Shown piece after piece: positions 1 through 52,839 of a stretch of 52,839 nucleotides of DNA. Numbering within the stretch: the first letter of the stretch is position 1; every line of letters begins with the position of its first letter. Made by a program: the position numbers and the translations under genes. This DNA is from an uncultured Spirochaetota bacterium. Its GTDB lineage: Bacteria > Spirochaetota > Spirochaetia > Treponematales > Rectinemataceae. The notes beneath the pieces were generated by a model, which was given only the letters and a program-made list of their open reading frames with translations, had not been told where the DNA came from and did not search any database. The stretch lies in NCBI GenBank assembly GCA_903821875.1, contig CAIJMU010000039.1:1-52839 (forward strand). The letters run 5' to 3'.

Positions 1-423
<423 letters not shown>

Positions 424-547
424 TAGTTAGGAACATCGACGGCGGCGCGGGTTTTTCCCCGCCCGCCGCGGTGCAGCGCTGTCGGGGCCACCTGTCCGGG
501 GCCCTGGCTGCGAAGCGAGGCCAGCCGGTTTCGCGAGGGAGGATGGC

Positions 548-2063
<1,516 letters not shown>

Positions 2064-2086
<23 letters not shown>

Positions 2087-3650
2087 TTCGACCCTGCGCG
2101 ACGGAGCGCAGGGGGAGGGCATCAGCTTTTCGGTCGCCGACAAGCTCGAGGTGGTCCGGACCCTCGACGGCCTGGGCGTGGACATCATCGAGGCGGGCAA
2201 TCCCGCATCGAATCCCAAGGACCTCGATTTCTTTGCCGAGATCAAGGGCCTGAAGCTCGTGAACTCGCGGCTCGCCGCCTTCGGTTCCACCAGGAGGAAG
2301 GGCGAGCGCGCCTCCGAGGACCCTGGCCTGAAAAGCCTTTTGTCGGCCGACACTGGGACGGTCGTCATATTCGGGAAGAGCTGGGACTTCCACGCTACCA
2401 AAATCCTCGGCGCGACCCTCGACGAGAACCTCCTGATGATCGAGGAATCCATCGCCTTCATGAAGTCCTCCGGAAGGCGGGTCGTCTACGACGCGGAGCA
2501 TTTCTTCGACGGCTACACCGCAAACCCCGAGTACGCCCTCCGCAGCGTCGCGGCCGCGGCCAGGGGCGGGGCCGAGTGCCTCGTGCTCTGTGACACCAAT
2601 GGCGGGACCCTTCCCGACCGGATCCGCGAACTGACGAAGAAGGTTGTCGCGGAGTTCGGGATTCCCGTAGGCATCCATGCCCACAACGATTCCGGGCTGG
2701 CCGTGGCGAATTCCCTCGCCGCCGTGGATGGCGGAGCCCTGCAGGTGCAGGGCACGCTCGCGGGTTTCGGCGAGCGCTGCGGGAACGCCAACCTCTCCAC
2801 GATCGTCCCTACTATAAGGATCAAGCTCGGGAAGGAATGCCTTCTGGAAGAGAGCCTTGCAGCAATCACCGTGTCAACGCGCCGGGTCGCGGAGATCGCG
2901 AACATCAGCTTCGACGAGGGAATGCCCTATGTGGGCCGCAGGGCCTTCGCCCACAAGGGCGGCATGCACATCGACGCCGTGATGAAGGACCCGGTTTCCT
3001 TCGAACATGTCGAGCCTCCACTGGTCGGCAACGATCGGCGTTTCCTCGCCAGCGAGGTGGGAGGGCGCTCCGTCATCCTCGACAAGATCAGGAAAATCGA
3101 CCCGAGCCTGGGCAAGGACTCTCCTGCGGTGGCCCTCATCGTCGAGCGGCTCAAGGAGATGGAACGTGACGGCTACCAGTTCGAGGGTGCTGACGGCAGC
3201 CTCGAACTCCTCATGAGGAAGGCCACGGGCAAGTACAAGCCCTTCTTCCAATTGGGGCATTACCGGACGATCGGCGAGCAGCCCGTCGCCGACAAGGCGC
3301 ACTGTGCGACGGCCCTCGTGAAGGTGGAGGTCGAAGGTGTGGCGGAGATCTCGGCGGCCGAGGGCGACGGCCCGGTGAATGCCCTCGACCTGGCCCTCCG
3401 CAAGGCCCTCGAGCGCTTCTACCCGAACATCGCTTCGATGCGGCTTGTGGACTTCAAGGTCCGTGTCATCGACTCCGGCGCCACTGCCTCGGCTGTCAGG
3501 GTCCTCATCGAGAGCGCTGACCAGAGCGGCGCCTGGACGACGGTAGGTGTGTCCACCGACATCATCGAGGCGAGCTGGATAGCGCTCGTCGACTCGATCG
3601 AATACAAGCTGATCAAGGATATCGAGCGCCGCTACAAGGCCTATGTATGA
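2064..3650 (+). CDS. cimA: (R)-citramalate synthase
   Basis: Condenses pyruvate with acetyl-CoA to citramalate, the first step of a threonine-independent route to 2-ketobutyrate and isoleucine. The 528-residue length and the opening [15 protein letters not shown], followed by [12 protein letters not shown], are typical of the long citramalate synthase family, not of LeuA. The barrel carries [15 protein letters not shown] as its metal motif. A C-terminal regulatory domain of LeuA-dimer type (about residues 395-520) suggests feedback control, by isoleucine in known members. The gene starts inside the end of leuA (23-base overlap) and is followed by leuB, whose enzyme family can also process citramalate-derived intermediates. 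Function is inferred from family motifs; substrate use is not proven by sequence alone. Confidence 0.92.
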
Positions 3651-3678
3651 AGGGTCCTGCAAGGACGGAGGAAAGGAA

Positions 3679-4785
3679 ATGAAATTCAGTATTGTGACAA
3701 TACCCGGCGACGGGATAGGACCGGATGTCGTCAGGGAGGCCCTCGGTGTCCTCGATGCAGTGGCCACGCGCTTCGGACATTCCTTCCTCGTGACGGAGGA
3801 ACTGATGGGTGGCGTCGCCCTCGATGCCACCGGGGAGCCGCTGCCGGCGAAGACCCTCGCAGCCTGCAAGGCCGCTGACGCCGTCCTCCTCGGTGCGGTG
3901 GGTGGACCCAAATGGGACGACCTGCCGGGATCAAAGCGGCCCGAGGCAGGGCTCCTGGCGCTGCGGGGAGGCCTCAAGGTTTTCGCCAACCTGCGCCCGG
4001 CCAAGATGTTCCCCCAGCTTTCGGACGCGAGTCCGCTCAAGCCCGCTTTGATCGAGGGAGGCCTCGACGTCCTCATAGTCCGGGAACTGACAGGTGGAAT
4101 GTACTTCGGCGACAAGGGACGCAATTCGGCCGGGGACGAGGCCTGGGACACTGAACGCTACTCCCGCCTTGAAATCGAGCGACTGGTCCGCGTGGGTTTC
4201 GATGCCGCGCGGGGGAGGTCCAAGAAACTCTGCGTGGTCGACAAGGCCAATGTCCTTGAGTCGGGGAGGCTCTGGCGGGAGACCGCCAAGGCCATGGCTG
4301 CCGAGTGGCCGGATGTCGAGCTATCCTTCATGTACGTCGACAACTGTGCGATGCAGCTCGTGCGCAATCCCCGTCAATTCGATGTAATTGCGACGAGCAA
4401 CATGTTCGGCGACATCCTTTCGGACGAGGCGAGCATGGTGACCGGTTCCATCGGCATGCTCGCCAGCGCGAGCGTCGGGGCGGGGGGCCCTGGCCTCTTC
4501 GAGCCCATCCATGGGTCGGCCCCCGATATCGCCGGCCAGGACAAGGCCAATCCCCTCGCAACCGTCCTTTCGGTGGCGCTCATGCTCAGGCACTCGCTGG
4601 GCCTTGAAAAGGAGGCCCAGGCTGTCGAGGATGCAGTGGGCGTCACCCTCGACGCGGGGCTGCGCTCGGCCGACATTTCGACGGGGGCCCCAGGCGAACG
4701 GCTCGTGGGCACCCGCGAGATGGGCGCGGCGGTGAGGAAGGCTTTCGTGGACCAGGGGCTCGGTGCTCAGAACGGGAGATTGTGA
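3679..4785 (+). CDS. leuB: 3-isopropylmalate dehydrogenase
   Basis: NAD-dependent oxidative decarboxylation of 3-isopropylmalate in leucine synthesis; family members often also act on 3-methylmalate in the citramalate route. I chose ATG 3679 because GGAGGAAAGG lies directly upstream and the protein then begins with the normal beta strand ([18 protein letters not shown]). An ATG at 3643, inside the end of cimA, would add 12 unconserved residues. Visible hallmarks are the [14 protein letters not shown] substrate loop (about residue 135), the [14 protein letters not shown] segment and the C-terminal NAD site [15 protein letters not shown]. It is 368 residues long, normal for the family. The stop codon abuts the ilvB start with no gap. 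leuC and leuD (isopropylmalate isomerase) are not in this window. Confidence 0.95.
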
Positions 4786-6489
4786 ATGAAGTTCAACGGA
4801 GCGCGCATCCTCATCGAGTGCCTCATCGAGCGGGGAGTCGATACGATCTTCGGCTATCCGGGCGGCTCGATCATCGGGATCTATGACGAACTGCAGGGCC
4901 AGACCGAGCGGATCAGGCACATACTGACTGCCCACGAGCAGGGGGCCGCCCACGCTGCCGACGGCTTCGCCCGGGCGACCGGCAAGCCTGGCGTTGTGCT
5001 CGCCACGAGCGGACCTGGAGCGACCAACCTCGTCACCGGGATCGCCACTGCCTACATGGACTCGATTCCCATGGTGGCCATCACTGGCAACGTGCCGCTC
5101 AGCCTCCTGGGGAAGGACAGCTTCCAGGAAGTGGACATCACGGGTGTGACGATGCCGATCACAAAGCACAACTTCATCGTGAAGGACATCGAGGAGCTCG
5201 CGGGCACGATACGCTCCGCCTTCGAGATCGCGATGGAGGGCAGGCAGGGACCGGTCCTCGTGGACATTCCCAAGGATATCCTGGCTGCATTCACCGAATG
5301 GGAGACCGAGGCGCCCGGTGCGGCGGGCAGGCGCCCCATCCTCCCCCTCCGGAGCATCCCGAAGGCAACCGAGGCTGAACTCGACATCGTGGCCGCAGCC
5401 ATCGCGGGAGCCGAGCGTCCCCTCATCTATGCGGGCGGCGGTGTCATCTCTGCGGGTGCCTCGGACAGGTTGTACGAACTTGCCGAGCGCATCCAGGCCC
5501 CCGTGGCCCTGAGCCTCATGGGGCACGGCGCCTTCCCCTCGCATCATCCGCTGTGCACCGGGATGATAGGCATGCATGGGACCAAGGCATCGAACATGGC
5601 AGTCAACCGATCGGACCTCCTCATCGCCATCGGCGCGCGCTTTTCGGACCGCGTCGTCAGCAACGCTGCCTCCTTCGCCAAGAACGCGCGCATCGTCCAG
5701 ATCGACATCGATCCGGCGGAGGTGAACAAGAACATCCAGAGCAGCATCTCCCTCGTCGGAGACCTCGCGGTGACCCTTGACGGGCTCCTCGCCCGCGTCG
5801 GAAAAAAGGACGGTTCGGGCTGGGGAGGACACATAAAGGAATGGAAGGCCGAGCGCCCGACCTCCCATGCAAGAAAGACTTCCATGCCGCCCAAACTCGT
5901 CATGGAAGCCATCCATGCGAAGGTCGGCGACGATGCGATAATCACTACGGAAGTCGGGCAGCACCAGATGTGGGTAGCCCAGTTCTATCCCTTCGAGAAG
6001 CCCAGGACCTTCGTCTCCTCCGGTGGCCTTGGCACCATGGGCTTCGGCACGGGTGCTGCAATGGGCGTCCACGTCGGCATGCCCGGCCGGAGGGTCGTGC
6101 ACGTGGCCGGCGACGGCTCCTTCAGGATGAACCTGGCCGAGCTGGCGACCATCGCGCACTACAACTTCCCGATTGTAATAGTCCTGATGAACAACGGGAC
6201 CCTCGGCATGGTCCGCCAGTGGCAGCGGATGTTCTACAAGGGACGTTACTCCCAGACCACCCTCGACCGCGGCCCCGATTTCATGAAACTAGCCGACGCC
6301 TTCGGCATCCGGGCCTGGAGGGTGAGCGACATGGCCGGTTTCGAAGCCGCCTTCGAAAAGGCCCTGGCCTCGGGCGGCCCCGCCCTGGTCGAGTGCCTGA
6401 TCGACATCGACGAGACGGTCCTGCCCATGGTTCCCTCGGGCAAGCCCATCGAGCAGCTGGTATTGGAGCCGGAAAGTATCCTGAGCTGA
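4786..6489 (+). CDS. ilvB: Acetolactate synthase, large (catalytic) subunit
   Basis: ThDP- and FAD-dependent carboligase that makes acetolactate or acetohydroxybutyrate, entry to valine, leucine and isoleucine synthesis. It has 567 residues with the three domains of the family. The N-terminal PYR domain holds the ThDP-activating glutamate in AHEQGAAHAADGFARATG. The central domain is followed by the C-terminal PP domain with the GDGS...NN Mg-ThDP motif (GDGSFRMN to LMNNGT). The ATG follows the leuB stop immediately, indicating coupling. It is the last gene of the operon, before the terminator at 6534. No regulatory subunit gene (ilvN) follows, so that subunit is encoded elsewhere or just upstream of the window. 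Confidence 0.95.
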   Translation: MKFNGARILIECLIERGVDTIFGYPGGSIIGIYDELQGQTERIRHILTAHEQGAAHAADGFARATGKPGVVLATSGPGATNLVTGIATAYMDSIPMVAITGNVPLSLLGKDSFQEVDITGVTMPITKHNFIVKDIEELAGTIRSAFEIAMEGRQGPVLVDIPKDILAAFTEWETEAPGAAGRRPILPLRSIPKATEAELDIVAAAIAGAERPLIYAGGGVISAGASDRLYELAERIQAPVALSLMGHGAFPSHHPLCTGMIGMHGTKASNMAVNRSDLLIAIGARFSDRVVSNAASFAKNARIVQIDIDPAEVNKNIQSSISLVGDLAVTLDGLLARVGKKDGSGWGGHIKEWKAERPTSHARKTSMPPKLVMEAIHAKVGDDAIITTEVGQHQMWVAQFYPFEKPRTFVSSGGLGTMGFGTGAAMGVHVGMPGRRVVHVAGDGSFRMNLAELATIAHYNFPIVIVLMNNGTLGMVRQWQRMFYKGRYSQTTLDRGPDFMKLADAFGIRAWRVSDMAGFEAAFEKALASGGPALVECLIDIDETVLPMVPSGKPIEQLVLEPESILS

Positions 6490-6533
6490 CGAGGGCTTCG
6501 ACTGGATGGTGCTGGCAGGCATGACGCTGGCAA

Positions 6534-6564
6534 GGCGCTCCCCGATACGGGGAGCGCCTTTTTT
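6534..6564 (+). terminator. Intrinsic terminator of the ilvC-ilvB operon
   Basis: A perfect 10-bp stem (GGCGCTCCCC / GGGGAGCGCC) with a five-base loop (GATAC) is followed by six T residues. It lies 44 bases after the ilvB stop. Confidence 0.92.
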
Positions 6565-6659
6565 GCGGAGGCAGGTGCTCTGTCGGTGCTGGTCTGGATT
6601 CAGGGAGGACCTCGCCTTAGGAGCCTCTCCGCGGATGTGAAGCGAAGGTATTTAGACGA

Positions 6660-6702
6660 ACGTACGTATAATATTGACGTACGCACGTTACTGCGCTATC
6701 CA
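6660..6702 (+). promoter_or_regulatory. Promoter and palindromic operator of the toxin-antitoxin module
   Basis: TTGACG (6674-6679) and TATCCA (6697-6702) are spaced 17 bases apart, a plausible sigma-70 promoter ending 16 bases before the antitoxin start. Two copies of the palindromic core ACGTACG (6660-6666 and 6677-6683) overlap the -35 box. They are the likely site for autorepression by the antitoxin/toxin complex. A perfect TATAAT lies between the copies (6667-6672), but no good -35 box stands upstream of it. The stretch is much more AT-rich than its surroundings. Confidence 0.55.
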
Positions 6703-6718
6703 TTTTATTGGAGGCGAA

Positions 6719-6949
6719 ATGAAAACCACGGCGACCGACCTCAGGACCCACCTCTACTCCTGGCTTGACCGCATCGCGGGGACCGGGGAGGTCCTCGAGG
6801 TCGAACGCAAAGGCATACGTATCAGGATTATCAGGGATGAACCTGTTTCCCGGCTCGCTCTGCTCCCAAAGCGGTCGACCATGCTGGTCGCGCCGGATCT
6901 GATAGTTGAAACAGGATGGGCGGAGGCCTGGCAGCCAGATGCTCCTTGA
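6719..6949 (+). CDS. Antitoxin of a PIN-type toxin-antitoxin pair (Phd/VapB-like)
   Basis: A 76-residue protein predicted to bind and neutralise the adjacent PIN-domain ribonuclease and to repress its own promoter. The first half (MKTTATDLRTHLYSWLDRI...VLEVERKGIRIRII) has the short beta-helix-beta pattern of Phd/YefM-like DNA-binding antitoxins: an early conserved helix, then a strand with a basic loop. The last third (LIVETGWAEAWQPD) is the kind of amphipathic tail that wraps the toxin. The start is ATG 6719 with GGAGG four bases upstream. It overlaps the toxin gene by 11 bases. The family call rests on pattern and on the neighbour, not on a strong motif. Confidence 0.75.
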   Translation: MKTTATDLRTHLYSWLDRIAGTGEVLEVERKGIRIRIIRDEPVSRLALLPKRSTMLVAPDLIVETGWAEAWQPDAP

Positions 6950-7313
6950 TACTCATTGTGTCGTATTCCTGCACGCGGGCGAGACTGGACTATTCGGTGC
7001 AACTGCCAGGCAGCTCCTCGACTCCGAGGAACTCTTCATAAATCCCATGGTTCTGCTTGAGCTCCGCTATCTGCATGAGATCGGCCGGATCGCCTTTGGC
7101 GGCAAGGCCATCGTCGATGATCTTCGCCAGGATCTCGGCCTTCGCGTCCTCGACCGGCGATGGCTGGAAGTGTGCATGAAGGCGACAGAGTTCTCCTGGA
7201 CCCGCGATCCCTTCGACCGCATTATCGCAGCGCAGGCCTTTATCGAAGGTCAGCGGCTCCTCACACGCGATCGCGTGATCCGCGAAAACTGTTCACTGGC
7301 ATTCTGGGATTGA
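6939..7313 (+). CDS. vapC: PIN-domain toxin ribonuclease (VapC family)
   Basis: A 124-residue protein that is an entire PIN domain. These toxins are Mg-dependent ribonucleases that cut tRNA or rRNA when the antitoxin is lost. The start MLLDTHCVVFL carries the first acidic ligand (Asp4). A central glutamate lies in NPMVLLELRYL. The C-terminal acidic pair is in SWTRDPFDRIIAAQAF, followed by LLTRD. I chose the internal ATG 6939 over an earlier in-frame start because PIN proteins begin with this strand and the resulting 11-base overlap is typical of such operons. The module sits between a terminator and the convergent ilvE gene, a position consistent with an acquired cassette. Confidence 0.88.
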   Translation: MLLDTHCVVFLHAGETGLFGATARQLLDSEELFINPMVLLELRYLHEIGRIAFGGKAIVDDLRQDLGLRVLDRRWLEVCMKATEFSWTRDPFDRIIAAQAFIEGQRLLTRDRVIRENCSLAFWD

Positions 7314-7354
7314 CGGCGGCGAGGTTTCGCCGGGAGTCCCGGCCGCCATCGTCA
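7311..7354. terminator. Candidate bidirectional hairpin between convergent vapC and ilvE
   Basis: TGAC-GGCGGC (7311-7320) can pair with GCCGCC (7342-7347) and GTCA (7351-7354) with a three-base bulge. The stem fills the 45-base gap between two genes that end toward each other. There is no clear T tract, so the call is weak. Confidence 0.35.
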
Positions 7355-7358
7355 GCGC

Positions 7359-8378
7359 TTACTCGATGATCTCGGTCCATCCATAGGGATCGTCGGTCTC
7401 CCCGAGCTGGATGGCCAGGAGGCGCTTGTAGAGCGCTGTCACCTTGGGACCCGCCTTGCCGCCCCTGGTGTAGACGTGTTCCTTGCCAGCCCTTGTGATG
7501 GACTCTACGGGGGTGATCGCGGCAGCCGTGCCGAGGCAGCCGGCCTCGTCGAAGGCCGCTATTTCGGCGACGTCGATGGGACGGTGCTCGATCTTCATCC
7601 CGAGGTCCTCGGCGATCCTGATGACGCTCATCCTGGTGATTGACTCGAGGATGGAGTCGCTCTTGGGAGTTATGAAGGTGTTTCCGGCGATGGCGAAGAA
7701 GTTGGACGATCCTGACTCGTCGATGAAGCGGTCCTCTCGCGAGTCGAGGTAGAGGACCTCTCCGTAGCCCTCGTGCTTGGCACCGATCGTGGCGCGCATG
7801 CCGGCTGCGTAGTTGCCGCCGCACTTGATGTCGCCGACGCCGCCGGGAGCCGCGCGGTGGATGACTTCCTCGACCTTGAGCTTGACGGGGGTGAATCCGG
7901 TCTTGTAGTAGGGGCCGACAGGGGTCACGAAGACGAGGAAGAGGTAGTCGGGACTGGGTTTGACGCCTACTTCGGCCGAGATGCCGATTTCAAATGGCCG
8001 GACGTACAGGCTCGCGCCAGAGCCGTAGGGCGGCACAAAGCGGCGGTTTGCCTTGACCACGCGTTGTACGGCATCACGGAAGACCGCGGTGGGAACGGGC
8101 TCCATGAGGAGCTTCGCGGCCGAGCGCTGGATACGGTTGGCGTTGGCGTCGATGCGGAAGGCCTGGATGCGGCCGTCTGGCCTCCCGAAGATCTTCAGGC
8201 CCTCGAATATCTCCTGGCCGTAGTGGAGGCAGGTAGCCGCCATATGGAGGGGAATGGTCTCTTCGCCCGTCAGTTCGCCGGCGGACCAGGCTCCGCTGCG
8301 GAAATAGTAGCGGATGTTGGCGTCGGTCCTCATGTAGCCGAAGGGGAGGGTGGCGAAATCGATGTCGGTGCCTGCCAT
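7359..8378 (-). CDS. ilvE: Branched-chain amino acid aminotransferase
   Basis: PLP-dependent transaminase for the last step of leucine, isoleucine and valine synthesis (glutamate as amino donor). The 339-residue protein belongs to fold type IV, in the longer group resembling eukaryotic and Gram-positive enzymes. It shows LHYGQEIFEGLK near the N-terminus, YVRPFEIGISAEVGVKPSPDYLF, the PLP-lysine region DIKCGGNYAAGM, and DESGSSNFFAI. I chose ATG 8378, which has AAAGGA nine bases upstream; a TTG three codons earlier touches that ribosome site. It is the last gene of a minus-strand run thrA-nitrilase-ilvE, with a 68-base gap to the nitrilase, and converges on the toxin-antitoxin module. Confidence 0.94.
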   Translation of the reverse strand: MAGTDIDFATLPFGYMRTDANIRYYFRSGAWSAGELTGEETIPLHMAATCLHYGQEIFEGLKIFGRPDGRIQAFRIDANANRIQRSAAKLLMEPVPTAVFRDAVQRVVKANRRFVPPYGSGASLYVRPFEIGISAEVGVKPSPDYLFLVFVTPVGPYYKTGFTPVKLKVEEVIHRAAPGGVGDIKCGGNYAAGMRATIGAKHEGYGEVLYLDSREDRFIDESGSSNFFAIAGNTFITPKSDSILESITRMSVIRIAEDLGMKIEHRPIDVAEIAAFDEAGCLGTAAAITPVESITRAGKEHVYTRGGKAGPKVTALYKRLLAIQLGETDDPYGWTEIIE

Positions 8379-8446
8379 GCTGATCAATCCTTTCGACCGG
8401 CTTATCCAGTCTCAATGCCCGTATATCGTCATAATTGCGATAACTT

Positions 8447-9241
8447 TCATTCCAGCCTGTCCCGCAAGGCCGGGAAGCCAAGGCGCCAGGATCTGGCGGC
8501 CTCCGGGTCGACTTCGCAGGTGAAGGACCCTTCTGTAGAGCCGCTGTCGAGGACCACGCGGCCCAGGGGGTCGATGACGCAGGAGTCCCCAGAGTACTCG
8601 AGGGGAGACGCGCCGTCCACCGGTTCGCTTCCCCTGCGGTTGACCCCGACTACCCAGGCCTGGTTTTCGATCGCCCGGGCCCTGAGGAGGGTCTTCCAAT
8701 GCTCCGATCGCCTCGCTGGCCAGGCGGCGATCACGCAGAAGACATCGACTTCGGCAGCGTCGGGCCAGAAATGGTAGGGAAAGCGGAGGTCGTAGCAGAT
8801 AGCCTGGCCGACCCTGAGATCGCCTATCCTGCAGGTCGCGCGCTCCTGGCCGGCCTGGTAGTGGAGCTGCTCGCCGGAGTGCGAGAAGAGGTGGCGCTTG
8901 GCATAAGCTGAAACCAGGGTGCCTTTCGGGTCGAAGAGAAGGGCGACGTTCCGGCCCTCACGGGCTGCACCCACCGTGATCCACGAGTTTTTTGCCTGGG
9001 CGAGGGCTGAAAAGAAGTCATAGTCCGCAGCATCCCAGGTCGCAGCGGCGACACAGGGCGTAAAGCCGCTCAGGGCCATCTCCGGCAGGATGATCCAGCC
9101 TGGTTCAAGCGCGGCCGTGCTGTGGGGGGTGGCACCCCTGGGGCCGGCGGCTCCCGTAGGGGCGAGGAGGACCTCGAGCCGGGCGCGGCTGGCAGCGCGG
9201 TCCTCCCAGACAGGAGCGAACTGGACCAGGGTAACCTGCAT
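8447..9241 (-). CDS. Carbon-nitrogen hydrolase (nitrilase superfamily, omega-amidase-like)
   Basis: A 264-residue cytosolic amidohydrolase. The Glu-Lys-Cys triad is visible: Glu in LPEMALSGF, Lys in AYAKRHLFS, and the nucleophilic Cys in GQAICYDLRFP. The short length and the CYDLRFP form point to the omega-amidase/YafV/NIT2 branch, which deaminates alpha-ketoglutaramate or ketosuccinamate left over from glutamine- or asparagine-linked transamination. That role would fit its position between thrA (gap of one base) and the aminotransferase ilvE. Substrate is inferred, not shown; other branch members cleave deaminated glutathione. Confidence 0.85.
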   Translation of the reverse strand: MQVTLVQFAPVWEDRAASRARLEVLLAPTGAAGPRGATPHSTAALEPGWIILPEMALSGFTPCVAAATWDAADYDFFSALAQAKNSWITVGAAREGRNVALLFDPKGTLVSAYAKRHLFSHSGEQLHYQAGQERATCRIGDLRVGQAICYDLRFPYHFWPDAAEVDVFCVIAAWPARRSEHWKTLLRARAIENQAWVVGVNRRGSEPVDGASPLEYSGDSCVIDPLGRVVLDSGSTEGSFTCEVDPEAARSWRLGFPALRDRLE

Positions 9242-9242
9242 C

Positions 9243-11723
9243 TCAGCGAGCGCTCGTACGCGCGACGCGGACGATGTCCGCGAAGATGCCGCCTGCCGTC
9301 ACCTCGGCGCCGGCACCCGGCCCACGCACCACCAGGGGCATGGTCGAGTAGCGCTCGGTGGTGAAGGCCACGACGTTTTCCGCGTCGTGGATGCCGAAGA
9401 GCGGTTCGTCGGGACCGACTTCCCTGAGGCCCAGGCGTATGCCCGAGGCGTCGATGGTGGCAGCGTACACGAGCTGCTTGCCCCTCCCGCGGGCAGCCTG
9501 GAACCGCGAACGGAGGATGGCGTCCTCCTCGTCGAGGGTGGCGTAGAGGGCGGCCAGGCTCGTGGTGGCGAGGCAGGCATCAGACACAATTGGTTCTATC
9601 ACGATGTCGGCGAACTCGCAGGAAAAGCCGGCTTCCCGCGCCAGGATGAGGGCCTTGCGGGCGAAATCGGTGGCCGCGAGGTCCTCGCGCGGGTCGGGCT
9701 CGGTGTAGCCGAGGTCCCTCGCCTTGCGCACCAGACGGCCGAAGCCCGCAGATTGCTCGAAATTGGTAAGGATGTAGCCGAGGGTGCCGGAGAGCATCGC
9801 CTCCATCCTGATCACCCGGTCGCCCGAAACGATGAGGTCACCGAGGGTGGAGATGACCGGCAGTCCGGCTCCGACAGTCGTTTCGTAGAGGTAGGCGCTG
9901 CCCGATTCGAGGGCGGCGTCCATCAGGGCCTGGTAGGACGCGATAAGCCCGGAGTTGCCCTTCTTGTTCGGCGTGACGACTGCCACCGAGGCCTTGAGGA
10001 GGGATGCGTAGAAGTTGGGCGGCACGGTCGAGGCGGTGCAGTCCGCGAACACGACATTGGGCAGGCTGGCTGCCCTGGTCTTCGCGACGAAGGACTGGAG
10101 GTCGGCAGCCTCGCCCGAGGCGTCGAGCCTTTCGCGCCAGCCCTCGAGGTTGATCCCCTCCTCGTCGAACAGCATGTTGCGGCTGTTCGAGATGCCGACG
10201 ACCTTGAGCCTGACCGAGTGATCGCGGAAGAGGACGGTCTGGCTTCGCCTGAGCTGCTCGAGGAGGGTGCCACCGACGAGGCCCGTGCCCACCAGGGCGA
10301 CATTCACCGACCTGGTTCCGGCGAGGAAGAAGGCGTCGTGCACGCCGCGCAGGGCCTTCACCTCGTCGGCCAGGGAGACGACGGCCGACACGTTGAGCTC
10401 GCTCGAGCCCTGGGCTATCGCCGTCACGTTCACGCCCGAGCTTCCAAGGGCGTCGAAGATCCTTCCTGCGATGCCTGTGGAGTGCTTCATCCGCTCGCCG
10501 ACTACGGCCAGAATCGCCATGCCTTCCTCGCAGATAGCCCGGCCGATGCGGCCGTCGGCCATCTCCGTGGCGAACTCCTCCGTGATGGCCTCGATCGCCC
10601 CTTCGCGGTCGTTCGGCATCACGGCGAAGCAGATGGAACGCTCGCTCGAGGCCTGGGATATCAGTATTATATTGACCGCCTTCCGGGCGAGGCAGCCGAA
10701 GAGGCGCCCCGCGATGCCGGTGACGCCGACCATGCCCGGGCCCTGCACGAGGATGAGGCTCGTGGGCGAGATCGAGGTGATTCCGCGCACGGGGTACTTC
10801 GAGGGCGCCGCGTCGAAGGTGATGACTGTGCCCTTGAAGGCCGGGTTGAAGCTGTTCCTGATCCTGATCGGGATGCCGCGGTCGAGGGCCGGCTGGATGG
10901 TCGGGGGATAGATGACCCGGGCACCGAAGTGGGAAAGTTCCATCGCTTCGTCATAATTAAGAGCGTCAATGGGAAAGGCGTCGGGGACCTTCCGGGGGTC
11001 GGCGGTCATGATGCCGTCGACGTCGGTCCAGATCTCGAGTTCCTCGGCGTCGAGGGCAGCCGCGATGACGGCAGCGCTGAAGTCCGAGCCTCCGCGTCCG
11101 AGGGTGACGGTCTCGCCCCTGTCGGTGGCCGCGATGAAGCCGGTCACCACGGGCAAGGCCTTGCTGGCACCGGAGAGGAGGGGGCCGAGCCTGGACAGGA
11201 CGGCGTTGTCTGTTGCCCTGCGGACAGGGCGCGCGTTGCCAAAGGGCCCTGAGGCGACGATGAGGCCGCGCGCGTCAACGGGGACGGCGGGTACGCCGAG
11301 TTCCCTGAAGGCAGCGGCGACGACTACCGCAGAAAGTCGCTCGCCGAAGCTCATCAGGAGGTCGAGGCTGCGTGGCGACAGCTCGCGGAGGAGCCCGACC
11401 CCCGAGAGCAGTTCGCGGAATTCGTTCAAGAGGGTTTCGAGCTCCGGACGCACTGCCTCGAGCCTGGGGCCCGAGCAGAGCTCGCCCAGGGCCGAGCGGT
11501 GGCGGGTAACGATGGCCTCATAGCCCTCGAGCCAGGCAGGATAGACTCCTGATGAACCGTTCACCTGGGCTGCCGTGCGCGCTATGGAGATTATCTTGTC
11601 GGTTACGCCTGAAAAGGCGGACACGACGAGCACCGCTCCCGGATAGCCGAGGACGATATCGACCATGCGCTTGATGGCCTCCGGACTTCCTACCGACGTT
11701 CCGCCGAATTTCAGTACTTTCAC
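9243..11723 (-). CDS. thrA: Bifunctional aspartate kinase / homoserine dehydrogenase
   Basis: Catalyses the first and third steps of the aspartate pathway to threonine and methionine. In its 826 residues, the kinase domain (about 1-285) starts MKVLKFGGTSVGSPEA and includes TLGRGGSDFSAAVI. Two ACT regions follow (about 305-455; LVQGPGMVGVTGIAGRLFG and AVVGERMKHSTGIAGRIF). The dehydrogenase domain (about 460-826) has the NAD(P) loop NVALVGTGLVGGTL, the substrate segment TVGAGLPVISTL and the catalytic region ATDFARKALILARE. The start is GTG 11723 with GGGAG seven bases upstream, served by the promoter at 11750-11779. The fused form suggests threonine feedback. Isoleucine synthesis here has a second, citramalate source. 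The methionine-sensitive paralogue (metL) is the alternative. Confidence 0.93.
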   Translation of the reverse strand: MKVLKFGGTSVGSPEAIKRMVDIVLGYPGAVLVVSAFSGVTDKIISIARTAAQVNGSSGVYPAWLEGYEAIVTRHRSALGELCSGPRLEAVRPELETLLNEFRELLSGVGLLRELSPRSLDLLMSFGERLSAVVVAAAFRELGVPAVPVDARGLIVASGPFGNARPVRRATDNAVLSRLGPLLSGASKALPVVTGFIAATDRGETVTLGRGGSDFSAAVIAAALDAEELEIWTDVDGIMTADPRKVPDAFPIDALNYDEAMELSHFGARVIYPPTIQPALDRGIPIRIRNSFNPAFKGTVITFDAAPSKYPVRGITSISPTSLILVQGPGMVGVTGIAGRLFGCLARKAVNIILISQASSERSICFAVMPNDREGAIEAITEEFATEMADGRIGRAICEEGMAILAVVGERMKHSTGIAGRIFDALGSSGVNVTAIAQGSSELNVSAVVSLADEVKALRGVHDAFFLAGTRSVNVALVGTGLVGGTLLEQLRRSQTVLFRDHSVRLKVVGISNSRNMLFDEEGINLEGWRERLDASGEAADLQSFVAKTRAASLPNVVFADCTASTVPPNFYASLLKASVAVVTPNKKGNSGLIASYQALMDAALESGSAYLYETTVGAGLPVISTLGDLIVSGDRVIRMEAMLSGTLGYILTNFEQSAGFGRLVRKARDLGYTEPDPREDLAATDFARKALILAREAGFSCEFADIVIEPIVSDACLATTSLAALYATLDEEDAILRSRFQAARGRGKQLVYAATIDASGIRLGLREVGPDEPLFGIHDAENVVAFTTERYSTMPLVVRGPGAGAEVTAGGIFADIVRVARTSAR

Positions 11724-11749
11724 GCCTCTGCTCCCTTGTCGATCGCGGA

Positions 11750-11779
11750 ATCGTAATGGGGGGCGGAGGGGAGGGTCAA
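11750..11779 (-). promoter_or_regulatory. Promoter of the thrA operon
   Basis: On the minus strand TTGACC (11779-11774), an 18-base spacer and TACGAT (11755-11750) precede the thrA GTG start by about 27 bases. The same -10 hexamer occurs in the promoter of the M16 peptidase operon. Confidence 0.6.
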
Positions 11780-11791
11780 TACGATGCGCGC

Positions 11792-11821
11792 TTGCCCACG
11801 CTCTTCCCTTCGATGTAGCAT
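11792..11821 (+). promoter_or_regulatory. Promoter of the prfA operon, positioned for a leaderless start
   Basis: TTGCCC (11792-11797), an 18-base spacer and TAGCAT (11816-11821) are followed by six bases and then the ATG at 11828. Transcription would begin at or next to the A of the start codon. No Shine-Dalgarno sequence is present. Confidence 0.5.
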
Positions 11822-11827
11822 CCTTCC

Positions 11828-12007
11828 ATGAAACTAGAGATCAACCCGCGCGGAAACGGTGCCTGCCCGATCTGCCATCGAATCGATGACTGCTCGATAC
11901 GCGAAATCCTCAAGGGATCGGTCTCCGAGATCTCCGATCCCGAGGATCAGGGGATGGAAATTGCCCTGTACACCTGTCCCTCCTTTGTAGAGGGAGCTGG
12001 ACGGTGA
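11828..12007 (+). CDS. Small cysteine-containing protein upstream of prfA, function unknown
   Basis: A 59-residue acidic protein that I do not recognise. It contains Cys13, Cys16, Cys22 and Cys50 in the arrangement CPICH-x5-C ... YTCPSF, which could hold a zinc ion. Evidence that it is real: its TGA stop overlaps the prfA GTG start as GTGA, a classic coupling signal, and it fills the space between the divergent thrA promoter and prfA. There is no Shine-Dalgarno site, but a promoter six bases upstream predicts a leaderless transcript. A role in termination or ribosome rescue can be guessed only from position. Confidence 0.65.
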   Translation: MKLEINPRGNGACPICHRIDDCSIREILKGSVSEISDPEDQGMEIALYTCPSFVEGAGR

Positions 12008-13080
12008 TCGACAGGCTCGAGACCCTCGGAGCCCGTTTCCGCGAAGTGGAGCTTGCCTTGGCCGATCCAGGGGTAGCGCGCGACCAGGCCCGCTTCCGTG
12101 ACCTCATGCGGGAGCGCTCGCGTCTTTCCGTCATCAATGAGACCTATGGCAGTTACCGTTCGGTCCTCTCAGGCATCGAGGAGTCCAGGGTTCTCGTCCG
12201 CGACGAGTCGGATGTGGCGATGCGGGACCTTGCGCGTGAGGAACTCAGGGAGCTTGAGACAAGGCGGGAGCTTCTCGAGACCCGCATACGGGAGCTTCTG
12301 GTTCCCCGCGATCCCCTTGCCGACAAGCCTGCCATCGTCGAAATCCGGGCGGGCACGGGCGGGGAGGAGGCTGCGCTCTTTGCCTCCGACCTCTTCCGCA
12401 TGTACTCGCGCTACGCCGATCGCAGGAGCTGGAAGGTCGAGATCATGGAAGTGAGCCAGACTGAGCTTGGCGGCTTCCGCGAGATCATCTTTTCCATGAC
12501 CGGAGATGCAGTCTTCGAGCGGATGCGCTGGGAGTCTGGAGTGCACCGCGTGCAGCGTGTGCCCGCGACCGAGGCCTCAGGGCGGACCCACACGAGCGCT
12601 GTCACCGTCGCTGTGCTTCCGGAGATGGAGGAGACCGAGCTCGACATCCGCGACCAGGACCTCCGCATCGACGTCATGCGCGCGGGCGGACCGGGGGGAC
12701 AGAGCGTCAACACTACGGACTCGGCTGTCCGCATCACACACATCCCCTCGGGTCTTGTCGTCCACTGCCAGGACGAAAAGAGCCAGATCAAGAACAAGGC
12801 CAAGGCGATGCGCATCCTCCGGGCCAGGATCTTCGAACTGGAGGACGGGAAGCGCCAGGCTGAAAGAGCCGCCGAACGGAAGACCATGGTCGGTTCGGGT
12901 GACCGATCGGAACGCATCCGCACCTACAATTTTCCGCAGAACCGCCTGACCGACCATCGCATCGACCTCACGCTCTACAAGCTCGAGCTCTGCATGGAAG
13001 GGGACATCGACGAACTCGTCGACGCCCTGGCCCTCCACGCACGCGAGGCCCTCCTCAAATCGGGCGAAAACGGCTTCTGA
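12004..13080 (+). CDS. prfA: Peptide chain release factor 1
   Basis: Recognises UAA and UAG stop codons and triggers peptide release on the ribosome. At 358 residues it is the standard length. Domain 1 is the helical N-terminus. The tripeptide anticodon region is the RF1 type (VPATEASGRTHTSA). The catalytic GGQ is in RAGGPGGQSVNTTDSAVR (about residue 233), followed by the conserved CQDEKSQIKNKAKAM. The start is GTG 12004, overlapping the stop of the small upstream gene by four bases. prmC, whose product methylates the GGQ glutamine, follows after four bases. Confidence 0.97.
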   Translation: MIDRLETLGARFREVELALADPGVARDQARFRDLMRERSRLSVINETYGSYRSVLSGIEESRVLVRDESDVAMRDLAREELRELETRRELLETRIRELLVPRDPLADKPAIVEIRAGTGGEEAALFASDLFRMYSRYADRRSWKVEIMEVSQTELGGFREIIFSMTGDAVFERMRWESGVHRVQRVPATEASGRTHTSAVTVAVLPEMEETELDIRDQDLRIDVMRAGGPGGQSVNTTDSAVRITHIPSGLVVHCQDEKSQIKNKAKAMRILRARIFELEDGKRQAERAAERKTMVGSGDRSERIRTYNFPQNRLTDHRIDLTLYKLELCMEGDIDELVDALALHAREALLKSGENGF

Positions 13081-13084
13081 ACCG

Positions 13085-13963
13085 ATGAACCGCGAAGCGG
13101 CACTCCGTGAGGGCATTGCGCGTCTCGGCCAGACCCCTGAAGGTACGCGGGTTACGGCCAGTCCTGCCCTCGATGCTTCGCTGATCCTTGCCTGGTCGAT
13201 CGGCGTCACGCGGAGCGCCCTCCTCTCCGACCTCCGGCCTGAGCTCGACGCTGCCTCCGAGGAAAAGTACCGGGCGGGGCTCGCGTGCCGCCTTCGGGGC
13301 TCACCTGTCGCCTATGTCACGGGAATCAAGGAATTCTGGGGTCGTGATTTCCTGGTCGACGGCTCGGTCCTCGTTCCGAGGCCAGACACCGAACTCCTGG
13401 TCGAGCTGGCGCTCGCGGAAGGAGACACGGCCGGGCGCAGACTGGGTCGGCCTCCCCTGGTCCACGAGTGCTGCACGGGCTCGGGCGCCGTCATCGTGAG
13501 CCTGGCCCTCGATCGTCCTAATTGGACTCTTTCTGCGGGCGATATAAGCCCGGCTGCCCTCGCCGTCGCGCGGGCCAACGCCCGGCGCCTCCTGCCCGCC
13601 AGCCGTCCGGGAGGAGGGCTGGCCTTCGTGGAACAGGACCTTCTTGCCGGAACCTCCGGTCCCTTCGACCTCATCCTTGCCAATCCCCCCTATGTGGAAA
13701 GCATGCTGGCGAGGGAACTCGCCGCCTCCTGGGGTGAGCCCCTCCTGGCCCTGGACGGCGGAAGCGACGGCCTCGAGCTCCTCCGCCGCCTCATCCCCGC
13801 CGCCGCCCGCGCCCTGGCTCCCGGCGGATGCCTCATGGTGGAAGCCGACCCCACCCATGCGGCCCGGCTCCGTGATATGTTCAATTGTGAGGGTTTTGTC
13901 GGCATCGGTACCGCGCGGGACCTGGCCGGTCTCGGACGGGTCACCGGGGGGAAGCTGCGATGA
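13085..13963 (+). CDS. prmC: Release factor glutamine N5-methyltransferase
   Basis: SAM-dependent enzyme that methylates the GGQ glutamine of release factors 1 and 2. Its 292 residues comprise a helical N-terminal substrate-binding domain (about 1-95) and a Rossmann-fold methyltransferase domain. The SAM loop is CCTGSGAVIVSLAL, slightly divergent from the usual GTGSG context, and the catalytic motif is LANPPYVES. It starts four bases after prfA without a clear ribosome site, so coupling is likely. Its last codons overlap the start of the Rel gene as ATGA. The prfA-prmC order is widespread and supports the call. Confidence 0.94.
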   Translation: MNREAALREGIARLGQTPEGTRVTASPALDASLILAWSIGVTRSALLSDLRPELDAASEEKYRAGLACRLRGSPVAYVTGIKEFWGRDFLVDGSVLVPRPDTELLVELALAEGDTAGRRLGRPPLVHECCTGSGAVIVSLALDRPNWTLSAGDISPAALAVARANARRLLPASRPGGGLAFVEQDLLAGTSGPFDLILANPPYVESMLARELAASWGEPLLALDGGSDGLELLRRLIPAAARALAPGGCLMVEADPTHAARLRDMFNCEGFVGIGTARDLAGLGRVTGGKLR

Positions 13964-16194
13964 CGGGGACCCTCGATCCGCGCCGCGATTTCGACGAGGC
14001 GCTCCGGCGCAGCCTGGCACCGGAGTCGGTGGCCCGCGTCCTCGATGCCCTGGCCTTTGCCATCGAACGGAGCGTCGGACGCACACGCGCTTCGGGGGAG
14101 CCTGCGTGGATGCACGAGCTTCGGGTAGCCTCCATCCTCCTTGAAATGGGAATGGATGCCGATTCGGTCATAGCGGGGCTCCTCCACGACCTCGGAGAGA
14201 GGGATGAGGGGGAGGCGGAAAGACCGGGCCACAAGGCCGAGGCCGGAGAGGCTTCGGCGCCTGTGCACGCCCCTGCGCCGGCGAGGAAGCCGGCCAAGGG
14301 CAAGGCGGTGCGCATGGAAGCGCCGGGTCCGGGCAGCGAACTTGCCGCACGCTTTGGAGCGGATGTCGCACGCATCGTCGACGGAAGCTCGCGTCTCTCC
14401 GCGCTGCGCGCCCGCAACAAGTCGGTGCACGCGGCGGAAGGCATCCGGAAGATGCTTTTCGCGATGACCAGCGACATCCGCGTCATCATAGTCAAGCTCG
14501 CGGACAAGCTTGACTCGATGCGAACCCTCCGCTGGCTGCCTGAAGCGCGGCAGAAGGAGATCGCGACCGAGTGCCTCGACGTTTTCGCACCGCTGGCCGA
14601 CCGTCTCGGCGTAAGCGGCATCAAGGACGAGCTTGAGGACCTCGCGCTCAAGCACATCAACCGCGAGGCCTTCGAACAGATCAAGGTGATTGTTTCCGAG
14701 AAGAGGGAGGAGCGCGAGCGTTTCCTGTCGCGGGTCGAGAAGACCATAGCCGAAGCGGCCACCTCCGATGGTGTCGATGTCGAGGTGCATGCCCGCGCCA
14801 AGCACTTCTACTCCATCTACCTGAAGATGCGAAAGCGTGCGAAGGGGGCGGAGGATCTTTTCGACCTCTTCGGCGTGCGGCTCCTCTGCGCCACGGACAC
14901 CGAGTGTTATGCCCTCCTGGGCCTGGTGCACCGCCTCTGGAAGCCGATCGAGGGCCGCTTCAAGGACTACATCGCCATGCCGAAGTCGAACGGCTACCGG
15001 AGCCTTCATACGACGGTGATGTGCTTCGACGGTCGTCTCCTTGAGGTCCAGATCCGCACCCGCGAGATGCACGGAATCGCTGAGTTCGGTGTCGCATCAC
15101 ACTGGCTCTACAAGAAAGGCCCGACGGCAGAGCTGCCCAAGTCCGAGGAGCTCGGGCTGGTCAACCGGATGCGTGAGTGGTCCTCCTTCATTCATTCGGG
15201 CCCGGAATTCCTCGAAGGCATCAAGCGCGAGCTGCTTCGTGACTCGATCTTCGTGTTTACGCCCTTGGGTGATGTCATCGAGCTCCCGGCTGGGGCCAGC
15301 CCCCTCGATTTTGCCTTCGCCATCCACAGCGACATCGGAATGCGCTGTATAGGCGCGAAGGCCGACGGCATGATCGTGCCCCTCGATGGCGAGCTCAGGA
15401 ACACGCAGGTAGTCGAGATCCTTACCTCGACCCAGGCCCACCCCACGATGAACTGGCTTTCGCTCGCCAAGACCTCGAAGGCCCGCTCGAAGATCAAGTC
15501 CTGGCTCGTGCAGTCGGGACAAGTCCTTGCCATCGAGAAGAACATTGTCGCGGGGAGGAAGGGCGGGCCAGAAAAGGGATCGGAGAAGGGGCCGGAGAAG
15601 GGTACGGTCGCGCACGGGGACTCCCACGGCCAGGCACCCGCCGCCCACGGTTCGCAGGAAAAAAAACCCGAGGTGGCTATCTTCCAGGCTTCCAGGCCCG
15701 AGGATGCCACCCTTGAGTTCAGGAGCTACCAGCCCGGGGAAGAGCTGCGGAACGAGAGGGCTGGCGTCGCGATCGGGGGAGAGCGGGGTCTGGTCATCCG
15801 CATCGCCGGCTGCTGTCGCCCCGTTACCGGTGACCCCATTGTGGGCTACGTTTCGCGCGGCCGCGGCATCATCGTACACCGTGCGCAGTGCAAGACCCTC
15901 TCTGCGATACCGGACTTCACCGACAGGCGCATCGAAGTCAGCTGGGAAGCCCAGACCCCCTTTGTCTCTGCCCGCTTCAGGCTAACCGCCCGGAAGAGTC
16001 CCGACCTTTTCTCTGAAATCGAGGGTGCCGTCAGGAAATTCAGGGGCCACCTCCGCGAGGGCAAGCTCGGCGAGCGTGGCGACGGTGCCTGGGAAGGAGC
16101 CTTCACCATGGAAGTCGAGCGCCGCGAGGACATAGACCGGGTGCTCAAGTCAGTCCGCGGCATACCCTCGGTCCTTACGATAGAAAGGACATGA
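13960..16194 (+). CDS. rel: Rel/SpoT (p)ppGpp synthetase with altered hydrolase motif
   Basis: Controls the stringent alarmone (p)ppGpp. In its 744 residues, the HD hydrolase domain (about 40-200) is followed by the synthetase domain (RFKD at 333-336, the bifunctional-type RXKD signature; YRSLHTT; EVQIRT), TGS (about 428-490), a basic Gly/Lys linker (about 530-560), a Cys-containing RIS region (Cys618-Cys619) and a C-terminal ACT domain. The predicted Mn ligands His52, His76, Asp77 and Asp182 are present. The usual HDxxED motif reads HDLGER, the usual LHNMRTL reads LDSMRTL, and about 40 Ala/Pro/Lys-rich residues are inserted after it (about 83-125). Hydrolysis may therefore be weak or differently controlled. 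It overlaps prmC by four bases. Confidence 0.93.
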   Translation: MTGTLDPRRDFDEALRRSLAPESVARVLDALAFAIERSVGRTRASGEPAWMHELRVASILLEMGMDADSVIAGLLHDLGERDEGEAERPGHKAEAGEASAPVHAPAPARKPAKGKAVRMEAPGPGSELAARFGADVARIVDGSSRLSALRARNKSVHAAEGIRKMLFAMTSDIRVIIVKLADKLDSMRTLRWLPEARQKEIATECLDVFAPLADRLGVSGIKDELEDLALKHINREAFEQIKVIVSEKREERERFLSRVEKTIAEAATSDGVDVEVHARAKHFYSIYLKMRKRAKGAEDLFDLFGVRLLCATDTECYALLGLVHRLWKPIEGRFKDYIAMPKSNGYRSLHTTVMCFDGRLLEVQIRTREMHGIAEFGVASHWLYKKGPTAELPKSEELGLVNRMREWSSFIHSGPEFLEGIKRELLRDSIFVFTPLGDVIELPAGASPLDFAFAIHSDIGMRCIGAKADGMIVPLDGELRNTQVVEILTSTQAHPTMNWLSLAKTSKARSKIKSWLVQSGQVLAIEKNIVAGRKGGPEKGSEKGPEKGTVAHGDSHGQAPAAHGSQEKKPEVAIFQASRPEDATLEFRSYQPGEELRNERAGVAIGGERGLVIRIAGCCRPVTGDPIVGYVSRGRGIIVHRAQCKTLSAIPDFTDRRIEVSWEAQTPFVSARFRLTARKSPDLFSEIEGAVRKFRGHLREGKLGERGDGAWEGAFTMEVERREDIDRVLKSVRGIPSVLTIERT

Positions 16195-16235
16195 GCCTGA
16201 GCTTTGCCCGGCGCTGGCCTTGGATGCCGGCGGCA

Positions 16236-18068
16236 TTAGCGTTGGGGGCCGGGTGAGACAAGCCCGGCGAGGATGGCTGCTGCCCTGCGCACCGAGGAGG
16301 CGTCAGCGGTTTCGATCTCCGAAGCCAGCCTGAAGGGCCAGGTGCCGTCGCCTCCCGCAGCTATATCTCCGGCCATCGCCAGGGCGAGTTCCGAGGGATC
16401 GCCCCTCCCGAACAGGCTGAAAAGCGACCGTACCTTGGCTGCCTTGACTGAATCGGCTGTGACCAGGCGCGTTGAATCACCGAAGGAAGCCGAGATCCTT
16501 GCAGCAGGATCCTGTTCCTGCCTGGCTTCGGCCATGAAGGTAAGGGTCGATCCGGCTGCGCTCCAGGGACGATCCCTTCCGAGGACGCCCTCAGCCGCCA
16601 GAAGTTCCCCGAGTATCGCGACATCTCCGGCCAGGAGGTCGGCAGGCAGGGTCAGGACGGCGCGGGTAGCTATTCCAGGTCCCGCTGCAAATAGCCTGAT
16701 CGCAGTCGTCCCGTGGCCGGCCGCTGCGCCAGAATCGAAGCCGACTGCAGTGGCGATTGTCGCAGCGACTGGGCCATTTGCAGCCGGAAGGGCGGGGTTT
16801 GGAGTCCCTCCCGGAGGCAGGACGACCCCTGCTGCGGTCGCGCCTCTGGCTGGCGATGATGAAAAGGCGCCGACTGCGACGATCGAGGGAATCGCGTCCT
16901 TGACCCAACTCCGCCACGAACTACGCGCCGACTCAAGATCGGCGTCGAGGAGCCCCTTTTCGGTTCCGAGGGCAGGGTTGCCAGCGGTGCCCTCTAGTCC
17001 GCGTTTTCGCGTGGCGAACCTGAGGTCGCGGAGGACAGCCTGGAAGCGCTGCTCGGGAAAGGTCGCTTCCATGAACTCCGGTTTCGCAGCGCGGCTGCGC
17101 AGCAGTTCAGCCAGACCGGCGGGGTTGGCGATCGGTCCCTCCAAAAGGATGGCGAGATCAGTTGCACCAATCTGTGCGACCTGGGCTGTCGCCGCGCCAG
17201 TCCTGTCGCCATGCCTGTCCCCGGGCCAGGCTGAGCGGAGTTCGTCAGCCAGGAGGGCGAGGACCAGGGCAGCCCTTCCCTCGCCACCCCGCTCCGCTCT
17301 GCCGAGGCCGCGGTAGACGACAGCGAGGGCGGTGACCCGCTTGCCAGGGAGTTCCCAGGCAAGGAACCGGACTCCAGGGGGCGCAGAAGCCTCGCCACGA
17401 TTCCAGGCTGAAACGCCTTTGGAGCCAGAAAGCGTAGCAAGGACTCGTGCTCCGAAGCCACCATCCCGCAGCGGTGGCTCGGGTTTTTTCTCCGCTGGGG
17501 GGAGGGTTTTTTCTTCGGGACGGGGGGGGACGACGGCGACCACAATCCCCTCCGGAATGCGCGAGGCAGGGGCTGCTGTGCCATTGCCAGAGGCTGCCGT
17601 GACAGGCGCTTGAGCCACAGGAGGGGGGGATGCACCTGCCTTCGCCTTCCGGACAGGAGGCGGCTCTGACAAAAAATGGTGAGTTTCTTTAGGTGCTCCG
17701 AGCTTCTTTTCAGGGGCTGGCAGGGACGGGATCTTGGCTGGAACCAGAGTGACCGCAGGGACGGTGGCAGCTGGGGCAGGGGCAGCGGGGACGGTGGCAG
17801 CAGGGACAGTGGCAGCTGGGGCAGATGCGACGGGAGTGGCTGCTGCAGCAGGAGCGACCGAAGCTGTGGAAGATGCGGAGGAGGAAGAGCCCGCCGGGGC
17901 GTCAGTAGCTGCAGGGACAGAAGGTACCGGGGGAAGCACTGGTCCGGAGGCTATCCCCTGCGTGCCAGCCTTCGAAACTGGAACGCTGGCGCAGGATAAC
18001 CCGAGCATGATTGTGAGGAGCGCCAGCAAAGCCCCGGGGCTGTATCTCCGGCTCAAACGCAAGCCCAT
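16236..18068 (-). CDS. Lipoprotein with Ala/Pro-rich linker and degenerate M16-peptidase-like domain
   Basis: A 610-residue predicted lipoprotein: MGLRLSRRYSPGALLALL, then a hydrophobic stretch ending LGLSCAS, with the acylated Cys near residue 27. An Ala/Thr/Val/Pro low-complexity region (about 35-110) with repeated PAATV units and a Pro/Lys-rich stretch follow. The C-terminal two thirds (about 220-610) resemble the non-catalytic half of M16 peptidases: WELPGKRVTALAVVYRG, then GRAALVLALLADEL where the zinc motif would be; no HxxEH is present. The ATG lies five bases after the stop of the M16 peptidase gene, so the two are probably made together as active and inactive partners. The M16-like call is an inference from pattern and neighbour. 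Confidence 0.7.
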   Translation of the reverse strand: MGLRLSRRYSPGALLALLTIMLGLSCASVPVSKAGTQGIASGPVLPPVPSVPAATDAPAGSSSSASSTASVAPAAAATPVASAPAATVPAATVPAAPAPAATVPAVTLVPAKIPSLPAPEKKLGAPKETHHFLSEPPPVRKAKAGASPPPVAQAPVTAASGNGTAAPASRIPEGIVVAVVPPRPEEKTLPPAEKKPEPPLRDGGFGARVLATLSGSKGVSAWNRGEASAPPGVRFLAWELPGKRVTALAVVYRGLGRAERGGEGRAALVLALLADELRSAWPGDRHGDRTGAATAQVAQIGATDLAILLEGPIANPAGLAELLRSRAAKPEFMEATFPEQRFQAVLRDLRFATRKRGLEGTAGNPALGTEKGLLDADLESARSSWRSWVKDAIPSIVAVGAFSSSPARGATAAGVVLPPGGTPNPALPAANGPVAATIATAVGFDSGAAAGHGTTAIRLFAAGPGIATRAVLTLPADLLAGDVAILGELLAAEGVLGRDRPWSAAGSTLTFMAEARQEQDPAARISASFGDSTRLVTADSVKAAKVRSLFSLFGRGDPSELALAMAGDIAAGGDGTWPFRLASEIETADASSVRRAAAILAGLVSPGPQR

Positions 18069-18073
18069 GGCCC

Positions 18074-19534
18074 TTACTTCGATTGCCACCAGAAGGCCGC
18101 TTTCGCCGAATCGGCTTCGAAGCCGCCGCCTGCAAGGGACTTGGCTTCGCGCTCGGCGTCCTTCGGGTTGAGCCTGAGTGCGACCGCTTCCAGATTGCGG
18201 AGGATCCATGTGTCGAGTAAGGCGGCTACTTCCTTGGTTCCAACGGCTTCGAGGGCCGAGGCATAGCCTGAGAACCAGTCCAGGCTCGAGGCTGACCAGG
18301 CGTACTCGACTTCCTCACAGTAGCCATCCACGCTTCCGAGGGCAGAATTCCTCTCCGCGACCAGCCTTTCTCTCGCGAATGCATACTCTTCCGGGAGGAA
18401 GTAGCCGGGATTGGCTCGCATGGCCGTCACCTCGACTCCCCGGAAGGTCTCCTTGAAGGTCTGTACTGCTTTAAGGATGGAGGGCTTGATCCCCAGCTCG
18501 AGCATGGCAATGACGCTGATGGTGCTGCCGCTGCGCTGGCCCAGGAACTGGATTATGGGAGGAGGCTGAGAGCGCAGGCTAGGCACGGCAGCAGCGAGCG
18601 CTTTCATGAGTCTGCCGTCAGCAGAGTCAGCCATGGCTGCCCAGAGGTCTGCAGCGTTGGCTGCCTGGATGTCCGTCGCCATGTCCGGACCCCGGTAACG
18701 GATTTCGAGGATGGCCATCCCCTCGGGAACAGAGGGATCGGGCAGGAAAAACCAGGTAGGCCGCACGACTCCAAGCTTGGGATGCGGCACCGGAGCCCCC
18801 TGGGCCTGGTTTCCTTTCCACTTCCTGAAGGCTAATTCGGCTTGGAGACGGGCAGCCTTCGGGTCGACATCTCCGGCAACGATGAGGATCGAGTTGCTTG
18901 GCACGACGGTCGCGAGCTTGAGCTGCGAGAGGGCCTCGGGCGTCGCGCTCTTGAGGGCCTTTTCCGAACCGGCGGGGTCCCGACGCCAAGGAGAGCGCGA
19001 AAAGAGGCGCTTGGTCATGATCCCCTCGTAGATGCCTTCCGGATTGATGAACCTCCGCGCGGCCTCCTCCATCGATTTCCGCCTGGCTACTTCGAGTTCA
19101 TCCACCGAAAACGATTCAACAGCCATCATGTCTGCCCAGATCGAGATGCCTTCCCCGACATCGCTGGACAGCACCGACATCCTGAAGGCCAGGTATTCCG
19201 CTGAGGTTTCAGCACCCCATGAAGGCGGGGCCAAGGCCTTGACCCTCTCGGCTATGGTTGCCGAGCCTTCCCTGTGGTCGAGGAGGAGATGCTCGAGAAT
19301 GTGGTAATAGCCTGCGGTTTCGGAAGTCTGGCCCTCTGCGCCTCCCCTGATGACAAGGTCCACCCGGGCAAAGGGGCTGGAGTGATCCTCCATGACCACC
19401 AGCTCAAGGCCACAGGAGAGCCGCGAGGCATCCAGCGCTCCCTCCTTGCCCGATTCAGTGGGACTGCAGTAAAGCGGGTATGCGAACACGGCTGCTATGA
19501 AGGCCGTGAGGATGAATGATTGACTGCGCTGCAT
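18074..19534 (-). CDS. Secreted M16-family zinc peptidase
   Basis: A 486-residue exported metallopeptidase. The inverted zinc motif HxxEH is HILEH (His78, Glu81, His82), with the third ligand near Glu156 in RRKSMEEAARR, about 75 residues on as in the family. The strands DLVIRGGAEGQ and ILIVAGDVDPKAA are typical M16A landmarks. I chose the ATG before QRSQSFILTAFIAAVFAYPLYC because it gives a clean signal peptide and has AAAGGGG about 10 bases upstream; longer starts add charged residues in front. A cysteine ends the hydrophobic stretch (LYC), so a lipoprotein is possible. The downstream gene probably supplies the partner half. Confidence 0.85.
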   Translation of the reverse strand: MQRSQSFILTAFIAAVFAYPLYCSPTESGKEGALDASRLSCGLELVVMEDHSSPFARVDLVIRGGAEGQTSETAGYYHILEHLLLDHREGSATIAERVKALAPPSWGAETSAEYLAFRMSVLSSDVGEGISIWADMMAVESFSVDELEVARRKSMEEAARRFINPEGIYEGIMTKRLFSRSPWRRDPAGSEKALKSATPEALSQLKLATVVPSNSILIVAGDVDPKAARLQAELAFRKWKGNQAQGAPVPHPKLGVVRPTWFFLPDPSVPEGMAILEIRYRGPDMATDIQAANAADLWAAMADSADGRLMKALAAAVPSLRSQPPPIIQFLGQRSGSTISVIAMLELGIKPSILKAVQTFKETFRGVEVTAMRANPGYFLPEEYAFARERLVAERNSALGSVDGYCEEVEYAWSASSLDWFSGYASALEAVGTKEVAALLDTWILRNLEAVALRLNPKDAEREAKSLAGGGFEADSAKAAFWWQSK

Positions 19535-19596
19535 CGGGCTGTGCGCCCCTTTCTTCCAGGGAACCATGGCAGGAATCCCCTGGATCACCGCAGCCG

Positions 19597-19625
19597 ATCG
19601 TAGAGAAGCCTTCCGTCGCTGTCAA
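19597..19625 (-). promoter_or_regulatory. Promoter of the M16 peptidase operon
   Basis: On the minus strand TTGACA (19625-19620), a 17-base spacer and TACGAT (19602-19597) give a good sigma-70 promoter about 60 bases before the peptidase start. Confidence 0.65.
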
Positions 19626-19658
19626 CCAAGCGCCAAGGTGCTGCTCAGCTTCTCACGA

Positions 19659-19688
19659 TTGACAGCAGCAGAGCCGAAAGGCTACATT
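19659..19688 (+). promoter_or_regulatory. Probable promoter of tRNA-Arg
   Basis: TTGACA (19659-19664), an 18-base spacer and TACATT (19683-19688) predict transcription from about 19695, just before the two hairpins that precede the tRNA. Confidence 0.55.
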
Positions 19689-19696
19689 CGTTTTTC

Positions 19697-19758
19697 GCGA
19701 TTGCTAAGGCAATCGCCCGCGAAGGGAAATGGAAACGAAGTTTCCATTTCCCTTCGCG
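19697..19758 (+). repeat. Two tandem perfect hairpins in the tRNA-Arg leader
   Basis: The first hairpin is GCGATTGC / GCAATCGC (8 bp, loop TAAG, 19697-19716). The second has perfect 19-bp arms (19718-19736 and 19740-19758) around a three-base loop and ends two bases before the tRNA. With the promoter at 19659 they would form nearly the whole 5' leader of the pre-tRNA. They have no T tract. Confidence 0.85.
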
Positions 19759-19760
19759 AT

Positions 19761-19834
19761 GGCCCAGTAGCTCAGTTGGATAGAGCGACTGCCTCCTAAG
19801 CCGTAGGTCGGGGGTTCGACTCCCTCCTGGGTCA
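19761..19834 (+). tRNA. tRNA-Arg, anticodon CCT
   Basis: A 74-base cloverleaf folded by eye: acceptor stem GGCCCAG/CTGGGTC, D stem GCTC/GAGC, anticodon loop CTCCTAA with CCT at 19795-19797, variable loop AGGTC, T loop TTCGACT. It reads AGG codons. The anticodon stem ACTGC/GCCGT contains one T-C mismatch. CCA is not encoded and must be added enzymatically. Confidence 0.93.
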
Positions 19835-19840
19835 ATTGCT

Positions 19841-19869
19841 GAGCCGCCTCGAAAAGGCGGCTCTTTTTT
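19841..19869 (+). terminator. Intrinsic terminator of tRNA-Arg
   Basis: A perfect 9-bp stem GAGCCGCCT / AGGCGGCTC with loop CGAAA is followed by six T residues, beginning seven bases after the tRNA. Confidence 0.93.
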
Positions 19870-19911
19870 CATACAGTGACAGTGCAGTAACTCATCCAGT
19901 AAAGCTTTATC

Positions 19912-19940
19912 TTGACGTCATCCCTCCACGAGTCTATCCT
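19912..19940 (+). promoter_or_regulatory. Promoter of the liv operon
   Basis: TTGACG (19912-19917), a 17-base spacer and TATCCT (19935-19940). The predicted transcript starts near 19947, leaving a leader of about 180 bases before livK. Confidence 0.65.
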
Positions 19941-19946
19941 GACGCA

Positions 19947-20125
19947 AAGCAATGACGTATGAAGGTCGGTCCTTCGATCGGCCATCGTTGGCTCGGCATC
20001 GCCATGTCGATGCTGGAAAGGATCGTCGGAGCCATCGAGACTCTCCACCTCGTGTTTCCCCTGCCGGACAGCCCAGTGCGTGCCGGCGATCAACGTTGCA
20101 CTCGATTGTACGGAGGAAGATCCCC
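19947..20125 (+). promoter_or_regulatory. Long structured 5' leader of livK
   Basis: About 180 untranslated bases precede livK. They contain local hairpins (GAAGG/CCTTC at 19961-19975 and GCATCG/CGATGC at 19996-20013, the latter extendable with G-T pairs). A GGAGGAAG ribosome site stands at the end. No known riboswitch class is recognised. The reading frame of livK stays open through it from an ATG at 19952, but the signal peptide fixes the true start at 20126. Confidence 0.4.
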
Positions 20126-21313
20126 ATGAGAAGATCCATTCTGCTGTTCCCTGCCATCCTCGCCGTGGCCGGCCTCGTTCTCGCCGGCTGTGGAGCCCCC
20201 GCTCCCAAGGTCATCAAGATCGCGACCCAGAGCCCGCTTTCCGGCGGCATGTCCGCGGTCGGCACTGATATTAAGAACGGCGCCCAGCTCGCCATCGAGC
20301 AGCTCTCAGGGCCACTTACCAAGCTCGGCTACAAGGTCGAGCTCGCTCCCTTCGACGATCAGGGCAATCCCGACACCGGCGTCGCCAACGCCAAGAGCAT
20401 CGTAGCCGATCCGGCTGTGCTCGCCGTCGTCGGCCACTACAATTCCGGCGTCCAGATCCCCTCCTCCGAGGAGTATCACTCCGCCAACCTCGTCAACATT
20501 TCCCCCGCGAACACGAACCCCAAGGTCACCGAGCGCGGCTACGAGGAAGTCAACCGCATCTGCGGTCGCGACGATGTGCAGGGCGCTGTAGGTGCCCAGT
20601 TCGCCGCCTCCAAGGGACTCAAGTCCGCCTATGTCCTCCACGACAAGACTGCCTATGGCCAGGGAATCGCGGAGTACTTCAAGCGCCAGGCTGAGCAGCT
20701 CGGCATCAAGGTCCTCGGCTTCGAGGGCACGGAGGAGAAGGCCAACTTCGACTCCATCCTCTCCCCCATCCTCTCCGCCAAGCCTGAAGTCATCTACTTC
20801 GGCGGCATGTTCGACCAGGCTGCAGTCCTCTACAAGCAGGCCCGCCAGAAGGGCTATTTGGGCATGTACCTCTCCGATGATGGCTTCGATGCCTCCGACG
20901 CTGCGAAGATCGGCGGCGACTCCCTGCTCCAGGGTGCCGGCACCTACTTCTCCACCGTTTCCGGCCCCGCCTCCGTCTACCCGGGCACCGCAAAATTCGT
21001 CGCTGATTTCAAGGCCAAGTTCGGTTCCGAGCCCCAGCCCTTCGCCGCCCAGGCCTTTGACTGTGCCGCCATCGCCCTCAAGGCCATCGAGACCGCGGCT
21101 GTCGCAGCCAAGAAGCTCCCCGCCCGCGCCGATGTCACCAAGGCTGTCCGCGCCCTCAAGGACTTCCCCGGCATCACCGGTCCAGTCAACTTCAACAACA
21201 AAGGCGACCTCGTGAAGGCGAAGTACTTCATCATCCAGGTCTCCTCGGGCGACCCCGCCCAGTGGTCGGCCAACAAGATCGACCAGACCCTCGAGATCGC
21301 GCCTCCCCAGTGA
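20126..21313 (+). CDS. livK: Branched-chain amino acid ABC transporter, substrate-binding lipoprotein
   Basis: Captures leucine, isoleucine, valine or similar substrates outside the inner membrane and delivers them to LivHM. It has 395 residues. The lipoprotein signal MRRSILLFPAILAVAGLVLAGC puts the acylated Cys at about residue 22. The type I periplasmic-binding fold starts VIKIATQSPLSGGMSAVGTDIKNGAQLA and includes VVGHYNSGVQIPSSEEY, the ligand-contact region of LivJ/LivK proteins. Start ATG 20126 has GGAGGAAG upstream. Two strong hairpins follow the stop, so livK mRNA is likely to be more abundant than the permease part. Codon use is very C-rich in the third position, suggesting high expression. 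The exact ligand cannot be read from sequence. Confidence 0.94.
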   Translation: MRRSILLFPAILAVAGLVLAGCGAPAPKVIKIATQSPLSGGMSAVGTDIKNGAQLAIEQLSGPLTKLGYKVELAPFDDQGNPDTGVANAKSIVADPAVLAVVGHYNSGVQIPSSEEYHSANLVNISPANTNPKVTERGYEEVNRICGRDDVQGAVGAQFAASKGLKSAYVLHDKTAYGQGIAEYFKRQAEQLGIKVLGFEGTEEKANFDSILSPILSAKPEVIYFGGMFDQAAVLYKQARQKGYLGMYLSDDGFDASDAAKIGGDSLLQGAGTYFSTVSGPASVYPGTAKFVADFKAKFGSEPQPFAAQAFDCAAIALKAIETAAVAAKKLPARADVTKAVRALKDFPGITGPVNFNNKGDLVKAKYFIIQVSSGDPAQWSANKIDQTLEIAPPQ

Positions 21314-21326
21314 TTTCCTGACTTCG

Positions 21327-21407
21327 GGGCTACGGCTGGCCAGAAAGCCTGCCGTAGCCCGCATCGGGAAGGGGAGAAGGGTAGACCGCTTCTCCCCTTC
21401 CCGATGC
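21327..21407 (+). promoter_or_regulatory. Two strong hairpins between livK and livH
   Basis: The first hairpin is a 10-bp perfect stem GGGCTACGGC / GCCGTAGCCC (21327-21336, 21351-21360). The second begins at the next base and has perfect 19-bp arms (21361-21379 and 21389-21407) with a nine-base loop. Neither has a T tract, so they more likely stabilise the livK 3' end and reduce read-through than terminate fully. Confidence 0.85.
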
Positions 21408-21486
21408 GTATCCGGAGCCTTTCCGGAAAATTGGAGAGCAGCGCGCCCCTTGCGCGCACAGTCAACCCCATTACCAGGGAGGCCGC

Positions 21487-22662
21487 ATGCGAAAGATACT
21501 GGCTTCGGAAGCCTTGCGGGAAATCCTCCTGCCCCTTGGCAGGATGGCCTTGTTCGTTGTCGGGGCGGGAGCCTTGTTCTCCGCCATCATGTTCGCGCTC
21601 GCCTTTCTCGCCCAGGGTTCGGGAGCGGACAAGCTGCTCCTTGAAACGCACAAGATGGGCATCCTGGAGTACACGCTCGGGCAGTTGCCCCAGGTCCTCA
21701 TCGACGGGATGACGCTCGGCTTCGTGTACGCGGCCATCGCACTCGGTTACACGATGGTCTACGGTGTCCTTGAGTTCATCAATTTCGCCCATTCAGAGAT
21801 CTTCGCAATTGGTGCCTTTGTGGGCGTCGAGTTCCTTATTTTCATGGACAGGCTCGGCGTCCTCGCCGCTGCGGGCCCCTTAGGCTCCTATATGTACCTC
21901 GTGCTGGCCCTCGCCGTAGCGATGATCGCCTCCGGCTCGGTGGCAGTACTCATGGAGAGGACCGCCTACCGTCCTCTCCGCAACTCGCCGCGCCTGGTGC
22001 CCCTCATCTCCGCCATCGGCGTTTCCTTTGCCCTCCAGGATGTCATCCGCATGGTGGAGAGCCTTACGACCGGGCAGTTCTACCGGGTCATCCCGACCTT
22101 TGGCAACTTCGATGAGCGCGTGGCCCTTTTCAGCATCCCCACCGGCGGGGCACCGATAGCGGTCAACATCCAGGTCAAGTCGATCGTGGTGATCGTTGCA
22201 GCCGTGCTGATGCTGGTCGCCCTCAACTACATAGTCAACGCCACCAAGATCGGCAAGGCCATCCGCTCGGTGGCCCAGGACCGCACCACAGCCGCCCTCA
22301 TGGGCATCGGCGTCAACGGCATCATCTCCTTCACCTTCCTCATCGGCGGTGCCCTCGGCGGGGCTGCCGGTGTCCTCTACGCCCTCAAGTTCACGCGCAT
22401 CGATCCCTTCGTTGGTTTCATGCCGGGCATGAAGGCCTTTACGGCTGCCGTCCTGGGCGGCATCGGCAACCTGACGGGCGCCCTCCTCGGAGGCATCTGC
22501 CTGGGCATGCTCGAGAGCTTCGCAGGCGCCTACCTCGGCACCTTCACCATGGGACGCTTCGGATCGGAATACAAGGACATCTTTGCCTTCCTGATCCTCA
22601 TAATCGTCATCATATTCAAGCCTTCGGGACTGCTCGGCGAGCAGGTCTCGCAGAAGGCATGA
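21487..22662 (+). CDS. livH: Branched-chain amino acid ABC transporter, permease LivH
   Basis: Inner-membrane permease half of the transporter, 391 residues. The body has the LivH pattern: LGFVYAAIALGYTMVYGVLEFINFAHSE near the start, the cytoplasmic ATPase-contact stretch AIRSVAQDRTTAALMGIGVNG, and GGIGNLTGALLGG near the end. An extra N-terminal segment of about 65 residues with its own transmembrane helix (LFVVGAGALFSAIMFALAFL) makes it longer than the roughly 300-residue norm. The ATG has GGGAGG four bases upstream. livM follows after 13 bases. Confidence 0.94.
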   Translation: MRKILASEALREILLPLGRMALFVVGAGALFSAIMFALAFLAQGSGADKLLLETHKMGILEYTLGQLPQVLIDGMTLGFVYAAIALGYTMVYGVLEFINFAHSEIFAIGAFVGVEFLIFMDRLGVLAAAGPLGSYMYLVLALAVAMIASGSVAVLMERTAYRPLRNSPRLVPLISAIGVSFALQDVIRMVESLTTGQFYRVIPTFGNFDERVALFSIPTGGAPIAVNIQVKSIVVIVAAVLMLVALNYIVNATKIGKAIRSVAQDRTTAALMGIGVNGIISFTFLIGGALGGAAGVLYALKFTRIDPFVGFMPGMKAFTAAVLGGIGNLTGALLGGICLGMLESFAGAYLGTFTMGRFGSEYKDIFAFLILIIVIIFKPSGLLGEQVSQKA

Positions 22663-22675
22663 GGGAGAAGAGCCG

Positions 22676-24112
22676 ATGAAACCAACACTGCGCGAACGGC
22701 TTGGCGTTCTCCTGGCCTTCTGCAACAAGGGACGCAATCCCTATTGGCTGACCGGGGGCCTGATCATCCTCGGTTTTGTCCTCGTCTACCTGAGCCCCCG
22801 CTCGATACCCGCCTTCCTCCTCTTTGTCGGCGGCTCCTCGCTGGCCTACTTTCTCGAGATGAAAAAACCGGCCCGGCTGGCCTTTGCCGTCCTTGTGGCG
22901 ATCGTGCTGGTGCCCATCCTGGGAGCGCGGAACATATTCTACCTCGAGGTGATCTTCCAGATCGCCGTGTTCTCGGCCCTGGCCCTCGGACTCAACATAG
23001 TTGTAGGTTTCTCGGGCCTCCTCAATTTCGGCTACATGGCCTTCTATGCCGTCGGCGCCTACCTCTGGGGCTTCTTCGGCTCGCAGCAGCCCTTCCTCCT
23101 CCACGAGATACCCGGCACCGCCCCGCCCGGGACGCCCTTCTTCCTGGCACCCGACTGGTTCTACCTCTTCATATTCCTGGGAATCATCGTCGCGGCCATC
23201 GTGGGACTGATCCTGGGACTTCCTGTGCTTCGCGTCCGGGGCGATTACCTGGCCGTCATAACACTGGCCTTCGGGGAAATTGTCCGCCAGCTCCTCAACA
23301 ACCTCGACAAGCCCCTGAACCTGACCAACGGGCCCCAGGGCATCAGCCCCATCCAGAAGCCGACACTGACGCCCGAGGTCGTCGCCTTCTTCAACCAGAT
23401 ATTCGAGCCTCTGGTCGGCCGGCCCGTGACCGCGAACCAGTTCTACAACATCCTGTTCTACCTCATCGCCGTAGCGGTGGTCATCTTCGTGATCATAATT
23501 ACATTCCGCCTTGACGACTCGAGGATCGGGCGTGCCTGGACGGCCATCCGCGAGGACGAGCTGGCGGCCAGCGCCATGGGCATCCCCGCCAACAAGCTCA
23601 AGCTCGGGGCCTTCGCCGTAGGCGCCTCCTTCGCAGGCGCCATGGGCGTCCTCTTCGCGGCCAGCCGCACCTTCATAAGCCCTGAGTCCTTCACCTTCCT
23701 GGCATCGGTCAACGTGCTCACCATGGTCATCCTCGGAGGGATAGGCTCGATACCGGGCGTCATCGTTGGCGCAGTGGTCGTGACCATCCTCAACCTCCAG
23801 GTGCTCCAGAGCATCTCGCTCTGGCTGGCCCAGCTCCGGCAGAGCGACGCCTTCATCCCCATCATCAACTTCCACTGGAAGGACCTTTCCAACCAACTAG
23901 ATCCTTCCAAGTACCAGCGCCTGGTCTTCGGTATCATCCTTGTACTCATGATGATCTACCGTCCTGCGGGCATCCTCCCGGCCGGGCGCAGGCAGCGCGA
24001 ATTAGAGCACGTGGATTCGGTGATCGACGACGAGGTCGACTCCTCCATCGCCCCTGGCGCCGCCAGCTCGTCTGGCGCCGTTTCGAAGGGGAAGGAGGAC
24101 GACCATGTCTGA
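22676..24112 (+). CDS. livM: Branched-chain amino acid ABC transporter, permease LivM
   Basis: Second inner-membrane permease, 478 residues, longer than the common 320-420. Three N-terminal helices (about 18-95) precede the conserved core beginning ALALGLNIVVGFSGLLNFGYMAFYAVGAY. The ATPase-contact loop is RIGRAWTAIREDELAASAMGI. An insertion of about 70 residues sits in the loop between ITLAFGEIVRQLLNNL and FYNILFYLIAVAVVI. The C-terminus ends in a hydrophilic Ser/Asp-rich tail. The ATG follows GGGAGA, and the 3' end overlaps livG by eight bases. Confidence 0.94.
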   Translation: MKPTLRERLGVLLAFCNKGRNPYWLTGGLIILGFVLVYLSPRSIPAFLLFVGGSSLAYFLEMKKPARLAFAVLVAIVLVPILGARNIFYLEVIFQIAVFSALALGLNIVVGFSGLLNFGYMAFYAVGAYLWGFFGSQQPFLLHEIPGTAPPGTPFFLAPDWFYLFIFLGIIVAAIVGLILGLPVLRVRGDYLAVITLAFGEIVRQLLNNLDKPLNLTNGPQGISPIQKPTLTPEVVAFFNQIFEPLVGRPVTANQFYNILFYLIAVAVVIFVIIITFRLDDSRIGRAWTAIREDELAASAMGIPANKLKLGAFAVGASFAGAMGVLFAASRTFISPESFTFLASVNVLTMVILGGIGSIPGVIVGAVVVTILNLQVLQSISLWLAQLRQSDAFIPIINFHWKDLSNQLDPSKYQRLVFGIILVLMMIYRPAGILPAGRRQRELEHVDSVIDDEVDSSIAPGAASSSGAVSKGKEDDHV

Positions 24113-24944
24113 GTCCACCCATGTCCTCCAAGCCACGGGTGTCGTCAAGCGCTTCGGTGGCCTGACCGCCGTCAACAAGGTGGACTTCTCCATGGAGAAG
24201 GGCCGCATCTTTTCGATCATCGGGCCCAATGGCGCAGGCAAGACCACCTTCTTCAATACGATCTCGGGACTGTACAAGCCCGAGGAGGGCCGCATCCTCT
24301 TCGAGGGGCGGGCGATCCAGGGTCTGCCCCCCGAAAAGATCACACTCAGGCATATTGCGCGAACCTTCCAGAACATCCGCCTCTTCGGTGGAATGACCGT
24401 CCTCGAGAACATACTCGTCGGTGCCTACACGAGGCTCTCTCAGACTGCCATCGACACCGTCCTCCGGACCCGTCGCTTCAAGGAAGAGGAGGCGAGGGCC
24501 GAGAAGCGCGCCGAGGAACTCATGGCCTACGTCGGACTCCGCAACGTGGGAAACGAACTCGCCTCGAGCCTGCCCTACGGAGGACAGCGCCGCGTCGAGA
24601 TTGCCCGCGCCCTTGCTTCGGAACCCACACTCCTCCTCCTCGACGAGCCGACAGCCGGAATGAACCCCGCTGAGTCCGAGGACGCGATGCACCTGTTCAG
24701 GAGGATCCGGGACGAGCTTGGCATCACCATCCTCCTCATCGAGCACGACATGAAGGTGGTCATGAGCATCTCCGAGCGCATCTCGGTCATGGATCACGGC
24801 GAGAAGATAGCCGAGGGAAGCCCGAGGGAGATCGCCTCCAATCCCAGCGTCATCGAAGCCTACCTCGGTCGCGGTGCGACGGGTGGCATTGGCGCTGGCT
24901 CGGCCGCCCACGTCGATAAGCTTGCCAAGGAGGACGCATCGTGA
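24105..24944 (+). CDS. livG: Branched-chain amino acid ABC transporter, ATPase LivG
   Basis: Cytoplasmic ATPase that powers the LivHM permease. It has 279 residues with Walker A GPNGAGKTTFFN (about residues 42-53), Q-loop TFQNIRLFGGMTVLEN, signature LPYGGQRRVEIARAL, Walker B LLLLDEPTAGMNPAES and switch His in LLIEHDMKVV. The long insertion between Q-loop and signature is normal for LivG. The last 25 residues are an extra Gly/Ala-rich tail. It overlaps livM by eight bases and livF by four (GTGA). Confidence 0.95.
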   Translation: MSESTHVLQATGVVKRFGGLTAVNKVDFSMEKGRIFSIIGPNGAGKTTFFNTISGLYKPEEGRILFEGRAIQGLPPEKITLRHIARTFQNIRLFGGMTVLENILVGAYTRLSQTAIDTVLRTRRFKEEEARAEKRAEELMAYVGLRNVGNELASSLPYGGQRRVEIARALASEPTLLLLDEPTAGMNPAESEDAMHLFRRIRDELGITILLIEHDMKVVMSISERISVMDHGEKIAEGSPREIASNPSVIEAYLGRGATGGIGAGSAAHVDKLAKEDAS

Positions 24945-25651
24945 GCCTGCTCGAACTTCACGAGGTCCACGGCTACTACGGGAACATCCACGCGCTGAAG
25001 GGCGTTTCCATCACCGTCGACGAGGGCGAGGTGGTTACCCTCATAGGGGCCAACGGCGCCGGAAAGACGACGACCCTGCGGCTGATCTCGGGTCTCCTCC
25101 ATCCGAAAAAAGGGAAGCTGCGCTTTGACGGCAAGGACATCTCAACCATGGCTCCGCACATGGTGCTCCGCCAGGGTATCGGCATGGTGCCCGAGGGCCG
25201 CGGCGTTTTTCCCCGCCTTACAGTGCGGGAAAACCTCGAAATGGGCGGCTTTATCATCAAGGACAAGAACGATGTCAGGAAGGGCATCGAGTACGCCTTT
25301 ACCCTCTTTCCCCGCCTGAAGGAGAGGGAGAACCAGAAGGGCGGCACCCTGTCCGGCGGCGAGCAACAGATGCTTGCCACAGCCCGTGGGCTCATGTCCC
25401 ATCCGCGCATCCTCCTCATGGACGAGCCTTCGATGGGCCTCGCCCCAGTCCTGGTCGACCAGATCTTCGATGTCATCCGCGAACTCAACGCGCAGGGCAC
25501 TACCATCCTCCTGGTCGAACAGAATGCCCTGATGGCCCTCTCTGTAGCCCATCGTGCCTACGTCCTCCAGACCGGATCCATCGTGCTCTCGGGCAAGGCT
25601 GTCGACGTCGCCAACGACGAGAATGTCCGGAAGGCCTACCTGGGACTGTAG
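24941..25651 (+). CDS. livF: Branched-chain amino acid ABC transporter, ATPase LivF
   Basis: Second ATPase of the transporter, 236 residues, the family norm. It has Walker A GANGAGKTTTLR, Q-loop region MVPEGRGVFPRLTVRENLE, signature LSGGEQQMLATARGLM, Walker B ILLMDEPSMGLAP and LLVEQNALMALSVAHRAYVL. The start is GTG 24941 overlapping the livG stop. It is the last gene before the terminator at 25709. Confidence 0.95.
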   Translation: MSLLELHEVHGYYGNIHALKGVSITVDEGEVVTLIGANGAGKTTTLRLISGLLHPKKGKLRFDGKDISTMAPHMVLRQGIGMVPEGRGVFPRLTVRENLEMGGFIIKDKNDVRKGIEYAFTLFPRLKERENQKGGTLSGGEQQMLATARGLMSHPRILLMDEPSMGLAPVLVDQIFDVIRELNAQGTTILLVEQNALMALSVAHRAYVLQTGSIVLSGKAVDVANDENVRKAYLGL

Positions 25652-25708
25652 TGGCAGGGCGGCAGGGTCCCTGGGCCGATACCGACCTATTTGCATCAAT
25701 TGTAAAGG

Positions 25709-25744
25709 AAGGCCATGGCGCGAATCGACGCTGTGGCCTTTTTT
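25709..25744 (+). terminator. Intrinsic terminator of the liv operon
   Basis: Outer stem AAGGCCA / TGGCCTT (25709-25715, 25734-25740) with a short inner GCG/CGC pairing; the run of six T residues starts within the last two bases of the stem. Confidence 0.8.
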
Positions 25745-25812
25745 CTTCTTGTCGCATTCCTGCTTCGTATCCTCGCACTGCTACCAATGCTGTTTGTCTC
25801 TCGAGAGGAGAT

Positions 25813-28422
25813 ATGAAGAAGAAAGGCTCGATACTGGCCAGGCTGGGCCTCGCCCTGCTCGTGCTTGCTGTGGTCCTCGTGCTAGGAGTCGTCGGCTACC
25901 TCAAGGTCTGGCTTCCGGGTCCCGAAGCCGCGAAGTCCTTCCCGAAGCTTGACGGCGAGTTCAAGGTCGCAGGCCTCCTCGCACCAGTGGAGGTAATCCG
26001 CGACAAGCTAGGGGTGCCGAGCATCTATGCGGCCAATCTCCACGATGTCTTCTTTGCCCAGGGCTATGTGCACGCGCAGGACCGCTTCTGGCAGATGGAC
26101 GCCTGGCGACACATAGGATCGGGAACCTTGTCGGAGATGTTCGGCAAGGCCCAGGTGAAAACCGACGCCTTTCTCCGCACGCTCGGATGGAGGCAGACTG
26201 CCCAGGCTGAATACGATTCCATGGGACCTGCGGGCCGGGAGATAGCGGAATCCTATGCTGCCGGGGTCAATGCCTACCTGGCCGGACGGAAGGGTTCGGA
26301 ACTCAGTCTCGAATATGCGGTCCTGGGCTTCCTGTCGCCCTCCTATAAGGTCGAGCCCTGGACGCCGGTCAACTCCTTTACCTGGGGCAAGGCCATGGCC
26401 TGGGACCTGGGCGGCAACATGGAAGACGAGATCGAGCGGGCCATCCTCCTTAAGACCCTGAGCGAAGCCCAGGTCGAGGAACTCTATCCCGACTATCCAG
26501 CAGACTATCCCGTCATAGTGCCGAAGATCGGGAATGCCGCAGTCCCACAGTCTGCCAAACGCTTATCCTCTGCCACTGGCCCCGCCGCTGTCAGCGCAAC
26601 TGGCTCTGCCAGAGCGATTGCCGGCCTTGATGTAGCCTCCCTCCAGGAGATCTCCGCCAACCTGAAGCGCCTCGAGGCGGCAATAGGGCCCAAGGGACCC
26701 GATATTGGCTCCAATTGTTGGGTAGTTTCCGGAAGCCTCACGGCGACAGGAAAGCCCATCCTCGCCAACGACATGCACCTGGGCATCCAGATGCCCTCGA
26801 TCTGGTACGAGAACGCCCTCCATGTCTCCGGAGGCAGCGATACACTCGATGTCACCGGCTTTTCCTTCCCCGGCGTTCCCGGCGTCATCACGGGGCACAA
26901 CGACCGCATTGCCTGGGGTTTTACCAATCTCGGCCCTGACGTGCAGGACCTCTTCATCGAAAGGGTCAACCCCGCCAATCCCGACCAGTACGAGGTAGAG
27001 GGAAAGTGGGTCGACTTCGAGAAGCGGAAGGAGACCATCAAGGTCGCCGGAGGAACCTCGGTCGAAACAACCGTGAGGATCTCCCGCCACGGTCCCATCG
27101 TCTCCGACAACTACGGCTCCCTCATGGACAGGGTAGTCGGCAAGGAGGCTCCCGCCTCGGCCCTCAGGGACCGGATAGGGGTCAGCCTGCCGGTACAGTA
27201 TGTCATGGCCCTGTCCTGGACCGCCCTCACCCCGAGCTCCCCCTTCGAGGCAGTGTGGAATTTCGATAAAGCGCGTAATTGGGATGAATTCCGCCAGGCT
27301 GCCCGGGGCTGGACGGTGCCTGCCCAGAACCTCGTCTACGCAGACGTCGACGGGAACATCGGCTACCAGACCCCAGGCCACATCCCCATCCGCAAGAAGG
27401 GCGACGGCACCCTGCCCGTGCCCGGCTGGTCGGGCGACTACGACTGGACGGGCTTTATTCCCTTCGAGTCCCTGCCCTGGGTCTTCAACCCTGAAAGCGG
27501 ATATATCGCTACCGCCAACAACCAGGCCAACTCCAGGGACTACCCCTACCTTCTGACCAAGGACTGGGACTACGGCCAAAGAGCCGCTCGCATAGTCGAT
27601 ATGATTACAAAGGCTCCGGGCAAGATCGACGCAGCCTATATCCAGGGCATGCACGGCGACGCCAAGAGCCTCAACGCCGAAGTCCTTGTGCCCCTCCTCA
27701 TGGGCCTGAAACTTGAATCGGCGCTTGCCTCTGTCCGCGACCGCTACCTCAAGGACTGGGACTACCAGGAGAAGATCGACTCCAGGCCGGCCGTACTCTT
27801 TGAGACCTTCTGGGTCCATCTCCTGTCGGATGCCTTCGACGACCAGCTGGCTACAGGGCGCCGCTCCGAGGGGGGATCGCGCTGGTACACCGTGGTGAGG
27901 AATCTGGTGCAGACCCAGGATAGTCTCTGGTGGGATGATACCACTACTAAGGATCGGGTGGAAAAGCGCGATGACATTCTGGCCCGGGCCTTTGGCGAGG
28001 CTGTCGCCTCCCTGTCCAGGGATTATGGCAAGGGCCTGGCGAAGCTCCCCGGCTGGGGCAGCCTCCACACGGCTACCTTCGCCAACCAGACCCTCGGCAA
28101 GTCTGGTGTCGGCCTGATCGAAGACCTCTTCAACCGCGGACCCTATCCCACAGGAGGCGGCAAGAGCCTCGTTAACGCCACCGGCTGGGTGGTGGGCAAG
28201 GGCTTCGCGGTGGACTGGCTCCCCTCCGAGCGCGAGATCATCGACCTGTCCAACCTCGACGCATCCTTGGTAATTCATACGACCGGGCAGTCGGGCCACG
28301 CCTTTAATAAGCACTATGACGACATGATCCCCTACTGGACCAAGGTGGAGTACTACCACCAGTGGTGGAAGAAGGAGTCGGTAGAGAAGGACGCCGAGGG
28401 GAGGCTGCTGCTGAAGCCCTGA
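25813..28422 (+). CDS. Penicillin acylase family amidohydrolase (Ntn hydrolase)
   Basis: An 869-residue exported or membrane-anchored amide hydrolase that should cleave itself into alpha and beta chains. An N-terminal hydrophobic segment (about 9-30, LARLGLALLVLAVVLVLGVVGYL) is followed by the alpha chain (VIRDKLGVPSIYA, FAQGYVHAQDRFWQMD) and a linker. The beta chain starts at Ser300 in DIGSNCWVVSG, the autocatalytic nucleophile. The downstream catalytic Asn region is YIATANNQ. I chose ATG 25813 because GAGAGGAG stands upstream and the signal/anchor starts there. It lies behind the liv terminator, so it may have its own promoter. Known members act on beta-lactams, acyl-homoserine lactones or N-acyl amino acids; the substrate here is unknown. 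Confidence 0.92.
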   Translation: MKKKGSILARLGLALLVLAVVLVLGVVGYLKVWLPGPEAAKSFPKLDGEFKVAGLLAPVEVIRDKLGVPSIYAANLHDVFFAQGYVHAQDRFWQMDAWRHIGSGTLSEMFGKAQVKTDAFLRTLGWRQTAQAEYDSMGPAGREIAESYAAGVNAYLAGRKGSELSLEYAVLGFLSPSYKVEPWTPVNSFTWGKAMAWDLGGNMEDEIERAILLKTLSEAQVEELYPDYPADYPVIVPKIGNAAVPQSAKRLSSATGPAAVSATGSARAIAGLDVASLQEISANLKRLEAAIGPKGPDIGSNCWVVSGSLTATGKPILANDMHLGIQMPSIWYENALHVSGGSDTLDVTGFSFPGVPGVITGHNDRIAWGFTNLGPDVQDLFIERVNPANPDQYEVEGKWVDFEKRKETIKVAGGTSVETTVRISRHGPIVSDNYGSLMDRVVGKEAPASALRDRIGVSLPVQYVMALSWTALTPSSPFEAVWNFDKARNWDEFRQAARGWTVPAQNLVYADVDGNIGYQTPGHIPIRKKGDGTLPVPGWSGDYDWTGFIPFESLPWVFNPESGYIATANNQANSRDYPYLLTKDWDYGQRAARIVDMITKAPGKIDAAYIQGMHGDAKSLNAEVLVPLLMGLKLESALASVRDRYLKDWDYQEKIDSRPAVLFETFWVHLLSDAFDDQLATGRRSEGGSRWYTVVRNLVQTQDSLWWDDTTTKDRVEKRDDILARAFGEAVASLSRDYGKGLAKLPGWGSLHTATFANQTLGKSGVGLIEDLFNRGPYPTGGGKSLVNATGWVVGKGFAVDWLPSEREIIDLSNLDASLVIHTTGQSGHAFNKHYDDMIPYWTKVEYYHQWWKKESVEKDAEGRLLLKP

Positions 28423-28461
28423 GGTCGTTGCGCCTCTCGGGTGTGGGCTATCAGGTATTCC

Positions 28462-28491
28462 GGGGGGAGACAGCAACCGGTGTCTCCCCCC
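28462..28491. terminator. Hairpin between convergent acylase and decarboxylase genes
   Basis: GGGGGGAGACA (28462-28472) pairs perfectly with TGTCTCCCCCC (28481-28491), loop eight bases. There is no T tract on either side, but its place between convergent genes fits a transcription barrier. A C9 run (28486-28494) forms its 3' arm. Confidence 0.55.
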
Positions 28492-28537
28492 CCCTATTCA
28501 GCGCAGCCCAGGCTGGAGTCTCCGACCCTGCTCGCAG

Positions 28538-28690
28538 CTAGCCTTTTTTCCCGATCTTCTCTGCTGTCCAGATGATAAGGAAGAAGAGGCCGAGGGTGGT
28601 GAAGACACCGATGAGGCCGCCGGCGGTGACGGCGAGGGCCTGCAGGGTTGTCGATCCGGAATCCCTGAGCGTTGCGATTATGGCGTCCAT
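28538..28690 (-). CDS. Small single-span membrane protein, likely gamma-type subunit of the sodium pump
   Basis: A 50-residue protein. A hydrophilic start (MDAIIATLRDSGSTTLQALA) leads into one transmembrane helix (TAGGLIGVFTTLGLFFLIIWTA) and a short basic tail (EKIGKKG). It begins 10 bases after the oadB stop with GAGGAG as ribosome site; the stop codon of oadB lies inside that site. Size, topology and position match OadG/MmdD-type gamma subunits, which hold beta to the biotin carrier. The Pro-rich tail of longer gamma subunits is absent. Function is inferred from context. Confidence 0.72.
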   Translation of the reverse strand: MDAIIATLRDSGSTTLQALAVTAGGLIGVFTTLGLFFLIIWTAEKIGKKG

Positions 28691-28700
28691 TGCATTCTCC

Positions 28701-29843
28701 TCACTTCACGAACAGGGGGACGAAGGCGAGTATCATGCCGCCTGCGATGACCGAGCCGATCTGGCCCGAGACGTTAGAACCAATTGCGTGCATCAGGATT
28801 ATGTTGCCCTTTTCTTCCTCGTTGGCCATCTTCTGCACGATGCGTCCCGACATGGGGAAGGCGGAGATCCCACAGGCACCGATCATCGGGTTGACCTTGC
28901 GGTCCTTCGGGAGGAAGAGATTGACGGCCTTGGCGAACATGACTCCGCCGGCGGTGTCGAACACGAAGGCGACCAGCCCGAGGCCCATGATCATGAGGGT
29001 CTTCCAGGTGAGGAAGGCAGTAGCAGTCATGCTCGATCCGATGGTGATGCCCAAGAGGAGGGTGACGAGGTAGGCGAGCTCGTTCTGGGCGGTCTGGGAA
29101 AGCCTTTCGAGGACGCCCGATTCGCGGATGAGGTTGCCGAACATCAGGGAGCCGATGAGGGGCACGGAGATCGGCGCGATGATGCCGGAAACCATCGTCA
29201 CAACTATGGGGAACATCACCTTTAGCCACCTGGGGCTGTTGGACTCGTGGTAGACCATGTGGATGCGCCGTTCCTTGGCGGTCGTCAGCGCCCTGATGAC
29301 CGGAGGCTGGATGAGGGGCACCAGGGACATGTAGGAGTAGGCCGCCACGGAAATCGGTCCGAGGAGGCCGGGGGCAAAGATGCTCGACACGAAAATGCTC
29401 GTCGGGCCGTCAGCGGCGCCGATGATGCCGATGCTCGCCGCCTCCTTCAGGCTGAAGCCAAGCCAGGTGGCCACGATCATGGTCGCGAAGATGCCGAACT
29501 GGGCGGCGGCTCCGAAGAAGATCATGAAGGGGTTCTTGAAGAGGGGGCCGAAGTCGATCATGGCACCGACTGCGACGAAGATGAGGAGGGGGAAGAGCTC
29601 TGTCTTGATGCCCATTTCGTAGAGCACGGCGAGGAAGCCGGGTTCGGTGACTGTCGATCCCGCCGCGGGTATGCCCGCAATCGAGAGCGGCAGGTTGACG
29701 AGTATGGCCCCGAAGCCGATCGGCAGGAGGAGCATGGGCTCGTATTCCTTGTTGATCGCGAGCCAGATGAGGGCTGCCCCGACGGCATACATGACACCCA
29801 TCTGCCAGGTGAGGGAGGTAAAACCTATGAACAGTTGCTCCAT
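28701..29843 (-). CDS. oadB: Sodium-pumping decarboxylase, beta subunit
   Basis: Integral membrane subunit that couples decarboxylation of a biotin-bound carboxyl group to sodium export. In its 380 residues, about nine or more hydrophobic segments surround the conserved GIIGAADGPTSIFVSSIFAP, which carries the aspartate essential in known beta subunits, and SGRIVQKMANEEEKGNIIL near the C-terminus. I chose ATG 29843 because GGAG stands five bases before it; the frame continues upstream without homology, antisense to mnmA. The gamma-like gene follows. No alpha (carboxyltransferase) or biotin carrier gene is in the window, so the substrate (oxaloacetate, methylmalonyl-CoA or glutaconyl-CoA) cannot be told. 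Confidence 0.93.
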   Translation of the reverse strand: MEQLFIGFTSLTWQMGVMYAVGAALIWLAINKEYEPMLLLPIGFGAILVNLPLSIAGIPAAGSTVTEPGFLAVLYEMGIKTELFPLLIFVAVGAMIDFGPLFKNPFMIFFGAAAQFGIFATMIVATWLGFSLKEAASIGIIGAADGPTSIFVSSIFAPGLLGPISVAAYSYMSLVPLIQPPVIRALTTAKERRIHMVYHESNSPRWLKVMFPIVVTMVSGIIAPISVPLIGSLMFGNLIRESGVLERLSQTAQNELAYLVTLLLGITIGSSMTATAFLTWKTLMIMGLGLVAFVFDTAGGVMFAKAVNLFLPKDRKVNPMIGACGISAFPMSGRIVQKMANEEEKGNIILMHAIGSNVSGQIGSVIAGGMILAFVPLFVK

Positions 29844-29930
29844 GGGATCTCCAATAAGGATATTCTTATCGACTTTATCTTGAGCCAAGGAATCTGGCAA
29901 GTCAGTGTCCTTCCTACAGGGGGCTCCCCC

Positions 29931-29960
29931 ATGACCCCTGCGGCACAGCCATGCTAGTTT
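29931..29960 (+). promoter_or_regulatory. Possible promoter for leaderless mnmA mRNA
   Basis: ATGACC (29931-29936), an 18-base spacer and TAGTTT (29955-29960) lie exactly six bases before the mnmA ATG. No Shine-Dalgarno site is present. The hexamers are only moderate matches. Confidence 0.35.
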
Positions 29961-29966
29961 TAGTCT

Positions 29967-31112
29967 ATGGACAGGAAACTCCGTATCGCGGTTGGGCTCT
30001 CCGGCGGGGTGGATTCTGCCGTTGCGGCCGCCCTTCTGGCAAGGGAAGGCCACCAGGTCATCGGAATCACGATGAAGATCTGGAAACCTGGCATCGCACT
30101 TGCCGAAGGCGGGAGGCAGGGCTGCTATGGTCCCGATGAAGCCGAGGACATTGCAGCCTGTGAGACCCTCGCCCGCGACCTTGGCATCCCCTACCAGGTC
30201 ATCGACCTGGCCGACGAGTATGAGACCCTCGTCCTCGATTATTTCCGCCGCGAATACCGCCTGGGTCGGACACCTAACCCCTGCATCGTCTGCAATCGCG
30301 AGCTGAAGTTCGGCTTTCTCCTCGAGCGCGCCCGTGCCTCGGGTCTTGACTTCGATGTTTTCGCCACAGGTCACTACGCCCGCATCGTAGAAAAAAACGG
30401 TGTCAACTTCCTTGCCCGAGCCAGGTCGGAGGCCAAGGACCAGAGCTACTTCCTCCACGCCCTCGATTCGGTGCTTCTCGGCTCTACGCGTTTTCCTCTT
30501 GGCGAGCTGACCAAGGACGAGGTCCGGACAGCAGCACGCCAACTCGGACTCGAAGCCGCCGACAAGGCGGAAAGCCAGGATTTTGTCTCGGGTGGAGACT
30601 ATCGGCCGCTTTTTGCCGATCGCCCTCCGGAGCCAGGCGATTTTGTCGATGCCGAGGGGCGTGTCCTCGGCCGTCATGAAGGCCTTCCCTTCTATACTGT
30701 CGGTCAGCGGCGCGGCCTCGGCATCTCTACAGGGCCACAGCCCCTCTATGTGCTCAGGCTCGATGCCGGGACAAACAGGATTGTCCTGGGCCACGGAGAG
30801 GGGCTCTTCGCCGAGGGACTCCGTGCAGCTTCCTTTCGCTTCCAGGATCCACGGATGGCAGGCCGGAGCCTTCGCGCCCTGGCCAAGGTCCGGCAGGCCC
30901 ACAGGCCTGCGCCTTGCACGGTAGAGCCAGGCTCCGTTGGGCAGGCTGACATTCGCTTTGACAGCCCAGAACGCGCCATAGCCCCTGGGCAATCCATTGT
31001 CCTGTATGATGAAACAGGGCTTGTGCTTGGAGGCGGAACGATCGAGGGCGTACTCGATCCCCTGTCTGGGCCTGTCGCTGCAGCTACCCAGAATGCGGGA
31101 GAACACACCTGA
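29967..31112 (+). CDS. mnmA: tRNA-specific 2-thiouridylase
   Basis: Puts the sulfur on uridine 34 of Lys, Glu and Gln tRNAs using ATP. Its 381 residues comprise the N-type ATP pyrophosphatase P-loop GLSGGVDSAVAA (about 9-20), TPNPCIVCNRELKFG with Cys106 and Cys109, ATGHYARI, the C-terminal GQRRGLGIS and a PUA-like beta domain. The region that normally carries the last conserved cysteine (GICFI or EICFI type) reads AESQDFVSGGDY with no Cys at about residues 205-207. Chemistry may thus use the CxxC pair or a different cluster arrangement. No ribosome site precedes the ATG. The stop overlaps the probable start of the next gene as CTGA. Confidence 0.93.
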   Translation: MDRKLRIAVGLSGGVDSAVAAALLAREGHQVIGITMKIWKPGIALAEGGRQGCYGPDEAEDIAACETLARDLGIPYQVIDLADEYETLVLDYFRREYRLGRTPNPCIVCNRELKFGFLLERARASGLDFDVFATGHYARIVEKNGVNFLARARSEAKDQSYFLHALDSVLLGSTRFPLGELTKDEVRTAARQLGLEAADKAESQDFVSGGDYRPLFADRPPEPGDFVDAEGRVLGRHEGLPFYTVGQRRGLGISTGPQPLYVLRLDAGTNRIVLGHGEGLFAEGLRAASFRFQDPRMAGRSLRALAKVRQAHRPAPCTVEPGSVGQADIRFDSPERAIAPGQSIVLYDETGLVLGGGTIEGVLDPLSGPVAAATQNAGEHT

Positions 31113-32110
31113 AGCTATCGAAGCCTTGGCACCGTCTAGCCCGGGGAATCGGTCCAGCCCTGGCCCTCCTCCTTCTGGTCGCGGCCCTGCTGTTCTGGCC
31201 ACGACCTGAGGTCCTTGTGGCCTTCGATCCTGCGTTTGTTGCCATCCGCCCCGACCTTGTGGAGGCCCTGAAAGCGCCGACCCTCTTCGGAAACCGCTTT
31301 GTCTGGCTGAAGCTGCCCATGGAAAATGCCCCGTCGAAGGTTTTGGAGTCCCTCGGCACGCGAAAGCGGCAGCCGGACGCCATCGTCGCCAGCCCTCTTG
31401 TGGCCCGGGGTCTGGTCGAAGGCGCAGCCCGGAACGGCGCCCGTCCTCCCGGGCCGCTGGTGGCCCTTGAATGGAAGGCCCAGGCAAGCGCTTCGGGGGG
31501 GGTAGCGCTTACGATCAGCTCCGATCCGCTGCCTGCCTACCGGCTGGTAGGGCAGCTTTTCGGCGGGCTTCTGGATGACTACCGAAGGGGATCAACCTGG
31601 AGCGGCTCGCCAGCGCCGGCAGCCACTGCCGCCCTCGTCTTTCTGTCGGGGCCCTCCCGTCCACAGGAAGCCCTCGAGGCTTTCACCGCAGGTTTCTCCT
31701 CAGCCACCAGCTTCCCGCCCGCCGTCGAGGTCGTCGGGGACGAGGAGTTCGGTTCGGGATCGCCCAACGTCATCCGCCGCCTCCTTGCGGGGGACCTCAA
31801 GGCCATCCTTCTTGCGACTGGCCCCTCGACTTCCGAGGGGCTCCTCCTCCTCAAGGAACCTGGCAAGGTCATCGGCTTCGCCTCGTATCAGGTCAAGGCA
31901 GCGGCGGCTACCTGGCCCGCAGCCTCCTTTGTCATCCATCCCGATGATGCTGCCATTGCGGCCGCGCTGCGCCGCCCGATCAAAGCCGGGGGTCAGGTGC
32001 TGCTCGAGATACCGTGGCGGCTCGACCTCCTCCCGGGAGCTGACTCCCTGGCGTCCCGGGCACTGGATCTGGGCCAAAGACTCTTTGAACTTGAAAAACG
32101 ACAACAATAA
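31109..32110 (+). CDS. Membrane-anchored exported protein, function unknown
   Basis: I do not recognise this protein. From a possible CTG start at 31109, overlapping the mnmA stop, it would have 333 residues. A strongly hydrophobic helix (about residues 14-30, GPALALLLLVAALLFW) precedes a long soluble domain. The next candidate start, GTG 31217, would leave that helix untranslated, so I prefer the longer form although CTG starts are rare. The domain alternates strands and helices (FVWLKLPMENAPSKVLESL, PDAIVASPLVARGLVE, VIGFASYQVKAA), somewhat like a periplasmic-binding-protein fold. Pro, Ala and Gly are abundant. A G8 run (31495-31502) lies in the frame. The flaA promoter follows it. Confidence 0.6.
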   Translation: MKLSKPWHRLARGIGPALALLLLVAALLFWPRPEVLVAFDPAFVAIRPDLVEALKAPTLFGNRFVWLKLPMENAPSKVLESLGTRKRQPDAIVASPLVARGLVEGAARNGARPPGPLVALEWKAQASASGGVALTISSDPLPAYRLVGQLFGGLLDDYRRGSTWSGSPAPAATAALVFLSGPSRPQEALEAFTAGFSSATSFPPAVEVVGDEEFGSGSPNVIRRLLAGDLKAILLATGPSTSEGLLLLKEPGKVIGFASYQVKAAAATWPAASFVIHPDDAAIAAALRRPIKAGGQVLLEIPWRLDLLPGADSLASRALDLGQRLFELEKRQQ

Positions 32111-32154
32111 CTAAAAAGAGGTCGGTTAGCAGGCTCCGGAAGGGGCATTTCCAT

Positions 32155-32183
32155 TTGACAAGGCATAATGGTAAAAATATACT
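32155..32183 (+). promoter_or_regulatory. Strong sigma-70-type promoter of the flaA pair
   Basis: Perfect TTGACA (32155-32160), a 17-base spacer and TATACT (32178-32183), in an AT-rich stretch that contrasts with the GC-rich surroundings. It fits an abundant structural protein and does not look like a sigma-28 flagellar promoter. Confidence 0.85.
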
Positions 32184-32191
32184 TCATGCGG

Positions 32192-32212
32192 ACCGTCGGA
32201 CATGCCGACGGT
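32192..32212 (+). promoter_or_regulatory. 5' hairpin of the flaA mRNA
   Basis: ACCGTCGG / CCGACGGT, a perfect 8-bp stem with a five-base loop, starts at the predicted mRNA 5' end and stops seven bases before AAAGGAG. It may protect the mRNA 5' end from decay. Confidence 0.6.
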
Positions 32213-32233
32213 TCAGGTAAAGGAGCTTCACGG

Positions 32234-33043
32234 ATGAAACAGAACTTTGCCCGAACGCTGTCCTGCATGATACTCGTCATGTCGTTCGTTGGCGTGGTGC
32301 CGCTTTTCGCTGATGAGAATACGGTCAACCTGGAATCGGCAATTGTCCAGGATTTTTCGAAACCCGAGGCGCAGAACTGGTTCGTATTGGGTTCCAAGTT
32401 CAGCACGAAGCCTTCCGGGGAGGCTCCCTTCCCCAGGCTGAGCTGGGCCAACGCCTGGCCCCAGGCGGGCAAGACGGTCTATGGTTCCACGAGTGAGAAA
32501 GACATCCGCGCCCTTGGTGTCGCGATGCTTTTCGACCGCAAGGAATTCAACTGGGTAGATGTCGTTCCCGGCATCAAGACCGGAGGAGATGGAGCCACAG
32601 CCACCTGGAAGCCGATCGAATTGCCTCTTCCAGGCCGGATCAAGGCTGTCGATATCTGGGTGTGGTCGGGCAACTTTGACTACTATCTTGAAGGCTACTT
32701 CCGCGACTACAAGGGGATAGTCCATGTACTCAACATGGGCAACCTCTCCTACAAGGGCTGGAAGAATCTCCGGGTGGCCATGCCCGATTCCGTTCCCCAG
32801 TCCCGCAAGTATCTTCCAAACCTTGAACAGCTCAAGCTGGTGAAGTTCCGCATCTGGACCCGGCCGAACGAAGCGGTTGTCTCGACGCAGAATGCCGAGG
32901 CCTCGGCGCTTGATCGCTCGGTCAAGTTCTACTTCAGCAATATCAAGGTACTCACCGACACCTTCGAGTCCATCTACGACGGTGAAAACCTGTCCTCGCC
33001 CAGCCTGATCCAGGATACCTGGAATCAGGGTGCGAAAAAGTAA
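32234..33043 (+). CDS. flaA: Flagellar filament outer-layer (sheath) protein FlaA
   Basis: Forms the sheath of spirochaete periplasmic flagella. It has 269 residues with a signal peptide (MKQNFARTLSCMILVMSFVGVVPLFADE). Family landmarks include an early acidic segment with NWFVLGSKFSTKPS, the LPLPGRIKAVDIWVWSGNFDYYLEGYFRDYKG stretch broken by short turns, SYKGWKNLRVAMP and LKLVKFRIWTRPN, then a C-terminal YFSNIKVLTDTFESIYDG. ATG 32234 follows AAAGGAG at good spacing; an earlier in-frame start would put charged residues before the signal. The second flaA gene follows after 12 bases, as in treponemes that carry a paralogous pair. Confidence 0.92.
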   Translation: MKQNFARTLSCMILVMSFVGVVPLFADENTVNLESAIVQDFSKPEAQNWFVLGSKFSTKPSGEAPFPRLSWANAWPQAGKTVYGSTSEKDIRALGVAMLFDRKEFNWVDVVPGIKTGGDGATATWKPIELPLPGRIKAVDIWVWSGNFDYYLEGYFRDYKGIVHVLNMGNLSYKGWKNLRVAMPDSVPQSRKYLPNLEQLKLVKFRIWTRPNEAVVSTQNAEASALDRSVKFYFSNIKVLTDTFESIYDGENLSSPSLIQDTWNQGAKK

Positions 33044-33055
33044 GGGAGAGCCGGC

Positions 33056-33802
33056 ATGAAACACGCGAACATCATTCGATTCGCCGCGGCGGTTCTCGCC
33101 TCGGCCCTTGTCCTCCCTGCGATGGCCCAGGACGTTGGCACACCGAACGCCGGCACCATCGGCGTGGATACCGCCCAGCAGAAGCTCAAGGAAGTTTCCG
33201 TTGAAAAATTCGAGGACGCCGGTTTCTGGATGCCTTCGATGTCGACGGACGAGGGCTATATCACAGGGCGGCTTTTTGCCGGGTCGCCCACTGGCAAGGC
33301 GGAAGACCCCCTCGTCGGCCAGCCTATAACCATCGATCCCAAGGCCTCAGATACCCAGGTGCTCGGCATCCGGGTTGATTTTCTCCGTCGCGGCTACAAC
33401 TCCTTCGAGGTTCGCGCCAAGAAGCCGATCCCTGTCGAGGGCATCACCAAGACGCTTTCGGTTTGGGTGGCTGGCAGGAATTATAACCATGGGCTGAAGA
33501 TCTTGATCGTTGACGCATTCGGCCGCGAATTCGAACTTCCCCTCGGTACGCTCAACTTCCAGGGCTGGAAGAAGTTGTCGGTCGCTGTACCACCCCAGGG
33601 CTCTGACGGAGTCACCGGAATTGTCCAGCGGAACTACCACTACAACAATCTGATGGGCATCAAGGTGGTGGGATTCAAGGTTGATTGCGATCCGATAGAA
33701 TCCTTTGGTGTCTACTATGTCTATCTTGACGATCTCAGGGCCATAACCGACCTTTTTGCGGAGGAAAGCCGCGACTCGGACGATATGGTCGACGCTTGGT
33801 GA
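33056..33802 (+). CDS. flaA: Flagellar filament outer-layer (sheath) protein, second FlaA paralogue
   Basis: A 248-residue exported paralogue of the preceding gene. The signal peptide MKHANIIRFAAAVLASALVLPAMAQD gives clean AMA-Q cleavage. Shared landmarks include RVDFLRRGYNSFEVRAKKPIPVEG, TLSVWVAGRNYNHGLKILIVDAFG, LNFQGWKKLSVAVPP and the C-terminal YYVYLDDLRAITDLFAE. GGGAGAG lies six bases before the ATG. It shares the strong promoter of the first flaA and ends at the hairpin at 33836. The two proteins probably co-assemble around the FlaB core; their division of labour cannot be read from sequence. Confidence 0.92.
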   Translation: MKHANIIRFAAAVLASALVLPAMAQDVGTPNAGTIGVDTAQQKLKEVSVEKFEDAGFWMPSMSTDEGYITGRLFAGSPTGKAEDPLVGQPITIDPKASDTQVLGIRVDFLRRGYNSFEVRAKKPIPVEGITKTLSVWVAGRNYNHGLKILIVDAFGREFELPLGTLNFQGWKKLSVAVPPQGSDGVTGIVQRNYHYNNLMGIKVVGFKVDCDPIESFGVYYVYLDDLRAITDLFAEESRDSDDMVDAW

Positions 33803-33835
33803 GACAGTTCTTCTAAGGTTAGTGTCCTTTGCCAG

Positions 33836-33860
33836 GGACCCTCCTCCGGGAGGGTCCTTT
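33836..33860 (+). terminator. Terminator of the flaA operon
   Basis: GGACCCTCC / GGAGGGTCC, a perfect 9-bp stem with loop TCCG, followed by TTTGCTTT. Confidence 0.8.
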
Positions 33861-33953
33861 GCTTTGTGCGCCCGGCAGGGCCTAGCTATCCCAGGGCGCG
33901 GTGGGGAGGGAGGAATCGGGAGCATAAAACGCAGGTACCTGTCGATGATGGCT

Positions 33954-33981
33954 TTGACTGTAACGTAAGTTACAGTATCTT
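33954..33981 (+). promoter_or_regulatory. Promoter with palindromic operator upstream of the DOMON-like gene
   Basis: TTGACT (33954-33959), a 16-base spacer and TATCTT (33976-33981). A perfect inverted repeat ACTGTAAC-GTAA-GTTACAGT (33957-33976) fills the space from the -35 to the -10 box. A bound regulator would block polymerase, so repression is likely. The predicted leader is about 70 bases. Confidence 0.7.
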
Positions 33982-34060
33982 CTCCCTATCATAGAGCATT
34001 TACGCGGGGTTCGGGGAATCAGATTCCCGACCCTGACCGCAAAATGAAGGGAGCATGTGC

Positions 34061-34591
34061 ATGAAAAGACTGGCTTTAGTGATTGTTTCTTCTTTGCTGA
34101 TTGCAGGAATTGCATCAGCCGCGCCAATCAGTCTTGGGCTTGGTTCTGCGACCCTTGATGGGATTATTGGCCAGGGCGAGTATACGAATTTCACGACGCT
34201 TTCGGGCATCGGCTTTGGGGCGACCCTCTCCGCTGACAGCAGCACGGTCACGCTTGCGATCCAGGCCCCGACCAGCGGCTGGGTGTCCATAGGCCTTGGG
34301 GCGGGCGTCATGGATGGCGCCTGGATGTTGCTGGCCTATGACGCCAATGGAAAGCCTGCATACAGCGAGCAGCTCGGAGCAGGGCATTTCCATCAGCCGG
34401 TGAAAACCTCGAAGATCCAGAAAAGCCAGGTCAAGGAGGGCGGGGGATCAACCGTACTCGAAATCCAGGTCAAAGCCTCTGATTTCATCAAGGATGGCAA
34501 GCTGCCTCTGATCCTCGCCTACGGCAAGAATCCTGACTTTACGTCCAGGCATCTGCGCTATGCAAAGACCTCGCTCGTTGTAGCACAGTAG
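34061..34591 (+). CDS. Secreted DOMON-like domain protein
   Basis: A 176-residue exported protein: signal peptide MKRLALVIVSSLLIAGIASA, then a single beta-sandwich-like domain. LDGIIGQGEYTNF, STVTLAIQAPTSGWVSIGLGAGVMDGAWMLLAY and FHQPVKTSK are typical of DOMON domains, which bind haem or sugars in secreted redox proteins. A histidine-methionine haem pair can be imagined (Met in VMDGAWML, His in AGHFHQP) but is not proven. I chose ATG 34061, seven bases after GGGAG, over ATG 34055, which is too close. It is a single-gene unit under the palindromic operator, with no redox partner gene nearby. Confidence 0.72.
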   Translation: MKRLALVIVSSLLIAGIASAAPISLGLGSATLDGIIGQGEYTNFTTLSGIGFGATLSADSSTVTLAIQAPTSGWVSIGLGAGVMDGAWMLLAYDANGKPAYSEQLGAGHFHQPVKTSKIQKSQVKEGGGSTVLEIQVKASDFIKDGKLPLILAYGKNPDFTSRHLRYAKTSLVVAQ

Positions 34592-34611
34592 CCAGGAAAA
34601 CGCGCTCAGGA

Positions 34612-35247
34612 TCAGTCTTCCAGGGCTTCCCGTACTTCTTCACCCTTCCAGCCGAGTGAGGACAATTCGCGGCGGAGGCTTTCCCTGTCCCGATCTTCAC
34701 TGCCCATTTTCCCTGGAACCCTGAGCTTGGAGATGGCCTGCCTGAGAAGCCGGGCTCGCTCTTCATCGCCGAGGACCGAGGCCAAAGCTTCGCGGGCTGT
34801 CTTTTCTGCTACGCTTCTCGTCCGTAGTGACAGGAGAAGGGTGGAGGGTCCTTCTGCGCGGCTTCCCCTGGCGCTCTTCCCGATACGGGCCCGGAGCCAG
34901 GCCTCGGCGTAGCGCCGGTCGGACAGGAAACCCTCAGCTTCGAGCCGGTCGAGGGCCAGGCTGATAGACCTGTCAGGGTAGCCACGCTCGAGGAGCTTGG
35001 CTCGAAGGAGGAACCGTGGTTGCTCAGAGCGCCCGAGGAGGCTTGCGCCCCTGGCTTCAGCCTCGGTAGCCTGGGCGGCAACCACGAGAGAGGAGTCCTC
35101 CGCCTCGTCAAGGGTACTGCCAGCGGCTAGTCTCGAAGCCTCGTGTCCAAGGAGCTCCCAGAACCCGACCCGTACGAAGAAGGCCTGCTCTCCGGCCACG
35201 ATCTTGGCAATTCCTGAAACGCCGATCTCGGACTTGTCGATGACCAT
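34612..35247 (-). CDS. recX: RecX-family regulator of RecA
   Basis: Modulates RecA filaments during recombination. It has 211 residues. The C-terminal two thirds show the tandem three-helix RecX repeats: SEQPRFLLRAKLLERGYPDRSISLALDRLEAEGFLSDRRYAEAWLRAR is the diagnostic segment (shown here as consecutive parts of one stretch, about residues 73-120), followed by the basic SRAEGPSTLLLSL and KTAREAL helices. The N-terminal 65 residues are a small beta-rich domain seen in longer RecX proteins. The gene is preceded by the rpsI terminator and converges on the DOMON-like gene. recA is not in this window. Confidence 0.85.
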   Translation of the reverse strand: MVIDKSEIGVSGIAKIVAGEQAFFVRVGFWELLGHEASRLAAGSTLDEAEDSSLVVAAQATEAEARGASLLGRSEQPRFLLRAKLLERGYPDRSISLALDRLEAEGFLSDRRYAEAWLRARIGKSARGSRAEGPSTLLLSLRTRSVAEKTAREALASVLGDEERARLLRQAISKLRVPGKMGSEDRDRESLRRELSSLGWKGEEVREALED

Positions 35248-35282
35248 GGTAGAAGCCTACACCAGTTTAGCAGTCAAGGAAC

Positions 35283-35311
35283 AAAAAACCCGACTCCCAT
35301 GAGTCGGGTTT
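35283..35311 (-). terminator. Terminator of the rplM-rpsI operon
   Basis: Stem AAACCCGACTC / GAGTCGGGTTT (11 bp) with loop CCAT. Read on the minus strand it ends in six T residues. It separates rpsI from recX. Confidence 0.9.
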
Positions 35312-35335
35312 TCTTGCCGGATCGGCAGAGGCTTG

Positions 35336-35728
35336 TCAGCGCTTGGAGAACTGGAAGCGCCTGCGCGCTCCACGCTGGCCATACTTTTTCCGCTCGACCA
35401 TTCTGGGGTCGCGGGTCAGGAAGCCGTTGGTCTTGAGGGCGGGATGGTTGGCAGGATCGACCTGTGCGAGGGCACGGGCGATGCCATGCCTGCAGGCACC
35501 GGCTTGGCCGTTGGGGCCGCCGCCGAGTACCGTGATCACAAGGTCGTACTTGTTTTCGGTAGCAGTCACCATAAGGGGCTGTCGCACCTGGTACTGAAGT
35601 TCACCGAGCTTGAAATAGTCCGCAAGCTCGTGTCCATTTACGGATATCTTGCCCGAGCCTTCGCGAAGAAAGACACGTGCCACTGCACATTTTCTACGGC
35701 CGGTGCCAATACCAAGATTCGTAATCAT
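35336..35728 (-). CDS. rpsI: 30S ribosomal protein S9
   Basis: Small-subunit ribosomal protein, 130 residues, whose basic C-terminal tail reaches the P-site tRNA. It begins [21 protein letters not shown], contains [19 protein letters not shown] and [14 protein letters not shown], and ends in the invariant SKR. ATG 35728 follows AAGGA seven bases upstream. It lies 13 bases after rplM, the universal L13-S9 pair. Confidence 0.98.
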
Positions 35729-35741
35729 CGCTTGTTCCTTC

Positions 35742-36170
35742 TTAAAGATCGATAGCCGTAGGCTGCTGGGCAGCGTGGGGGTGGCTCGGGCCTGCATAGA
35801 ACTTGGCGTTCTTGAGGATCTTGCGCCCGAGGGGGCCTTTCGGAAGCATGCCCTTTACAGCAAGCTCGAGGGGCTCGGTCGGATGACGCTCGATCAGGGC
35901 CTTGAAGGTAAAGGACTTGATGCCGCCAACAAAACCGGTGTGATGGTGGTACATCTTGTCGCTTCGTTTGCGGCCGGTGACGGCAACCTTGTCGGCATTG
36001 ATGATGACAACAAAGTCTCCCGTTTCCTGGGAGGGCGTGAACGTCGGTTTGGTCTTGCCCCGGACGATGGAAGCGACCCTGGCGGCAACGCGGCCTAGGG
36101 GTTTTCCCTCGGCGTCAAGCACATACCAAGAACGCTGGGCGGTCTCAGCCGTGACAAAAACTGTCTTCAT
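35742..36170 (-). CDS. rplM: 50S ribosomal protein L13
   Basis: Large-subunit assembly protein, 142 residues, standard length. It shows [52 protein letters not shown] and the [17 protein letters not shown] segment. It is the first gene of the L13-S9 operon on the minus strand, with a candidate promoter at 36219-36247. Confidence 0.98.
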
Positions 36171-36218
36171 GTATCTCTACCTTCACCTTCGCGTAGTTTC
36201 GCGTATAAAGCGCGGGGG

Positions 36219-36247
36219 ATATTCCCATAAAGAGGCATCAGTGTCAA
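36219..36247 (-). promoter_or_regulatory. Candidate promoter of rplM-rpsI
   Basis: On the minus strand a perfect TTGACA (36247-36242), a 17-base spacer and GAATAT (36224-36219), about 48 bases before rplM. The -10 box is a poor match. Confidence 0.45.
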
Positions 36248-36277
36248 GGCTGGGGTTCGTGGTGGGGCTCTTGACGA

Positions 36278-36511
36278 TCAAGCCTTCTTTTCTTCCTTTT
36301 TAGCCTCTTCAGCTTCTTCTTTTTTGGCTTCGGCGCGGTCCTTGATGTCGGCGAAGCCGATGAACAGGGCGATGAGCCCGACAAGGAGGGCGACGACGGG
36401 GGATGCACCCCTCAGGAAAGTGAGGACATCGGGACCCCAGTTGAGGGCACCAGGAAGGCAGGCGACGACGCCGAATGCGATGAACACGAGACCGATAATC
36501 AAAGCAGCCAT
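36278..36511 (-). CDS. Small two-helix membrane protein with Lys/Glu tail, function unknown
   Basis: A 77-residue protein. The first transmembrane helix (ALIIGLVFIAFGVVACLPGAL) and the second (ASPVVALLVGLIALFIGFADI) are joined by a short loop containing WGPDVLTFLRG. The cytoplasmic-type tail consists almost only of Lys, Glu and Ala (KKEEAEEAKKEEKK). ATG 36511 has GGAGG five bases upstream, and longer in-frame starts lack any such site. It lies upstream of rplM on the same strand, so it might be cotranscribed, and diverges from the RNase gene. I do not recognise a family. Confidence 0.75.
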   Translation of the reverse strand: MAALIIGLVFIAFGVVACLPGALNWGPDVLTFLRGASPVVALLVGLIALFIGFADIKDRAEAKKEEAEEAKKEEKKA

Positions 36512-36628
36512 GGAATCCTCCAGTAAAAACTCTAAGCCTGATGGTATCAAGTGCAGCGCGCTCTGGCAAGGAACTACCGGAAAAAGACCGTATTCGCTAG
36601 AATGGACACCTGCCCCTAAGGAGTTCCC

Positions 36629-38506
36629 GTGATCGCGCCCAAATCCATAGCCCTCTACAAGAATCGGCCCGCCCTTGTCCTTGAGCGGCTTGGTGACAAG
36701 CTCGACATACGAGTCGAAGACGGCTCCTCGCTGAAGGTGCGCGACAAGGACCTCGAGGAACTCCACCCGGGGCCAGCCACCTCCATGCCGGCGCCCGCCG
36801 AGGGTGGGGACTTCGAGACTGCATGGTCAGTGCTGGCCCCTGGCGAAGGCGAGGAGGGGAGTCCCCAGTCAGCGCGGGAGCTGGCCGAACTCGTGTTTGG
36901 CATGGCCGGCCCTGCCGAAACGCTGGCAGTCTGGCTCGAGGGCCAGCGGGGCCGCGTGTTCAGGGCAGAGGGTGCCGCCCTCGTGCCGCTGTCGCAGGTT
37001 GAACGCGACCGCGAGGGCGAAAAGCGCGCACGGAAAGAGGGGGAGGCTGCCGAGCGTGCAGCCTTTGTCGAGCGGGCCAGGCAGGCATTCAAGAAGCGGG
37101 CCGAGATTCCTCCCCCTGCCTTCGAGGAAGGGGATAGCCGCTTCCTGGCCGAACTCGAGGCCCTCGCCTATGGGAAGGCTGGCAAATGCAAGCTCGCCAC
37201 CGAGATCGGCATTGGTGACAGTCCCGAGGACGCCCATTCCTGGCTTCTGGCGACGGGACGCTGGGACAGGTCAGTGAATCCCCATCCCCGACGCTCGGGC
37301 TGCCCTACGGCTTCGCCCCGGGTCGAGATCGGTCCGGACCTCGGGGATGTCCCGCGACGTGACCTTCGCCATCTGGAATCCTGGGCCATCGACAACGCCT
37401 GGAGCAACGACCCCGACGACGCGATCTCCTGGGACGGCGAAGCGGTCTGGATCCATGTCGCCGATCCTGCCTCTGCCATCCTTCCCGATTGCGCTGCCGA
37501 CAAGGAGGCCTTCGCCCGGGGTCTGACCCTCTATCTTCCGGAACTCACCTCGACGCTTCTCCCGCCCGAGGCCCTCGAGCGCTTTGGACTGGGGCTTGCA
37601 CCGGAGTCGCCGGCCTTATCCTTCCGTGTCGGGCTTTCAGAGGACGGCGCTGTCGCATCGGTGGAAGCTACAGCCTCCATCCTTCGCGTGAGGAGGACGC
37701 ACTATGCCGAGGCCGATGCCATCGCCGACAGCGGCGCAGCCGGGGCGGAGGGTCTCCGGAAGCTCGGACAGATCGCTGAGCTCAGGCAGAGGCGGCGCCT
37801 CGAGAACGGGGCGATCGATATCGAGATTCCTGAGGTGCGGGTCTTTGTCCGCGACGGGGTGATCTCCATCGAGGCCCTTCCGAAGACCCGCTCGAGCGGA
37901 ATTGTCCGTGAGATGATGCTGCTGGCGGGTGAGGCCGCCGCGCGCTGGGCCTTCGAGCGAAAGCTTCCCTTTCCCTACTACAGCCAGGAATCGCCCGGCG
38001 AAGCATCCTCCCTCCCCGAGGGCCTGGCGGGCGAATTCGCCAAGCGCCGCCTCATGCGGGCGGGAATCACCGGGCCGACCCCCGGAGCCCACCGTGGCCT
38101 GGGGCTGCCCTTTTATTCCCAGGCGACGAGCCCCCTCCGGCGCTATGCCGATCTCCTGGCGCACATGCAGATCCGCTCGGCTCTCGCCGGCAGGGAAACC
38201 CTGGACGAGGACGAGGTCATGCGGCGCTCGGCCCTGGCCCAGGCTGCAGGGGCGCCCAATCGCCAGACCGAGCGGGCGAGCCAGGCGCACTGGACCCTCG
38301 CCTGGCTGCTGGGAAACCCTCTCTGGCAGGGTGAGGGCATCATCGTCGGGGCAGCCGGACCTGGAGCCTGGCAGGTCCATGTCCCCTCGCTCGGACTCGA
38401 AACGCGCATGAAGCTTGGAAGCAACCGTGCCTTGAATGGGAGGCTTGCGCTGCGGGTCGCCCGGATCGACCTGCCGCGCCTCGATGTGGGCTTCCAGGAA
38501 TGCTGA
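36629..38506 (+). CDS. RNase II/R family exoribonuclease
   Basis: A 625-residue 3'-5' exoribonuclease that degrades RNA one nucleotide at a time. The RNB catalytic domain spans about residues 245-560. AIDNAWSNDPDDAIS keeps all four metal-binding aspartates (spacing D-x5-D-P-D-D), and TSPLRRYADLLAHMQ is the family's terminal motif. The first 240 residues, instead of two ordinary cold-shock domains, hold a small beta barrel (IALYKNRPALVLERLGDKLDIRVED) and an Arg/Glu-rich helical region; the S1 end is short. The start is GTG 36629 with AAGGAG five bases upstream. The architecture resembles the compact RNase II-like proteins of some bacteria and organelles. Confidence 0.9.
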   Translation: MIAPKSIALYKNRPALVLERLGDKLDIRVEDGSSLKVRDKDLEELHPGPATSMPAPAEGGDFETAWSVLAPGEGEEGSPQSARELAELVFGMAGPAETLAVWLEGQRGRVFRAEGAALVPLSQVERDREGEKRARKEGEAAERAAFVERARQAFKKRAEIPPPAFEEGDSRFLAELEALAYGKAGKCKLATEIGIGDSPEDAHSWLLATGRWDRSVNPHPRRSGCPTASPRVEIGPDLGDVPRRDLRHLESWAIDNAWSNDPDDAISWDGEAVWIHVADPASAILPDCAADKEAFARGLTLYLPELTSTLLPPEALERFGLGLAPESPALSFRVGLSEDGAVASVEATASILRVRRTHYAEADAIADSGAAGAEGLRKLGQIAELRQRRRLENGAIDIEIPEVRVFVRDGVISIEALPKTRSSGIVREMMLLAGEAAARWAFERKLPFPYYSQESPGEASSLPEGLAGEFAKRRLMRAGITGPTPGAHRGLGLPFYSQATSPLRRYADLLAHMQIRSALAGRETLDEDEVMRRSALAQAAGAPNRQTERASQAHWTLAWLLGNPLWQGEGIIVGAAGPGAWQVHVPSLGLETRMKLGSNRALNGRLALRVARIDLPRLDVGFQEC

Positions 38507-38602
38507 GGCCTTGGCTATTCCTTCCCCGGATACTGGAATTTGCCCTGGCGGAAGGTGGATACTGAGGCATGCGAATAAAATTTCCCACCGGAACACGGTG
38601 AT

Positions 38603-40909
38603 ATGGGCACGATTCTGAAAACCGGGCGTGTGTTTGGTCTACGAGGTCTATTGATCCTGTTTATGGTCGTGCCGATGGTCGTCGCAGTCTCGGTGGTCGG
38701 GGCCCTGATGTACTTCGACAGCCGCGAGGCCCTGCGACTTGCCACGGAAAGTCTCTTTGTCCAGGTGAACAGCCGGATTGCCGACCGGATCACCGGTTTT
38801 CTGTTGACGGCCCGCACCGTCAATGATTCCAACGCCGAGGCCCTGGCCCAGGGGCATCTCCGGGTCTCCGATCCCGCTGGCATCGAGTCCCATCTGATCG
38901 CCCTCATGCGTTCGCGTCCGCTCATCTCCAGCACCTACGTGGCAAGCCCGGCAGGGGGCCTAGTGGACTCCGGCCGCGACGGACCGGGGGGGCAGGAATA
39001 TGTCATCGAAACCCCTGGTTTTGCCGCCGGACCCTTTGTAAAAAGCGCCATCGATGCCTCCTCATCCAAGGTGGCAACCCTTTTGACGCTCCCCTTCTTC
39101 GACGCGCGTACCCGCCCCTGGTATGGAGCCGCTGTAGTCAGCAGAACCACCATCTGGACCGATGTTTTCGCGCTGTTCTCCGGGCAGGATTCTGCCATTT
39201 CCACGGCTCGGCCGGTCTTCGACAAGGAGGGCAGGCTGATCGCCGTCGTATCGGTGGACCTCTTTCTTTCCCAGATACGGACCTTCCTGGACGGTCTGGG
39301 CCGGGAGGACGGAAGCGTGAATTTCCTCATCGACCGGAAGGGTTTCCTCATCGCTTCCCCGCGCGATACAAGCATCTTCCTCAGTCCGCAGGGGAAAGAT
39401 GCCCCCGTGAGAATGCGTGGCCAGGATAGCAGCGACCCCGTGGTGGCCATGGCCTCGGAAAAAATCGCTTCGAAGGAATCCGCATCGACCTACACATTCA
39501 CCAGCGGCGGCAAGGCCTTCGCAGCCCTCGCCTCGACCCTGTCCGAGCCGGCTGACCTGGGCTGGCGGATAGTCTCGGTTTTTCCCAAGCGTGCCTACAC
39601 CGCTCCCCTCGAGCGCAACCTGAGCGGGCTCGCGCTGATTGCCCTCCTGTCCACAGTCCTCTTTGCCCTTGTCGGCATTTTCAGCACCTCCTACATCGTG
39701 GTTCGCACCCGGCAGTTCTCCTCCTTCGCGGCGGCGGTGGCTGGAGGGGAAAAGGCCATTGACGGTGGAAGGATGCGTCCATCCTCCATACGCGAGATCG
39801 AGGCGATGCGACAGGATTTCCTGGCCATGGAACGGCGCATCGAGGATGGCATCACGAGGCTCAGGGACGAGATCAAGGAGCGCCGCGCCACCGAGGAAAG
39901 GCTCACCGAATCGCAGCATGCCTACGATCGCCTCGCCCGGAACATTCCGGTCGGATTCTACATGCTCAGGACAAGCCCCGAGGGAAGGTACAACTTCACC
40001 TATGTGAGTCCGAGGTTCCGCGAAGTGCTCGGGCTCTCATCAAGTGCCAGCATTACAGGCCCTGAGTCCTACATGCATTTTATCCATCCCTCGGACCTGC
40101 CCGCCTTTCTTGCCGTGCAGGATGAGGCGCTCCGCTTGACAAAGCGCTTCCTCTGGGAGGGAAGGATCCTGGCGGGAGGGGTGGAGCGCCATATCCGCAT
40201 GGAGTCCAATCCCGAGATCCAGGGCAACAGGGACGTCCTCTGGGACGGCGTGGTCTCCGACGTCACCGAGACGCGGCTGGCCTCGGGACGCATCTCGGAG
40301 CTCCTCGCGGAGAAGGAACTCCTCCTCCACGAAGTCCATCACCGGATCAAGAACAACATGTACACCATGACCTCGATGCTGGAGTTCCAGGCCGATATGC
40401 ACGAGGACCCCCGCGTCGCGGAGGTCCTCATGGAGGCCCGCGACCGCCTGGCGAGCATGATGCTCCTCTACAACAAGCTCTACCGCTCGGACGCCATGCT
40501 CGCCACCGATACTGCAAGCTATCTCGGGGACATCGCCGGCCATCTCGAGGACCAGCAGTCGCAGCGTCCGGAGATAGTCCTCGAGAGGAGCCTCCAGTCC
40601 ATAACCCTCGATGTCCGTGTCCTCATGCCCCTGGGCATCATCGTCAACGAGCTAATAACCAATTCGTACAAACATGCCTTCCCGCGGGGAAGGGGTGGCA
40701 GGATACGCCTCTCCCTGGCGGCCGATGGTGACAGGGTCCGCCTGACCGTCGAGGACGACGGTGTCGGGCTGGAAAGCGGCAGCAGGAAGAAGGGCTTTGG
40801 CCGCTTCCTCATCGAAGGACTCTCGAAGCAGATCAGGGGGACGATCGAGGAAGGCGCCCAGAGCGGCAGCAGCTTCAGACTGGTCTTCCCGCGCTCGCAG
40901 GGTAGCTGA
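38603..40909 (+). CDS. Membrane sensor histidine kinase (dCache-PAS-HisKA_2)
   Basis: A 768-residue orphan sensor. TM1 (about 12-36) is followed by an extracytoplasmic double-Cache domain (about 40-330) with TRPWYGAAV and LIAVVSVDLFLSQI, a pattern close to amino-acid-binding dCache sensors though some tyrosines differ. TM2 (about 336-360), a HAMP-like linker and coiled coil, then a PAS domain (about 450-560, FTYVSPRFREVLGLS) follow. The kinase core is of the HisKA_2/HWE type, with EVHHRIKNNM (likely phospho-acceptor His580) and the ATP-site NELITNSYKHAF, DDGVGL. No response regulator lies next to it. The nucleotide cyclase that follows after 72 bases has its own promoter. Confidence 0.9.
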   Translation: MGTILKTGRVFGLRGLLILFMVVPMVVAVSVVGALMYFDSREALRLATESLFVQVNSRIADRITGFLLTARTVNDSNAEALAQGHLRVSDPAGIESHLIALMRSRPLISSTYVASPAGGLVDSGRDGPGGQEYVIETPGFAAGPFVKSAIDASSSKVATLLTLPFFDARTRPWYGAAVVSRTTIWTDVFALFSGQDSAISTARPVFDKEGRLIAVVSVDLFLSQIRTFLDGLGREDGSVNFLIDRKGFLIASPRDTSIFLSPQGKDAPVRMRGQDSSDPVVAMASEKIASKESASTYTFTSGGKAFAALASTLSEPADLGWRIVSVFPKRAYTAPLERNLSGLALIALLSTVLFALVGIFSTSYIVVRTRQFSSFAAAVAGGEKAIDGGRMRPSSIREIEAMRQDFLAMERRIEDGITRLRDEIKERRATEERLTESQHAYDRLARNIPVGFYMLRTSPEGRYNFTYVSPRFREVLGLSSSASITGPESYMHFIHPSDLPAFLAVQDEALRLTKRFLWEGRILAGGVERHIRMESNPEIQGNRDVLWDGVVSDVTETRLASGRISELLAEKELLLHEVHHRIKNNMYTMTSMLEFQADMHEDPRVAEVLMEARDRLASMMLLYNKLYRSDAMLATDTASYLGDIAGHLEDQQSQRPEIVLERSLQSITLDVRVLMPLGIIVNELITNSYKHAFPRGRGGRIRLSLAADGDRVRLTVEDDGVGLESGSRKKGFGRFLIEGLSKQIRGTIEEGAQSGSSFRLVFPRSQGS

Positions 40910-40946
40910 GGATCGCTGCCAGAGCTGCGGTACGAGGACGTGGAGA

Positions 40947-40975
40947 TTGACTCCCACAAAGGCGCTCTCTACACT
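40947..40975 (+). promoter_or_regulatory. Strong promoter for a leaderless cyclase mRNA
   Basis: TTGACT (40947-40952), a 17-base spacer and TACACT (40970-40975) are followed by six bases and then ATG 40982. The transcript should start at or beside the A of the start codon; no Shine-Dalgarno site exists. This rules against the GTG at 40940, which lies upstream of the promoter. Confidence 0.75.
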
Positions 40976-40981
40976 TCTGTG

Positions 40982-43645
40982 ATGGAACAGAAGGACTACC
41001 GACTCGCCGCGATAATGTATACGGACATTTCCGGGTTTTCCCGGATGATGGAACGTGACGAGGCTGGGACGCTCGAGCTCCTCCACTTCCACAACGAGCT
41101 CATCGGGGGCATTGTCGAGAGCCACCACGGCACCATCATCAAGACTATCGGCGACGCCCTCCTCGTAGACTTCCGCAACACGGTGGAGGCCCTGCAGAGC
41201 GCCCTCGAGATCCAGGACCGGCTCTACGTTCACAACAGGGAACGCGCGAAGCTTCCCCTCCTCGTAAGAATCGGGCTCCACCTCGGGGATATCTACTTCT
41301 ACGAGAACGACGCCCTCGGCGAGGGAATCAACATCGCCGCGCGCCTTCAGTCGCTCGCAAGGCCCGGCTGCGTGTGTTTTTCGCAGGATGTCTACAACCA
41401 GGTACTCAACAAGATCGAGTTCCGGGCGGACCGTCTCGGCAAGGTTTCCCTCAAGAACATCACGAAGGAGATCCACGCCTACGAGATCACGACGCCGAAC
41501 GTCGAGTTCGACCCCGATCGGGACAAGCCCCGACCGGGCTACAAGCCCGGCGTCTGGCTTGAGGGCGACGACGGCACGGTGAGGTCGGAGGACGTCTCAG
41601 GTTCGCGCGAAAGCCCTGCCTGGGCCAGTCCGAAGGCTGTCGCCGTCGAAGCCGGGTATGCCCAAGGTCAGCAGCAGGAGCTCCCCGCGGCAGCCCCACC
41701 ACCACAGAAAGTGCCGCCGCCCCAGAGTGAAGCCAAAGCCCACCTGGCGGCCACGGCCCTCCCCCAGGAAGCCGCTCCGACCGGAGCCGGGGTCGCGGTC
41801 GGGGCCGCAGCCTCAGCCAAAAGCGCAGCCTCGGCCGGCAGCGGAGGAGGGGAGGGCGTGGACCGCTCCTACAGCGAGGAAGGCTCACGCAGGCTCCTGA
41901 CGGAGATCCGGAAGGCCATCCTCGAGGATATCCGCAAGGAGGGTCGCCGCCTGTCCGTGGATGAAGCCCGCGAGCGCTATGGTTTCTACGGGGTCGAGGC
42001 CCAGGAGGTCATCGCAGCGATGATGGAGCAGGGATTCCTGCTCCGGTCGCGGAATCCCGGACAGAACTTCGTGAACCCCGAAAAGGGCTGGGGCTTTACC
42101 CTCAATTCCGAGGGTTCCGGCGAAGGCAGGAAGGCAGCCTCGGATCTCGGACGCAGCATCGAGGCTGCGGTCCACGGCATTGTCAGCGAGATCGAGCGAT
42201 CGGTTGAGCGCAACGTAGCCTCTGGCAAGCTTCCCGATGAGTTACGGATAAAACTCAGGGACCTCGACGGGAAGCTGGCAACCAAGGGCGACAGGATCCA
42301 GGCCAAGCTTGAGCGGAAGGGCGAGCGTCTCAAGGCCAGGCTCGAGCGCAAACGCGAAAACGCCCACTACAACAAGGAGACGCAGGCCTGGGACAGGAAG
42401 CTTGACAGCGAGGCAGGCTGGAAGGAAGCGGTGCTGCCCGGCGAGGGCGGCTTTTCCGACTTTGCCGAACGCCTGGCCGACCGCGCGCGGAAGGTCCGGG
42501 GTGGCTTCATCACCCACCTGGCCACCTACCTCGGCGTCAATGGCTTCCTCTGGTTCCTCAACCTGAGCAGCGCCGATTCCTTCCTCTGGGCAGCCATCGT
42601 TTCGGCCGCCTGGGGAATCGGAATCGCGAGCAACGCCGCTTCGGCCATCCGGGCGGGAGCCAAGGCCTCTGATGCCGGAAGCGTGCCCGAACTCAGCGAG
42701 GAGCAGATCGTACTATTCAGGAAGATCGAGCGCACAAAGGACTCCTACGCCATGCATGCGACCTCGGTGGTGTCGGTGTCCTTCCTCCTTGGCCTCATCA
42801 ACCTGCTGACTGGCCCGGAGTTCCTGTGGTTCCTCATCCCTACGGGCGCCCTCCTGTTGTCGCTCATCTCCCACCGTGTCGCCTACGGAATCTCGAAGCC
42901 CCGCCTCGAGCGCGAGTTTGCCGAGGCCCTCGGGGTCAGGGGCAGCTGGAAGAAGGCACTCAAGCGCCAAGGCGCGGCACGGAAGGCGGATGAGAGCCTC
43001 GGTCCCTACGCCGATCTGCTGCGCGAAGCCCAGCAGATAGAAAAAGCCATCCTCGAACTCGCCAAGGATTCTGCCGGAGAAGCTGGTGAGGTCGAGTCCG
43101 TGCTCCGGGACTATGTCGCGCAGGTAAAGCTTCTGGCCGGATCGGCTGTCGATATCGACAGGGTTATCGACTCGATTCCGCGGGACAGCCTGCGCGCCGA
43201 CAAGGAGACCCTCATCCGGAAGGAAGCAGCCTCCGTCAACGAGGGACTCAAGGTCGAATATCGCAAGAACATCGAGGAGATCCAGCGCCAGGAGAGTTCC
43301 TGGGAGGAGCTCGGCAACCAGCGGGAGATAATCGGACTCAGGCTCGGCTCCTCGGTGAACCAGCTCAAGCAGATGAGGATGGATCTGGCCAGGCTGAAGG
43401 CTGCGGGGGATTCCGGCAGGCAGGGCGAACTCAGGACGAGGACAGCCGAGCTTTCGAAGTGGCTCGAGGATCTCAGGAAGGGCTACGACGAAAGCCAGGC
43501 CGATCCCTATGACGAGCTCGAAAAGCAGGCCAGGAAGGCCGAGCTGGAGGGGATGGAGGCCAGGGCCCTGGCCGAACGCGAGGCTGTCGCCCTCCTCGCC
43601 GGAGCGGAGGCGAAGGAAGCCCTGCCCCCCCCAGGGCCAGCCTAG
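40982..43645 (+). CDS. Class III adenylate cyclase fused to two 2TM modules and a coiled coil
   Basis: An 887-residue protein likely to make cAMP. The cyclase domain is at the very N-terminus (about 1-180). AAIMYTDISGFSRMME carries metal Asp15, TIIKTIGDALLVDF the adenine-selecting Lys54 and metal Asp58, and NDALGEGINIAARL the transition-state Asn and Arg. An Ala/Pro linker (about 215-300) precedes a small helical module (about 305-370) with RERYGFYGVEAQEVIAAMMEQGFL. A basic helix (about 420-465, RKGERLKARLERKRE) leads to two 2TM units (about 500-560 and 585-650). A long coiled coil (about 690-875) ends the protein. I do not know this architecture. Membrane insertion follows catalysis in order, the reverse of most receptor cyclases. 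Confidence 0.85.
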   Translation: MEQKDYRLAAIMYTDISGFSRMMERDEAGTLELLHFHNELIGGIVESHHGTIIKTIGDALLVDFRNTVEALQSALEIQDRLYVHNRERAKLPLLVRIGLHLGDIYFYENDALGEGINIAARLQSLARPGCVCFSQDVYNQVLNKIEFRADRLGKVSLKNITKEIHAYEITTPNVEFDPDRDKPRPGYKPGVWLEGDDGTVRSEDVSGSRESPAWASPKAVAVEAGYAQGQQQELPAAAPPPQKVPPPQSEAKAHLAATALPQEAAPTGAGVAVGAAASAKSAASAGSGGGEGVDRSYSEEGSRRLLTEIRKAILEDIRKEGRRLSVDEARERYGFYGVEAQEVIAAMMEQGFLLRSRNPGQNFVNPEKGWGFTLNSEGSGEGRKAASDLGRSIEAAVHGIVSEIERSVERNVASGKLPDELRIKLRDLDGKLATKGDRIQAKLERKGERLKARLERKRENAHYNKETQAWDRKLDSEAGWKEAVLPGEGGFSDFAERLADRARKVRGGFITHLATYLGVNGFLWFLNLSSADSFLWAAIVSAAWGIGIASNAASAIRAGAKASDAGSVPELSEEQIVLFRKIERTKDSYAMHATSVVSVSFLLGLINLLTGPEFLWFLIPTGALLLSLISHRVAYGISKPRLEREFAEALGVRGSWKKALKRQGAARKADESLGPYADLLREAQQIEKAILELAKDSAGEAGEVESVLRDYVAQVKLLAGSAVDIDRVIDSIPRDSLRADKETLIRKEAASVNEGLKVEYRKNIEEIQRQESSWEELGNQREIIGLRLGSSVNQLKQMRMDLARLKAAGDSGRQGELRTRTAELSKWLEDLRKGYDESQADPYDELEKQARKAELEGMEARALAEREAVALLAGAEAKEALPPPGPA

Positions 43646-43709
43646 GCCTGCCGGGCGCTTGCGGGCGCCAGGCCGACTGCCGTCCGCCGCAGAATGCCCA
43701 ATTGCTTGC

Positions 43710-45404
43710 TTATTTCTTCACGAAGACGGTGAAGGCAACTTGGCTCTGGTTGACGAGCGAAACGATGCCGATGCTGAAGTGGCTTGGCGTGAAGGCTGTT
43801 GTTTCCCCCTGGGCGGTGACACTGTTCGGGAAACAGGCCTTCGGGACGACGAGGGTAAAGAGCCCCGAGGCTGCGTCACGGGTCATCTGGCTCACGGGGA
43901 TCTCGAGCATCAGGTGGTTGTTGTTGTAGTAGCCCGCAGGCGGGCTGCCGTTCCAGGTGGAAGTGGCGATGTTCCAGACCTGGCCGCCGCTCGGGCGGTA
44001 GGGAATTATCGAGATGCGGTAGCTTCCCTGGAGGATGGGCTGTCCCATATCGTCCACAGGCGGCTGGAAGCGGATCGTAACGTCGCTGTTGTCGGCTATT
44101 GCGATCGGGGCATTCATGGAACCGGGCACCATAGCGTTCGGGGTGATAAGAGCCTTGTCCATGAGGGCGGTAAAATCCTGCAGCGTCGCCGGATCGCTGC
44201 CTATATAGCGCAGAAGTGGAATGTTGGTAAATACGAAGTTGAGCATCTGGCTGACATAGAGCTTTGTACCGTCTTTTTTCGTGACCTCGAAATTGAAGAG
44301 GTCGCCAGCCTGGAGGTCGGCCTTCTCGCCAACGGGGACGATGAGGTGGTTCTTCCACTGCCTCCCGCCCTGGGGCAGGGCGGGAGGCTGGGGGGTCTCC
44401 ATCAATTGGTAGGCTGGCATGCCACCCATTCCCGCGACCGACCAGAGGACTTGCTGTGAAGGATTGCTGTCGGGTCCGGTCTTGAGGATCGAGACGTAGG
44501 CTGGCATGCTCCGGGTGTCGAGGGCAATGGTCTTGATGGTGGCTGCCTCGCTGTCGTTCGTCACATTGAACCAGAGCTCCAGGATGTACTTGCCCTTGAC
44601 GAACTCCCTCAGCGTTGCAGGTGTCGAATGGTAGAACATCTGATAATCCGAGTCCGTGGGGTTGAGCCAGAAACCGACATCGACCTTGTAGTTCGTGGGC
44701 ATGCCCACTGTCGTCGAATCGGTGTCGAAGTCGTCGAGGATGCCGTCGCCGTCGTCGTCGGCGTCCAGGATGTCGATGAGGCCGTCCTGGTCGCGGTCGT
44801 TGGCCTGACGTGCCGAGATTGTTGTCGACTGGGCGGCCGCCCCCTTTCCGTGGGCGGCAAGTCCTACCGGCGCACCTGCCGCAGTGACGCGCGCGACAAG
44901 GTCGGCGACGCTGTTCAGCCCTTGAACGATTCCACCAGTCTCGGCGAGTCCCGAGGCAGCAACGCGGATATCGCCGAAGTCGACCTTTGCGAGGTTTGTG
45001 CCGAGCGTCATGCCGACGGAGCGGAAGCCGTTGGCTACCTGGTCGGTCTTTTTCATTATGGGGCCAATGGCCCGGCCCGAGGCATCGACGAGGGAAATGA
45101 TGAACTCGCTGCCCTTGAGTTCTTCTGAGATGTCGAGGCTGAAGCTTCCCACCGCATCGGTAAAGGCCCGGATGGTCTGGCTGTTGGCCGAGACTGTCTG
45201 CGCGACAACCATCATGCCCTTATTGACCGTGGAGAAGACAGCGTCCGAATCGATGTTGATCCTGCCGAGGAGGCTCAGGGCCTTGGTCGCCGTGACCTCG
45301 ACCTTGTCAGGGAGGAGACGCGAAATGAGCTGACAGGAGGAAAAAAGGAGTGGCAGGAGGAGGGCCAGGCAGATGGCAGGAAGGGCTCGGAAAGCTGCTC
45401 GCAT
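43710..45404 (-). CDS. Lipoprotein with calcium-binding-type Asp repeats
   Basis: A 564-residue predicted lipoprotein: MRAAFRALPAICLALLLPLLFSSC places the acylated Cys near residue 24. An N-terminal helical region (about 30-205) follows, then a thrombospondin type-3-like Asp-rich segment (about 220-245, DRDQDGLIDILDADDDGDG), which in relatives binds calcium. The long C-terminal part is beta-rich (VGFWLNPTDSDYQMFYHS, LELWFNVTNDSEAATIK, SYRISIIPYRPSGGQVW). ATG 45404 follows GGAGG. It stands alone downstream of the JAMM-DinG gene (130-base gap). I do not recognise a family; a surface or periplasmic structural role is a guess. Confidence 0.72.
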   Translation of the reverse strand: MRAAFRALPAICLALLLPLLFSSCQLISRLLPDKVEVTATKALSLLGRINIDSDAVFSTVNKGMMVVAQTVSANSQTIRAFTDAVGSFSLDISEELKGSEFIISLVDASGRAIGPIMKKTDQVANGFRSVGMTLGTNLAKVDFGDIRVAASGLAETGGIVQGLNSVADLVARVTAAGAPVGLAAHGKGAAAQSTTISARQANDRDQDGLIDILDADDDGDGILDDFDTDSTTVGMPTNYKVDVGFWLNPTDSDYQMFYHSTPATLREFVKGKYILELWFNVTNDSEAATIKTIALDTRSMPAYVSILKTGPDSNPSQQVLWSVAGMGGMPAYQLMETPQPPALPQGGRQWKNHLIVPVGEKADLQAGDLFNFEVTKKDGTKLYVSQMLNFVFTNIPLLRYIGSDPATLQDFTALMDKALITPNAMVPGSMNAPIAIADNSDVTIRFQPPVDDMGQPILQGSYRISIIPYRPSGGQVWNIATSTWNGSPPAGYYNNNHLMLEIPVSQMTRDAASGLFTLVVPKACFPNSVTAQGETTAFTPSHFSIGIVSLVNQSQVAFTVFVKK

Positions 45405-45534
45405 CGGATACCTCCGAGTAAGGATGCAGCGATTGTAGAGGAGTTTTGGGGGAGGACACAAGGGCGTAGACCGGCATCTGGACTGGCCCTCGCCGGCTGG
45501 GCTCCCTGTCGCCGGTCGATACCCGCTCCGTAGC

Positions 45535-48036
45535 CTACCAGTCAAACAGGAATTTCCTCACAAGTGGGACGATCTCCGAAAGCTTCGAGGACTGGAGGCG
45601 GCACTCGGGCAGGCTCTGGATGAAGAGCCCGCCGTAGCGCTTCTTGACGAGGCGGCTGTCGAGGATGACGACGGCGCCCCGGTCTTCGGAGTGGCGTATG
45701 AGGCGGCCGAAGCCCTGCTTGAGACGGATGACGGCCTCGGGGAGGCTGATCTCCATGAAGGCATTGCCGCCCCTCCGTTCGCAGGCCTCGCTCCTGGCTA
45801 GTTGCACGGGGTCGGTGGGGACGCGGAAGGGCAACTTGGTAATTATGACGAGTGAAAGGGTCTCGCCGGGGGCGTCGACTCCTTCCCAGAAGGAATCCGT
45901 GGCGAAGAGCACGCTCGAGATGTCCGTGCGGAAGGCTTCGAGGAGGCGGCTCCGCTCGTCGTCGCCCTGACGGAGGCCGGTGATGCCCATGGCGTCCAGC
46001 GCGGGCTTGGCGACCTCCCAGGCTGCCTTGAGGACCTCGTAGCTCGTGAACAGGACGAGGGCGCGGCCCTGGCTCGCTGTCAGGAGCTCGACGATGGCGG
46101 CGTTGACGTAGGCCCGCCAGGAGGGTGCGTCCGGCAGGGGTGCCTCGGCGTCGACGCAGAGGAGGGCATTGGTACGAAAGGGAAAGGGCGAGGCGTAGGT
46201 CGCCGCGCGGAAGCGGATGCCCTCGGCCTCGTCATCGTCTCGGGGCCTGCCGGCTTCGCGCAGCTGCCTGGCGTCGCGGAGGCCGACCCGGCCCTTCCAG
46301 AAGTCAAAGCTCTCACCGACGGAAAGGGTCGCCGAGGCGCAGATCACCGAGCGGAACTTGGTGAAGACTGCCTCCTCCATGATCTCCGTGATGTCCAGGG
46401 GGCTTTCGACGCAGGTGACAAAGGTCTCGCCCCCGCTGGTCCGGTTTTTTTCGACCCAGTAGACCTTTTCGGGGCTCGAATCAAAGTCCCAGAAGGCGGC
46501 CGCGACGGTGGCGGTCTCGGTGATGCGACGGAGGGCGAGCTTGGCCTCGAAGACGACGCGCTCCTCGGAGAGCTTGTCCGGCGCCTCGTCGAGGGCGTCG
46601 CGGACAATTTCCCCGACGGTGAGGAAGGCTTTTTCGAGGGCTGCCAGCGGTTCGAGGAGGGCCTCGGTGGCCAGGGAACTCCGCTCGGTGAGCCGGAAGT
46701 GCCGTTCTCGGTCGGGAAACAAAAGGAGGGCTTTTTCGTCGAGGCGGTTGATGGCAGAGCGCGCCGTGGCGAGGGCAGCGGGAAGGGAGTCCAACCGAGC
46801 CCGGGGAAATCCAGGCAATTCCAATAGTTTCGGGATGAGGCCGAAGCTCCGTCCCCTGAAGCCGCGCTGGAGGCGTGACAGGCGCTTCTGGAGGCTGAAC
46901 CTGTTGAGCTCCGAGGAGAAGAAGTCGGTAGCGCTCGACTCCACCGCGTGGGCTTCGTCCATGACCAGGACCTGGAAGGGCGGGAGGACTACGGTGCCCT
47001 CGTAGCCGGCTCCGTTCATGCGTGCGGCAACGTCGGAAAACAGGATGTGGTGGTTGGCGACGATGATCTGGGCATCCGAGGCCTCGCGCTTCATGCGGAG
47101 GACAAAGCAGGCTTCGCGGTCGGAGCAGCGGAGGCCCGTACAGGAATCGGCGTCAGAGGCCACGCGGGTCCAGGTCGACTCCTCGGGCCAGAACGAGAGG
47201 TCGGCGCGGTCGCCAGTCGCCGTCGTCTTGGCCCAGCCTTCGATACGGCGGAGTGGATGCTCTTTCCCGCCCTCTCCGAGGTCAAGGAGGAGGGCCTCCT
47301 CGTCGATGGCTTCGCGCAGCTTGGTAATGCAGAGGTAATTGCCCCGGCCTTTTACGAGGACAGCCTTGGTCTGCTTCCTGAAGAGGCGCTGGACGATGGG
47401 TATGTCCTTGTCGACGAGCTGGCGCTGGAGGTTGATGGTCGCCGTGGAGATGACCACCCGCTCGTTGTTGCGGAGGGCCCAGGCGAAACATGGTACTAAA
47501 TAGGCGAAGGATTTTCCGACACCGGTACCGGCCTCCGCCGCGAGGATCTCGCCACAATTGAGCGAGTCGACGATGTCGCGCACGAGGCGGACCTGGCTTG
47601 GACGCGGTTCGAAGCTCTCGATGAGACCGGAGAGCTTTCCCCCGGAGTCGAGGACGCCTGAGATCTCGTCGGCGTCGAGCATCACCAGGGAGCGTTTCCG
47701 CACCGGCTCCGCCACGACGTAGACCTCGGTAACCGCGTTGTCGACAATGGCAAAGCCTACACCGCGCGCGCCGAGCTCCGAGGCTATCGAGAGGTCGGGA
47801 TCGGAGGGGAGGAGGAGCCCTGAGGGATGGTTGTGGATGACCAGGTCGCCCCGGTCGAGGAAGCCCTCGAGGGCGGGCACCGCGCTTTTATGGCCGCGGG
47901 CGGCTACGATGATTTCCGCTACAAGACCCTCTTCGTCGAGTCGGCCGGCTGCAAAGACCTCGTTCCCATCTGCGCCTTCCACCTCCCTGCGGAAGGCTCG
48001 GGCAGCCGCTTCGGTAAAGCGTTCGAGGGCCTTCAT
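45535..48036 (-). CDS. dinG: DinG-like Fe-S helicase with N-terminal JAMM (RadC-like) domain
   Basis: An 833-residue fusion. Residues about 1-115 form a JAB/MPN domain with the complete zinc motif HNHPSGLLLPSDPD (His68, His70, Ser78, Asp81, spacing H-x-H-x7-S-x2-D) and a candidate catalytic Glu26, closest in wording to RadC. From about residue 140 a superfamily 2 XPD/DinG helicase follows: Walker A EAGTGVGKS (168-176), four cysteines of a probable Fe-S cluster (GNYLC, then C-x5-C-x5-C in CTGLRCSDREACF), DEAH in VLVMDEAHAVES, and C-terminal QGFGRLIRHSEDRG. DinG proteins unwind R-loops and damaged DNA. The usual N-terminal exonuclease of some DinG proteins is replaced by JAMM. Its ATG shares one base with the upstream stop (TGATG). 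Confidence 0.88.
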   Translation of the reverse strand: MKALERFTEAAARAFRREVEGADGNEVFAAGRLDEEGLVAEIIVAARGHKSAVPALEGFLDRGDLVIHNHPSGLLLPSDPDLSIASELGARGVGFAIVDNAVTEVYVVAEPVRKRSLVMLDADEISGVLDSGGKLSGLIESFEPRPSQVRLVRDIVDSLNCGEILAAEAGTGVGKSFAYLVPCFAWALRNNERVVISTATINLQRQLVDKDIPIVQRLFRKQTKAVLVKGRGNYLCITKLREAIDEEALLLDLGEGGKEHPLRRIEGWAKTTATGDRADLSFWPEESTWTRVASDADSCTGLRCSDREACFVLRMKREASDAQIIVANHHILFSDVAARMNGAGYEGTVVLPPFQVLVMDEAHAVESSATDFFSSELNRFSLQKRLSRLQRGFRGRSFGLIPKLLELPGFPRARLDSLPAALATARSAINRLDEKALLLFPDRERHFRLTERSSLATEALLEPLAALEKAFLTVGEIVRDALDEAPDKLSEERVVFEAKLALRRITETATVAAAFWDFDSSPEKVYWVEKNRTSGGETFVTCVESPLDITEIMEEAVFTKFRSVICASATLSVGESFDFWKGRVGLRDARQLREAGRPRDDDEAEGIRFRAATYASPFPFRTNALLCVDAEAPLPDAPSWRAYVNAAIVELLTASQGRALVLFTSYEVLKAAWEVAKPALDAMGITGLRQGDDERSRLLEAFRTDISSVLFATDSFWEGVDAPGETLSLVIITKLPFRVPTDPVQLARSEACERRGGNAFMEISLPEAVIRLKQGFGRLIRHSEDRGAVVILDSRLVKKRYGGLFIQSLPECRLQSSKLSEIVPLVRKFLFDW

Positions 48037-50954
48037 CAATGTCCGTTTCCAAGTTCGAAGCTGACCGACCCCGGCGTTGCCGCAAGGGGCGCGTACTCAA
48101 AGTGGATGGTTGCCGCGAGGCCGGTCTGGGCAAGGTAGCCGGTAAGGACAGTGAACTCGAAGCTGGTATCGACAAAGGCTGAGAAGAGGGGGCTGGGAGT
48201 TTTAGCGAGCGTGAAGCTCCCCAGGGCTCCCGCACGGCCTCCCGCGGTGACCATCACCCTCCTTGAGTAGAGTCCGAAAAGGGGAAGGGCCCGTCCGATT
48301 TCGAGGGACAGGGGCGTGACTGCGAGTTCGGCGCGCGCGTACCAGGATCCCTGCCCTGTAGCGCTGTAGATGGGCCAGGTAGCGGCTACCGGGTCGAGGA
48401 GGGAGTTGCCCCCGTCGGCAAAGAGCCTGCCCCCCGGCCCGAAGAGGAGTCCGGCTCCGGGTGAAAGGTTCGCCTCCAGGCTTCCGTGGAGGCCCAGGAA
48501 GGGAGCCCAGGCCCCCCCCCAGACGGTCAGCCCAAAGGCTGGCAGCCTGTCGAGACCCGGCCGCCACTCCGTATCGGCTGCTGCTCCCGCCTCGAAGCCC
48601 TCCTTGTCGAAGGGCGCAAAGGGACTCGTATGGCTTTGCATCCGGGTCAGACTGAGCCTCGCAGCCATGGCCCCTGAACCAGGAGGGGTCGAGTAGGCAG
48701 CGCCGGCTGCTCCCTTTGAAAGGGCCCCGCCTGAAAGTTCGAGTCCGAGGTCGGCGTGGTTGCGGATTGGAAAGTCCGGCAGCTTGCGGAAAATTCCGAG
48801 GCTCAGCCTCGTGGTCCGCGACCAGGGTAGCTTTGACTCCGAGTTCGGTGAGAACCAGTCCTCCCCGGCAATGGAGACCGTGTACGGCGCCCAGGCGAGG
48901 CCGAGGTTGCCTGCAAGGTTGGCAGCCCTGGCTGCCCAGGAATACTCGGCGTCGAGCCCCCAGACCAGGGTTTCAGTGATGTCGGAGCCCTGCATGTACA
49001 GGCCTCCCGAGGAGAGGTCTCCCGAGAAGGTGGGTATGCGGAACGTTTTCCCAGCGAGGGGGAGGAAGGGGGCCGGTCTGGCGGCGGCGAGCACAGAGGC
49101 CGGGGTTGAATCCAGCTGCCCTCCGCTCGCGACTGCAGCGCCGGAGTAGAGACCCAGGAAGGATGCGTCGAGGGAGGACCAGGTAGCGCTTGTTTCCTTC
49201 ATGGCCATGGTCCGGGCTGCGAAGGGATAGGCGGCCGGATATTCACCCTCCGAGAAGGCTGCCTTGTAGTGGAGTTCGGGGGGGCCGCCGGGGAGGCCGG
49301 CGAAGGCCGCATCCTGCACGCCCCCGGAGATATCCGTTTCCTGCGCACGGAGGAAGGTGAGTGGAAGCCCTGGCTCGGGATCGGTGTCCATGGCTGGCAG
49401 CGCCCGCCCGCGGACTCCTTCAAGAAGTGCTACCCGGTAGAGTCCTCCCTCGTGCACGTAGCCGATCGCCAGATCATCCCCCCGCCCGGAGAGGAAGCGA
49501 AGCCTTAAGAGCGGCATCCCGGGCAGAAGGACCGAGGGCTTGCCGTCCTGTAGGCGTATGAGCATGGAACGGCCTTCGTCCCGGGCCAGAAAAAAAAGCG
49601 TTTCAGCTCCAAGGCAGAGGGGGGAGCCAAAGAAGCGGCTGTCCGTGCCCCGGGCGAGGACCCTCCATTCGGCCCCATCTACGCGGACGAGGTCAGTCCT
49701 GATCCCCCTCGGAGCGATGCCCACGACGGGGCCCTCACCCCGGTCTCCTGCCTCGCCGATCCATGAGGCTTCCCGAAGACCCGGGATGCTTCGCTTTGTG
49801 AAGGCCCGCGCCGTTCGGTCCCAGACCCTGACTGCCAGGCGCGACTGCGTCCCGGCGTCCTCCATGACCGTGGATACAAGGAGGAAGCGTCCATCCTCGG
49901 AGAGGGCCAGCCGGTTGACGTGGCCATCAGCCGCGAAGAGGCGGTGGGCCTGTCTGTCCCCCTCGGCCAGCTCGAGCACCGCTCCGAAGGCCGAGTCCTC
50001 CCAGATCGTGAGGGCCTTTCCGTCGACGTTGCCAGCAGTCAGGGCGCTGATGAGGCCTGGTTGCGGTGCAAGGAGTCGTGCACCGACATAGACGGGTCGG
50101 TCAGGAGCCATGGTCGTGAGCCACTCATCCCAGAGGCTGTCCAGATCGCGTCCAAAGGCCGCGGTAAAGGCTCCCTTTGTCCACAGCCAGTCAGCCGGAG
50201 AGCGAAGGTTTCCGAGCTCAGTGAACAGTTTCTGGACAGAGCCAGTCCCGTATTCTGCCTCGAGCCAGGCCATGAAGGGGCCGCCCCAGGTATAGGCCGA
50301 GCTGCCGAAGGGGAAGAGACCTCCTCCCCCATTGGCCGTCCAGAAATCGACAGGGCGGTGCTCGATAAGGGCCTGGCGCACGGGCATGACAGCAAGGGGG
50401 TCCCAAGCCCTCCCCCTCCCTCCTGCCTTGTCTGAACTTTCGGCGACGATGGCAGCGCCTTCGGCGAGGACCGAGGGGACGGTGAGTATGCTGCCGGTCG
50501 CGATGTCCCCGAAGAGGAGGCCGGCCACTGCCATGAGGGGAGGGCGGATGGAAAGGGAGAGCGCGTGGGCCAGTTCGTGGGCAAACAGGAGCCTGAGCTG
50601 GTCCTTTACGGAGGAAGTCTCGTCGTTGACCTTGAAAGGTGCCACCTCGAGGACGATCCTTGTCGAGGGCAGGGGCGTAAAATAACCATTGGTCTCAGGA
50701 AAGCGGTCGGTGAGGAGAACCGTGAGGCGTTCCTTTGGAAGGGGGCCGATCCTGCCAGCCTCCTGGGCCAGGACCTCCTCGGCAAAGGAAGCAAGTCGTT
50801 CCGCCTCGTGCACAAGGCCCTCGGGAAAGAGTATGTTAAAAGAGGCGGTCTGGAGTTCCTTGAGAGCCTGTCCCGGCGCCAGGACCTGGGCGCTGATCGC
50901 CTGGGCAAAAAAAAGCAGGGCGAGGAAAAGGGCGGTGCGATTCCTGTTATTCAC
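48036..50954 (-). CDS. Large secreted HExxH metallopeptidase-like protein with propeller and barrel-like regions
   Basis: A 972-residue exported protein. The signal peptide is MNNRNRTALFLALLFFAQAISAQ. The N-terminal gluzincin-like domain (about 30-280) has HELAH (His126, Glu127, His130) and a candidate third ligand Glu165 in VLAEGAAIVAE. A middle region (about 295-560) of repeated short strands (DGRFLLVSTVMED, SRMLIRLQDGKPSVLL-like units) resembles a TolB-type beta-propeller. The C-terminal 400 residues alternate aromatic/Gly-rich strands ending in FELGNGH, as in outer-membrane beta barrels. The start is GTG 50954, separated from the ribosome site AGAGGA by exactly eight C. A G9 run lies near 48512-48520. 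The last base of its stop codon is the first of the helicase start. Confidence 0.78.
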   Translation of the reverse strand: MNNRNRTALFLALLFFAQAISAQVLAPGQALKELQTASFNILFPEGLVHEAERLASFAEEVLAQEAGRIGPLPKERLTVLLTDRFPETNGYFTPLPSTRIVLEVAPFKVNDETSSVKDQLRLLFAHELAHALSLSIRPPLMAVAGLLFGDIATGSILTVPSVLAEGAAIVAESSDKAGGRGRAWDPLAVMPVRQALIEHRPVDFWTANGGGGLFPFGSSAYTWGGPFMAWLEAEYGTGSVQKLFTELGNLRSPADWLWTKGAFTAAFGRDLDSLWDEWLTTMAPDRPVYVGARLLAPQPGLISALTAGNVDGKALTIWEDSAFGAVLELAEGDRQAHRLFAADGHVNRLALSEDGRFLLVSTVMEDAGTQSRLAVRVWDRTARAFTKRSIPGLREASWIGEAGDRGEGPVVGIAPRGIRTDLVRVDGAEWRVLARGTDSRFFGSPLCLGAETLFFLARDEGRSMLIRLQDGKPSVLLPGMPLLRLRFLSGRGDDLAIGYVHEGGLYRVALLEGVRGRALPAMDTDPEPGLPLTFLRAQETDISGGVQDAAFAGLPGGPPELHYKAAFSEGEYPAAYPFAARTMAMKETSATWSSLDASFLGLYSGAAVASGGQLDSTPASVLAAARPAPFLPLAGKTFRIPTFSGDLSSGGLYMQGSDITETLVWGLDAEYSWAARAANLAGNLGLAWAPYTVSIAGEDWFSPNSESKLPWSRTTRLSLGIFRKLPDFPIRNHADLGLELSGGALSKGAAGAAYSTPPGSGAMAARLSLTRMQSHTSPFAPFDKEGFEAGAAADTEWRPGLDRLPAFGLTVWGGAWAPFLGLHGSLEANLSPGAGLLFGPGGRLFADGGNSLLDPVAATWPIYSATGQGSWYARAELAVTPLSLEIGRALPLFGLYSRRVMVTAGGRAGALGSFTLAKTPSPLFSAFVDTSFEFTVLTGYLAQTGLAATIHFEYAPLAATPGSVSFELGNGH
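48512..48520 (-). repeat. G9 homopolymer inside the secreted peptidase-like gene
   Basis: Nine consecutive C on the plus strand (G on the coding strand) lie in the C-terminal barrel-like region. Gain or loss of one base would shift the frame and remove about the last 160 residues. Confidence 0.8.
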
Positions 50955-50968
50955 GGGGGGGGTCCTCT
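50952..50968 (-). promoter_or_regulatory. Ribosome site separated from GTG start by a C8 tract
   Basis: On the minus strand AGAGGA (50968-50963) is followed by eight C (50962-50955) and GTG (50954-50952). The whole Shine-Dalgarno spacer is one homopolymer, so slippage would change spacing without altering the protein. Confidence 0.7.
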
Positions 50969-51079
50969 GTACGGAGTGTCGGGCTTCAGTATAGGGAATT
51001 GGAGGAGCGCCCTCAAGGTGGCCATTTCCCCTTGGCCGCTGGCAGGGATTTCCGATAAGAAAGGAGGAGTGACGGCATC

Positions 51080-52839
51080 ATGACGGTCGGCCAGAAAGCA
51101 TCACTTAGCCTCCTTGTGGCCGTCCTCCTCTTTGCGGTCTTCGCCGTCGCAGCCTTTTCGGGGCTGTTCAATGTCCTGGAAGCACGCTTCTACAACCCCG
51201 TCATAACCCGGCAATACGAGAGTGCCCTCGAGGCGACAGCCAAGGCCATCGATGTCTACCACGGGCTCAACCATGGCAGGTTTGCCCCAGTCCTCGCCAT
51301 CGATGCCGTCAAGCGGAGTTTCCTGCCCAACCTCTCCATGGAGGACACGGTCGCGCGGGAAAACGAGTTCGGCAAGCTCAAGGCCGTGACTCCCGGATTG
51401 GCGGGTATCAGGCTCATCGACTTGAACGGGAAGCGCATCCACTATTCGACCTGGACTACTGATGTCCTCAGGCGTGGCGCGGGCGAGGTCCTCTATCGTG
51501 ACTATGGCAAGGAGGATGACGCCCCCTTCGCCGATATCGCCCTCCCCGATGCCGAGGGCTGGAAGGTCCGGCTCGATGAACGGAAAGGCCTCTTCCTCTA
51601 TTCCCTGCCCTTTGTCGATGGCTTTGGCCTGTTCCGGGGCACTGCAGTGTTTTCAGTTGCCCCGGCCGGTCTCATGGACAGCCTCCTCCGCTCTGGCCTC
51701 GTGCAGGTGGGCGATTCGCTGACCCCTGCGGGTGCCAGCGGAATCATCCTGAGGGTGCCCGCAGCCGGGAGTGCCCTTCTTGCCGCCAAGGTCGCCGAGG
51801 CCTGGTCCCAGAGCCTCGGTTCAGTACCCATCGCCATTGGCGATCCCGCAGCCGGGGCTTCCTGGGTACTGATCTCCCGGGGAGGTTCCGGAGGCTCGCA
51901 CGTCGGCATCATCCTTCCTGCAGCCACCTTCCAGATACCAGGTGCGATGAAGGTTCTTCTCCTCCTGGCCTTCTTCCTGACAGCCTACCTCCTCATCTTC
52001 CTCATCTCCAACCTTCGCCACGACCGTGGCGTCATCATTGCCGAACGCATCAAGCGCTATCATATAGGCGTCATCGAGGGTACCTGGTCGGAGAAGGCCG
52101 AGACCGACCTCGGGCGCTGGCGGAGACAGCTCGAATCGCGCAAGTCCGAGTATCGTGAGGGCATCAAGGCCGATCTCGGGAAGCTCGGCAAGTCGGCTGA
52201 GGCTGAAGCCAATGAACTCATAGACAAGAGCTGGGACGAGATCATGTCGGTTCTCGATCACCGCGAGCAGGAGGAGTCGAGGCTCGGCGGGGCAACCCTC
52301 AAGGAGATCGAGCGGCTTATCAAGGAAGCCCTGGGCAGGGGTAACTTCCAGCTGCCCGCGTCGGCACTGACCCCGGCAGCGGAAAGCTCTGAACTCCCCC
52401 TTCGGCAGGCCCCCCCGCAAAAGCCCGCTGCTGTCAGCAAGGCTCCAGTGAGGGCTCCAGTAAAGGCACCTTCGAAGGCCATGCCCCCGCCTGCCAAGAG
52501 CGAGGCTCAGGCTATGGCTGTCGCGCCAGCAGCGAAGGGCAAGGCACCGTCGAAGGCATCCGTTCCCGTCCTGCCTCCCGGGTTGTCCCCGGATGATGGG
52601 CTGGAAGATCTACAGGACGTCGAAGAACTCGACAGTGCGGACGAAGTCGAAGAACTCGACAGTGCCGACGAAGTCGAGGAACTTGACAGTGCCGACGAAG
52701 TCGAAGAACTCGACAGTGCCGACGAAGTCGAGGAACTCGACAGTGCCGACGAAGTCGAAGAACTTGACAGTGCCGACGAAGTCGAAGAACTCGACAGTGC
52801 CGACGAAGTCGAGGAACTCGACAGTGCCGACGAAGTCGA
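51080..52839 (+). CDS. Membrane protein with extracytoplasmic sensor-like domain and acidic tandem repeats (3' end outside window)
   Basis: At least 586 residues; the frame is open to the window edge. TM1 (about 8-30, LSLLVAVLLFAVFAVAAFSGLF) is followed by an exported domain (about 35-285; GIRLIDLNGKRIHYSTW, GLFLYSLPFVDGFGLFRGTAVFSVAP recalls Cache/PAS-like sensors). TM2 (about 292-312) leads to a charged helical region (about 313-420), a Lys/Pro/Ala-rich linker (about 430-500) and then the VEELDSADE repeats from residue 514 on. The ATG follows AAGGAGGAG. No kinase or methyl-accepting signature is seen before the cut. The protein probably continues with further domains. Function is unknown. 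Confidence 0.75.
   Translation, partial: MTVGQKASLSLLVAVLLFAVFAVAAFSGLFNVLEARFYNPVITRQYESALEATAKAIDVYHGLNHGRFAPVLAIDAVKRSFLPNLSMEDTVARENEFGKLKAVTPGLAGIRLIDLNGKRIHYSTWTTDVLRRGAGEVLYRDYGKEDDAPFADIALPDAEGWKVRLDERKGLFLYSLPFVDGFGLFRGTAVFSVAPAGLMDSLLRSGLVQVGDSLTPAGASGIILRVPAAGSALLAAKVAEAWSQSLGSVPIAIGDPAAGASWVLISRGGSGGSHVGIILPAATFQIPGAMKVLLLLAFFLTAYLLIFLISNLRHDRGVIIAERIKRYHIGVIEGTWSEKAETDLGRWRRQLESRKSEYREGIKADLGKLGKSAEAEANELIDKSWDEIMSVLDHREQEESRLGGATLKEIERLIKEALGRGNFQLPASALTPAAESSELPLRQAPPQKPAAVSKAPVRAPVKAPSKAMPPPAKSEAQAMAVAPAAKGKAPSKASVPVLPPGLSPDDGLEDLQDVEELDSADEVEELDSADEVEELDSADEVEELDSADEVEELDSADEVEELDSADEVEELDSADEVEELDSADEV
52619..52839 (+). repeat. 27-base in-frame tandem repeat
   Basis: Eight complete 27-base copies plus five bases of a ninth run to the window edge, encoding VEELDSADE each time. 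Copies differ only at silent third positions (gaa/gag, ctc/ctt) and one gcg/gcc. The array may extend further. It is coding, highly acidic (four of nine residues are Glu or Asp, plus Ser) and probably variable in copy number. Confidence 0.95.

Follow-up and report, generated by a model that had tools for sequence, protein, structure and literature searches.

What does a bacterium use a class III cyclase for when the same chain continues into membrane hairpins and a long helical region, and why is that second half kept where the cyclase is dead? The question is raised by a gene in the window (the whole stretch of 52,839 nucleotides analyzed here), which comes from a 4.68-Mb genome (193 contigs) with spirochaete relatives. 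Our answer, to which we assign a probability of about 0.68, is that the gene encodes a class III adenylate cyclase anchored in the membrane and joined to a conserved scaffold that has a function of its own. The open reading frame is intact, encodes a single protein and is organized as follows:

40982..43645, + strand: whole gene, 887 aa plus stop (ORF list, Pfam, relatives alignment, AlphaFold model)
40982..41515, + strand: class III cyclase catalytic domain, residues 1-178 (Pfam, alignments with relatives, 3mr7 and Ma1120, Foldseek)
41558..41869, + strand: disordered linker, residues 193-296, rich in Ala, Pro and Gly and varying among relatives (pLDDT <50, alignment)
41876..42028, + strand: three-helix module, residues 299-349, with the motif GRRLSVDEA..RYG..GVEA.EVIA (pLDDT 91-95, relatives)
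42134..42409, + strand: helices 385-413 and 419-476 (alignment, model, hydropathy; low confidence, pLDDT ~60)
42452..42682, + strand: first 2TM hairpin, residues 491-567 (PF13239 at 503-554, hydropathy)
42698..42928, + strand: second 2TM hairpin, residues 573-649 (second Pfam 2TM stretch, modelled helices, relatives' hydropathy)
42947..43615, + strand: helical C-terminal region, residues 656-878 (alignment, two AlphaFold models)

The order of cyclase, linker, three-helix module, basic helix, two 2TM hairpins and helical C-terminal region is kept in about 30 relatives and is therefore not a chance reading. The ATG at 40982 is the likely start because the relatives' alignment begins at MEQKDYRLAAI; the same alignment speaks against a longer start at GTG 40940, 42 bases upstream. 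The layout given in the original prediction (cyclase, linker, helical module, basic helix and two hairpins) matches the Pfam results and the AlphaFold model except in the C-terminal part. The full-length model was built from a 42-sequence alignment and has a mean pLDDT of 77 and a pTM of 0.42, so that the relative arrangement of its domains is not trustworthy.

Class III cyclases carry out catalysis at a dimer interface, with two metal-binding aspartates and an Asn and Arg from the partner. Residues 3-169 of the window protein match Pfam Guanylate_cyc (PF00211) with an E-value of 1e-13 and 51.6 bits against a cut-off of 21.9. Foldseek aligned the domain with 3mr7 (E 5.7e-13, TM 0.86-0.88 of the target), and the cyclase fold was modelled over residues 1-178 with a pLDDT mostly above 90. 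In the alignments with relatives, 3mr7 and Ma1120, all six catalytic positions are filled, namely by D15 and D58 (metal), K54 and E114 (substrate), and N117 and R121 (transition state). In the ATP-selecting pair, the lysine is present and a Glu stands where Asp or Thr is usual; Asp also occurs at position 114 within the family. To judge from its residues, this is a class III cyclase domain of the ordinary type, predicted to carry the full set for cAMP synthesis. The original reading of a putatively membrane-tethered class III cyclase, with an N-terminal and apparently intact enzyme, is supported.

Of 39 relatives, 26 have the three-helix module, in a single copy per genome, and most dead-cyclase relatives retain it; on sequence impression only, it may be HTH-like. 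Helix 385-413 contains a conserved IE..V.GIV.EIE stretch, and helix 419-476 is basic and variable. Two stretches of the window protein are recognized by Pfam 2TM (PF13239; 50.8 bits against a curated cut-off of 24.8), which was also found in all 21 family members scanned, and this gene is the only one of the 2TM family in the window's own genome. Four long helices were modelled with confidence (491-530, 536-567, 573-610, and 618-649). Hydropathy is modest for membrane helices; for most relatives it points to three or four membrane segments, in agreement with the AlphaFold helices.

The C-terminal region had been described as a coiled coil of 185 residues; AlphaFold models about six helices instead of one rod (674-695, 701-731, 734-750, 754-808, 813-839, and 842-878). 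The large assemblies suggested to form through this coiled coil are speculative, given a region modelled as several helices and without a clear match among solved structures. The longest, of 55 residues, carries a conserved SSVNQLKQM..D.AR motif, and a second model of residues 485-855 agrees with the full-length one. No Pfam family covers this region consistently. For the membrane and C-terminal part, Foldseek found no solved fold at E-values up to 0.001, while VIA-align returned generic helical bundles with Z up to 10.5, the range expected for helical models. PDB sequence searches with this part and with the three-helix module gave chance-like matches only.

A whole-protein search of 59 relatives produced matches in 50 genomes, many through unrelated cyclases, and about 30 of them have the family architecture. 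The family thus counted has about 30 relatives (put at about 30 genera) in the same order and elsewhere in Spirochaetota and is usually single-copy. A profile of the membrane and C-terminal part was found in 36 of 393 Spirochaetota genomes (E up to 1e-5), almost always once per genome, the weakest hits being short matches to 2TM only; this part was absent from all f3 genomes (same order) among those listed. Most of the named carriers are MAGs that bear the label Spirochaetaceae, Spirochaetales or Treponema; a further one is a Gracilinema caldarium MAG (L089), which encodes an intact member. The module, membrane and C-terminal parts are conserved in the order and beyond it.

In the distant genome G407, the two 2TM hairpins and the C-terminal region form a 350-residue protein (L183:5390-6439, - strand) that has neither cyclase nor three-helix module; its gene lies downstream of an RlmN-like gene. 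In genome G127, the same C-terminal helical region is located behind other N-terminal membrane segments (L180:4186-5028 and L181:1265-2449, both - strand). The stand-alone protein, the G127 proteins and the dead members described below argue for an independent unit made up of the membrane and C-terminal half. Judged from these comparisons, what accompanies the cyclase (three-helix module, four predicted membrane helices and helical C-terminal region) is both conserved and separable.

The proportions of intact and dead members were taken from the unselected sample of relatives only, with ‘dead’ judged from the residues, because the other search used catalytic-motif patterns and is biased to intact cyclases. 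Twenty members of this sample, including the window protein, keep all six positions (D or E at 114). Eleven others (L042-L046, L048-L050, L052, L054, and L055) have lost at least two catalytic positions, or the catalytic Arg with its surroundings. L027 (genome G002) has a single change, N117T, which could be a tolerated substitution or an assembly error. L051 (genome G046) has no cyclase at all, nor any remnant of one in the surrounding ORFs, and keeps the scaffold. In a tree made from non-catalytic columns only, ten broken rows group with L047 (whose cyclase is truncated where its contig ends) in a clade of 11 rows, from the same family as the window, with 100% SH-aLRT, and L046 (from another family) and L027 are placed among intact members. 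By the starred branches of this tree, the broken label must have changed four times or more, and one of these changes involves an uncertain long-branch row (L109). The module, membrane part and C-terminal region remain in the 11-row clade, in L046 and in the marginal case L027.

The broken domains of the clade are still homologous to the family's own cyclase model (42-113 bits). Those scanned fall below the Pfam cut-off, so that routine annotation would call these proteins 2TM proteins. For dead members (L048, L049, L050, L055; L043, L054), Nei-Gojobori dN/dS over residues 1-170 was 0.105-0.141, mostly no higher than in the membrane and C-terminal parts, with dS of 0.4 or more; these figures are rough because some synonymous distances are near saturation. 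By this measure, the dead cyclase domains are apparently under purifying selection.

Genomes with dead members are also poor in other cAMP machinery. The window's genome has 29 matches to class III cyclase domains and 17 to cNMP-binding domains. The medians for the two are 14 and 17 in the 20 intact-member genomes vs 2 and 2 in the 11 dead-clade genomes; per megabase, cyclases amount to 4.0 vs 0.83 and cNMP-binding domains to 4.9 vs 0.71. The Mann-Whitney p for intact vs dead genomes (2e-6) ignores shared ancestry and is not independent evidence. Genome size is not the full explanation for the smaller network: the intact G010, of 2.7 Mb, carries 8 cyclases and 14 cNMP-binding domains, the dead G019, of 3.3 Mb, 2 of each. 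Outside the clade, G057, G046, and G002 show the same trend less strongly. That the cAMP machinery shrinks alongside a dead cyclase suggests a connection of enzyme decay with network size that can be tested.

These counts could mean that the protein is an ordinary cAMP-producing cyclase with its C-terminal half as a mere anchor, the dead members being decaying copies on their way to loss. Such an account would also fit the broken fragments (L056) and the genomes from the same genera or family that gave no match in the family search (G007, G022, and G024). We nevertheless consider it unlikely, as the dead domains have a dN/dS of about 0.11-0.14, mostly not above that of the other parts at dS of 0.4 or more, several genera preserve their fold and length, and a cyclase-free version exists.

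Two genes upstream of the cyclase in the window suggest further explanations:

36629..38506, + strand: RNase II-type (RNB) exoribonuclease, conserved at the upstream side in relatives (Pfam RNB, 3.9e-50)
38603..40909, + strand: dCache-PAS-HisKA_2 histidine kinase, between the RNB gene and the cyclase (Pfam, neighbourhood comparison)

In 28 other loci, an RNB gene precedes the family's gene in the same orientation, as a rule by no more than 200 bp (the exceptions are L049, with a mis-set ORF start, and L056, a broken gene). It adjoins intact and dead cyclases alike, the dead-clade members being located at the same locus behind it. This might reflect a functional link, i.e., RNA turnover at the membrane with cAMP as one control input, but the upstream neighbour in Gracilinema-type and more distant members is radA-like instead, so that inherited gene order explains the adjacency equally well; we regard the link as improbable. 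Gracilinema-type loci have a stand-alone response regulator directly downstream (L041:7293-7706, - strand; counterparts in L051, L072, L089, and L090), and the cyclase gene of L087 is followed by one for a chemoreceptor-type protein that contains HAMP and MCPsignal domains. None of these neighbours is universal. Downstream in the window, a 611-residue ORF (43713-45545, - strand) with a lipoprotein-like N-terminal region has no Pfam match and is absent near the relatives' loci.

In the window, the RNB gene and the cyclase are 2.4 kb apart because the histidine kinase lies between them. The kinase had been noted as an orphan without effector gene nearby, and indeed the window's contig contains no cNMP-binding domain and no response regulator; the whole genome has 127 receiver-domain matches. 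Kinase relatives were found near no other family member in the loci examined. The closest relative from the same genus (44% identity) is located on contig C326 and the cyclase of that genome on contig C297. The kinase is a local insertion that, among the loci examined, occurs only in the window's lineage. That kinase and cyclase form a two-component-like unit, with the kinase as ligand sensor and regulator of the cyclase scaffold, is very improbable: the two genes share a strand with a gap of 72 bp and the kinase has no response regulator on its contig, but the pair is not conserved, the kinase is missing from this place in the same genus and elsewhere, and Pfam finds no receiver domain in the cyclase.

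For the membrane-anchored cyclase on a scaffold with its own function, we propose that the membrane scaffold dimerises and thereby would position two catalytic domains on long flexible linkers; these would pair in the cytoplasm and make cAMP at the membrane. The scaffold may set activity or location through its C-terminal region, and the cAMP would reach some of the cell's many cNMP-binding proteins. As the protein has no large periplasmic domain, the signal more probably comes from the membrane state, or from a partner of the C-terminal region in the cytoplasm, than from an extracellular ligand. Since lineages with a dead or missing cyclase retain the scaffold, the scaffold's function would be independent of catalysis.

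A dead cyclase fold might still serve as a binding or dimerising part; that the dead domain has retained a non-catalytic function is a tentative reading, which we put somewhat below even odds. Enzymes that have lost catalysis and are retained have been well studied among kinases and proteases, and much less among bacterial class III cyclases. With similar reserve, we suggest a stronger reading, in which the family is primarily a spirochaete membrane scaffold whose cyclase has turned, more than once, into a selected non-catalytic part binding nucleotide or protein. It would then be a bacterial family of class III pseudo-cyclases in which living and dead members share one locus. Catalysis was lost mainly in one clade, so that few independent events carry the argument for a scaffold with its own function. 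The presence of intact and dead versions at the same locus in related species, plus cyclase-free versions, makes the two roles separable by comparison.

Among known systems, the nearest solved relatives are 3mr7 (Silicibacter pomeroyi) and Ma1120 (Mycobacterium avium), which have the catalytic fold, the metal aspartates and the substrate lysine in common with the window protein. Both entries are isolated catalytic domains, whereas the domain in the window protein is fused to the 2TM-2TM helical scaffold. Leptospira LprA is a light-driven spirochaete adenylyl cyclase, and its cAMP was shown experimentally to control motility (PMC9043183). Both are spirochaete cyclases, with cAMP synthesis predicted for the window protein, whose Pfam scan suggests no photosensor. 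In proteins from proteobacteria, Lindowbacteria, archaea and others (L107-L132), a cyclase of related sequence comes first as in the window protein. Most of these contain TPR or AAA/NB-ARC parts and none of the ten scanned has a 2TM match, whereas the window protein has no TPR match (Pfam, E up to 1). The ‘unusual domain order’ of the original prediction thus does not extend to the position of the cyclase, which is N-terminal in the nearest non-spirochaete cyclases too, and holds for the two 2TM hairpins with the helical C-terminus. From other Pfam 2TM proteins (PF13239), the window protein differs by its tandem hairpins and long conserved helical C-terminal region. A search of the open-access literature found no description of this architecture, and within the literature searched the cyclase with tandem 2TM hairpins and a conserved helical region is a new combination. 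What sets the family apart is this 2TM-2TM helical C-terminal part, plus its persistence after the death of the cyclase.
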